DNA of 40,875 nucleotides from a virus. The stretch spans positions 1-40,875 of the IMG/VR virus record IMGVR_UViG_3300021356_000048; one strand, written 5' to 3'. Under the pieces are notes generated by a model, which saw only the letters and a list, made by a program, of their open reading frames with translations, had not been told where the DNA came from and ran no database searches. The position numbers were made by a program, and so were the translations under genes. Below, piece after piece: positions 1 through 40,875 of the stretch; the stretch's first letter is position 1; every line of letters starts with the position of its first letter.

Positions 1-1062
1 AATGCTAATGATGAAGGTGCAGCTAAAACTCCTATTGAAGTATCGTCTTCGCCAATTGAAGATAAAAAAATTGGTCCACATGGTCAAGAGCAAAGATTCC
101 CTAGAGAAACAGTTGATTATTTAATTAGAAGAGCCGAACCTTATGCAAGCGAAGCTGCGGTTGGTGGAACAACAGACTTTGTAAGAGGTTATATAGAGTT
201 ATCACATGATAGGCAGGATTACAATGTTTATAAAGACATGGTTATACCAGGGCCTAATGGTGAAAAGTTAAAACTGGAAGAATATAATGGTAAAGACGAT
301 CATTTAAGTTTATTTAATCCTATTTTTAAAGATCAAATATTGTCAGTAGCAGCGCCTACAAAAATAAAGATACAAGAAGTTTACCATTTTTCTCCTCAGG
401 CTGCATATAGATTTTTCGATACAACTTCAGCAATAAACTATTTAAATAATCAGTTTTCATTTGAATCTTTTACGCCGGAAACTGTATTTTACGTTTTGCC
501 TGTTTTTGAAGATTTGTTAAGGGCAAGTCAGCTTGACATATCAAATAGAGTTAGAAGAAGTAATTTTTCTTATAAATTGCAAGGTCAAAATTTAAGAATT
601 TTTCCAAAACCTACTAATGACAATCCTATGAACTTGTTTATAAAGTTTACTTTTCCATCTAATCCTTATAAACCTTCTTTACCTTACGATGATGCTTCAA
701 TTGATGGTGTTTCAAATTTATCTAACGTTCCTTTTGGAAATATTAAATATAGCAACATAAATCAAATGAGTAGACAGTGGATTAGACAATATACATTTGC
801 GCTGTGTAAAGAAACATTAGGACTAGTAAGATCTAAATTCAGTTCAGTACCGATTCCAGGTAGTGAATTACAGATGAACGGATCAGACTTAATAAGTCAA
901 GGTCGTGAAGATAAACAACGTCTTTTAGATAGTTTAGGTGCTACTTTAGAAAAACTAACTTATCAAAAGCTTTTGGAAGCAGATGCAGCTCAGGCTGATT
1001 CTATGATGAATATTTTAAAGAAAATTCCAATCCCTAACGGGAGAGCAATAATTATAGGATAA
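1..1062 (+). CDS. 13: Neck protein gp13-like (5' end outside window)
   Basis: This is a head-tail connector (neck) protein of the T4 gp13 type, needed to close the filled head and make the site to which the tail docks. The reading frame is open from base 1, so the true start lies upstream; the first internal ATG at 238 is not a credible start. About 353 residues are visible (T4 gp13 has roughly 309). The C-terminal part carries the recognisable family stretch: a W-R-Q-Y/ALCKETLG segment, then VPIPGSELQMNG, then a helical region ending in MMNILKKIPIP. The gp14-like and gp15-like genes follow directly, the same order as in T4, which supports the call. The identification is by remembered family pattern plus gene order. 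Confidence 0.8.
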   Translation, partial: NANDEGAAKTPIEVSSSPIEDKKIGPHGQEQRFPRETVDYLIRRAEPYASEAAVGGTTDFVRGYIELSHDRQDYNVYKDMVIPGPNGEKLKLEEYNGKDDHLSLFNPIFKDQILSVAAPTKIKIQEVYHFSPQAAYRFFDTTSAINYLNNQFSFESFTPETVFYVLPVFEDLLRASQLDISNRVRRSNFSYKLQGQNLRIFPKPTNDNPMNLFIKFTFPSNPYKPSLPYDDASIDGVSNLSNVPFGNIKYSNINQMSRQWIRQYTFALCKETLGLVRSKFSSVPIPGSELQMNGSDLISQGREDKQRLLDSLGATLEKLTYQKLLEADAAQADSMMNILKKIPIPNGRAIIIG

Positions 1063-1066
1063 TACT

Positions 1067-1723
1067 ATGGCTAGATTATTTGTTGGACAAAGAGAAGCTG
1101 ATTTTTTTGCAGATATTACAAAAGAAATAATAAAAGATGTTGCTGGTCAAAAAATATACTACTATACAGTTAGAAATGATTTGTCAGATGTGCATGGTAT
1201 GTATGAAGAATCTATAGATAAAATATTTAATCCTCCGATAGAAGTAGAATGTCTTGTTGAATGGCAACCTTCAGAGACAAAAACAACAAAATTTGGTACT
1301 GAATACATTAAAACATTAACAATTTATATGCAGTATAGAGATTTATTAGATAGAAATATTGATTTTAAAAAAGGTGACTATTTTTCTTACGGCTCATATT
1401 TTTTTGAAGCAACTTCTATTGTCTATGATAAACTAATTTACGGACAAATAGAAAGAATTGCTTCTATGAAAGTTACAGGAAAGCAAACAAGACTTAATCA
1501 AATTAACGTTCGACCACATGGTCCTATTGATGAATGGTACTCAGACGAAGATGCAATTCAAACAACATTTGAGCAGCAAAGAGGTACAAATGACGCAGAT
1601 ATTCGTCGTTTACAAAAAGATGAAGTTCTTGAAAAACCAATTACAGGTCCTAAAAAAGTTGCTCCTGATGGTACAGTTAAGAGCTTAAATGGCGTTGGGT
1701 CTTCATTTTATGGAGATGAATAA
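1067..1723 (+). CDS. 14: Neck protein gp14-like
   Basis: This is the second neck protein, T4 gp14 type, which works with gp13 at the head-tail junction. It has 218 residues (T4 gp14 about 256). The family-like core runs from about residue 38 to 140: DVHGMYEESIDKIFNPPIEVECLVEW, split here as DVHGMYEESIDK and a following VECLVEW strand, then TKFGTEYIKTLTIYM, KKGDYFSYGSYFFEATS and IYGQIERI. The C-terminal 70 residues are polar and probably flexible. It starts 4 bases after the gp13-like stop, and its stop codon shares a base with the next ATG (TAATG), so translation of the next gene is probably coupled. The call rests on motif pattern and on its place between gp13 and gp15. Confidence 0.8.
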   Translation: MARLFVGQREADFFADITKEIIKDVAGQKIYYYTVRNDLSDVHGMYEESIDKIFNPPIEVECLVEWQPSETKTTKFGTEYIKTLTIYMQYRDLLDRNIDFKKGDYFSYGSYFFEATSIVYDKLIYGQIERIASMKVTGKQTRLNQINVRPHGPIDEWYSDEDAIQTTFEQQRGTNDADIRRLQKDEVLEKPITGPKKVAPDGTVKSLNGVGSSFYGDE

Positions 1724-2946
1724 TGAGTACAAAATTTAATTTAAATGCTGAACAAAGATACGCGCCATCAGGTTACGAAGGACAAAACTATTCAGACTAT
1801 GTTATTCCTTCATGTGGATTAGAAGATTTAGATAAAGCTATATTTAATCTTTTTGATAAAGATATTCCACTTTATTATATGCTGCAAGAAGAACAAAAAA
1901 AAGTTCCAGTTATTTTTGCAACAGGCGAAAGATTTGCATTAATACAAAGAAAAGAACCAATTATTGATAGAAATGGCACGCATGTTTTACCTCTTATATC
2001 GATTACAAGAAATAACATAGATCAGCTTCCTCCTAAAGGTATTGCCAATAATCAAATGTTTCCTCATGTCATTACAAAAAGAATTTCTCAAAAAGACCTT
2101 CAGTATAGACAAAACAAAAATTTTGAAAATTTATCCAATGTAGATGGAGAAGATTTACAACTAGAGCCTAATCTTTCTCTTAAGCCTAAATTAGATAAAA
2201 ACATTATAGAAACTATTGAAATGCCTCCTGTAAAATATTTTGGTGCGAGTTACGAGGTTACAATTTGGTCTACTTTTACGCAACAAATGAACAATATATT
2301 AGAAACAATAATGAGTGCTTACACGCTTAATCCTGGGCACCAGTTTCGAGTAGAAAGCGACAAAGGCTATTGGTTTAGCGCATTTGTTGATTCTTCACTT
2401 AGTCCAGATACAAATTACGCTGACTTTACAGATGCAGAAAGATATATTAAATATAGCATGACAATTTCTGCAACAGGTTATATTATTGCACCTAATATTT
2501 TAGGTGGTAAAACTGCATTAAGATCATTTATGAGCTCGCCAGAAATATCTTTTGAAGTTGCAACAGATTATACAAATATTGAACCAAAAAGTGTTGGTGG
2601 TGTTGTAGACCCTAGTCCGGATGCGCATATTTTTGATGACTTAGCAACTGAAGATTCATATGTTCCTGCACAAAGAGTAGGACAAAATAGTGCCAACAAT
2701 ATTTCAGAACTTTTAGGATCAAATGCAGAAAAAGGAAACGCAGTCAGTTTAATAAAAGATAGATATACTTCAGAGTATGTAGGTGAAAGAGGATCAGACT
2801 ACACAAATAGTAAAAAAGTATTTATGCGTAACGAAGAAGGCGAGCTTATACCAGTTGGCGTTAAAAATAGTAAAGGAAAAGGCGAAACTGTTTATGACGC
2901 AAGATTTGCTGAGGTTTTATTTAATATTTCAACAAATAAAGAATAA
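1723..2946 (+). CDS. 15: Tail completion / sheath terminator gp15-like
   Basis: This is a gp15-type protein, which caps the finished tail tube and sheath and joins the tail to the neck. The pattern matches T4 gp15 in order: a VPVIFATGERFA strand (about residues 61-72), HVLPLISITR (87-96), a YEVTIWSTFTQQMNNILETIM segment in two adjoining parts around residues 177-200, KGYWFSAFVD (214-223), and an ERYIKYSMTISATGYIIAP stretch around 239-258. T4 gp15 has about 272 residues; this protein has 407, with about 125 extra at the C terminus, rich in Ser, Asn and Glu. It begins at the ATG overlapping the gp14-like stop codon. A late-promoter-like box and the first sheath gene follow it. Confidence 0.75.
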   Translation: MSTKFNLNAEQRYAPSGYEGQNYSDYVIPSCGLEDLDKAIFNLFDKDIPLYYMLQEEQKKVPVIFATGERFALIQRKEPIIDRNGTHVLPLISITRNNIDQLPPKGIANNQMFPHVITKRISQKDLQYRQNKNFENLSNVDGEDLQLEPNLSLKPKLDKNIIETIEMPPVKYFGASYEVTIWSTFTQQMNNILETIMSAYTLNPGHQFRVESDKGYWFSAFVDSSLSPDTNYADFTDAERYIKYSMTISATGYIIAPNILGGKTALRSFMSSPEISFEVATDYTNIEPKSVGGVVDPSPDAHIFDDLATEDSYVPAQRVGQNSANNISELLGSNAEKGNAVSLIKDRYTSEYVGERGSDYTNSKKVFMRNEEGELIPVGVKNSKGKGETVYDARFAEVLFNISTNKE

Positions 2947-2966
2947 TTAAGCTATACGTTGATATT

Positions 2967-2974
2967 TATAAATT
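2967..2974 (+). promoter_or_regulatory. Late-promoter-like box before first sheath gene
   Basis: TATAAATT lies 28 bases before the sheath start codon. It differs at one base from the T4 late promoter box TATAAATA, which is read by sigma factor gp55 with the sliding clamp. A clear ribosome binding site (AGGAG, about 2989-2993) lies between box and start. In such AT-rich DNA one such match is weak; support comes from similar boxes at similar distances before the next three tail genes. Confidence 0.45.
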
Positions 2975-3002
2975 GAATAAGATTATTTAGGAGCATAGAA
3001 CT

Positions 3003-6000
3003 ATGGCTGAACAGACATTTAAGTCTCCGGGATTTTTCGAAAGAGAAATTGAGGTTATTTCACGTCCTCTTACACGAAATTTAGCAACTCCAGTAGGTGT
3101 TATTGGGCCTGCAGAAAAAGGACCAGCGCTAGTCCCAACGACAGTAACAAGTAGTGAAGAATTTATTAGAATTTTTGGATCACCAGATCAAAACAGATCA
3201 GCAGCACACGCTGTAACAGAATTTTTTGCAAACGGCGGACAAGCTGCAACATTTTGCAGAATTTTAGGAACAGGATCTTCTTCATCAGATGGATCTGTTG
3301 GATTTGCTGGATTTAAAGTTGACGGTACAGCTTTATCTGATGCTACTAGAGCTAAAGGTGCAGTTCAATTTATTGTTGCAGATCACCTTGTTAATGCTGC
3401 AGAGCATGTCACTCTAGGTATTTTTAATGATAATGACTCTATTACTACAGATGGAGACAATAATCTTGTTGATGGAGATTTAGATGACAATACTGACAAA
3501 ATTCAGTTAGTTAGAGCAATGATTTTCATGCACAAAGATTATACCCTAAGAGTTACATCTATTAGTGGTTCTGATCAAGATGATAATGATATTGCTCAAA
3601 CTCAAGTAAATACAGGATTGTTTGATCTAAAAATTGTTAAAGCATCAGATGACTCTGTTGAAAAAACATATACTGTCTCTTTAGATCCAACTGATCCGCA
3701 ATATATACATAATGTTTTAAATACTGACTCATTTGCATTTGACTCTAAAAGACACTTTTTATATGCAGACTTTCCTGTAGATGATATAGTTGCTTCTACA
3801 AAATCAGCAGCTTCTAACATTGCTGTAGTTAGAGGAGATGATACACGTCTAGATAAATACGGTGATTTTAGCGCAAGATATTCAGCACCAAAAACAACAT
3901 CATTTATTTCACAACCTTTTGGTACAACAGAGTATCCTCTTTTTCACGTTGAGTCTTTAGATGATGGAGCATATGCAAGTGGTAAATATAAATTATCAAT
4001 TGCAGATTTACGAGCTTCAACAGAAAAGAACTACAAATACGGAACTTTTACAGTTCAGCTACGTGATCTTAAAGACACAGATGATAATCCTGTTATATAT
4101 GAATCATATTCACGATGTTCATTAGATCCTAATGCAAGAAACTTTATTGCAAGACTAATTGGTGATCAAAAAGTTAAGCTTAATCTTGACGTTGATGACA
4201 ATGACGAAAAAAGACTTGTAAGAGAAGGCACATTTAGAAATATGTCGACAAGAATACGCGTTGTCGTATCTGATGAAGTCTTGAGAGGTGAAGTTCCTGA
4301 TGAAGCATTGCCTTTTGGGTTTAAAGGTATACCTGCACTTCAAACAACATCTCATGGTAAAGATGGTCAACTTGCTGAATTAGCAGCAAATTCTTTCCTT
4401 AAAGGAAAAGATGCAGGAAACGTTTTGACTAACGGCGACGGAGATTTACGTAACAAATTGGCTTTTTCTGTTTTACCTCCTTTACCTTTTAGATGCAAAG
4501 TAACTAGAGGTAGTATGGTTAATGGATCTGAACAATGGTTTCAAGAGTTTTTAGGACAAGCTTTAGATTCAACAGGACAAAAAGTAAACAGCGAATCAGT
4601 AAAAACTAATTTTTATTGGGGCTTAATGAACACACAAGTTTCTAAGATAACTAACCCCAATTCAGCATCAGATTCTAGAGAATATTCTAGACTTACAGAA
4701 AATCTTTGTAAGATGTTAAGTGCAGATTCATCTTTACTATTTGACGACGTATCTGCAGACGCATTTAACAATAATAAGTTTAGTTTAGCTAAAGTTGCAT
4801 TTTCTAGCGAAAATGTTTCTGATATATCTGGTACACCACTTGATGCTTTCTTAGAGACAGTTTATGTTAGAAATGCTGATGTAGGTTCTGATAAGTATAA
4901 CGCTGTAACACATACAATTGATATGTCAAAAACAAACGATCCATTTGCAGGTGGCTCTGATCTTGCTTCACACGAAGTCGAAGTTGGAAAAACATACATC
5001 GTCACAGTTATTGATGGAGGTGGCCAAAATGGTTTAACGACAATTGGCGCAACTCAAAACGTTGTCGGTCATATATTTACAGCAACTGCTCAAGAAAATG
5101 GTGATCAAGGAGATGCTGGTAGAGTTAAGCTTTTAGAATCAACAAATAGAGCTACAATGGCTAAGCTACTTGTTGAAGATCCTGTTAAGTTTAACAAATA
5201 TAGCTTAATGGCTAAGTTTACTGCTCCTTTCTATGGCGGGTTTGATGGTGTTAACATTTTAAATAGAGACGATTATTACTTTACAGATAGAGCATCATCA
5301 TCTGATGCTGGAGGACATGCTGCAATCGGTGGTTATTCTAGTGGTTTAGAAGCTACTGATGGTGATGATCCTATGCAGGGCGAACAATTAAGTAATAACG
5401 CAGTCCTATCTTTTAGAAATGCTGTTGAGTTAATGACTGAAGAAATGATCGTAGATCATAGCGTATTAGTAATTCCAGGAATACGTGATTCTTTGATTAC
5501 AGACTATGCTGCAAGAAAAGTAAAGTCATATGGTAAGGCAATTTACTTAATGGATATACCTCATTATACAAGTAAATCTGAAAGAATCTTTGTGTCTTCA
5601 TCTGGCTTGGCTTCTGGAAGACCTGATGTTGACTTAACATCTTCAGTTTTTGATTCAAGAGAAGTTAACTCATCATATGTTGCAACTTATTTCCCAGATG
5701 TAATGATGCTCGATCGTGGTGATGATGCTACAGCAGCTACAACAAATCAAAGAGTAATTAGACTACCTTCATCAGTTGTAGCTTTAGGAGCAATTGCTAA
5801 ATCAGATGCAGCTACAAGAAGTCCCTGGTTTGCGCCTGCAGGCTTTTCTCGAGGTGCCTTGGATTCTGTAAGGTCTACTGATGTAAGATTAAACGCAGCT
5901 GATCGTGATACCCTCTATGAAGCACGTATTAATCCTATTGCAAACTTCCCAAATAATCAGTTTGTTATCTTTGGACAAAAGACAACTCAAATTGCTAGAA

Positions 6001-6323
6001 CATCTCTAGATAGAGTTAATGTAAGACGTCTAATGATTCACATTAAGCGTAGAATTCAGAAAGTTGCTCAAGGATTATTATTTGAGCAAAATGATGCAGT
6101 AACTCGTAACAACTTCATCAGCGCAACAACTGATATTTTAAGTGCAGTTCAAATAGGTCAAGGAATTGAAGACTTTAGAGTCATTATGGACGATACAAAT
6201 AATACAGCTGAAGATGTTGATAACAATAGATTAAATGGACGCATTATTGTTGTACCGACTCGCGCTGTTGAGTTTATTGCAATGGACTTTGTAATTACAA
6301 ATAGTGGCGTAGAATTCCCATAA
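3003..6323 (+). CDS. 18: Tail sheath protein, paralogue 1
   Basis: This is a contractile tail sheath subunit, T4 gp18 family, which polymerises around the tube and contracts on infection. It has 1106 residues against about 659 for T4 gp18, so a large extra region sits in the middle. The N-terminal sheath motif is GVIGPAEKGPALVP (residues 32-45). The central extra domain includes LDPNARNFIARLIGD. The C-terminal half has YGGFDGVNI (about 744), VIPGIRDS, SSYVATYFPDVMM, PWFAPAGFSRG (about 941) and the basic lattice-forming stretch LDRVNVRRLMIHIKRRI (about 1002). It ends with a PTRAVEFIAMDFVI strand. All conserved core elements are present, so it should be a working sheath subunit. It has a good AGGAG site and its own promoter-like box. 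Confidence 0.92.
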   Translation: MAEQTFKSPGFFEREIEVISRPLTRNLATPVGVIGPAEKGPALVPTTVTSSEEFIRIFGSPDQNRSAAHAVTEFFANGGQAATFCRILGTGSSSSDGSVGFAGFKVDGTALSDATRAKGAVQFIVADHLVNAAEHVTLGIFNDNDSITTDGDNNLVDGDLDDNTDKIQLVRAMIFMHKDYTLRVTSISGSDQDDNDIAQTQVNTGLFDLKIVKASDDSVEKTYTVSLDPTDPQYIHNVLNTDSFAFDSKRHFLYADFPVDDIVASTKSAASNIAVVRGDDTRLDKYGDFSARYSAPKTTSFISQPFGTTEYPLFHVESLDDGAYASGKYKLSIADLRASTEKNYKYGTFTVQLRDLKDTDDNPVIYESYSRCSLDPNARNFIARLIGDQKVKLNLDVDDNDEKRLVREGTFRNMSTRIRVVVSDEVLRGEVPDEALPFGFKGIPALQTTSHGKDGQLAELAANSFLKGKDAGNVLTNGDGDLRNKLAFSVLPPLPFRCKVTRGSMVNGSEQWFQEFLGQALDSTGQKVNSESVKTNFYWGLMNTQVSKITNPNSASDSREYSRLTENLCKMLSADSSLLFDDVSADAFNNNKFSLAKVAFSSENVSDISGTPLDAFLETVYVRNADVGSDKYNAVTHTIDMSKTNDPFAGGSDLASHEVEVGKTYIVTVIDGGGQNGLTTIGATQNVVGHIFTATAQENGDQGDAGRVKLLESTNRATMAKLLVEDPVKFNKYSLMAKFTAPFYGGFDGVNILNRDDYYFTDRASSSDAGGHAAIGGYSSGLEATDGDDPMQGEQLSNNAVLSFRNAVELMTEEMIVDHSVLVIPGIRDSLITDYAARKVKSYGKAIYLMDIPHYTSKSERIFVSSSGLASGRPDVDLTSSVFDSREVNSSYVATYFPDVMMLDRGDDATAATTNQRVIRLPSSVVALGAIAKSDAATRSPWFAPAGFSRGALDSVRSTDVRLNAADRDTLYEARINPIANFPNNQFVIFGQKTTQIARTSLDRVNVRRLMIHIKRRIQKVAQGLLFEQNDAVTRNNFISATTDILSAVQIGQGIEDFRVIMDDTNNTAEDVDNNRLNGRIIVVPTRAVEFIAMDFVITNSGVEFP

Positions 6324-6333
6324 GAAGAATAGT

Positions 6334-6341
6334 TATAAATA
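6334..6341 (+). promoter_or_regulatory. T4-type late promoter box before second sheath gene
   Basis: TATAAATA is an exact match to the T4 late promoter -10 box and lies 26 bases upstream of the second sheath ATG, inside the 44-base gap between the two sheath genes. An AGGAG ribosome binding site (about 6354-6358) follows. The position and exact match make this the best late promoter candidate in the window. That this phage carries its own gp55-like sigma factor is an inference, since no such gene is in view. Confidence 0.6.
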
Positions 6342-6367
6342 AATGAAATTAATAGGAGTTAAATAAT

Positions 6368-9300
6368 ATGGCTGGACAAGGATCAGCGAGAGTAACATTA
6401 CGTGAAATCGATTTATCACAAGTAAGAAATCCGCAAGAATTACCACAAGGTGTTCCAGCTGCTGTCGTTGGACCTGCGAGAAAAGGTCCAGCCTTTGTTC
6501 CGCAAACATTTGCTAGTATGCAGCAGTTTAATGAAACTTTTGGTTCTATGTTGGAAAATAGAAGAGAAGGTAACTCAAACCTTTTCGGACCTTTGGCACT
6601 TAACGAATGGATGCGTAATTCACGTGCAGGAACATATGTTCGTGTTTTAGGTGTTGGTGACGGCAAAGCCTCAGGAGCAAACGGAAAAGTTGAGACTGCT
6701 GGATTTGTAGTAGGTAATAAACTAGTTCAAGAGCAATCATCAGGTCCTGGAAAAGTTGGTGATAATATTCATTCAAATGGGTCTTCAACATCTATCGCAA
6801 GAACTCATATGCTTGGATGCTTTATGGAAGATTCCGTAGGATCTAGATTTTTATGCGACGCTGGAATTCAAAAAGAAACTGCAACAGCTTCCTTAATAGA
6901 CGCAGTAGACTTTAGTAATGCTCACAATAAAGCAAATGAAATTCAACTTTTCTTACCAAAAGAAATCATAAATAAAAATTCTACTAAAAAACTAGAAAAA
7001 GACGTTACATTAACTATTAAACTAGTTACTGCATTAACAGCTCAAGGCGATGTTGCAACCATAGCAAATGATACTGTTGAAGTTTTAGCAAATGATACTG
7101 ACGCAGAAACGTTAAACAATAATTTTCAAGAATTTTTGGCAGCTAATATTGCTGCAGGCGTAGCTAAGTCTGATGATTCTGATTATATATTTAATAATTT
7201 AAGCATAAACCCATCAGAAATTTTTACAGCTATAGACGGCAATCATGGAGAATCAACAACAATTACTTTACCAGCTGGACGAGAAGGTGACGAAGCTTAT
7301 ATTGTTCATACTTCTGGAACTGCAGGTGAACTTTTATTCGGGCCTGATGATGTTGGTGTTTTAAATCAAAAAGTTTACTTTAGTGGAGCTGCTCAAGCAG
7401 CGCCTGTTATTAGAGGCATGCTAATGGCACCGCAAGGTATTGTACCTGCTCTAAACCCAAATTCAGGTTTAAGAGCTTCAATTACAGGAATGAGCGAAGC
7501 GTCAGATTCACAAGTAAGAGAAGATGCTGATTCAAAAATATATGGACAAGATCCTGCAGTTAATCTTATTGGTTATGTTGTAGGTGACGTTGGTAGTAAT
7601 CAAGATTTTAAATTAATTTTAAACGGATTTAAAAATCCAAACAAACCTGCAGTAATTGACTGTTCTTTTGACCCAGACTCTCCTTCTTATATATCAAAGG
7701 TTCTTAATACAGATCCTACGAAAATTGAAGAATGTGGACATTATTTATACTCACACTGGGATATACATTCGTCTGTTGCCGTTCCTTCAAACAAAAGACT
7801 AGATCATGCTGGTGTTCAATTAACTGGAAATTATGCTAATATGATTGGATTTTTAGTTACCGGTGCAGCAGGTAGAAATCAAAGTGAAGAAGGAAAACCT
7901 AATTACGAAAGCTTTGAAAGCAGATATCAAACATCTAAAACTCCTTGGATTGTTTCACAGTTTTTCTCTAAAGGCAGCGATAACTCACCACGCCCAAGTA
8001 CTGAGTCTGATGGTGAAGCTTACAAGTTGTTTAGACTTCATGCGCTTGATGATGGTGAAGTAAGTAATACTCAATATAGACTTTTAGTTGAAAATGTAAG
8101 ATATAGCGGATTAAACCAATATGGATCTTTTGATCTAACTTTAGAAAGATACGATTCAGACCCTGTTGTTGGTCAACCAGTTGCAGCATGGAAAAACTTG
8201 TCTTTAGATTCAAATGACAAAAACTTCGTAGGCAGAGTTATAGGTGATAAGCATATTTACTTTGACTTTGATCGTAGTGAAGACAAGCAACGTTTAGTTG
8301 AAAACGGTCAGTACGCACGTAAAAACAAATTTGTTCGTGTTGAATTATCTGAAGAATTATTGAGTGGTAACGTTCCTGTAGAGGCAGTTCCAACAGGATT
8401 CCAAGGTCACTCTTATATTCATACAAGCTACGACGGTAACTTTATTGAACCTGCGATAATTGGTAATGCTCGCGTATTTACAAACGTTGGAAATAATCCG
8501 ACAGAGACTTTGTCACAAGCTCATGTAACGCCTTTAGACTTAGTAAAGAGTATTAACAGAGTAGTTGCAAGCTCTTTAGAATCTGATGATGAACTTGCTT
8601 GGGGTGTTAAACTTGGATATCGCCAAAATAGTTTTGACGGTCATAAAGAGTTAGTAGAAGAATCTTTTAATAGATCACTTCTATCTTGGGCTAAATATTA
8701 TCCTGCATTAGATGGAAATCCTGTGCTAGTTTCAGAAGATGATGTTGGTGATGTTCAAAAAGGCATGTTCTCTTTAGAGAAAATATTGATTCCAAGCTCA
8801 AGCGTTGTAGATGATGCAATTGTTTCTTGGGACGGCGCTGAATATCAAAGAGATGCAAGTAACGTTACTCCTGCAGATGGTGCAAGATATGTTAACATGT
8901 CTAAAGATGCAGCTGGTGGAAATGTAAGATATCTTAAGTTTAGATGTTTATTCCAAGGTGGTTTTGATGGTGTTAATATTTTTGATAAAGAAAAAGCAGA
9001 ATTAACTGGCATTGCTTCACTAAGAGAAGGTGAAGATGAAACTGCTAGCAATTTATTTGTTGGACCTACAGTTATTGCTTATAGAAAAGCTATTGATGTT
9101 TTAAGTGACAAATCTGCAGCTGAATTCCAGTTATTAGCAATTCCTGGGCAGAGAACATCATCTGTAACAGACTATGCAATTAATGCTTGTGAAGAAAGAT
9201 TTGATGCAATGTTTGTAATGGACATTGTTCATAAAGATGCTTTAGGATCTGTTATTGAAGATTCTTTGGTAGTACCAGGTGTTAGACAAACAATTAAGGA

Positions 9301-9946
9301 ATTTGAAAACAGAGGGCTTAATTCTTCATTTGCAGCTGCATATTTCCCAGACGTTGTAATGAGAAGACCATCAGATCGAGCTCCTATCGTTGTTCCACCT
9401 TCGGTAGGTATGATGGGTGTAATGAGTCGTAATGACTCTATAGCTGATCCTTGGTTTGCACCTGCAGGTTTAAGTAGAGGTCGTTTAAGTGCAATTGATT
9501 CAAATGTTCAAATGAATCGTGATTTACTTGATGAACTGTATGATGTCGACATTAATCCAATTTATGTTCCAGCTGGTCGAAGTGGTGAAGTTTACGCATT
9601 TGGACAAAAAACATTACTACAAGGTCAATCTGCTCTTGATAGAATTAACGTAAGACGTCTTCTTATTGATATACGACGTAAAGTAAAGAAAGTTGGTGAG
9701 CAACTATTATTTGAGCCTAACAGAGCATCTACATTGCAGAGATTCTCAAGCTTAGTAGAACCTATTATGGCGAATGTACAACAAAGACGTGGTGTAACAA
9801 GATATAAAGTACAGATTGATACAACGACGACAACGCAGAATGATATTGAAAACAACACTATTAGAGGAAAGATTTATTTACAGCCTACAAAGTCTGTAGA
9901 ATTCATCTCTCTCGACTTTGTTGTAGCAAATACAATTCAAGATTAA
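6368..9946 (+). CDS. 18: Tail sheath protein, paralogue 2
   Basis: This is a second full-length sheath-family protein of 1192 residues. It shows the same series of elements as paralogue 1: AVVGPARKGPAFVP (residues 32-45), a long middle insertion with LDSNDKNFVGRVIGD, QGGFDGVNI (about 862), LLAIPGQRTSSVTDYA, NSSFAAAYFPDVVM, PWFAPAGLSRG (about 1028) and LDRINVRRLLIDIRRKV (about 1090), ending in SVEFISLDFVVANT. The core is intact and very similar to paralogue 1, whereas the middle region differs strongly. Part of the middle (FESRYQTSKTPW) is shared with the third paralogue and not with the first. It lies directly upstream of the tail tube gene, the T4 gp18-gp19 order, so this copy may be the positional gp18. 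Which copy forms the main sheath cannot be told from sequence. Confidence 0.92.
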   Translation: MAGQGSARVTLREIDLSQVRNPQELPQGVPAAVVGPARKGPAFVPQTFASMQQFNETFGSMLENRREGNSNLFGPLALNEWMRNSRAGTYVRVLGVGDGKASGANGKVETAGFVVGNKLVQEQSSGPGKVGDNIHSNGSSTSIARTHMLGCFMEDSVGSRFLCDAGIQKETATASLIDAVDFSNAHNKANEIQLFLPKEIINKNSTKKLEKDVTLTIKLVTALTAQGDVATIANDTVEVLANDTDAETLNNNFQEFLAANIAAGVAKSDDSDYIFNNLSINPSEIFTAIDGNHGESTTITLPAGREGDEAYIVHTSGTAGELLFGPDDVGVLNQKVYFSGAAQAAPVIRGMLMAPQGIVPALNPNSGLRASITGMSEASDSQVREDADSKIYGQDPAVNLIGYVVGDVGSNQDFKLILNGFKNPNKPAVIDCSFDPDSPSYISKVLNTDPTKIEECGHYLYSHWDIHSSVAVPSNKRLDHAGVQLTGNYANMIGFLVTGAAGRNQSEEGKPNYESFESRYQTSKTPWIVSQFFSKGSDNSPRPSTESDGEAYKLFRLHALDDGEVSNTQYRLLVENVRYSGLNQYGSFDLTLERYDSDPVVGQPVAAWKNLSLDSNDKNFVGRVIGDKHIYFDFDRSEDKQRLVENGQYARKNKFVRVELSEELLSGNVPVEAVPTGFQGHSYIHTSYDGNFIEPAIIGNARVFTNVGNNPTETLSQAHVTPLDLVKSINRVVASSLESDDELAWGVKLGYRQNSFDGHKELVEESFNRSLLSWAKYYPALDGNPVLVSEDDVGDVQKGMFSLEKILIPSSSVVDDAIVSWDGAEYQRDASNVTPADGARYVNMSKDAAGGNVRYLKFRCLFQGGFDGVNIFDKEKAELTGIASLREGEDETASNLFVGPTVIAYRKAIDVLSDKSAAEFQLLAIPGQRTSSVTDYAINACEERFDAMFVMDIVHKDALGSVIEDSLVVPGVRQTIKEFENRGLNSSFAAAYFPDVVMRRPSDRAPIVVPPSVGMMGVMSRNDSIADPWFAPAGLSRGRLSAIDSNVQMNRDLLDELYDVDINPIYVPAGRSGEVYAFGQKTLLQGQSALDRINVRRLLIDIRRKVKKVGEQLLFEPNRASTLQRFSSLVEPIMANVQQRRGVTRYKVQIDTTTTTQNDIENNTIRGKIYLQPTKSVEFISLDFVVANTIQD

Positions 9947-9957
9947 CAAAAATTAGA

Positions 9958-9965
9958 TATATATA
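9958..9965 (+). promoter_or_regulatory. Late-promoter-like box before tail tube gene
   Basis: TATATATA preceded by GA lies 24 bases before the tube start codon, with AGGAG (about 9976-9980) between. It differs at one base from TATAAATA. The same GATATATATA string recurs before the third sheath gene at 10551-10560, at nearly the same distance from the start. Alternating TA runs are common by chance in AT-rich DNA, so confidence is limited. Confidence 0.35.
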
Positions 9966-9989
9966 GATAAGAACTAGGAGTAGAACAAC

Positions 9990-10478
9990 ATGGCAGAGAC
10001 ACTATCAGTCGCAGAAATGATACCTAATAAATTTGAACCGAAAAGAAAGAATCGTTGGATTTTCGCTATTGAAGGTATCGATGCATTTTTAATTAAGACA
10101 GCAGCTAGACCATCATATACAATTAATGAAACACAAATTCCTTTCATTAACAGTACACGATATTTAGCAGGTAAAGCTACTTTTGACACAATGTCAGTTA
10201 CATTACATGATCCAATCGCACCTTCAGGCGCACAACAGGTTATGGAATGGGTACGTACACACTTTGAATCTGTAAGTGGTCGTGCTGGTTATGCTGATTT
10301 TTACAAGAGAGACTGTCAGCTTAAATTATTAGATCCTGTAGGAACTGTAGTAGAACTTTGGGATATCAAAGGCGCATTTTTGACTCAAGCTGGTTTTGGT
10401 GATCTTTCTTATGATGGTGATGAGCCTCAAGAAATTTCATTAACACTGCGCTATGATAACTGCGTATTACAATACTAA
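9990..10478 (+). CDS. 19: Tail tube protein gp19-like
   Basis: This is the major tail tube subunit, which forms the hexameric rings of the inner tube through which DNA passes. Its 162 residues match T4 gp19 (about 163). The sequence has the expected layout: N-terminal PNKFEPKRKNRWIFAIEGID, TINETQIPFINSTRYLAGKA, then MSVTLHDPIAPSGAQQVMEW, and a C-terminal GDLSYDGDEPQEISLTLRYD strand pair typical of the tube fold. It has a strong AGGAG ribosome binding site and its own promoter-like box, as expected for a protein made in high amount. A hairpin terminator follows directly, so its transcripts may end here, separating it from the third sheath gene. Confidence 0.93.
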   Translation: MAETLSVAEMIPNKFEPKRKNRWIFAIEGIDAFLIKTAARPSYTINETQIPFINSTRYLAGKATFDTMSVTLHDPIAPSGAQQVMEWVRTHFESVSGRAGYADFYKRDCQLKLLDPVGTVVELWDIKGAFLTQAGFGDLSYDGDEPQEISLTLRYDNCVLQY

Positions 10479-10498
10479 TTATTTAGCATAAAAACTTA

Positions 10499-10548
10499 AA
10501 AACTCGTGTATTTCTTGTTGTTCTACAACTGCACGAGTTTTATTGTAT
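10499..10548 (+). terminator. Rho-independent terminator after tail tube gene
   Basis: A perfect 10-base inverted repeat, AAAACTCGTG at 10499-10508 and CACGAGTTTT at 10532-10541, encloses a 23-base loop. The right arm runs into a T-rich tract (TTTTATTGTATTT). Within the loop, TTGT and ACAA could extend pairing. It sits in the 110-base gap after the tube gene, the longest gap in the structural module, and is followed by a promoter-like box for the next gene. Confidence 0.75.
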
Positions 10549-10552
10549 TTGA

Positions 10553-10560
10553 TATATATA
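10553..10560 (+). promoter_or_regulatory. Late-promoter-like box before third sheath gene
   Basis: TATATATA preceded by GA lies 28 bases before the start codon of the third sheath paralogue and 12 bases after the terminator stem. It repeats the box seen before the tube gene. The ribosome binding site here is weaker (AAAGG, about 10578-10582) than those of the other tail genes. That fits lower expression, although this is an inference. Confidence 0.4.
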
Positions 10561-10588
10561 ATTAGATAATAAATTCAAAAGGTTTAAT

Positions 10589-13500
10589 ATGTCAACAAAT
10601 ATGTCAAATAGTGCTGTTGCAGTTAGAACTTCAGCAACAATAAATAATGATAAAGAAAATATATTTCAGACATTACAAGGTGATACTCTAAGTATTATTG
10701 GAACTGCTCATAAAGGTAAAGCTTTTGTACCACAAAATATTGTTACAATTGATAATTCTACTGTATATAACAATGTTTTAAATTTAGTAGGGTCTGATAG
10801 ACAAAATAGATTTAGACATTTAAATGATTATTATGACAATCTAATAGAGAGTCAAAGTTATGATGCACTAAGCATGTGGTTACAAAATAAAAATCAGGCT
10901 TCGTTTATTAGAGTTTTAGGAATTGGAAACGGTACACAGACAAATGAAGGAAACTATTTAAACTCAGGATTTAATGCTTCTAGTTCAATTTCAAGAGGCA
11001 GTGTAGACAATATTACAAAGTCGGGTAATAGACAAGCAATAAATAGCGACATTCCTGGCAACGTTAGTTTTATTTTATCAAAGAGAATTGGAAGACTTAC
11101 CAATTATATCAGCGATTTAGGATTAGATCCTGCACAAGAAAATTACTTTATAGATACAGTTTTGATTTGTCCAGATAAAGTTTTACCTTCTTTTACAACA
11201 GGAAATAGTGACATTACTGAAGGTGCTGCTAGTTATGCAGGTCAAAATAAATCGTATAGCGAAGGCGGTCGAAATTATTTTGTAGAATTTTTAGGCTTAA
11301 ATTCAGATGAAAACAGTCGCAATAAAGTTAGAATAATGCAGACTAGAAATCTTCAAAAAATAAGTGCATATAATCCTGCACGTATTGCAAGTCACGAAAA
11401 TTATTGGCCAGATAGATTATTTGAAAGAGGACATTTTATATATTCAAAATTTGCCAGCTGTGATATGATAGGTTTGCCAATCCACGATGAATCGAGTAGT
11501 ACTAAAATAATTACAACTAGAAATTACAGCGATTTAAATAATGCAAATCTTCCTGATTTTAATTCTTTTGAAAACAAATATCAGACAGCAAAAACTCCTT
11601 GGGTAACAAGCCAGTCTTTAAATAGAGAAGAAAGTAATAGTAGTAGAGAAAACATTCATAATGAAGTTATAGATTTGTTTAGGTTTTACTCTTTAGACGA
11701 CGGTGAAGTAGGTAATAGATTTAGAATTAAAATAAATCCTTTAACAAGAGGAAAAATATCTGATAATCCTGAAGAAAATTTATATGCAACTTTTGAAATA
11801 TATATATTTGAATATTCTGCAAGAGTAAACACTTTTACTTTAGTTGATTCTTATGATGAAGTAAATCTTGATCCAGACAGTGCATATTTTATTGGACGTT
11901 TGCTTGGAGATGAAAATACATATTACGATATAGAAAACAAAAAAGTTGTAACAGAAATCAAATATGAAAAACGCAATCAGTATTTAAGAGTTGAAATAGC
12001 TGAAGATGTTTTAGAAAAGAAAATCTTACCAACAACGATACCGTCAGGTTTTAGGGCTTATCCGCATATTCGTTTAAACAAGGATTGTTTTCCTGACTAT
12101 GCAGACATTGATTTTGATAAAGTCTATCATATGCCACTTCACTATTCACCTAACTATTTTTTAAGCAAAAAAGTTCATGAAGGTCTTAGTATAGATAACA
12201 ATTGGGGAGTTATTTTTTCTATTGTATATAGAACTGGTTTAGCAAACATAAGTCAAGCAGGAACAAATAGCACAACTAACAAAAATTTTGTTTCTCCTCA
12301 TTATTTTTATACAAAATATTTTTTAAATAATTTAAAGACTGAAGCTAAAAATATCTGGGTTGAAGACGACACATATTTAAATTCTTTTTTTCATTTAGAA
12401 AAAATATATCAAAATTCTCCTGCAGAAAACTGGAATTTACCTGAAAATTTATATTATTCTCGTAAAGGAGATGAAGTTGTTAATAGAACTTATCTTGACT
12501 TAAATAATGATGCATTTTGGGATGATGATAATACATTAGTTCAATCTTTAGAAAACAAACTATCTTTTGACTTTTTTACTTACGGAGGATTTGACGGAGT
12601 TGATATAAGAGACAAAGATAAAAGATTTTTAAATAATAATGCTCTTCAAAGAGAAAGCAACAATGAAGACAGCAATATTTTATCTTTAAAAGATAATCCA
12701 ACTTATCGATCTTATTTTGAAGCAATTGATGTTTTAAAAAATGAAATGCTGAATAGCGATATTCTATGCATGCCAGGAATAAGTAATGTTAACTTATCAA
12801 ATGAGATTATTAGCTTTTGCGAAGATAAAAAAAATAAGCTATATGTTTCTGATATTTCTTCATTTTATAATTTAGTCTTAGAAGAATATTTTAAAATCTC
12901 TAATGATGTTTCTAATTATTTTTTAGATAAGGAAGTAGATGTTTTAAATAATATTACAATAAACGATATTACTGAAAATGCTTTAGGTTATTCTTTAACA
13001 CAAAAGTTTGATAATATTATAAATCTATATGAAAAGCTTGGCAGTAAGTATTTTGTGCCTATGGTTGGAAATCTTATTGGATATTCAAATAGTAGCGGAT
13101 CAGATTACAAAAAAGTTTTAGATCCTTCACTGTTTGCAATATCAGCGTTTAGTAGTAATAGTTTTGGTAATATAGCATCTATAAAAGAAACTCCTGGGTT
13201 ATTTTATTATAATAGTATAGAAACTTTAATTAAAAGAACAAATTATAATTTAAAATCATGGGATGAAGACGTTAAGAGAAGTAGAAATAAACAAATAAAT
13301 TTATTATATAATCCTAGTTCATCTGAGGGTTATGTTAGTTTATTAAGTCAGTATACTTCATTTGATAATATATCTTCTTCTTTCAGTATTATAGATACTA
13401 TTAGATCTTTGAACATTGTTAAAAAAATAATAAAATTAAATTTATTTACGCAACCTGCGCCTAATAGCACTCAGCCTATTTTATTTAATCAGAATAGTGA

Positions 13501-13774
13501 CTTATTAGAAGTTTATAGAAAATTAGAAACACAGCTTAATAGTGTATTGAGTGATTTAGTATCAATAGGAGTAATATCAGGATTTAAAGTTTTTATACCG
13601 AATATTTTAAACGATCAGATGATTTTAGATATGCAAAATTATATTATTAGAGGAACAATATTTTTAGTATTTAACTCTCAGTCAAATGAGAATATAATAA
13701 ATTTACAACTAGATGATATATTAAATGATATAAGTATACTAACACATCAAACCGGTATTGAATTAGTTTCCTAG
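10589..13774 (+). CDS. Tail sheath paralogue 3, divergent
   Basis: This 1061-residue protein clearly belongs to the sheath family at its N terminus (SIIGTAHKGKAFVP, residues 35-48), in the middle domain (FENKYQTAKTPWVTSQ, LDDGEVGNRF, LDPDSAYFIGRLLGD) and at YGGFDGVDI (about 664), followed by ILCMPGISN. After about residue 750 it departs from the other two: the PWFAPAG motif, the DRxNVRR basic stretch and the final VEFIxxDFV strand are missing, replaced by Asn/Ser/Ile-rich sequence. Those C-terminal parts form the inner sheath domain and the inter-subunit lattice in gp18-type sheaths, so this copy probably does not polymerise in the same way. It may be a minor tail component, such as a specialised ring. 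It is separated from the tube gene by a terminator and abuts the gp26-like gene. Confidence 0.8.
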   Translation: MSTNMSNSAVAVRTSATINNDKENIFQTLQGDTLSIIGTAHKGKAFVPQNIVTIDNSTVYNNVLNLVGSDRQNRFRHLNDYYDNLIESQSYDALSMWLQNKNQASFIRVLGIGNGTQTNEGNYLNSGFNASSSISRGSVDNITKSGNRQAINSDIPGNVSFILSKRIGRLTNYISDLGLDPAQENYFIDTVLICPDKVLPSFTTGNSDITEGAASYAGQNKSYSEGGRNYFVEFLGLNSDENSRNKVRIMQTRNLQKISAYNPARIASHENYWPDRLFERGHFIYSKFASCDMIGLPIHDESSSTKIITTRNYSDLNNANLPDFNSFENKYQTAKTPWVTSQSLNREESNSSRENIHNEVIDLFRFYSLDDGEVGNRFRIKINPLTRGKISDNPEENLYATFEIYIFEYSARVNTFTLVDSYDEVNLDPDSAYFIGRLLGDENTYYDIENKKVVTEIKYEKRNQYLRVEIAEDVLEKKILPTTIPSGFRAYPHIRLNKDCFPDYADIDFDKVYHMPLHYSPNYFLSKKVHEGLSIDNNWGVIFSIVYRTGLANISQAGTNSTTNKNFVSPHYFYTKYFLNNLKTEAKNIWVEDDTYLNSFFHLEKIYQNSPAENWNLPENLYYSRKGDEVVNRTYLDLNNDAFWDDDNTLVQSLENKLSFDFFTYGGFDGVDIRDKDKRFLNNNALQRESNNEDSNILSLKDNPTYRSYFEAIDVLKNEMLNSDILCMPGISNVNLSNEIISFCEDKKNKLYVSDISSFYNLVLEEYFKISNDVSNYFLDKEVDVLNNITINDITENALGYSLTQKFDNIINLYEKLGSKYFVPMVGNLIGYSNSSGSDYKKVLDPSLFAISAFSSNSFGNIASIKETPGLFYYNSIETLIKRTNYNLKSWDEDVKRSRNKQINLLYNPSSSEGYVSLLSQYTSFDNISSSFSIIDTIRSLNIVKKIIKLNLFTQPAPNSTQPILFNQNSDLLEVYRKLETQLNSVLSDLVSIGVISGFKVFIPNILNDQMILDMQNYIIRGTIFLVFNSQSNENIINLQLDDILNDISILTHQTGIELVS

Positions 13775-13782
13775 GAGAAAAA

Positions 13783-14628
13783 ATGAACGATTTAGATACA
13801 CCAATTAATCCAGCACAAGTTCAAAAAGCTGGACACATACAAGTTTCAAACGTCATGAAAGATGACTTTGGTTTTGAAATTCCTGCTGAAAGTGTTCCAC
13901 TGCCTTCAAGAGGTATTATTTATCCTGATGATGGTATTATTCACGGTTCAGACACTGTTGATATTAAGCCAATGACTGCAAAAGAAGAAGATATTTTAAC
14001 ATCAAGAGCTTATATTAAAAGCGGTACAGTTTTGACAAAGCTTTTAGAATCTTGTATTATTGATAAAAGAATCAAGCCAGACAATCTCATTTCAGGTGAT
14101 AGAAATGCATTGCTAGTTTCTTTAAGGATTACAGGATACGGTGCAGATTATGATGTTGAAGTAGAATGTCCAGAGTGTGGAACAAAAAGCAAGCAAAGCT
14201 TTGATCTTTCTCAACTAGAAATTAAAAGACTGGAAGTAGAGCCTGTAGAAAGAGGCCAAAATCTTTTTGAAATTATGCTTCCTGTAACAAAGAAAAAAGT
14301 TAGAGTTAAGTTTTTAACAGGTGCTGATGAAAGAGACATGTTAATTACTAGCGAGAGAAGAAAAAAGAGTGGTATGAAAATTGAGTCTGTAATTACAGAT
14401 AGATTATCAAGATCTCTCGTTTCAGTAGAAGGTGTAACTGATAAGAACAAGCTTAACTTCTTTGTCAAAAATCTTCCTGCTAGAGATTCTTTAGCTCTAA
14501 GAAAGTTTTTAGATAAGCATGAGCCAGGAATTATCATGAAGTCTTGGATGAATTGTCCATCTTGTCACGAGCAAAGTGAGGTAGGTCTTCCTATGGGTGC
14601 CGCGTTTTTTTGGCCTGACACCGAATGA
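13783..14628 (+). CDS. 26: Baseplate hub assembly protein gp26-like
   Basis: This protein resembles the T4 gp26 / phage baseplate family (the T4_baseplate domain found in many T4-like marine phages). It has 281 residues (T4 gp26 about 208). Visible features are PLPSRGIIYP (about 39-48), the helix MTAKEEDILTSRAYIKSGTVL (63-83, shown here only as its ends MTAKEED and SGTVL), and four cysteines in two CxxC pairs (C129/C132 and C258/C261) that could bind zinc. The start is preceded by AGGAG overlapping the stop codon of the third sheath gene. The last codons contain seven Ts in a row (14605-14611), just where the gp51-like frame begins. Its place before the tape measure genes fits a role in building the hub. 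Confidence 0.8.
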   Translation: MNDLDTPINPAQVQKAGHIQVSNVMKDDFGFEIPAESVPLPSRGIIYPDDGIIHGSDTVDIKPMTAKEEDILTSRAYIKSGTVLTKLLESCIIDKRIKPDNLISGDRNALLVSLRITGYGADYDVEVECPECGTKSKQSFDLSQLEIKRLEVEPVERGQNLFEIMLPVTKKKVRVKFLTGADERDMLITSERRKKSGMKIESVITDRLSRSLVSVEGVTDKNKLNFFVKNLPARDSLALRKFLDKHEPGIIMKSWMNCPSCHEQSEVGLPMGAAFFWPDTE

Positions 14629-14842
14629 TAAAGACTTATATTTAGAACATATTTTCTTGCTTGTTTATCACTTAGGATTTACATATGCAGATGCTTATTC
14701 ATGCCCAGTTTGGCAAAGGATTTGGTTTATAAATAGACTTAAAAAAGAATTTGAAGAGGCAAAGAAACATCAACAATCAGCATATTCATCATCTCACCGT
14801 AATACAAATGGAGGAAGATCTTTTAGGAAGTCTTTTGGCTAA
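14597..14842 (+). CDS. 51: Baseplate hub assembly protein gp51-like
   Basis: This small protein (81 residues if it starts at GTG 14597) resembles the short gp51-like hub assembly proteins of T4-like marine phages. The core is LYLEHIFLLVYHLGFTYADA followed by a VWQRIWFINRLKKEF helix; the tail is Ser/Asn/His-rich. It overlaps the gp26-like gene by 32 bases in the +1 frame. There is no ATG in frame near its beginning. GTG at 14597 has a possible ribosome site (GAGGTAGG, about 14579-14586), but the frame could also be entered by frameshifting on the T run at 14605-14611, giving a gp26-gp51 fusion. Which applies cannot be settled from sequence. Confidence 0.7.
   Translation: MPRFFGLTPNDKDLYLEHIFLLVYHLGFTYADAYSCPVWQRIWFINRLKKEFEEAKKHQQSAYSSSHRNTNGGRSFRKSFG
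14605..14611 (+). other. Possible frameshift site (seven Ts) at gp26/gp51 overlap
   Basis: In the gp26 frame the bases read GCG TTT TTT TGG, and the gp26 stop follows at 14626. A +1 or -2 shift on the T run places the ribosome in the gp51-like frame (TTT GGC CTG). The run lies inside the overlap, and the downstream frame has no ATG start. The shift itself is an inference; a plain GTG start is the alternative. Confidence 0.4.
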
Positions 14843-14879
14843 TTAATATATACTATATACGTTGTTTTTAAGGTGACTT

Positions 14880-15131
14880 ATGAATATTACAAAAGAAAAA
14901 ATTTTGCATTATGTGGCAGCAAAATATATTTTAGGTGAAAGACTTGATATTTCAATTAATGCAAATGATGCACAAATCGAATGTTTGTCTGAACTATTAG
15001 AAATTTCTAGAAAGTTAAAAATAAAACTAGATGAACAAAAAGATTATGAACAAGTTTGCTTGCTAATAAAAGAAAAAAAATACTTAGCTAATAAATTTGA
15101 AAATATAACAGGAATTAAATGGAGACTTTAA
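14880..15131 (+). CDS. Small unknown protein before the tape measure genes
   Basis: I do not recognise this 83-residue protein. It is charged and predicted largely helical, with a central LxELLEISRKLKIKL segment and no membrane segment or cysteine pair. It has a good ribosome site (AAGGTGA, about 14870-14876) and ends one base before the first tape measure gene. A small gene directly upstream of a tape measure gene is the usual place for tail assembly chaperones, so a helper role is possible, but nothing in the sequence proves it. The preceding 37-base gap has TATATACT and CTATATAC strings that could be weak promoter boxes. Confidence 0.6.
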   Translation: MNITKEKILHYVAAKYILGERLDISINANDAQIECLSELLEISRKLKIKLDEQKDYEQVCLLIKEKKYLANKFENITGIKWRL

Positions 15132-18100
15132 ATGTCTTTAGACCTAAGCGATCAAGTTAATTTAGCTAATTCATTTAATGCTTCTTTGTCTAGTTTAGTA
15201 GAAGAATCTTCTTCTTTTACTTCAAGCTATCAAAATCAAATAGCTATAACTCAACAACTTAATCAATCACTCCAGAGTTTAAATCTACAATTTGAAAGCT
15301 TAAGCAATAATTTACAGACTATGTCTAATAGAATTGAGTCAACTTCTTTTGAAAATTCTTCATCGTCTAGATCACAGACAGAAGAATTCAATAGAGAAGC
15401 AAAAAAAGTTACAAACAATTTATCAAATACAAAAAATAGTACAGAACAAATTTCAGAAGACTATAATAAACAAAAGAACATAAAAAATCGAGAAACTGAA
15501 ATTTTAAAGAATCAAGAGAAAAATTTAAAAAAGTTTCAAGAAACTAGCAAAGTTTACGCTATGGTTGATTCAATATTTGATTCTGTTCTATCAACTATTG
15601 ATAACATTATCGACAATCTAAAAAAATTAGCTGTTGTAAGAAGAGCATTACAAACAGGAGGATGGTCACTTTTATACGATATACCTGTTTTAATTATAAA
15701 AAGTCTTATAGGGGTTATGGGTTCAATTATAGGCGCAGCTACAAACTTTTTTAAAAATGTAATGTCACTTCCGATGATGGTAGCAGGTGTAGTAGTTCAG
15801 TGGGGTAATGCATTTCGTGAAGATATTATAGAAACAATAGGGAATGCATATCAATCAACAAAAGAAATGTTTGATGCACATTCAGCAATCGGTAAAGGAA
15901 TGACTAATTTAAAAAATATCGGTGTCGGTGCCTTAAAAGAATTAGCAAATCCTAGATCTATGATGGTAAAACTATTTGGTTCTGGAGCTTCTGCGGCAGC
16001 AGAATTTATTTCAACTGTAAGCAAAGTAATTGATGATATGGGAAGCGTTGCAGATTTAATTGGCCCACAAGTTTCCAACAGCAGAGAAAGTGCTGAGTTT
16101 CTTGTCGTTTCTATGAGAACCTTAGGAATGACTAATAAAGATGTAGCTTATTATGCGTTAGACTCGGCTGTTAATGTAGGAAACATTAATGATTTGTTTG
16201 ATGAAGTAAGATCTTCAATTATAGCAGCAGCTAAAAGAAACAATGTAGATACAAAAGCTTCACTTGAAGGTTTTCATAAATTAAGAACCGATATTAAAGA
16301 TTTTGGTCATTTATCAAGTCAAAATATTGCAAATTTAGTTACTAATATGCGCAGACTAAATGTAAATGCAGACGATTTAGCTGGAATATTTAGCAAATTT
16401 ACATCATTTGAAGAAGCATCAAAAACATCAGCAATGTTATATCAGTCTTTTGGTATGAGTGTTGATGCATTAAGCTTGTTAACAGCACAAGATCCTGGTC
16501 AAATTGTTAATCAGTTAAGAGATGCAATGTTTGCAACAGGAAAGTCATACGAACAATTAAATAGACATGAAAAGCAATTACTGCAATCAACTACAGGTAT
16601 GAAAGACTCTGTCTTAAAAGGTCTTATGTCTTATAATAGTATGCATATGTCTTACGAAGATGTAAGAAATCAAATGACAAATAGTGACCCAACTGAAAAA
16701 CAAATTAAAGCAATAAAGTCTGTAACATCTTCAATTAAACAAATACAAAAAATAATGCAATTTAAAACACCATTCGATGCTTTTGTTCAAGGTTTAATGA
16801 AAAATGTAAAAGCTTCATCTTCAGTTACAAAAATATCAATGTCACTAAGTCGACTTTACGAAGACTTGTATTTATTTGGACTAAATTTAGATTATGCAAC
16901 AATTAGAGGCATTACTACTCCAATGATACTAATTGTAAATAAAGTAAATGAAATATTTAAAAGTGAAGCATTTAGAAGTCTCTTGTCAACAGGCACTTCA
17001 ATTTTTTCAAATGTAGCAAACTTTATTACAGGTGGTATTACAGGAGACAAAAGTTATATTAAAGCTCAAAAAGCAATAGATGATGTATTTGCAGTAGCTC
17101 AAACAAAATCAAAAACAGTTCAAACAGATAGACAAGCTATGCTCGCAAGTATAGAAAAGTCGCTTATTGGAAAAAACAAAGAAGTTTTAAATTTCTTAAA
17201 AAGAAAAAATATTTTAGACAAAAATAACAAGTTTATTAAAGGTGCTACTCTAGAAACAGTTTTATCAACAATAAAATCTGGTACTCTTTTAATGGAAACA
17301 AAAGCAGGAAAAGCTTCAATTAAAAAGCTAGCTGAAGATGTTGATGTTGCTAGAGAAAAATTTATACTAAACTATATTAGTATCGATGATTTTAAAAACA
17401 ACAGAGGTATAACAGGAATAATAAAAAGAACATCTGATCAGTTTAAAAGCTTATACAATTCAGGCAAGTCTGTTTTTGGTCCACTCTTTGACTTAGGTCG
17501 AAAAATGATGGGTGCAATAATTAAAGGAGCAGCGATAGGCTTAACAAGCTTACTTTATGTGCTATCAGGACAAATAGATCAATTGTATAAAGGAATAAGC
17601 AGTCCAATTCAAAACTATATGAACAAGTATATAAGAGGATCAGGGTCTACTGGAGATTACACACTACTAAATTATCTAGGCATTGAACCTGCAGACGCTC
17701 AAGGCATTTCAGATTCTTTGGTTGAGGCCCTAACAGGTTTTGTTAAGAGAACACCAAAGCTTTTTTCTTTAGCAGGAACAGTTTTGACTTCAATATATAA
17801 AGTCTTTACAGAACTTGCTGGAGGAGTTTTAAGCGCAATAGGAACAATGCTAGCAGCAGCATATGATAGTCAAAATGCAGCTGTACGAACTTATCTTGAC
17901 TTGTTTTATCAAGAAGACATTACAAATGCTAGAGTTGCGCAGACAAAGTTAGCAAGTAAAAAAGGTTTATTAGGGCTAGCAGGATTGGCAAAAAAAAGAA
18001 GAGAAACAAATGAAGACTATTGGTTCACACAATCATTTGCTTTTACTGACTTAGCTCCATTGACGGATTTTTGGCTAGATTTCTCGCAAGCTGAAGGTAA

Positions 18101-18878
18101 AAAAGCCAGTTTGTCACAAAACTTAGGAATGCTTAAATTTTTAAGAAGTGGAAATAAAGCAGTTGGTGATGCTTTAGCAGAAAATACAGAATGGCATGAT
18201 TTAAGTGCATCAAAAAGAGGCTTTAATTACTCAATGAGCATTCTCAAAGAAATTGACAGAATAAAACAATACAAAAAAGTTGAGAAAAAATATAATATTA
18301 TAGAAAGCAATAAATATAAAAATTTAGGTTACGACTTAAATGATCCTAACACTAAACTAATAATTCAACAATTAGTAGCAAATAGTGCTTCATCAGAATT
18401 TAAGTTTGACGAAATGGATTATAATCATTATTATGATACAGCATTTTCTGGATTTGGAACTCTAGACGAAATAAAAGCTTCAGAAAATTTTGAAAAATAT
18501 TCAATGCATATTCATAACATGAAAGATGGTATGTTTGAAAGTGGTATTAATTCTGTGTTAGCTCAAGATGGATTAAAAATATTTACCGAAGATAATAAAA
18601 TTATTGTTCCTCACTCTATGGACGAATTAGCAAGGCTTTCTGGGGATGATAAAACTAGTTTAATTAGCGTGTTTAGGAGTATAGGTCAAGCACACCAGAT
18701 TATAGCAACATCATCTGTTATTATGAATAAAGGTTTATTAAATAGAAAGGATACGAATTATCCTAAAGAAAAGTCTGAAGCTGTTAAGAAAGCTTTAATA
18801 GCAGCTAAAGAAGTTTTACAAGCAGTTAAAAGCAAAAAAGTTTCTATTAGAAACACTAGCATTGGTGTAGGTGAATAA
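15132..18878 (+). CDS. Tape-measure-type tail protein, paralogue 1
   Basis: This 1248-residue protein looks like a tail tape measure (in T4 the counterpart is gp29), the extended helical protein that sits inside the tube, sets tail length and is released into the host envelope. The first 150 residues are Ser/Gln/Asn-rich and coiled-coil-like. Residues about 178-228 form a hydrophobic block (LLYDIPVLIIKSLIGVMGS, then an Ala/Val-rich run) suited to membrane insertion. A conserved middle (about 290-620) includes GMTNKDVAYYALDSAVNVG and FGMSVDALSLL. A second hydrophobic patch, GAIIKGAAIGLTSLLYVLSG, lies near residue 795. The next gene is a clear paralogue over the first two thirds. The start is preceded by GGAG. 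Confidence 0.72.
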   Translation: MSLDLSDQVNLANSFNASLSSLVEESSSFTSSYQNQIAITQQLNQSLQSLNLQFESLSNNLQTMSNRIESTSFENSSSSRSQTEEFNREAKKVTNNLSNTKNSTEQISEDYNKQKNIKNRETEILKNQEKNLKKFQETSKVYAMVDSIFDSVLSTIDNIIDNLKKLAVVRRALQTGGWSLLYDIPVLIIKSLIGVMGSIIGAATNFFKNVMSLPMMVAGVVVQWGNAFREDIIETIGNAYQSTKEMFDAHSAIGKGMTNLKNIGVGALKELANPRSMMVKLFGSGASAAAEFISTVSKVIDDMGSVADLIGPQVSNSRESAEFLVVSMRTLGMTNKDVAYYALDSAVNVGNINDLFDEVRSSIIAAAKRNNVDTKASLEGFHKLRTDIKDFGHLSSQNIANLVTNMRRLNVNADDLAGIFSKFTSFEEASKTSAMLYQSFGMSVDALSLLTAQDPGQIVNQLRDAMFATGKSYEQLNRHEKQLLQSTTGMKDSVLKGLMSYNSMHMSYEDVRNQMTNSDPTEKQIKAIKSVTSSIKQIQKIMQFKTPFDAFVQGLMKNVKASSSVTKISMSLSRLYEDLYLFGLNLDYATIRGITTPMILIVNKVNEIFKSEAFRSLLSTGTSIFSNVANFITGGITGDKSYIKAQKAIDDVFAVAQTKSKTVQTDRQAMLASIEKSLIGKNKEVLNFLKRKNILDKNNKFIKGATLETVLSTIKSGTLLMETKAGKASIKKLAEDVDVAREKFILNYISIDDFKNNRGITGIIKRTSDQFKSLYNSGKSVFGPLFDLGRKMMGAIIKGAAIGLTSLLYVLSGQIDQLYKGISSPIQNYMNKYIRGSGSTGDYTLLNYLGIEPADAQGISDSLVEALTGFVKRTPKLFSLAGTVLTSIYKVFTELAGGVLSAIGTMLAAAYDSQNAAVRTYLDLFYQEDITNARVAQTKLASKKGLLGLAGLAKKRRETNEDYWFTQSFAFTDLAPLTDFWLDFSQAEGKKASLSQNLGMLKFLRSGNKAVGDALAENTEWHDLSASKRGFNYSMSILKEIDRIKQYKKVEKKYNIIESNKYKNLGYDLNDPNTKLIIQQLVANSASSEFKFDEMDYNHYYDTAFSGFGTLDEIKASENFEKYSMHIHNMKDGMFESGINSVLAQDGLKIFTEDNKIIVPHSMDELARLSGDDKTSLISVFRSIGQAHQIIATSSVIMNKGLLNRKDTNYPKEKSEAVKKALIAAKEVLQAVKSKKVSIRNTSIGVGE

Positions 18879-18879
18879 G

Positions 18880-21800
18880 ATGTCTGAAGATATTAGAACA
18901 CAAATTGAATTGGCAACAGAACTAAACGAAGCTTTAATCGAAAGCAAGTCTCATATGAAGGCTTTTGCAGAAGCGACTAGAAATCAGACACAATTTGCTA
19001 TGCAAATATCTCAAGCTTTTGCTAATACAACAAATCATCTTAATAGACTATCAAGCTACTCTAGCAATATTGTAGACTCAATGAATCAGTTTGCTAATAA
19101 TGTCAATGATCTTTCAAGCAACAAAGCACCTGCAATGTTTAGAGACTTAGCAAAAAATGCAGAAAACGTAGCTGACAAGTATGAAGATGCTGCTAGACAA
19201 TCAGATGAATTAGCAAAATCAGCAGAGAAAACTCAAGAGTCAGTTAATGCAGCACAAAAAGCAATAGGTAAGAACGCAAATCAACATGCTAGATCTTTAA
19301 AAAACGTAGCAAATGTTTCAAATAAAAGTGCAACTGATATATTAAAATTACAAAAAATAATGGGAACATTTTCTTCCAAAGAAGAAGAACTAGTTGATGC
19401 AATTGGAGATGCAGCAGGAGGCATGTTAAAATTTGCCAAAGGAGTAGGAGGCTTATTATCTTCAGCGAAATCATTGTTATCTGTTTTAGGATCAATAATA
19501 GGTACAGCAACTAATCTTGCAAAGACTTTTATGTCATTGCCTTTTATGGTTTTAAAAGAAGTTGTTGTTGTAGGTAATGCTTTTAGACAAGATATACAAG
19601 TAACTATTGAGCAAGCAGCTCAAGATACAAAAGACTTTTTTGATGCACAGTCTAATATAGGACAAAGCATTAGAAGAATTACTAATGAATCTAAAGGAAT
19701 GTTAAAAACATTTGCAAGCGTTAATTCCGAAGCTGTTAAGTTATTTGGCGCAGGTGCAGCAGGTGCTGCGCAAAGAATAAAGGAATTAAACGAAGGTTTA
19801 AAAGCAATGGGCACCTATTCAGAATTATTTGCTGGTGAGATAGGAAACAATAGAAACTTTATGCAGTTTACTAGACTTAGAAGAATTTTAGGTTTAGAAT
19901 CACAAGATATTGCATATTTTTCACAAGATGCTGCAGTTAATTTAACTTCAATAAATGATAGATTAACAACACTTGTTTATAAATCAGAAAATATCAGCAA
20001 AGAATATAGTATTGATGCTAAAAGATTAAGGTTGAATTTTAATAAATTAAGAAAAGAAATAGCATTATTTGATCATTTAACAGATGATGAGTTATACGGA
20101 ACAGCAGCTAAAATGACTCAAATGAAAATGAGTGTTGAGGATGCTGTTAGTATCTTTAAGAAGTTTAATACATTTGAAGATGCTGCAAATTCTGTGGCAA
20201 TGCTTTCTCAGACATTTGGTATGAATTTAGATGCAATGCAAATAATTAAAGCAGAAAATCCGATTGAAATCTTTGAAATGTTTAGAGACTCTATGGAAAT
20301 GACAGGAAGATCTTTTGCAGATTTAAACAGATTTGAAAAAGAAATTCTTGCAGATCAGACAGGTATGTCACAAGAAAATCTTAAAGCCATGATGACTTTT
20401 AGAGATCAAGGTCTTACTTTTGAAGAAGCGCAAGCTAAAATGGAGAGTCAAAAGCCGGAGCAACGTCAAATTAAAGCAATGAAAGAAATGTCAAGTGCAA
20501 TGAAGCAATTGCAAAAAATTCTTACATTTAACAGTCCTTTCCAAGCTTTTTTTGATGGATTAATGAAAAATATAAAAGTTACTGGAGAAGCAAGAAAAGC
20601 TGCAATGGCTCTAAGTAACACATATCAAATGATTCACGATTTTGCACTTGATTTAGATCCTAAAATTGTAGAAGCCCTAGCTGAACCTATTGTTTTAATT
20701 GTTCGATCAATGAGTCAAATTTTAAATTCACCAGCATTTAAAGGAGGATTAAAAACAGTTATTGGGGCCTTTGGAGACCTTGCGATGAATGCATTTGGAA
20801 TATCAGATGTAGAAAAAATTCATCATAAAGTTATTGCTACACTAAATAAAGTTAACAAAAGAGATTATGCAGATTTTAAAAAAGACATACGGTTTATTGA
20901 TGAACTTAATAAACCTGGACCTCTTCAAACTCTCTATAATAAATTTAAAACAGATAAAAAATACGCGCAAAATCCTGTGTTAATGTTTAAAAACTTTATA
21001 GAAGAAGCTAAAAGAACACCTGCTGTTAAAAAAGAATATGAAAGCATGATGAAAGGCTTTGAAAAAAGATACGGTAACTTTAGGTCTTTGCCAACTCGAA
21101 TTAGAAAAGACGGAACTGCTGCAGGTGTTACAAAATTTACTAAAGCAATGAATAAAACTTTATCTAATAATAAGCAGAACTTTAAAAAGTTTTTTGATCT
21201 TTCTGGTCACATAGCAGGAGCAATAATCAAAGGCGCATCAGTTTTACTAGTAAGTGGTATTAATTTATTAAATCATGCTATTGATGATGCATATAATGCA
21301 ACAAAAGGACCAAATAAAGGTAAAAGTTTAATAGAAACATTTTTTAATTGGGAGCCTGGCGAATTACAAGAAATGCTAAATGCAATAGTTAACGGATTTA
21401 GTCAGCTTTTCCAAAGAACAGGAAAACTAGCTTTTTTTGGAGCTTGGTTGACAGGTCAATTTTTTGAACTAGCATCGGAAATTGGAGGATTTTTTCTTCT
21501 TGCACTTAAAAAACAAGGACAAAAAATGTTTCCAAGTATATTTGGAACATCAGTAACACAAGCAGAAGCTTTAAGCAGTGCAAGAATAGGTCAAAAAGGA
21601 TATACAATGAAAGACCTTAAGACAAGAGGTGGAAAATCAGGTCCTGTAGCTTCAAAAGATTTTGATACTAGTGATTTAGATTCTTTAAAAAGCGTTTCGG
21701 CAATTTTAGAAAGCGGGCAACAAAACAATCAAAACAAAGAAGTTTTTGAAAGTATTAGAACAAAAATGTCAAATAACGTTGAGGTTACTAAAGAAGATTA

Positions 21801-22749
21801 TAAAAAGTTGCTTCAAGTATCAGGAGCAGGAAACTATAATGTTGACAAAAAAGATATAATAGATTTTGATAAAAACAAAGATTATAAAAAACTTACACAA
21901 TTTAATAAAACACGTGATACGAAAAAATTAACAGACGCAGAAATGTCAAAGGGCTTAAAAACAACTCTATTAGAAAATATTCAAAGTTTATATTTACAAG
22001 CTGATAAAGTTTTAGGATTTACAAATGATCAAATGATACCTAAATATTTGTTAGATCCACGTCAAACAAACGCTATTTTAGGTGATTCACTAATCTTGCC
22101 GTTGGTAGGAAAATATTTACGTCTCATTGAATACGACAATAACACACCTAACAAAGAAGCTTGGAAAAGTTTTAATAAATCAGACTTTGATTTAAATTCT
22201 TCTATTTATAAAGCTTTATACAATTATGAAAAAAATAAAAAAGAAAGAGAAAGAAAGAATAAATATAAAAATGTTACTGTTGTGCCTGGAACAAATACTG
22301 TAATACCTACAGATGATGGTTTCTTTACAGATTTGTTTGCAATGAAGTCTGGCGGTGCAATTGACTTAATGGTAAAAAATATTAAATCTATGGTGACAGG
22401 TACATTTAATACAGCATCATTAATGAGTGGTATGTTTTATGAAACAGGCTTTACATCTCCACAGCAAGATGATTTTACAAACGAGGTAAACAGTCTAATG
22501 TCAGCTGTCGATGATGTTAAAAATGTTTCTGACACTGAAGTTATTGAAAACAAATTAACATTGACATCTTCAGAAGCAACAGAATTTGCTAAGCAGTTGG
22601 TACAACAAGTAGGTTTGATTGATTTATTAGGAAAGCATAGTCTTGCGCCGACTAGTGGCAATGTTTTGATTGGTGATGCTGTTACAAACAGAGCATTTGG
22701 CGATACACACCCAAGTAATACAGGACAAGGACAGTTGGAGCAAAAATGA
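18880..22749 (+). CDS. Tape-measure-type tail protein, paralogue 2
   Basis: This is a paralogue of the preceding gene with 1289 residues from the ATG at 18880. I prefer this to the in-frame GTG at 18871, because the ATG lies one base after the previous stop with AGGTGA at the right distance. It has the same layout: helical N terminus rich in Ala, Asn and Gln; a hydrophobic block near residues 190-235 with GSIIGTATNLAKTFMSLPF (compare GSIIGAATNFFKNVMSLP in paralogue 1); a shared middle with LGLESQDIAYFSQDAAVNL, FGMNLDAMQII and NSPFQAFFDGLMKNIK; and a hydrophobic GAIIKGASVLLVSGINLL patch. The last 250 residues are unlike paralogue 1. Two large related tape-measure-like proteins in a row is unusual. 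Confidence 0.72.
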   Translation: MSEDIRTQIELATELNEALIESKSHMKAFAEATRNQTQFAMQISQAFANTTNHLNRLSSYSSNIVDSMNQFANNVNDLSSNKAPAMFRDLAKNAENVADKYEDAARQSDELAKSAEKTQESVNAAQKAIGKNANQHARSLKNVANVSNKSATDILKLQKIMGTFSSKEEELVDAIGDAAGGMLKFAKGVGGLLSSAKSLLSVLGSIIGTATNLAKTFMSLPFMVLKEVVVVGNAFRQDIQVTIEQAAQDTKDFFDAQSNIGQSIRRITNESKGMLKTFASVNSEAVKLFGAGAAGAAQRIKELNEGLKAMGTYSELFAGEIGNNRNFMQFTRLRRILGLESQDIAYFSQDAAVNLTSINDRLTTLVYKSENISKEYSIDAKRLRLNFNKLRKEIALFDHLTDDELYGTAAKMTQMKMSVEDAVSIFKKFNTFEDAANSVAMLSQTFGMNLDAMQIIKAENPIEIFEMFRDSMEMTGRSFADLNRFEKEILADQTGMSQENLKAMMTFRDQGLTFEEAQAKMESQKPEQRQIKAMKEMSSAMKQLQKILTFNSPFQAFFDGLMKNIKVTGEARKAAMALSNTYQMIHDFALDLDPKIVEALAEPIVLIVRSMSQILNSPAFKGGLKTVIGAFGDLAMNAFGISDVEKIHHKVIATLNKVNKRDYADFKKDIRFIDELNKPGPLQTLYNKFKTDKKYAQNPVLMFKNFIEEAKRTPAVKKEYESMMKGFEKRYGNFRSLPTRIRKDGTAAGVTKFTKAMNKTLSNNKQNFKKFFDLSGHIAGAIIKGASVLLVSGINLLNHAIDDAYNATKGPNKGKSLIETFFNWEPGELQEMLNAIVNGFSQLFQRTGKLAFFGAWLTGQFFELASEIGGFFLLALKKQGQKMFPSIFGTSVTQAEALSSARIGQKGYTMKDLKTRGGKSGPVASKDFDTSDLDSLKSVSAILESGQQNNQNKEVFESIRTKMSNNVEVTKEDYKKLLQVSGAGNYNVDKKDIIDFDKNKDYKKLTQFNKTRDTKKLTDAEMSKGLKTTLLENIQSLYLQADKVLGFTNDQMIPKYLLDPRQTNAILGDSLILPLVGKYLRLIEYDNNTPNKEAWKSFNKSDFDLNSSIYKALYNYEKNKKERERKNKYKNVTVVPGTNTVIPTDDGFFTDLFAMKSGGAIDLMVKNIKSMVTGTFNTASLMSGMFYETGFTSPQQDDFTNEVNSLMSAVDDVKNVSDTEVIENKLTLTSSEATEFAKQLVQQVGLIDLLGKHSLAPTSGNVLIGDAVTNRAFGDTHPSNTGQGQLEQK

Positions 22750-23012
22750 GCAGTATAAAAGAAATTGATGTTTTAGAGATAATAAATAAAAATAGTTCTG
22801 CTAAAATACTAGCAAAATTAGCATCAAAAAAATTAGGGATAGATGAAAGTAAATTAGAGATTTATATTAATAAAAAAATTGAAAATAAAATAAGTAGTAT
22901 AGGCGAAGTATTTTCTAAAGGTGATCTTAAGCCTGAAGACTATAATAGATTTAAGCGTTTATCTGACGTTGATCTAAATGACTTGAATGATAAAATTATC
23001 AAGGACGAGTAA
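22746..23012 (+). CDS. Small unknown charged protein
   Basis: I do not recognise this 88-residue protein. It is rich in Lys, Asp and Glu, has no cysteine and looks helical, with SSAKILAKLASKKLGI in the first half and a DLKPEDYNRFKRLSDVDLND stretch in the second. Its ATG overlaps the stop of the second tape measure paralogue (ATGA), implying coupled translation, and it ends 3 bases before the next structural gene. Its place suggests a tail assembly helper or small virion part; the sequence alone gives no function. Confidence 0.6.
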   Translation: MSSIKEIDVLEIINKNSSAKILAKLASKKLGIDESKLEIYINKKIENKISSIGEVFSKGDLKPEDYNRFKRLSDVDLNDLNDKIIKDE

Positions 23013-23015
23013 AAA

Positions 23016-25679
23016 ATGGCAACGACGTACATTCTGGACCCTTCTGGGAATATTATAAAAGTAGACGAGGGCGAACCTAAAACATTTACAGTTGAAGGAA
23101 CAGCACTGAATACTGAAGACAAGATTAGTGATATTTCTATAGAAAAAGCAGGTCAAGACATCTATAATGATATTGATATTGATATAAACAACGACTTTGC
23201 GTCCGGACTAAACAATGAATCTTTGTACGACAAAACTGTTCAAGACTCACCTAATTCACCTTCTTTTGGATTTAACTCAACTGAACCTAATGTAAGATCT
23301 TCTTATAAACCTCTTTATCACTTTTCAAATAATGATTCGCAAAGTTATAATGCATATTTTGCATCTGAATTTGAAATGCTTACAGGCTTTACTTTTAGAG
23401 ATGCTAACCCTGATAGTCAAATATTAGATGCAACGACATTTATTATTGAGTATTTTTCAGAAATTATAGTCATGTTAGGAATAGCTGAAGCCTTATCGCT
23501 TATTAATAGTCAAACGCAGGTTGAATTTACAAATAATACTTCTGTTGCAGAACGATTTTCTTTAAGAATGGGAGACTACTCTCTTCAAGAATTTGATATT
23601 TTCTCTAAATACATGTTTGATGTTTTAAATTATCCTAAAGATCATTCTAATTCTTTGTCAAGAATAACTGCTTTATATGTTGGTTTTGCTTCGTGGATAA
23701 CTACAGATCTTCCTGTTGATCCTGTTAAAATAATTCAAGAGGCAGGTAGAAAAGGATCTCATCAAATACAAAATGAATACGACATGGATATTGTATCTAA
23801 AAATGAAAATCTTGGTTTAGGACTAGGTTTTCCTTTAGTTCATATTGGTATTGCTATGATCGAAGCAACTTTAGCAGCTGTTTCAACAAGGTCTGGATAT
23901 AAAAGATTACAATTACTTACAAAGAAATTTAGACAAGAAAAAATTTGGCAACAAAGCATATTCAGCAATAAATCTTTTAAAGGTGCTGACGAAGAAAATA
24001 AAATTTTAGTAGAAATGAATTTCTATTACTTTAAATTTGCTATTGAAAGAATGCATGTAGGAATTAAAATTCTTAATAGATATTCTTTACAAAAAACATA
24101 TCTTAATCCTAAAAGCCAAGAAAGCGGCTTAACAACAGTTTCAGCAAGCCGTACAAAAAACAAATCTGAAAGTGGGATTACAGAAAAAATTATTACTGAT
24201 TTAGCAGGTCCTCCTAGCCCTAATGAAGCTAGTATTTATTCTTGGTCATTAAGTAATTCAGATTCTTCATCGCACAAGCCAGGAATGACAACTAGACTAA
24301 GAGCTTTACCACAAGCACTTCAATTAAGTAATGACTTTTTAAAACATATTGTGCTAAGTAAAGGTGACAATAGTACTTTAAACATAAACAAGAGTATTCT
24401 GCAAAACTTTTATAAACAAAAAGATAAGAAATTTGCAAAAATAGATAAACAAATAGTTAAAGAAATAGAAGATTATTTAGAAGCTGAGTATGTTCCGTTT
24501 TATTTTCACGATTTGAGAACAAACGAAGTGTTAAGTTTTCATGCTTTTATTGAAAGCATATCAGATTCGTTTAATCCAGAATATACATCTGCAAGTGGAT
24601 TTGGTAGAATTGATGATGTTAAATCTTATGTAAAAACAACAAGAAATATTAATATGTCTTTTACAGTAGCAGCAACTTCTGAAGTTGATCATGATTTTAT
24701 GTGGTATCAAATAAACAAATTAGTAACAATGGTCTATCCACAGTGGACTGAAGGGTATTTTACTAAACTTGATGACTCGCAATCTTTTACTTATCCTTTT
24801 ACTCAAGTGCCTTCGTCTTCTCCTTTAGTTAGAATTAGATTAGGTGATGTAATTAAAAACAATTATAGCAGATCTTCTTTAAGCAGAATTTTTGGCGTAG
24901 AGTCTGGTGTCGCTCAAGATCAAAGTTTTGTTTTACCGCAAGAATCAACTAAAAAATATGAGTTATTGCCAGGTTTATATAAAAAAGCCACTATTGGAGA
25001 AACAGGCAATTTACTCTTAGCTGACGAAGATAAAAGTGATGAAACGTATTTTAATGTTGTAAGTCCTATTGAAGTTGAATTTATTGACATTAATACGTCA
25101 GTAGGAGATTTACTAGTTGACATAGCAGATTCTATGTTTAACAGTGAAAAGAAAAAGCCCGAGTCTAAAGAAATAGATTTGTCTAAACCACATCAAGTTG
25201 TTAAAGTTAAAGATGTAAAAACTGTTTTAATGGTTGATACATCAAGAATTGTTGAATTAGAAAGCTATAGTCTTAGTGCATCCGGTAGCAACATAAATAA
25301 CAGTGACCAACAAAAAATAATGAAGCCTTTTAATGATCCAAACCAAGTTCAGTCAAACAATCCTATTACAGGTGCGTATGAAAGTGGTATGAGTAGAGGT
25401 ATTGCAGGATTTATAACACAATTAGACATGAATTATGGTGAATCTATTTGGGAAACTAGTAGAATTGGATCAAAAGCGCCTATGTTAGTTAAAGTAACAT
25501 TAAACTTCTCACCAATACATGATATTGTTCCTGGTATAGATCATAAGGGAATGATGAGAGCTCCTGTTTACAACGTTGGACGTGTCAATAATGAATTCTT
25601 TGGCGATTCACATGATACAGATATTATTGGATCAGGTTTGCAAAATGTAAATAATGTATCTAATAAAATAAAGAAGTAA
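23016..25679 (+). CDS. Large tail/baseplate structural protein
   Basis: This 887-residue protein belongs to a type I associate with tail or baseplate proteins of T4-like marine phages, but I cannot assign a T4 gene number. The recognisable block is about residues 485-620: VPFYFHDLRTNEVLSFHAF, SGFGRIDDVKSYVKTTRNI, SFTVAAT, MWYQINKLVTMVYPQW, and SSPLVRIRLGDVIKNNYS. The pattern of a repeat-strand fold followed by a request for a ring-like assembly suggests a tube-like or baseplate ring protein, possibly in the place of gp48 or gp54 (tube initiator proteins), which is a guess from position before gp53. The first 110 residues are acidic and low in order. The start has a weak ribosome site (AAGGACG) overlapping the preceding stop. 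Confidence 0.65.
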   Translation: MATTYILDPSGNIIKVDEGEPKTFTVEGTALNTEDKISDISIEKAGQDIYNDIDIDINNDFASGLNNESLYDKTVQDSPNSPSFGFNSTEPNVRSSYKPLYHFSNNDSQSYNAYFASEFEMLTGFTFRDANPDSQILDATTFIIEYFSEIIVMLGIAEALSLINSQTQVEFTNNTSVAERFSLRMGDYSLQEFDIFSKYMFDVLNYPKDHSNSLSRITALYVGFASWITTDLPVDPVKIIQEAGRKGSHQIQNEYDMDIVSKNENLGLGLGFPLVHIGIAMIEATLAAVSTRSGYKRLQLLTKKFRQEKIWQQSIFSNKSFKGADEENKILVEMNFYYFKFAIERMHVGIKILNRYSLQKTYLNPKSQESGLTTVSASRTKNKSESGITEKIITDLAGPPSPNEASIYSWSLSNSDSSSHKPGMTTRLRALPQALQLSNDFLKHIVLSKGDNSTLNINKSILQNFYKQKDKKFAKIDKQIVKEIEDYLEAEYVPFYFHDLRTNEVLSFHAFIESISDSFNPEYTSASGFGRIDDVKSYVKTTRNINMSFTVAATSEVDHDFMWYQINKLVTMVYPQWTEGYFTKLDDSQSFTYPFTQVPSSSPLVRIRLGDVIKNNYSRSSLSRIFGVESGVAQDQSFVLPQESTKKYELLPGLYKKATIGETGNLLLADEDKSDETYFNVVSPIEVEFIDINTSVGDLLVDIADSMFNSEKKKPESKEIDLSKPHQVVKVKDVKTVLMVDTSRIVELESYSLSASGSNINNSDQQKIMKPFNDPNQVQSNNPITGAYESGMSRGIAGFITQLDMNYGESIWETSRIGSKAPMLVKVTLNFSPIHDIVPGIDHKGMMRAPVYNVGRVNNEFFGDSHDTDIIGSGLQNVNNVSNKIKK

Positions 25680-25689
25680 GAGGATTATA

Positions 25690-26043
25690 ATGTTTATTAG
25701 TAGATATAATAGATTTGGTCAAAGTATAACAACTTTACTTTTTCAAAGAGCTCAAGAAATAGAAAAAGAAATAATGTATTTGAGACGTGAAATAGAAAAT
25801 AATCCTGAAAAAAGAAGAGAGCTTAGTCGTAGGCTATCTATTCTCGAGCAAAGATGTAAAATTATAAATGCAAATGAAAATACAAGACTAGATCATTTAG
25901 CTTATGAACATTATAATGAAAGCCTAAACTGGTGGATAATAGCAGCTGCTAGTGGAATTGGATGGTGGCTTAATTTAAAAAAAGACGGTGAATACGTTAA
26001 ACTTTATATATTAAGCAAAGATGAAGTTGAAAGTTTTAAATAA
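25690..26043 (+). CDS. 53: Baseplate wedge protein gp53-like (LysM-like)
   Basis: This 117-residue protein matches the C-terminal LysM-like part of T4 gp53, the wedge protein that bridges neighbouring wedges to close the baseplate around the hub (T4 gp53 about 196 residues). The region around residues 60-110 reads NTRLDHLAYEHYNESLNWW followed by IIAAASGIG, which is the typical D-x-L-A-x-x-xY-x-(D/N)-x-x-x-WWxIA pattern of this group, and ends with a short strand and helix (LYILSKDEVESF). The N terminus has a basic helix with many Arg and Glu. It is shorter than T4 gp53, but the diagnostic domain is complete. The ribosome site is AGAGGA. Confidence 0.72.
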   Translation: MFISRYNRFGQSITTLLFQRAQEIEKEIMYLRREIENNPEKRRELSRRLSILEQRCKIINANENTRLDHLAYEHYNESLNWWIIAAASGIGWWLNLKKDGEYVKLYILSKDEVESFK

Positions 26044-26057
26044 GAAAGTAGCGTAAA

Positions 26058-29000
26058 ATGTTAGATACATCTTTGAGAGAATCAAATATTTCTAAATTTT
26101 TAAATATAATGTCAGAAGATGATCTTATTAAAGAAATCTTGACGTCAACTAAAATAAATGGACAAGAAATTAATGATAGAACAGATTCTTTAATCTCATC
26201 AGAATTATTGTCAAAAAATGATGTTGTTGACGCATTAAATTCTTTTGTTCCAGACAGTGAAAAATTTACTTATTATTATAACAAAGATGCTTTATCTAAT
26301 GAACAACTCACACTAGTTAATCAATTAGAAAAAATTTCAATATCAATATTGATAAGCGCATTTAGCCTTTTATCAAAAGAAGTAAGACCGACAAGAGATA
26401 TAATTCAATATTTTTATCAAGAGACTTGGCGGCAAATTCATAATGCTAATCCTGATTTGGAAGACACAAAAAAAGAGTCTCTTGTAAAAGTAGTTATTAG
26501 TTTTTTAACAGACTCTATGAAAGTTGTTCATTGCGACTATAATATCAATACAAAATATGATAAAAGTCTAAATGAATCAAAACCTAAACTACTTTCAGAA
26601 ACAGGTTTTGCAATTAAAAAAGACATTATTGACTTTACAAGTATAGAAATTGAAAATGACAATGAAAAAGACCTTTCAAAAGAAAGTAATAGACTTTCTA
26701 TTTATAAAAATAGTAAAAGTGTAATAAAAGCATTTGAAAAGGATCTTGAAAACAAAAAAATTTATATTGAAAATGAAAATGAAAAAATAAGTACAGGTCT
26801 TTACAAGAAAAAATATCCTTTTGGCGCTTTAGGATATTATAGAGATGGCAAACTTTATAGATACGACTCTAAAGTTGATATTTTAAAAAAACATTTTGAT
26901 ATAAAAAATATAATATTTTATAAATCTAATGATACTGATAATGACATAAATAAAAAAGAAGAAACAACCACAGAAGATGTTGAAAATTTTGTTAACTATG
27001 TTGATGACAATAAAAATTTAGTATTAAACAGAAACAATTCTAGTCTTTCTTTTATTATGTTAAATAATCCAAAAATAAGAGTAGGTACACAAAATTCTTT
27101 AGAACTTGCAACTTTTCTTAATTCTCTAAGCACTATTGAGTTAAGTAAATGTATGCCTTATTTAGATGTAAAATTTATATTACCTTCAACTGTTGTAACT
27201 AAAAACAAACAAGTTTTTAAAACTTCATCTTTGACAAGCTTTCTAAACGGAACTAATGTTGCTAACAATGAAGCTTTTTCAACTAATTTGTATCGTACAT
27301 TAAGTGCTGACTTTTCTAGAACACGACAAGAAAACGAAAACATAATTAAACAAGATGCTGTTGAAGCAAATATGTCAATATTTACAGCACCTCAAACTAT
27401 GAACAACTTTGATGAAAAATATACTGGCCATTTAGAATCATACTATAATGGATATAAAAAATTAGATCCAATTTTTGAAAGAAACAATATAGTTCAGGAC
27501 ATAACCAAACCTTTTTTAACAATAAAAAACTTTTCTGTTGACGTTGCTCCTACACAAGGTTTAATGTCTTTTAAAACAGGTAGACTATCATTAACGTTGC
27601 ATGACAAAAGTAGAATGAGTGATATTGCTCCTTTTATAAAGCCTGATCTTTTTGGGTCTTTTGGCGCAGAAATTGCTATACATTATGGCTGGTCTCACAT
27701 GGATGCCATAAACAAAGAGAATAGTTTTAATAATAGACAAGATGACTTGGTAACAGAAAACTATTTTGCTAAATTTTTAAATGAAAAAAAATTATATGAA
27801 AAATATATTATAACGAATTCATCTTATAACATTGATGCAAATGGTCAGGTTAATATTGAACTATCTATTGCAATGAAAGGTCCTGTTTCTTTAAGAGCTA
27901 TCAAGTTTGAAGCTGATGGTCCAAAAAAAATACTGGATAGTGCATCACAAACAATAGTATCAGCAATATATCAAGAAAAAGGAGCATATGAAAATCTAGA
28001 AGATAATATTTTTATTGCTGACTTTCATACAGCTGCTCAAAAAATAGCAAGTGAAAGAAGTAAATTTAAAACAGAAAAAGAAGCAGCAGATGCTAGTCCT
28101 GATAAAAAAGTTAATATGACACAATATTCTAAATTAGATAAAATTAATGAAAAATTATCGCCTAAGAAAAAATTAGATAAATTATTAGAACAAACAAAGA
28201 AGCTAGTTAAAGCATATAAAACAAATAAAAGTATGATTTTATTTAAGGTTTCGATTAACTCGCCAACTAAAACTCCTACTAATAATAATCCGCCTGAAAA
28301 TCCTAATCAGCAGTCACCAGATTCTCAAGAATTAGTGGAATTTGAATTTAAAAATTTTACTAGCGAATCTAAAAATAGACGTCCAACACCCAAAAACATA
28401 CAAGACTATTCTCTTTATGTCAGTAGGATACCAAATAGTAATAAAAAAGATATAACAATAAATGCGATCAATGTTGCTATTAAACATTATAACTCGTTAA
28501 TAGAATTAGCAAAAAATTGCAATCGCGCTATAGCTTCCGCTGCAAAAAATCAAAATGATAAAATTGAAAACCTAATTGATAAAATAACGGCAGGTTTATC
28601 TTATGAAGATGCATTTTTTGACAACATAAATCAAAGCTATCTTGCTAAGCTAGATGAACTTTTAAAAGTAGAAGATAATAAAAGCAGAACTGCTAAAAAT
28701 AAAAAGGAAATTGATTTAAAAAACGACAAAGAAGACAATATTTTTAAAACAAATATTTTAGGCCTTGACACTAATTCAAATAATACAAGTGGATTATCAA
28801 ATGAAATAACTTTAGGAAATTTAATTTTAGCTGTTATAGGAACTCACATGAGTTACTCTAAAAGTTATGATGAAATTCAGATAATTAGTCACACTTTAAA
28901 TAATCATGCAGGACTTGCTGCAAATAGAAATGTAGCATCTTTACGATTAAACAAGAAAGATGTTAAAGCTTTTATTACTAGTTTATTTGAAAATGGCGGT

Positions 29001-31130
29001 ACATATACTTTAGAAAGTTTGTTGACTCAAATTGTTAAAAAATTTATCATGACAAGATACTGTGTCAATTATGGTTTAAGAGGTTTATACAAACTTGATG
29101 ATAACGGAAATGTTGAGCCTAGATTTAAAGACAACCCCAATAAACAAAAAAATAGTATAGATGAAAGATTAAAACTTATATCAGAAATATTAAAGTCTGA
29201 GAGTGGTGAGCCTTTTAAAAATGAAATTATAAGTAGCGTTAAATTTGTATTGCCAAAAATAAAATTATTATTTGATACTACTACGGATGTAAAGTCTGAA
29301 GGTCGACTAACAATATTACGTATATCTTTATACGATGAAAACGATAATCCTTTTGAAAGCTTATCATCTATAGCAAACAAGCTTTTTGAAAATGACATAG
29401 AAAGTGTTGTAAGAGATATTAATAAAAGATATTTAAATCTCAAGTCATTAAAAAAAGGATCTAAGAAAAGACTGGAAGCAGAAAAAATCAAGTATTTAAA
29501 AGAAAACGAAATACTTTTAAAGAAGTTAGAAGATAAAGGAATAATTTCAGGTTTAGGCACAGAAAACATTAAAATTAATTTAGGCGGTAATAAATTGTTT
29601 TCTAGCATTAAGGAGCGTCTTAAAGCTGTAATGCCTTCTATTACTTATGGAGCAACAAATTCTGGTATTTTAGATGCGAGTATTTCAACAGTAAATGAAT
29701 CAAAATTAAACACAGTTTATCTTACAAGGCCTGGAAGAAATGGTTTAAATGAAACTTCTAGAGTTAAAACAAGCTTTAATCAAGATATGCCTTTAAGAAT
29801 ACTACCGTCACAGTCTAATATTACAATGTTCGGTTGTCCTTTTGTTAATTTTGCTCAATATATTTTTCTTGATTTTGAAACAAATACAACAGTAGACAAT
29901 CAATACGTTGTTACAGGAATAAAACATGATATATCTCCTGGTAAGTTTACTACTTCTTTAACACTTTCTTATGGTGATGCCTATGGTAAATACGAAAACA
30001 TAGTTGACACTGTTGAAAGAGTTGCTACAGAAATAGAAACAGGAATTGTTGATTTTGGTAAAATTAATGAAGAAAAAAACAACAACACGGAGATAGATGA
30101 CAAAGATGTCGAAGAAAATCAATTAGTTTCTATCTTTTTAAAAGATCCAAATGCTAGAAGTAAAATTGCAGATTTAGATGATAATCAACTAAAAGTTTTA
30201 AAAAACAATCCGAGAAACCTTATCATTCCGGAAAATGTAGAAATTAAAAAAACATTGCCTGTCACAGGAGATAATTTTATTATAACACTACCTGAAATTG
30301 TTAATTTTTATTCTTTTAAAGATGATATGAGAATTTATTATATTTTAAGTTCAATTAACATTAATAAGCTAGATAATAAATCTTCATTTGGTAATCAGAT
30401 TAATTTAAATTTTTCTTCTTTTTCTTTTACAACTGGAGGAGAAGAATTTGACATATATGATAAACATTATTATATTAATTTACATCAAGTTTTATTTAAT
30501 CAAGATGAAGATACAAATTTCAGTACTTCAAATATTAATTCAACTATTGATAGCTATAAAACATATTATTTAGAGTCTAGAAAAAACTTTGTTAATGGAT
30601 TAGAAAAATTCAACGGAGAAATCAATGGTAACAATAGTGATAGCGAAAAATTAAAATTATTAAAAATGGCATTTAATTGTTTAAATTACAAAGAAGCTTT
30701 AATGTATTCTTTTATTTTGCAAAACAAATTATTTCCTGCGTTTTTATTTGATTTATTTAATTCTTTGTATATACATGTAATATTACCTAGAGAATCAAGT
30801 TTCTTTACTTCTCCTTCTTTGCGTGTTAAAACAGTTGAAGAAATTGTAGATACATATTATTTTAATGAAAAGATTAAAGAGTTTAACGAAAATAATATAA
30901 CAAACGTTGAAGCATCTTTTGCTGATGAAAAATATATCTTACAAAGTGTACAATACGTTCATAAAGTAAATACACTAACAGGTATTACGTTAAATTTTGA
31001 AGAAGAAGGCATGAAGTTTACTTATACAAGAGAAGCAGACTCAAAAAAAGAAGAGCTAGAATATGTTTTGACATTAGAAAAAATTAAAGAAATTTTTAAT
31101 TTTAGAAAGAAGAAGTTTTTAAATTTGTAA
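26058..31130 (+). CDS. Giant baseplate hub-like structural protein
   Basis: At 1690 residues this is the largest protein in the window. I read it as a virion protein of the baseplate hub type. Around residues 490-620 there is a strand-rich block (FLTIKNFSVDVAPTQGLMS, RLSLTLHDKS, HYGWSHMD) and around 1245-1310 a second (MFGCPFVNFAQYIFLDF, QYVVTGIKHDISPGKFTTSL), the latter like the closing strands of gp27/VgrG-type hub proteins. Between them are Lys/Asn-rich helical stretches and a Pro/Asn/Gln-rich linker (NNNPPENPNQQSP, about 737-749). Asn and Lys content is very high. It may combine several hub functions in one chain. No catalytic lysozyme motif is visible to me. It closes the structural module. 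Confidence 0.6.
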   Translation: MLDTSLRESNISKFLNIMSEDDLIKEILTSTKINGQEINDRTDSLISSELLSKNDVVDALNSFVPDSEKFTYYYNKDALSNEQLTLVNQLEKISISILISAFSLLSKEVRPTRDIIQYFYQETWRQIHNANPDLEDTKKESLVKVVISFLTDSMKVVHCDYNINTKYDKSLNESKPKLLSETGFAIKKDIIDFTSIEIENDNEKDLSKESNRLSIYKNSKSVIKAFEKDLENKKIYIENENEKISTGLYKKKYPFGALGYYRDGKLYRYDSKVDILKKHFDIKNIIFYKSNDTDNDINKKEETTTEDVENFVNYVDDNKNLVLNRNNSSLSFIMLNNPKIRVGTQNSLELATFLNSLSTIELSKCMPYLDVKFILPSTVVTKNKQVFKTSSLTSFLNGTNVANNEAFSTNLYRTLSADFSRTRQENENIIKQDAVEANMSIFTAPQTMNNFDEKYTGHLESYYNGYKKLDPIFERNNIVQDITKPFLTIKNFSVDVAPTQGLMSFKTGRLSLTLHDKSRMSDIAPFIKPDLFGSFGAEIAIHYGWSHMDAINKENSFNNRQDDLVTENYFAKFLNEKKLYEKYIITNSSYNIDANGQVNIELSIAMKGPVSLRAIKFEADGPKKILDSASQTIVSAIYQEKGAYENLEDNIFIADFHTAAQKIASERSKFKTEKEAADASPDKKVNMTQYSKLDKINEKLSPKKKLDKLLEQTKKLVKAYKTNKSMILFKVSINSPTKTPTNNNPPENPNQQSPDSQELVEFEFKNFTSESKNRRPTPKNIQDYSLYVSRIPNSNKKDITINAINVAIKHYNSLIELAKNCNRAIASAAKNQNDKIENLIDKITAGLSYEDAFFDNINQSYLAKLDELLKVEDNKSRTAKNKKEIDLKNDKEDNIFKTNILGLDTNSNNTSGLSNEITLGNLILAVIGTHMSYSKSYDEIQIISHTLNNHAGLAANRNVASLRLNKKDVKAFITSLFENGGTYTLESLLTQIVKKFIMTRYCVNYGLRGLYKLDDNGNVEPRFKDNPNKQKNSIDERLKLISEILKSESGEPFKNEIISSVKFVLPKIKLLFDTTTDVKSEGRLTILRISLYDENDNPFESLSSIANKLFENDIESVVRDINKRYLNLKSLKKGSKKRLEAEKIKYLKENEILLKKLEDKGIISGLGTENIKINLGGNKLFSSIKERLKAVMPSITYGATNSGILDASISTVNESKLNTVYLTRPGRNGLNETSRVKTSFNQDMPLRILPSQSNITMFGCPFVNFAQYIFLDFETNTTVDNQYVVTGIKHDISPGKFTTSLTLSYGDAYGKYENIVDTVERVATEIETGIVDFGKINEEKNNNTEIDDKDVEENQLVSIFLKDPNARSKIADLDDNQLKVLKNNPRNLIIPENVEIKKTLPVTGDNFIITLPEIVNFYSFKDDMRIYYILSSININKLDNKSSFGNQINLNFSSFSFTTGGEEFDIYDKHYYINLHQVLFNQDEDTNFSTSNINSTIDSYKTYYLESRKNFVNGLEKFNGEINGNNSDSEKLKLLKMAFNCLNYKEALMYSFILQNKLFPAFLFDLFNSLYIHVILPRESSFFTSPSLRVKTVEEIVDTYYFNEKIKEFNENNITNVEASFADEKYILQSVQYVHKVNTLTGITLNFEEEGMKFTYTREADSKKEELEYVLTLEKIKEIFNFRKKKFLNL

Positions 31131-31138
31131 AATAAAAT

Positions 31139-31167
31139 GTGTAAAAATTTATTTAAGTTAATATGAT
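31139..31167 (+). promoter_or_regulatory. Promoter-like element before the DNA polymerase gene
   Basis: GTGTAA at 31139-31144 and TATGAT at 31162-31167 are separated by exactly 17 bases. The same pair, inside a shared AATGTGTAAAAATT string, also with a 17-base spacer, lies before the gp32-like gene. TATGAT is close to the host-type -10 box TATAAT; the -35 part is not standard. A transcript would begin at about 31174, the first base of the polymerase ATG. Promoter function is inferred. Confidence 0.5.
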
Positions 31168-31173
31168 TTATTT

Positions 31174-32217
31174 ATGAGAAACTTAAATGAACTTATTAAA
31201 ATATACAATATTGATTTACTTAAAAACTATGACAAATATACAAAAATGTTTAAGTCTAGCATTAATATAGAAAATGTTTTACCTGACTATTATTTGGATG
31301 AATACAGAGAAAAAGTAGAAGAATCAGTTAATTTATTAAAAGAATTAGATAATAATAAGATGTATTATAATCTGTTTAATAACAATAAAGACTTGTTAGA
31401 TAATTTATCTAAAGCAAAAATTAATGTAATAGCTTACAAAGCTTTTTTAGATATAGAAAACAATGAAACAATAATTTCTACACTAAAAAAGTTTAAACCT
31501 ACAAAAGGTTTTTCAGACAATATAGAGTATAATATGACAAAAACAAAGTCAGGAAGACTAACAGTTTGTAGTAATAGTCCTAATATATTAATTTTACCTT
31601 CTAGATGTAGAAAAATATTTGAGTCTAGGTTTAGAGAAGAAGGAGAGCTTATAAATGTAGACTTTATTTCATTAGAGCCACGTATAATAAAGAAGCTTTC
31701 AGATGGCAGATGTCCAGATGACATATATGATGATATAAAAGACATATTAGAAGATAACATTGATAGATCAGTAATTAAAAAAGCCATAATCTCTGCGTTA
31801 TACGGTAAAAACAATAAATTAGAAAATATTTCAGAAGAAAAGTCTCAAAAGATTTACGAAGTTGTTTTAAACTATTTTAATTTAAGTAACATATTAAAAT
31901 TAGCAAACGAAAACAAATGTGAAAAATTTAGAACAAATTTATTTGGTAGACCTTTATTTAATCTTGAAGAAGAAAAAGAGAATATTGTTATAAACAATTT
32001 TATACAGTCTACAGCAGTTGATGTATCTTTGATGTATTTTAAAAAATTGTTTAATTCTTTAGATGAAGATTTAATTAAGCCTATTTTTGTGATACATGAT
32101 TCAATTGTTTTAGATGTGCATAAAAGTAAAATTAAAGAATTAGAAGAAGTAGTTCAAAAAGGCTACAATTGTGATAAACTAGGTTATTTTCCACTTAACA
32201 TAACAAAATTTAATTAG
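31174..32217 (+). CDS. Compact family A DNA polymerase
   Basis: This 347-residue protein has the palm and fingers motifs of family A (Pol I type) DNA polymerases. Motif A is VDFISLEPR with Asp163. Motif B is R198-x3-K202-x3-I206-x3-Y210-G, where Pol I has Phe at the third place. An IQSTAVD segment (277-283) matches the Pol I IQGTAAD helix. Motif C is IHDS (307-310), with His308 and Asp309 but Ser where Glu is usual. A GRLTVCSNSPNIL stretch (128-140) matches the TGRLSS...PNLQ region. There is no exonuclease domain, and the thumb is very short, since Pol I palms start after 500 or more residues. No ribosome site precedes the ATG. T4 itself uses a family B polymerase. This could be a repair or accessory enzyme. 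Confidence 0.82.
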   Translation: MRNLNELIKIYNIDLLKNYDKYTKMFKSSINIENVLPDYYLDEYREKVEESVNLLKELDNNKMYYNLFNNNKDLLDNLSKAKINVIAYKAFLDIENNETIISTLKKFKPTKGFSDNIEYNMTKTKSGRLTVCSNSPNILILPSRCRKIFESRFREEGELINVDFISLEPRIIKKLSDGRCPDDIYDDIKDILEDNIDRSVIKKAIISALYGKNNKLENISEEKSQKIYEVVLNYFNLSNILKLANENKCEKFRTNLFGRPLFNLEEEKENIVINNFIQSTAVDVSLMYFKKLFNSLDEDLIKPIFVIHDSIVLDVHKSKIKELEEVVQKGYNCDKLGYFPLNITKFN

Positions 32218-32224
32218 GATAAAA

Positions 32225-32827
32225 ATGAAAGATAGAGATATAGAAAGTATTTGGAACAAGTATACAAACATGGTTTCTTTGTCAAAAGATGAAAGCTTTA
32301 TAAGTTTTATAAACAGGTATGACCAAAGAATTGTTGAATGCTCTTATTCACAAAGAGATAAAGAACCGTTTTGTGGTCCAGCAGGACTTGTTGAATATTC
32401 CTTAGAATTACTCAAGAATGCAAAAAACATCTCAACAGCAATAGGATATGAACTGCCAACAACAAAATTAATTAAAGCCTGTCTACTTTCAGATATTGGA
32501 AGAATAGGAAATGCTACTGAAGATAGATTTATAATATGTCAGTCAGAATGGCACAAAGAAAAACTAGGACAATATTATGATTGGAATGAAAATTGTGAAA
32601 AATACAACATTCAAGATATGTCTTTATTTCATGCGCAATCAAACAATATAAAACTTTCATGGGAAGAGTGGCAAGCAATATTTCTATCAAAAGATGCAAT
32701 GTCAGAAGACAATAAATTCTATGGATCTCATAGACATCGTCTTACAGTAGTTTTAAACCTAGCTAAACAAGTAACTTTAAAAAACGAGTTAGATAATATT
32801 AATGGAGTTTTTACTATACCTTTTTAA
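32225..32827 (+). CDS. Degenerate HD-domain protein
   Basis: This 200-residue protein resembles phage HD-domain phosphohydrolases in layout but lacks the metal-binding residues. The usual GG-L-x-EHSL motif appears as GPAGLVEYSL (residues 51-60), with Tyr58 in place of His. The usual LLHD-x-x-K/R motif appears as LLSDIGRIG (87-95), with Ser89 in place of His. An EWHKEKLGQYYDW stretch and a LSWEEWQAI helix follow. The family resemblance is from pattern memory, and loss of both histidines argues against hydrolase activity. It may be a structural or regulatory remnant, or a protein that only resembles the HD fold. It starts 7 bases after the polymerase stop, with AGGA at the right distance, so the two are probably co-transcribed. 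Confidence 0.5.
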   Translation: MKDRDIESIWNKYTNMVSLSKDESFISFINRYDQRIVECSYSQRDKEPFCGPAGLVEYSLELLKNAKNISTAIGYELPTTKLIKACLLSDIGRIGNATEDRFIICQSEWHKEKLGQYYDWNENCEKYNIQDMSLFHAQSNNIKLSWEEWQAIFLSKDAMSEDNKFYGSHRHRLTVVLNLAKQVTLKNELDNINGVFTIPF

Positions 32828-32833
32828 TAAATA
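32826..32833 (+). promoter_or_regulatory. Possible late-promoter-like box before ligase-like gene
   Basis: AATAAATA, one base from TATAAATA, lies 22 bases before the next start codon and overlaps the preceding stop codon. A GAGG ribosome site follows. The string is common in DNA of this composition, so this is only a candidate. Confidence 0.25.
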
Positions 32834-32855
32834 TATAAGTTAAAAGAGGTATAAA

Positions 32856-34427
32856 ATGAACAACGATTTATATGAAAAAATATTAGAAGCAATAATAGAC
32901 GAAGCTAGTTTAATGGCAACCGGAGCAGTAAGTGGACCAGCTACTCCTTTAGGAACAGGTCCAAAAGCAGGATCTCGTGGTGAAAACATTTATAAGTCTT
33001 CAAAATCAACAGACAAAAAACATAGATCGAAAGGGTCTAGCAAAAAGACATCAACAAAGTCAGTCCAATATTATCTTAAACATGGTGGATCTTTAAAAGA
33101 AGTTTTTAATATTCACAAAAATCTTCTTTTAGAAAGAACAGATAGACTTTATGATTTAGAACCACAAGAAGTATTAAATTTTTTATCTCATTTAAAAGGG
33201 GATATTCTAAAAAATGTTTCTTTTGATATCTCAGAAAAAATTAGTGGACAAAATACTACTGTAGGTATTAAAGGGACTGATTCTGGTAACGAGTATTATT
33301 TTGCTTTAAAAACTCAACTAGAAAAAAATAATGATATATTTCATTATAGATACAGAAATGGTGCTGCAGCTTCTAGAAGATTTAAACATCACTTTAAAGA
33401 GAATTATGACAAAGTAAAAGTTTTAGCACCTAATGAAACTAATGTCTTAGGCGTTGAGATAATAAAAGGTGACAAATCTAAACCTGATTATATTGCTTAT
33501 GGCGTGCCTTCTAGACAAACACAAGTAGCTGTCTTTATGGGAGACTTTACAAAAGCTGATGCTAAAGCTATGTCAGGAAGAGGAATAGTTTTCCTCTCAG
33601 CAGAAGATATAAAGATGTCACCTTTAGGAAAAGATAAGCTTAGTCAAGAAGTTGCTGATTCTTTACAAGATCTTCATGATAAAGTAAAGAATTCTTTAAC
33701 ACTTAATTTAAACAAGAAGCAATTTACTAAATTTATTAAAGATGAAATACTTCCAGACTTTAGAGCAAACATTACAGCACTATTTGGTAATTCACACTTA
33801 AACGAACTTTCTCCTATTGAAGGCATTGCTGTAAACATGTCTTCTGGAGAAAGTTCAAGATTTTTCAAAGTTCACTCTCAAGAGTTTGAAAATATACAGC
33901 AAGCGCAAACATCACTCTACTCAGAGTTTAAAACACATAGAACATATGATAAGAGTAAAGAGCCACCTTTTTCTAACTTAGACTTTCTTAATTATTCTGA
34001 TAGATTTGGTAATCATATAAGAGCCGGTTTATTATATGACTATGTAAATGATATTGGAAGACAAAGAAAATATAGATCACTAGGTTTTTATATTTTTAAC
34101 TACATAAGAAAAATATCAGAAATGAGTCATTCTCAAAATACGAGAGTTTTCTTTTCACCTTCAACGTTTAAAGAGTTATGTAAAAAACTATTAAATGCTA
34201 TTAATAGTAATCAACCTGAAGACTATATTGAGGTAATTAAATATTTAGGCACAAATATACCTGAACAAACAAGTTATGAAAAGCAATATCGTGGAAAAGA
34301 TAGATATGGTAAACCTAAATTTAAGTCTCAAAGAACTTCTAGTTTTGTTTGGCATACAATATCAGGCAAAGAAAATTACAGCTGCACAGAAGCTGATCAA
34401 ATTAAAAATTTAAATTTTGATATTTAA
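32856..34427 (+). CDS. Putative nucleotidyltransferase with ligase-like motifs
   Basis: I cannot name this 523-residue protein, but its motifs fit the covalent nucleotidyltransferase superfamily (RNA and DNA ligases, capping enzymes). EKISGQN (127-133) fits motif I (K-x-x-G), with Lys128 as candidate for the nucleotide-lysine bond. VLGVEIIKG (197-205) with Glu201 fits motif III, followed by DYIAYGV. IEGIAVN (321-327) with Glu322 fits motif IV. FFKVHS with Lys338 fits motif V. Spacing of about 70, 120 and 15 residues is plausible for the fold. The first 70 residues are low-complexity, with a Gly/Pro/Ala string (TGAVSGPATPLGTG) then Lys/Ser/Thr, perhaps a targeting or processed segment. The C-terminal 170 residues have no parallel I know. 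The family assignment is an inference from motifs. Confidence 0.5.
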   Translation: MNNDLYEKILEAIIDEASLMATGAVSGPATPLGTGPKAGSRGENIYKSSKSTDKKHRSKGSSKKTSTKSVQYYLKHGGSLKEVFNIHKNLLLERTDRLYDLEPQEVLNFLSHLKGDILKNVSFDISEKISGQNTTVGIKGTDSGNEYYFALKTQLEKNNDIFHYRYRNGAAASRRFKHHFKENYDKVKVLAPNETNVLGVEIIKGDKSKPDYIAYGVPSRQTQVAVFMGDFTKADAKAMSGRGIVFLSAEDIKMSPLGKDKLSQEVADSLQDLHDKVKNSLTLNLNKKQFTKFIKDEILPDFRANITALFGNSHLNELSPIEGIAVNMSSGESSRFFKVHSQEFENIQQAQTSLYSEFKTHRTYDKSKEPPFSNLDFLNYSDRFGNHIRAGLLYDYVNDIGRQRKYRSLGFYIFNYIRKISEMSHSQNTRVFFSPSTFKELCKKLLNAINSNQPEDYIEVIKYLGTNIPEQTSYEKQYRGKDRYGKPKFKSQRTSSFVWHTISGKENYSCTEADQIKNLNFDI

Positions 34428-34428
34428 T

Positions 34429-34457
34429 GTGTAAAAATTAAATTTATATAATATAAT
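34429..34457 (+). promoter_or_regulatory. Promoter-like element before gp32-like gene
   Basis: GTGTAA at 34429-34434 and TATAAT at 34452-34457 have a 17-base spacer, matching the element before the polymerase gene. The -10 box is a perfect host sigma-70 type match. A second TATAAT overlaps at 34447-34452. The predicted start point is about 34464, giving a leader of about 75 bases. The shared string AATGTGTAAAAATT suggests common control, perhaps by a phage factor. Confidence 0.55.
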
Positions 34458-34477
34458 GTAGACATAATTGGTCTACA
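34457..34477 (+). repeat. Seven-base inverted repeat in gp32-like leader
   Basis: TGTAGAC (34457-34463) and GTCTACA (34471-34477) form a perfect inverted repeat around ATAATTG. In RNA this could form a 7-base-pair hairpin. The loop bases TAATTG are complementary to CAATTA found twice downstream (34498-34503 and 34513-34518), so a pseudoknot is possible. If transcription starts at about 34464, the left arm would not be in that transcript, and the repeat might instead be a DNA operator. Confidence 0.5.
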
Positions 34478-34530
34478 ACAAAAATTAAAAAATTAACCAA
34501 TTAAAAATTAAACAATTACAAAATGAAAGG
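34472..34530 (+). promoter_or_regulatory. G-free AATTA-repeat leader, possible gp32 autoregulatory site
   Basis: Bases 34472-34524 contain no G. Five AATTA units begin at 34483, 34491, 34499, 34506 and 34514, a 7-8 base period. The ribosome site (AAAGG, 34526-34530) follows directly. In T4, gp32 represses its own translation by binding cooperatively to an unstructured A/U-rich leader behind a pseudoknot, covering about 7 bases per monomer. The layout here is consistent with the same control; binding itself is inferred. Confidence 0.5.
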
Positions 34531-34539
34531 TAAATATTT

Positions 34540-35325
34540 ATGGCTATCGATTTAGCAGCAATTCGCAAGAAACTTGGACAACTAAGCGGTCAAAATTCAA
34601 GAAAAAACACTATGTGGCGTCCTGAAGAAGGTTCTGAAACAACTGTTCGTTTAATGGCATATCCAGACAATGAAGGTCAACCATTTAAGGAACTTATGTT
34701 TTATTACAACATTGGTAACAACCCTGGTCTTCTTGCTCCATATCAATTTGACAAGCCAGATCCAATCCAAGAACTAATTACTAAATTAAGAGAAGAAGGT
34801 TCTAAAGAGTCTTATGAATTGGCAAAGAAATTATATCCAAAAATGCGTTGTTACGCTCCAGTTGTTGTTCGTGGTGAAGAAGAAAAAGGCGTTCGTTTAT
34901 GGGCATTTGGTAAATCAGTTTATCAAACACTTTTAAATTATATGCTTGATGAAGATTACGGTGATATTACAGATCCACACGAAGGACGTGATGTAAGAGT
35001 AAATTGTCAAAAGAATCCAGGACAATCTTGGGCTACAACTGATGTACGTCCACGAGGTAAAGACTCACCATTATCAGAAGATTCTTCAAAGTCTAAGCAA
35101 TGGTTAGATAATATTCCAGATGTAAATGATCTATTTGAGTTAAAGTCTTATGAAGAACTAGAAAGAATCATAAATGAATGGCTTAATGGTGACGAAGAAG
35201 ACTCAAAAGAAACTTTTAGAGGTGGTTCAAACAAGCCAAAAGTAGAAGACTCTAATTCTCCTGATGCAATTAATGGTAAATATAAAAGCCTTGATGATGC
35301 ATTTGCTGATTTAGACTCACTATAA
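34540..35325 (+). CDS. 32: Single-stranded DNA-binding protein gp32-like
   Basis: This is a gp32-type single-stranded DNA binding protein, which coats and protects exposed strands and coordinates replication and recombination proteins. It has 261 residues (T4 gp32 about 301). The N-terminal basic part has IRKKLGQLSGQNSRKNTMW. The OB-fold core shows ETTVRLMAYPD, PFKELMFYYNIG, RCYAPVVVRGEEEKGVRLW and FGKSVYQTLLNYM. The C terminus is acidic and ends in SLDDAFADLDSL, the partner-recruiting tail expected of such proteins. The zinc-binding cysteine cluster of T4 gp32 is missing: only two isolated cysteines are present. It has its own promoter-like element and an unusual leader that fits autoregulation. 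Confidence 0.88.
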   Translation: MAIDLAAIRKKLGQLSGQNSRKNTMWRPEEGSETTVRLMAYPDNEGQPFKELMFYYNIGNNPGLLAPYQFDKPDPIQELITKLREEGSKESYELAKKLYPKMRCYAPVVVRGEEEKGVRLWAFGKSVYQTLLNYMLDEDYGDITDPHEGRDVRVNCQKNPGQSWATTDVRPRGKDSPLSEDSSKSKQWLDNIPDVNDLFELKSYEELERIINEWLNGDEEDSKETFRGGSNKPKVEDSNSPDAINGKYKSLDDAFADLDSL

Positions 35326-35339
35326 AGCAAGGAATTTTA

Positions 35340-35849
35340 ATGAAAAAATTAGTAATATTATTGTCAATGTTTTTTGTTTTAGCTTGTGGTTCATCTCCAA
35401 AAACAAGAGTTGATAAATTGCCTCCTTGGGTAGCTGATCAACCTGATTTATGTGGCGTAGGAATTCATAAGTCTAGAAACAATCTAGGTGCAGATAGAGA
35501 ATTTTCTATTGCTAAAGGTAGAAGAGACTTAAGCAGAAAGCTTGAAACAAAAGTAGGCGATATGATTAAGCTATATGAAGAATCAGGCGAAGCAGACTCT
35601 GAAAATTTTAATGAAGAGTTATCAAGATCAGTTTCTGTTAGTTTGTCTAAAACTGTTATTAATGGATCTAATCCAAAGAAAATAGTAATAGATGACGTTT
35701 ATGTTTACTCGCTTGTTTGTTTAAATCCAGATTCTTTGACAAATGCAATTAATCAAATGAATACTTTAAGTCAAGCACAAAGAAAAGCTTTGACAAGAAG
35801 AGCAGAAATAGCGAACAAAGAACTTGCTGAACAAATGAAAGAATATTAG
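35340..35849 (+). CDS. LPP20-like lipoprotein
   Basis: This 169-residue protein begins with a classical lipoprotein signal peptide: MKK, a hydrophobic run, then the lipobox VLAC with Cys16 as the residue to be lipidated. Gly at position 17 does not retain the protein at the inner membrane, so outer-membrane sorting is possible. Just after it comes LPPWVADQ and a GVG strand, then helices with A/R/D-rich repeats, a layout like the LPP20 lipoprotein family of Gram-negative bacteria. It lies between the gp32-like and RecA genes with a 14-base gap upstream and 1 base downstream, an odd site for an envelope protein. A role in blocking superinfection, altering a receptor or aiding lysis is possible but not shown. 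Confidence 0.7.
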   Translation: MKKLVILLSMFFVLACGSSPKTRVDKLPPWVADQPDLCGVGIHKSRNNLGADREFSIAKGRRDLSRKLETKVGDMIKLYEESGEADSENFNEELSRSVSVSLSKTVINGSNPKKIVIDDVYVYSLVCLNPDSLTNAINQMNTLSQAQRKALTRRAEIANKELAEQMKEY

Positions 35850-35850
35850 A

Positions 35851-37044
35851 ATGGCTAGAAAAAAGAAAGAAGAGTTGGATGATTTTACATCTGACCTTAT
35901 CAAATCTTTAAATAAAGAAAGAGGTAGTAGAGTTGCTTATAATCTTAGCACAGATGATTCACCTACACACGTCAAAAGGTGGATTAGCACAGGATCAAAG
36001 CAACTAGACTATATTATTTCTAATCAGAAAGATGGCGGATTACCTGAAGGTCGTATTGTAGAAATATTTGGACCACCTTCTATTGGTAAGTCTCATATTG
36101 CAACACAAATTGCAAGATCTACTCAAAAGATGGGAGGTATAGTTGTTTATATTGATACGGAAAACGCAACCTCAGTAGAAAATTTAAGAATGCTAGGTGT
36201 AGATATAACTAAGAGATTTGTTTATGTCGATACACACTGTACAGAAGAAGTTTTATCTATTGCAGAAAGTACTGTCATTAAAGCTAAAGCAATGGACAAA
36301 GATGTACCTGTTACTATTATATGGGATTCTGTTGCTGCAACTGCGCCTAAAGCAGAACTACTAGGTGACTATGATAAAGAAAGCATTGGCCTCCAAGCTA
36401 GAGCAATTTCTAAAGGAATGAGAAAAATTACAGGAGTTATTGCTAATGAAAAAGTTCTTATGGTTTGTCTTAACCAGATTAGAACAAAAGTTGGTGTCTT
36501 ATACGGTGATCCTACAACAACACCCGGAGGCATGGCAATACCTTTTCACAGCTCAGTCCGTATTAAATTAGGTGCAGGTTCTCAAATTCTTAATAAAGAC
36601 AAGGAGCCTATTGGAATCAATGTATCAGCAAAAACAATTAAAAACAAAGTATCTGCTCCTTTTAGAACATGTAATTTTGAAATACACTTTGGAAAAGGAA
36701 TTAAAGAGCATGAACAGATGTTTGATTTGTTAAGAAAACATGGTCCTGAGCAGTGTAATGGTTATACAATAGAAGTAGGAGGCAATGGTGCTTGGAAATG
36801 TCTAGAAGTATTTAATTCAGATGGTGAACAAATTATAGAGAAGAAGTTTTATAAAGCTGATTTTCATGAAATTATTAACCATCCTGAATATGGACAATAT
36901 GTTGACATGCTTTTAGAAAAAGCTATGATTAGAAAAAACGAGACAGAAGATCCTGATATTGATCCTGAAAGCTATTCAGATATTAAAGCAGTTCATGACA
37001 ATATTATGGAAGAACATGCTGAAGCATTTGAAATGTTAAAATAA
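35851..37044 (+). CDS. uvsX: RecA/UvsX-type recombinase
   Basis: This is a RecA-family strand-exchange ATPase, the counterpart of T4 UvsX, used in recombination-dependent replication and repair. It has 397 residues (T4 UvsX about 391). Walker A is GPPSIGKS (about 74-81), a conserved VVYIDTENA follows, Walker B is VTIIWDSVAA (about 152-161), and CLNQIRTKVGVLYGDPTTTPGG (split here as LNQIRTKVGVLYG and TTTPGG) covers the DNA-binding loop region and motif 4, then SSVRIKL. The PGG/SSVRI part looks rather like bacterial RecA. The acidic C terminus matches RecA-type tails. It starts 1 base after the lipoprotein stop; the ribosome site would lie inside that gene, so coupling is likely. Confidence 0.93.
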   Translation: MARKKKEELDDFTSDLIKSLNKERGSRVAYNLSTDDSPTHVKRWISTGSKQLDYIISNQKDGGLPEGRIVEIFGPPSIGKSHIATQIARSTQKMGGIVVYIDTENATSVENLRMLGVDITKRFVYVDTHCTEEVLSIAESTVIKAKAMDKDVPVTIIWDSVAATAPKAELLGDYDKESIGLQARAISKGMRKITGVIANEKVLMVCLNQIRTKVGVLYGDPTTTPGGMAIPFHSSVRIKLGAGSQILNKDKEPIGINVSAKTIKNKVSAPFRTCNFEIHFGKGIKEHEQMFDLLRKHGPEQCNGYTIEVGGNGAWKCLEVFNSDGEQIIEKKFYKADFHEIINHPEYGQYVDMLLEKAMIRKNETEDPDIDPESYSDIKAVHDNIMEEHAEAFEMLK

Positions 37045-37053
37045 GGAGAAAAA

Positions 37054-38013
37054 ATGACAAGCAAGCCAGTAATTTATATTGATGGCTTGAATGTCTTTAT
37101 GAGACACTTTGCTGCTAACCCAAAGAGGTCTTTAAATGGACAGCTTTGTGGAGGAGTAATAGGATTTTTAAACAATATAGACCACCTCGCTTCCAAGTTT
37201 AAGCCACAAAAAATAGTTGTAGCTTGGGAGGGAGGTGGTTCTGTAAGGCGAAGAAACATAGATCCTAACTATAAAGAAGGCAGGCGACCTGTAAAGTTAA
37301 ATAGAAGTGACTATTATAAAGATATTCCAGACACATCAGAAAATAGAAATAATCAACTTAAGTTACTTATTGAAATACTTTATGAAACGCCTGTAACACA
37401 GATCTATGTTAATGATTGCGAAGCTGATGATGTTATTTCATATTTAGTGAAAACAAAAAAGCAGGATACAAAAAATATAATAGTTACTTCTGATAAGGAC
37501 TATTATCAATTATTAGATGAAAATACAAATATTTGGTCTCCAAACAAGAAACAATTGATTGATACAAAATATGTATTAGACAAGTGGAGTGTTCCAGCAT
37601 TTAATTTTTGTCTTGCAAGATGTTTTGCAGGAGATACAAGCGACGGAATAAAAGGTATCAAAGGAGCCGGTATTAAGTCTATGGTCAATCGATTTCCAGA
37701 ATTAATTCAGAAAAAAGAATCTTCAATTAATGATATAATTAATGAGTCAAATAAAAAAGTTAATTCAGGTTGTAAAATAAAGCTCTACAATAATATAATA
37801 GAAAATGTTAAATTACTAGAAAAAAATTGGAAATTAATGTATCTTGATTCTGCCATGCTAAGTGCAGATCAAATAAAAAAAATAAACCACCAATTTGACA
37901 ATAAAGAACACGTTTCAAACAAAATGAATCTTTTAAGAATTATGAATCGAGAAGGTTTAAATTTCTTTAATATTCATGAATTTTTAATATCAATAAAATC
38001 TTGCCTATCTTAA
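37054..38013 (+). CDS. rnh: T4 RNase H-like 5'-3' exonuclease / flap nuclease
   Basis: This is a FEN-type 5'-3' nuclease like T4 RNase H, which removes RNA primers and short flaps on the lagging strand. It has 319 residues (T4 Rnh about 305). Metal-binding acidic motifs are visible in order: VIYIDGLNVF (6-15), VAWEGGGSVRRR with the basic Arg cluster, NDCEADDVISYL (about 119-130), VTSDKDYYQLL (about 147-157), and the helix-hairpin-helix-like AGDTSDGIKGIKGAG (about 192-206). All expected acidic clusters are present. AAGGAG precedes the start, 9 bases after the recombinase stop. With the helicase next to it, it fits a lagging-strand module. Confidence 0.9.
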   Translation: MTSKPVIYIDGLNVFMRHFAANPKRSLNGQLCGGVIGFLNNIDHLASKFKPQKIVVAWEGGGSVRRRNIDPNYKEGRRPVKLNRSDYYKDIPDTSENRNNQLKLLIEILYETPVTQIYVNDCEADDVISYLVKTKKQDTKNIIVTSDKDYYQLLDENTNIWSPNKKQLIDTKYVLDKWSVPAFNFCLARCFAGDTSDGIKGIKGAGIKSMVNRFPELIQKKESSINDIINESNKKVNSGCKIKLYNNIIENVKLLEKNWKLMYLDSAMLSADQIKKINHQFDNKEHVSNKMNLLRIMNREGLNFFNIHEFLISIKSCLS

Positions 38014-38022
38014 GGAATATTA

Positions 38023-39396
38023 ATGAATCAACAAAACTTTTCTAAATTTGGAAAGTCTTTTCAAGAAAAAGTTTTCCAAAGTATGCTAACGGACACAACC
38101 TGGTCTGCACAAATGATTGAAGTAGTTAATCCTGACTATTTTGATTTAAAATATCTTTCTTATTTGTGTGACAAATACTTTGCTTATTATGAAAAATATA
38201 AAACATTTCCAACACTTGCAATATTAATTACAATTATTAAAGAAGATCTTTCAAAGTCTAAAGATGCTGTGCTTAGAGATCAAATCATTGAATACCTTCA
38301 TCGTATGAAAACAAACCCAGACATGGGTGATCTTCAATATGTTAAAGATAAGTCTTTAGAATTTTGTAAACGACAAGCATTTCGTGAAGCTTTAGAACAA
38401 AGCGTAGAACTAATTCAAACTGAAAAGTATGAATCAGTTATAAACATCATGAAAAGTGCAATTTCTGTAGGTATGCCTAATTCAACAGGTCACGATTTCT
38501 TTGAAGATGCTGAAGCTAGATTTGTGCAAATAAATCGACAAGTTTGCCCGACAGGTTTAGACAGAATTGATGCACCTGATATTTTAAGAGGTGGTTTAGG
38601 CCGAGGTGAATTAGGTGTAGTAGCAGCAAATACTGGTGTAGGTAAATCACACTTTTTGGTAGCTATGGGATGTGCAGCAATGCTAGCAGGTAAAAATGTA
38701 ATTCATTATACATTTGAGCTATCAGAACACGAAACAGGCAAAAGATACGATTCAAACTTATGTGATATTCCTTCGAACGAAATTGTTGAAAGAAAATTAG
38801 AAGTTCTAGATAAATATAAAAACATGGAACTAGGTAAGCTTATTATTAAAGAGTACCCTACAGGTTCTGCATCTGTAATGACGTTAAGGAATCATATTGA
38901 AAAATTAACATTAAAAGGTTTTAAACCTAGCTTAGTAACGGTTGACTACGCTGATGTTATGAAATCATCTAGGGCATATGATTCATTAAGACACGAACTT
39001 AAGCTTATCTATACAGAATTGCGTAATCTTGCTGTAGAACTTAATATTCCTATCTGGACAGCATCACAAGCTAATAAAGATTCTTCTAAGTCTGATGTTG
39101 TAGGTTTAGAAAATTTAGGTGAGTCTTATGGCAAAGCTCAAGTTGCTGACGTGGTACTTTCAATTAGTAGAAAACCAATGGAAAAATCAACAGGTAGCGG
39201 ACGTATCTTTGTAGCAAAAAATCGCGCTGGACGTGATGGATTGTTATTTCCAATTAATATAGATACAGCTAAGTCAAAGTTTGAAATCTTAGACGAAACA
39301 GAAATGTCTCTAAATGAAGCTGTAACACAAGACAATAACGCAATGAAAAATAAGTTAAGAGAAAAATGGAAGGAAGTAAATAAAAAAGATGATTAA
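38023..39396 (+). CDS. 41: Replicative DNA helicase gp41/DnaB-like
   Basis: This is a hexameric DnaB-family helicase, T4 gp41 type, which unwinds the fork 5' to 3' on the lagging strand. It has 457 residues (T4 gp41 about 475). The N-terminal helical part runs to about 170. The ATPase domain has GRGELGVVAANTGVGKSH with Walker A at about 203-211, an IHYTFELSE motif with the catalytic-type Glu, VTVDYADVM (about 306-314, Walker B), IPIWTASQANKDS (about 345-357, motif with sensor Gln), and KNRAGRDG (about 402-409), the arginine-finger region. All motifs are intact. It overlaps the dUTPase gene by 8 bases. No primase gene is seen in this window. Confidence 0.92.
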   Translation: MNQQNFSKFGKSFQEKVFQSMLTDTTWSAQMIEVVNPDYFDLKYLSYLCDKYFAYYEKYKTFPTLAILITIIKEDLSKSKDAVLRDQIIEYLHRMKTNPDMGDLQYVKDKSLEFCKRQAFREALEQSVELIQTEKYESVINIMKSAISVGMPNSTGHDFFEDAEARFVQINRQVCPTGLDRIDAPDILRGGLGRGELGVVAANTGVGKSHFLVAMGCAAMLAGKNVIHYTFELSEHETGKRYDSNLCDIPSNEIVERKLEVLDKYKNMELGKLIIKEYPTGSASVMTLRNHIEKLTLKGFKPSLVTVDYADVMKSSRAYDSLRHELKLIYTELRNLAVELNIPIWTASQANKDSSKSDVVGLENLGESYGKAQVADVVLSISRKPMEKSTGSGRIFVAKNRAGRDGLLFPINIDTAKSKFEILDETEMSLNEAVTQDNNAMKNKLREKWKEVNKKDD

Positions 39397-39874
39397 TATT
39401 TGTTTAACAGAAGAATTAAAAAATGCACTTCAAGTAAATCATATTGATGAAAAAGATTATATTCCTGCTTATGGAGGAGAAAGTGCAGGTTTAGACTTAT
39501 TTAACGCAGATGGCAAAGTTACATTAATGCCACATAGTACATTACATAAAAACGATACAACTTTAGTTAAAACAGGCTTGAAACTATCAGTACCTAAAGG
39601 CTGGGTTGCTTTAGTTCAAGAAAGAGGCTCTATAGTTAAGACTCCACTTAAAGTAAGAGCAGGTGTTATTGATAGTGGATATACAGGCGAAGTTTTTGTT
39701 AATTTAGTTAACGTAGGCTCTGAAGAATATACAATTGGAGCGTATCAAAAACTTCCTGTACAAATTATAGTAGTTAAATGTGATAACGATTTTTGTGTTG
39801 TTGATGATCAAGAGTATTTAAATCTAACACAATCTTCAGAGCGTGGTGAAGGTCAAGTAGGAAGTTCAGATTAA
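39389..39874 (+). CDS. dut: dUTPase (trimeric type)
   Basis: This is a deoxyuridine triphosphatase, which splits dUTP to dUMP and pyrophosphate, keeping uracil out of DNA and feeding dTMP synthesis. It has 161 residues, normal for the trimeric all-beta type. The five motifs are in order: AGLDLF (33-38), QERGSI (77-82, usually P-R-S-G), GVIDSGYTGEV (92-102) with catalytic Asp95 and the stacking Tyr98, KLPVQIIV (121-128), and RGEGQVGSSD (152-161) near the C terminus. Motif 5 has Val where Phe is usual, and motif 2 is shifted from the usual PRSG, so kinetics may differ, but the fold and the catalytic Asp are clear. It overlaps the helicase gene by 8 bases. Confidence 0.92.
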   Translation: MINICLTEELKNALQVNHIDEKDYIPAYGGESAGLDLFNADGKVTLMPHSTLHKNDTTLVKTGLKLSVPKGWVALVQERGSIVKTPLKVRAGVIDSGYTGEVFVNLVNVGSEEYTIGAYQKLPVQIIVVKCDNDFCVVDDQEYLNLTQSSERGEGQVGSSD

Positions 39875-39886
39875 AAGGAATAAAAA

Positions 39887-40875
39887 ATGATTAAAGAATG
39901 CTATGGTATTAATATAGACTTACAAAGAGATGACTTGTTAACAGACTTTTCGATTAATTTACTTAGAGACTATTATATGGATGAAGAAGAAGTCTCTCCT
40001 CAAGAAAGTTTTGCACGTGCTGCTGTAGCATTTTCTGATGGTAATTTATCACTAGCACAAAGAGTTTATGATTACGCATCACAAGGTTGGTTTATGTTTA
40101 GCAGTCCAATTTTGTCAAACGCTCCAAAACCTGGTGGATCTTCCTTAGGACTTCCTATATCTTGCTTTTTGGCTTACGTTGATGATTCACTAGAAGGTTT
40201 AATTTCTCATTCAGATGAGTTAAGATGGATGTCTGTAAAAGGAGGAGGAGTAGGAGGTCACTGGAGTGATATTAGGTCAAATAGTTCTATTTCACCTGGG
40301 CCTGTACCTTTTCTTAAAACAGTTGACAGTGATATGACTGCATATCGTCAAGGAAAAACAAGAAAAGGTTCTTACGCAGCTTATATGGATGTTTCTCATC
40401 CTGATATTATAGAATTTCTTAATATTAGAGTTCCAACAGGAGGTGATGTTAATAGAAAATGCTTCAATATTAATAACGCTGTAAATGTTACAGATGAATT
40501 TATGGAAGCAGTTGTTCAAGGTAAAGAATGGAATTTACTAGATCCAAACGATAAGTCTGTAAGAGATACAATTGATGCTAGAAAACTTTGGCAAAGAATA
40601 TTACAAGTTAGGTTTAGAACAGGAGAACCATACGTTAACTTTATTGACGAAGCAAACAGGCATTTACCACAGTTTCAGAAAGATTTAGGTCTTAAAATTC
40701 ATGGAAGTAATCTATGTAACGAAATTCATCTAGCAACATCTCCAGATAGAAGTGCCGTTTGTTGTTTAAGCTCTTTAAATATTGAAAAATATGATGAATG
40801 GAAAGACTCCACAATTGTTGAAGATTTGATTGAATATCTTGACAATGTTATAGAATTCTTCATAAATGAAGCACC
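39887..40875 (+). CDS. nrdA: Ribonucleotide reductase large subunit, class I (3' end outside window)
   Basis: This is the start of the alpha subunit of class I ribonucleotide reductase, which turns ribonucleotides into deoxyribonucleotides; a small radical-bearing NrdB subunit is expected beyond the window. The first 329 residues are visible. PISCFLAYVDDSLEGL places the first redox Cys at 93 (Cys225 in the E. coli enzyme). SVKGGGVGGHWSDIR is the typical Gly-rich loop. SNLCNEI (274-280) carries Asn275, Cys277 and Glu279, the catalytic trio. VCCLSSLN carries the second redox Cys at 293. The protein starts only a few dozen residues before the catalytic barrel region, so the N-terminal ATP-cone that senses ATP/dATP in many enzymes is absent. 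The ATG follows AAAAGGA, 13 bases after the dUTPase stop. Confidence 0.92.
   Translation, partial: MIKECYGINIDLQRDDLLTDFSINLLRDYYMDEEEVSPQESFARAAVAFSDGNLSLAQRVYDYASQGWFMFSSPILSNAPKPGGSSLGLPISCFLAYVDDSLEGLISHSDELRWMSVKGGGVGGHWSDIRSNSSISPGPVPFLKTVDSDMTAYRQGKTRKGSYAAYMDVSHPDIIEFLNIRVPTGGDVNRKCFNINNAVNVTDEFMEAVVQGKEWNLLDPNDKSVRDTIDARKLWQRILQVRFRTGEPYVNFIDEANRHLPQFQKDLGLKIHGSNLCNEIHLATSPDRSAVCCLSSLNIEKYDEWKDSTIVEDLIEYLDNVIEFFINEA

What the first reader, a model, noticed from the sequence alone, without database searches (positions are those of the whole stretch)
34457..34530. gp32-like gene has a G-free leader with five AATTA units about 8 bases apart: probable autoregulatory operator
The sequence shows 53 bases without G, five AATTA units at a 7-8 base period, a preceding perfect inverted repeat, and a ribosome site at the end. 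T4 gp32 is known to repress its own mRNA by cooperative binding to an unstructured A/U-rich leader behind a pseudoknot, with a site size of about 7 bases. The loop TAATTG of the inverted repeat can pair with either of two downstream CAATTA copies, offering a pseudoknot. The same logic may thus be kept here with different sequence. The unclear transcription start may exclude the left hairpin arm.
Basis: partly seen in the sequence, partly recalled or inferred. Interest (0 to 1): 0.72.

Follow-up and report, generated by a model that had tools for sequence, protein, structure and literature searches.

The report
Phased self-control leader of phage gp32
The gene for a virus's single-stranded-DNA-coating protein is preceded by an RNA leader with a short ATT word repeated every 7-8 bases up to the ribosome site, a spacing conserved in hundreds of related ocean viruses only before this gene, which suggests that the protein shuts off its own production by lining up on its own message.

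Summary
The leader of the gp32-like gene (CDS 34540-35325) has a 53-nt G-free run (34472-34524) and five AATTA units at 34483, 34491, 34499, 34506 and 34514 (spacing 8, 8, 7, 8; 0 of 20,000 dinucleotide shuffles). It is conserved. In 113 non-redundant leaders of relatives, nearly all uncultivated viruses, ATT recurs at lags 7 and 8 about 5-6 times more often than in shuffles (z 20 and 15), although the unit sequences drift. Leaders of other genes in the same phages show no excess. The gp32 leader ranks first of 109-312 ORFs in three large relatives. In the close clade a stem (UAAUUGG 34465-34471 with CCAAUUA 34497-34503) is kept with compensatory changes. Best reading: an autogenous gp32 translational operator of the T4 kind (5' structure, then a G-poor array up to the ribosome site), but with a family-wide 7-8-nt phase, close to T4 gp32's 7±1-nt site. 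T4 and KVP40 arrays have period 5. Binding and repression are untested. New variant of a known kind.

The parts
34429..34435 (+). -35-like element GTGTAAA
   Evidence: In the subclass-A leaders read by eye it lies exactly 16 nt before TATAAT (printed leaders); only such pair in the window, 0.06 expected
34452..34457 (+). -10 element TATAAT; predicted transcription start about 34464 (an overlapping TATAAT at 34447-34452 would put it near 34459)
   Evidence: sequence and conservation in relatives; start site inferred from usual sigma70 spacing, not mapped
34458..34462 (+).
   Evidence: covaries with the right arm: 19 non-redundant arm pairs, mean run 4.24 against 3.19 +/- 0.18 permuted, 0 of 5000; lies at -6 to -2 of the predicted start
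34472..34476 (+). S1 right arm TCTAC
34465..34471 (+). S2 left strand TAATTGG (5' end of the predicted mRNA)
   Evidence: S2: 91.5% of cells paired, 3 pairs with changes on both sides (0.5 expected, 3/500 shuffles), covariation score 0/500; MFE stem of the modelled primary transcript in nearly all of 19 relatives
34497..34503 (+). S2 right strand CCAATTA (also holds ATT unit 3)
34472..34524 (+). G-free leader tract, 53 nt
34483..34487 (+). array unit 1 AATTA
34491..34495 (+). array unit 2 AATTA
34499..34503 (+). array unit 3 AATTA
34506..34510 (+). array unit 4 AATTA
34514..34518 (+). array unit 5 AATTA
34525..34530 (+). Shine-Dalgarno GAAAGG
   Evidence: sequence; kept in relatives
34540..35325 (+). 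gp32-like ssDNA-binding protein, 261 aa
   Evidence: Pfam gp32 1.4e-10, above gathering score; PHROG ssDNA-binding protein 2.3e-19; AF2 model matches RB69 gp32 core E 6.2e-9 and T4 1gpc 1.4e-7

Best explanation
This is an autogenous translational operator of a gp32-type ssDNA-binding protein. When free gp32 exceeds the ssDNA available, monomers bind the leader next to the 5' structural element and polymerise along the G-poor array, about one monomer per 7-8-nt ATT unit, until the filament covers the Shine-Dalgarno sequence and blocks initiation; new ssDNA titrates gp32 away and reopens the gene. Shown here: the gene is gp32; the array, its 7-8-nt phase, its alignment to the SD and its restriction to this gene are conserved; a 5' structure lies ahead of it and S2 covaries. 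Inferred from T4/RB69: that gp32 binds here, cooperatively, and represses. Inferred from the period only: that each unit seats one monomer.
For: 113 non-redundant leaders: ATT lag 7 observed 110, expected 17.3; lag 8 88 against 17.6; harmonics at 14-16 (z 10, 10.5, 5.6); holds separately in close (n=22) and distant (n=91) sets and at 55% identity non-redundancy (34 tracts: spacing 7 x31, 8 x24, any other spacing at most 5). ATT positions peak 3-4, 10-12, 17-21 and 27 nt before the SD. 95 leaders of other genes in the same phages: lag 7 10 against 10.0, lag 8 13 against 9.8; 2% have two or more in-phase pairs against 58% of gp32 leaders. gp32 leader ranks first of 312, 149 and 109 ORFs in three large relatives. 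S2 covariation. In the distant clade a 36-nt window ending 18-24 nt before the SD folds better than shuffles (mean z -1.1 to -1.2) while the last 36 nt do not (0.0). Architecture matches the T4/RB69 operator as described in PMC535899 and PMC3014915. T4 gp32 site size n = 7+/-1 nt, PMC5892887.
Against: No binding or repression data. T4's UUAAA repeats and the KVP40-type ATAC repeats have period 5, and cyanophage gp32 leaders show AAT at lag 9 (z 12.8), although gp32 site size, where known, is 7: so the period need not be the footprint. Unit 3 is inside S2, so structure and full coverage compete. The predicted unpaired probability of the last 30 nt is no higher than in shuffles (0.578 against 0.567). 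About 8% of the gp32 leaders have no in-phase ATT pair. In G006 the gp32 leader did not appear in the ranking, probably because my ORF finder took an upstream start.
Confidence: 0.7

Rival explanations
1. Translational enhancer: an unstructured A/U-rich landing site for ribosomal protein S1 or the 30S subunit that makes gp32, an abundant protein, well translated.
For: The last 36 nt before the SD are no more structured than shuffles; A/U-rich unstructured leaders favour initiation (general knowledge). Part of the array could serve this as well.
Against: Other genes of the same phages, which are also translated, show no 7-8-nt phase; an enhancer does not explain a fixed period, a covarying 5' stem, or lineage-specific arrays at gene 32 of T4, KVP40 and cyanophages.
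Confidence: 0.12
2. The leader is bound by another phage regulator (for instance a RegA-like translational repressor) rather than by gp32.
For: RegA binds A/U-rich unstructured initiation sites in T4 (PMC3014915).
Against: A general repressor would be expected to mark several genes; the phase is found almost only at gp32, with one uvsX leader as the exception.
Confidence: 0.08
3. DNA-level control: the covarying inverted repeat (S1 and its longer versions) that spans the -10 and start site acts on transcription, and the array is secondary.
For: The S1 left arm lies in the discriminator or overlaps the -10; leaders without S1 have longer repeats spanning the -10 (read-through folds); L318 has TGCTTAAG-TATAATG-CTTAAGCA.
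Against: Arms change sequence together between relatives, unlike a protein operator; G-U pairs are used in several copies, which points to RNA, such as read-through transcripts; it does not explain the array.
Confidence: 0.07
4. The array is a by-product of slippage or duplication in AT-rich DNA.
For: Adjacent units are often alike; the leaders are AT-rich.
Against: 85 different 7-mers surround ATT; the spacing persists among tracts less than 55% identical and is absent from other AT-rich leaders of the same phages.
Confidence: 0.03

Closest known systems
T4/T2 gene 32 translational operator
   Same: 5' structured element followed by a G-poor tract of short A/U repeats running to the SD of gene 32; T4 leader read here: TGCC/GGTA and GCTATGA/TCATAGC pseudoknot stems (assignment mine), then TTAATTAAATTAAATTAAAAAGG
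   Different: Here units are AATTA-like at 7-8 nt instead of UUAAA at 5; no sequence similarity; pseudoknot loop 2 is about 20 nt in the window, about 10-38 nt by relative, instead of a few nt; S1 left arm probably not in the primary transcript; a promoter lies directly at the leader
RB69 gene 32 operator (PMC535899)
   Same: Shows that sequence can diverge while structure and autogenous repression are kept
   Different: Far closer to T4 than the present leader; RB69 was shown experimentally, this one was not
RB49 gene 32 leader (reported without pseudoknot, PMC535899, PMC3014915)
   Same: A gp32 leader that may lack a classical pseudoknot
   Different: The two papers disagree on whether RB49 keeps UUAA units; no conserved 7-8-nt phase reported
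STAXI motif (PMC2864571)
   Same: Pseudoknots near ssb genes
   Different: Tandem pseudoknots, other genomes; no Rfam family matches the window or leader

Membership tests
gp32-type ssDNA-binding proteins (Pfam PF08804) | Sequence match above gathering score | tested here: met
   42 bits against 26.8
gp32-type ssDNA-binding proteins (Pfam PF08804) | gp32 core fold | tested here: met
   Foldseek: RB69 core E 6.2e-9, TM (target) 0.70; 1gpc 1.4e-7
gp32-type ssDNA-binding proteins (Pfam PF08804) | Cys-X3-His-X5-Cys-X2-Cys zinc motif of T4 gp32 | tested here: not met
   The family consensus has only two scattered Cys; the motif is a T4-type trait as quoted and not needed for the Pfam match
T4-type gene 32 translational operator | Lies directly upstream of gene 32 and runs to its SD | tested here: met
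T4-type gene 32 translational operator | A/U-rich tract of short repeated units before the SD | tested here: met
   but units and period differ from T4
T4-type gene 32 translational operator | RNA pseudoknot at the 5' side | tested here: inconclusive
   Both stems are supported by comparison, but the S1 left arm lies upstream of the predicted start, and about a third of close relatives lack S1 at that place
T4-type gene 32 translational operator | Sequence homology to T4/RB69 operator | tested here: not met
   By eye, T4 and RB69-type leaders do not align to this leader; no Rfam match
T4-type gene 32 translational operator | Repression of its own translation by the encoded gp32 | not testable with these tools
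   needs binding and reporter experiments

The most novel reading that the evidence does not exclude
The array is a register template: each 7-8-nt unit seats one gp32 monomer in the same frame, so that a protein with almost no sequence preference tells its own mRNA from other nucleic acid by the phase of a repeated trinucleotide. The unit and period drift between phage lineages (5 in T4 and KVP40, 9 in cyanophages, 7-8 here), possibly together with the protein's footprint.
Probability: 0.4. Interest if true: 0.78.

Novelty: new variant of a known kind. Interest (0 to 1): 0.62.

Why it matters
How gp32, a largely sequence-independent ssDNA binder, recognises its own mRNA is stated as unclear in PMC535899, and wider study of gp32 autocontrol in diverse phages is called for in PMC3014915. 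A gene-specific 7-8-nt phase conserved through strong sequence drift in a large family of mostly marine phages offers a simple, testable answer (phase rather than sequence) and a comparative data set: arrays with periods 5, 7-8 and 9 in different lineages can be set against the footprints of their proteins.

Tried and rejected
Rfam, gathering and E-value searches: nothing. Folding the leader alone: not more stable than shuffles (z -0.70); the S1 hairpin by itself is not significant without comparison. Sequence profile against PDB sequences: no gp32 hit, so the fold search was used. Pairing of the loop with the second CAATTA (34513-34518): possible in the window, not the site kept in relatives; rejected as the conserved partner. 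First control set accidentally contained some gp32 genes, which came out on top; removed by BLASTP and repeated. Host assignment: gp32 relatives in cellular genome records lie in bins of unrelated bacteria, not trusted. L267's S2 is no better than chance by itself (P 0.81), although it supplies one of the three double changes; single-leader S2 P values are 0.02-0.13 for the rest, so S2 rests on the joint evidence. A wider rule 'every T4-like gp32 leader has period 7' was rejected: T4, KVP40 and cyanophages differ. The MAFFT alignment A1 misplaced the S2 strand in some relatives; S2 was therefore counted on excised strands, a register I chose, so the slid-structure control is partly circular.

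Full report
What is there. The window is a 40,875-base virus record. ORF 34540-35325 is a gp32-type ssDNA-binding protein: Pfam gp32 above its gathering score, PHROG ssDNA-binding protein, and an AlphaFold2 model (mean pLDDT 76.7) whose best solved matches are the RB69 and T4 gp32 cores. It stands among UvsX-like recombinase, 5'-3' exonuclease, DnaB-like helicase and dUTPase genes. In 20,000 dinucleotide shuffles no array of even four such units arose.

It is conserved, and the spacing is the conserved thing. Seven protein-guided scans of viral contigs and one of genome contigs, with a few phage records, gave 161 distinct leaders, 113 of them less than 75% identical in the 48 nt before the SD. 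There the trinucleotide ATT recurs at lag 7 (110 observed, 17.3 expected) and lag 8 (88, 17.6), again at 14-16, and at no other lag in excess. Close (72% identity or more) and distant relatives show it separately. With tracts filtered to less than 55% identity (34 left) the successive spacings are 7 (31 times) and 8 (24 times), any other spacing at most 5 times. The units themselves drift: AAATTAA, CAATTAA, ACATTTA, CCATTGA, ATATTGC; 85 different 7-mers. The units are phased to the SD: ATT peaks 3-4, 10-12, 17-21 and 27 nt before it. A long G-free tract, in contrast, belongs to the close clade only: the longest run averages 38.8 of 48 nt there, 19.4 in distant relatives and 16.5 in control leaders.

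It is specific to this gene. In 95 non-redundant intergenic leaders of other genes from the same contigs, lags 7 and 8 are at expectation (10 against 10.0; 13 against 9.8); 2% of them have two or more in-phase pairs, against 58% of gp32 leaders. Coding-overlapping leaders add a small lag-8 excess (40 against 21.8), far below that of gp32. In three large relatives the gp32 leader has the longest in-phase ATT chain of all ORFs tested (first of 312, 149, 109). In a fourth (G006) it did not enter the ranking, probably because the ORF finder took an upstream start.

Structure. In the close clade (41 leaders, 19 non-redundant) a stem S2 joins the 5' end of the predicted mRNA (TAATTGG, 34465-34471) to CCAATTA (34497-34503). 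On 22 distinct strand pairs 91.5% of cells pair; three pairs show changes on both sides (T-A to C-G, T-A to A-U, A-U to U-A among them), 0.5 expected, reached by 3 of 500 shuffles; the covariation score is not reached by any. This is modest in number, and the strands were excised in a register that I chose. S1 and S2 together would make an H-type pseudoknot with the strand order of the T2/T4 gene 32 pseudoknot.

The promoter complicates this. The close relatives have GTGTAAA, 16 nt, TATAAT, and ATTGG follows TATAAT by about eight nt. By usual sigma70 geometry transcription would start near 34464, so the S1 left arm (34458-34462) would not be in the primary transcript. Folding models of 19 relatives give S2, or a stem that uses the same 5' strand, as the best stem of the primary form, and S1 or a longer inverted repeat spanning the -10 as the best stem of read-through RNA in most. 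No terminator was found between the upstream ORF (end 34427) and gp32 on the + strand, so read-through is plausible. What the S1-type repeats do is unresolved; they may serve read-through mRNA, or DNA. In the distant clade a structured element lies at windows ending 12-30 nt before the SD (mean z down to -1.17) and the final 36 nt are not more structured than shuffles.

How it probably works. T4 and RB69 gp32 repress their own translation by nucleating at a 5' pseudoknot and polymerising over a less structured tract with UUAAA/UAAA repeats that contains the ribosome site (PMC535899, PMC3014915). The present leader has the same order of parts, at the same gene, with a new and strongly conserved feature: a 7-8-nt phase. 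T4 gp32 occupies 7+/-1 nt (PMC5892887; also used in PMC10484735). I therefore propose that gp32 monomers bind one per unit and that the filament closes the SD when gp32 is in excess. Shown: gene identity, conservation, gene-specificity, phase, S2 and S1 covariation. Inferred: binding, repression, one monomer per unit.

Limits. No experiment is available. Other lineages do not share the period: T4's UUAAA has period 5, KVP40-type Vibrio phages have a near-perfect 5-nt ATAC array, and cyanophages have a hairpin followed by AAT at 9 nt (z 12.8). So a repeated unit before the SD looks like a wider habit of gene 32, but the period is not simply the T4 footprint. Whether period and footprint go together in each lineage is the key test. 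Shuffle z-scores treat non-redundant leaders as independent, which they are not fully; the 55% filter and the gene control address this only in part.

Novelty. The mechanism class (autogenous gp32 operator) is known. The phased array, its conservation over a broad family and its drifting units were not found in the papers searched, in a library that lacks most subscription journals. I rate it a new variant of a known kind.

Noticed in passing
L251 and L053, between gp32 stop and uvsX start: The uvsX gene has an ATT-array leader of its own (TAAATTAATAAATTAAAAATTTAAACAATTAAATAATAAAGAAG), a possible second gp32-controlled message.
   Followed up: partly
L498, L631-L635 (KVP40-type Vibrio phages), 50 nt before gp32: A 5-nt array of the form nATAC (CAATACGATACAATATCATACTATACAATACAAGG in KVP40) directly before the gene 32 SD, kept with drift in relatives.
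   Followed up: partly
L551-L630 (cyanophage-type gp32 leaders): Hairpin such as GCTACGATTACACAGTAGC, then a tract with AATAC/AATCC units at 9-nt spacing (AAT lag 9, z 12.8) before the SD of gp32.
   Followed up: partly
L318, L281, L291 leaders (distant clade): An inverted repeat flanks the -10 exactly (TGCTTAAG-TATAATG-CTTAAGCA), kept with G-U pairs in L281 and L291, followed by a GCAATA/TATTGC hairpin at the start site.
   Followed up: no
window 35340-35849: A lipoprotein-like ORF sits between gp32 and uvsX almost without gaps; many relatives have a terminator-like hairpin and a new promoter-like sequence there instead.
   Followed up: no
window 31138-31145: TGTGTAAA, the -35-like element of the gp32 promoter, also occurs just before the DNA polymerase A-like gene (31174), without the TATAAT at 16 nt; the count in the window is at chance level.
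   Followed up: no
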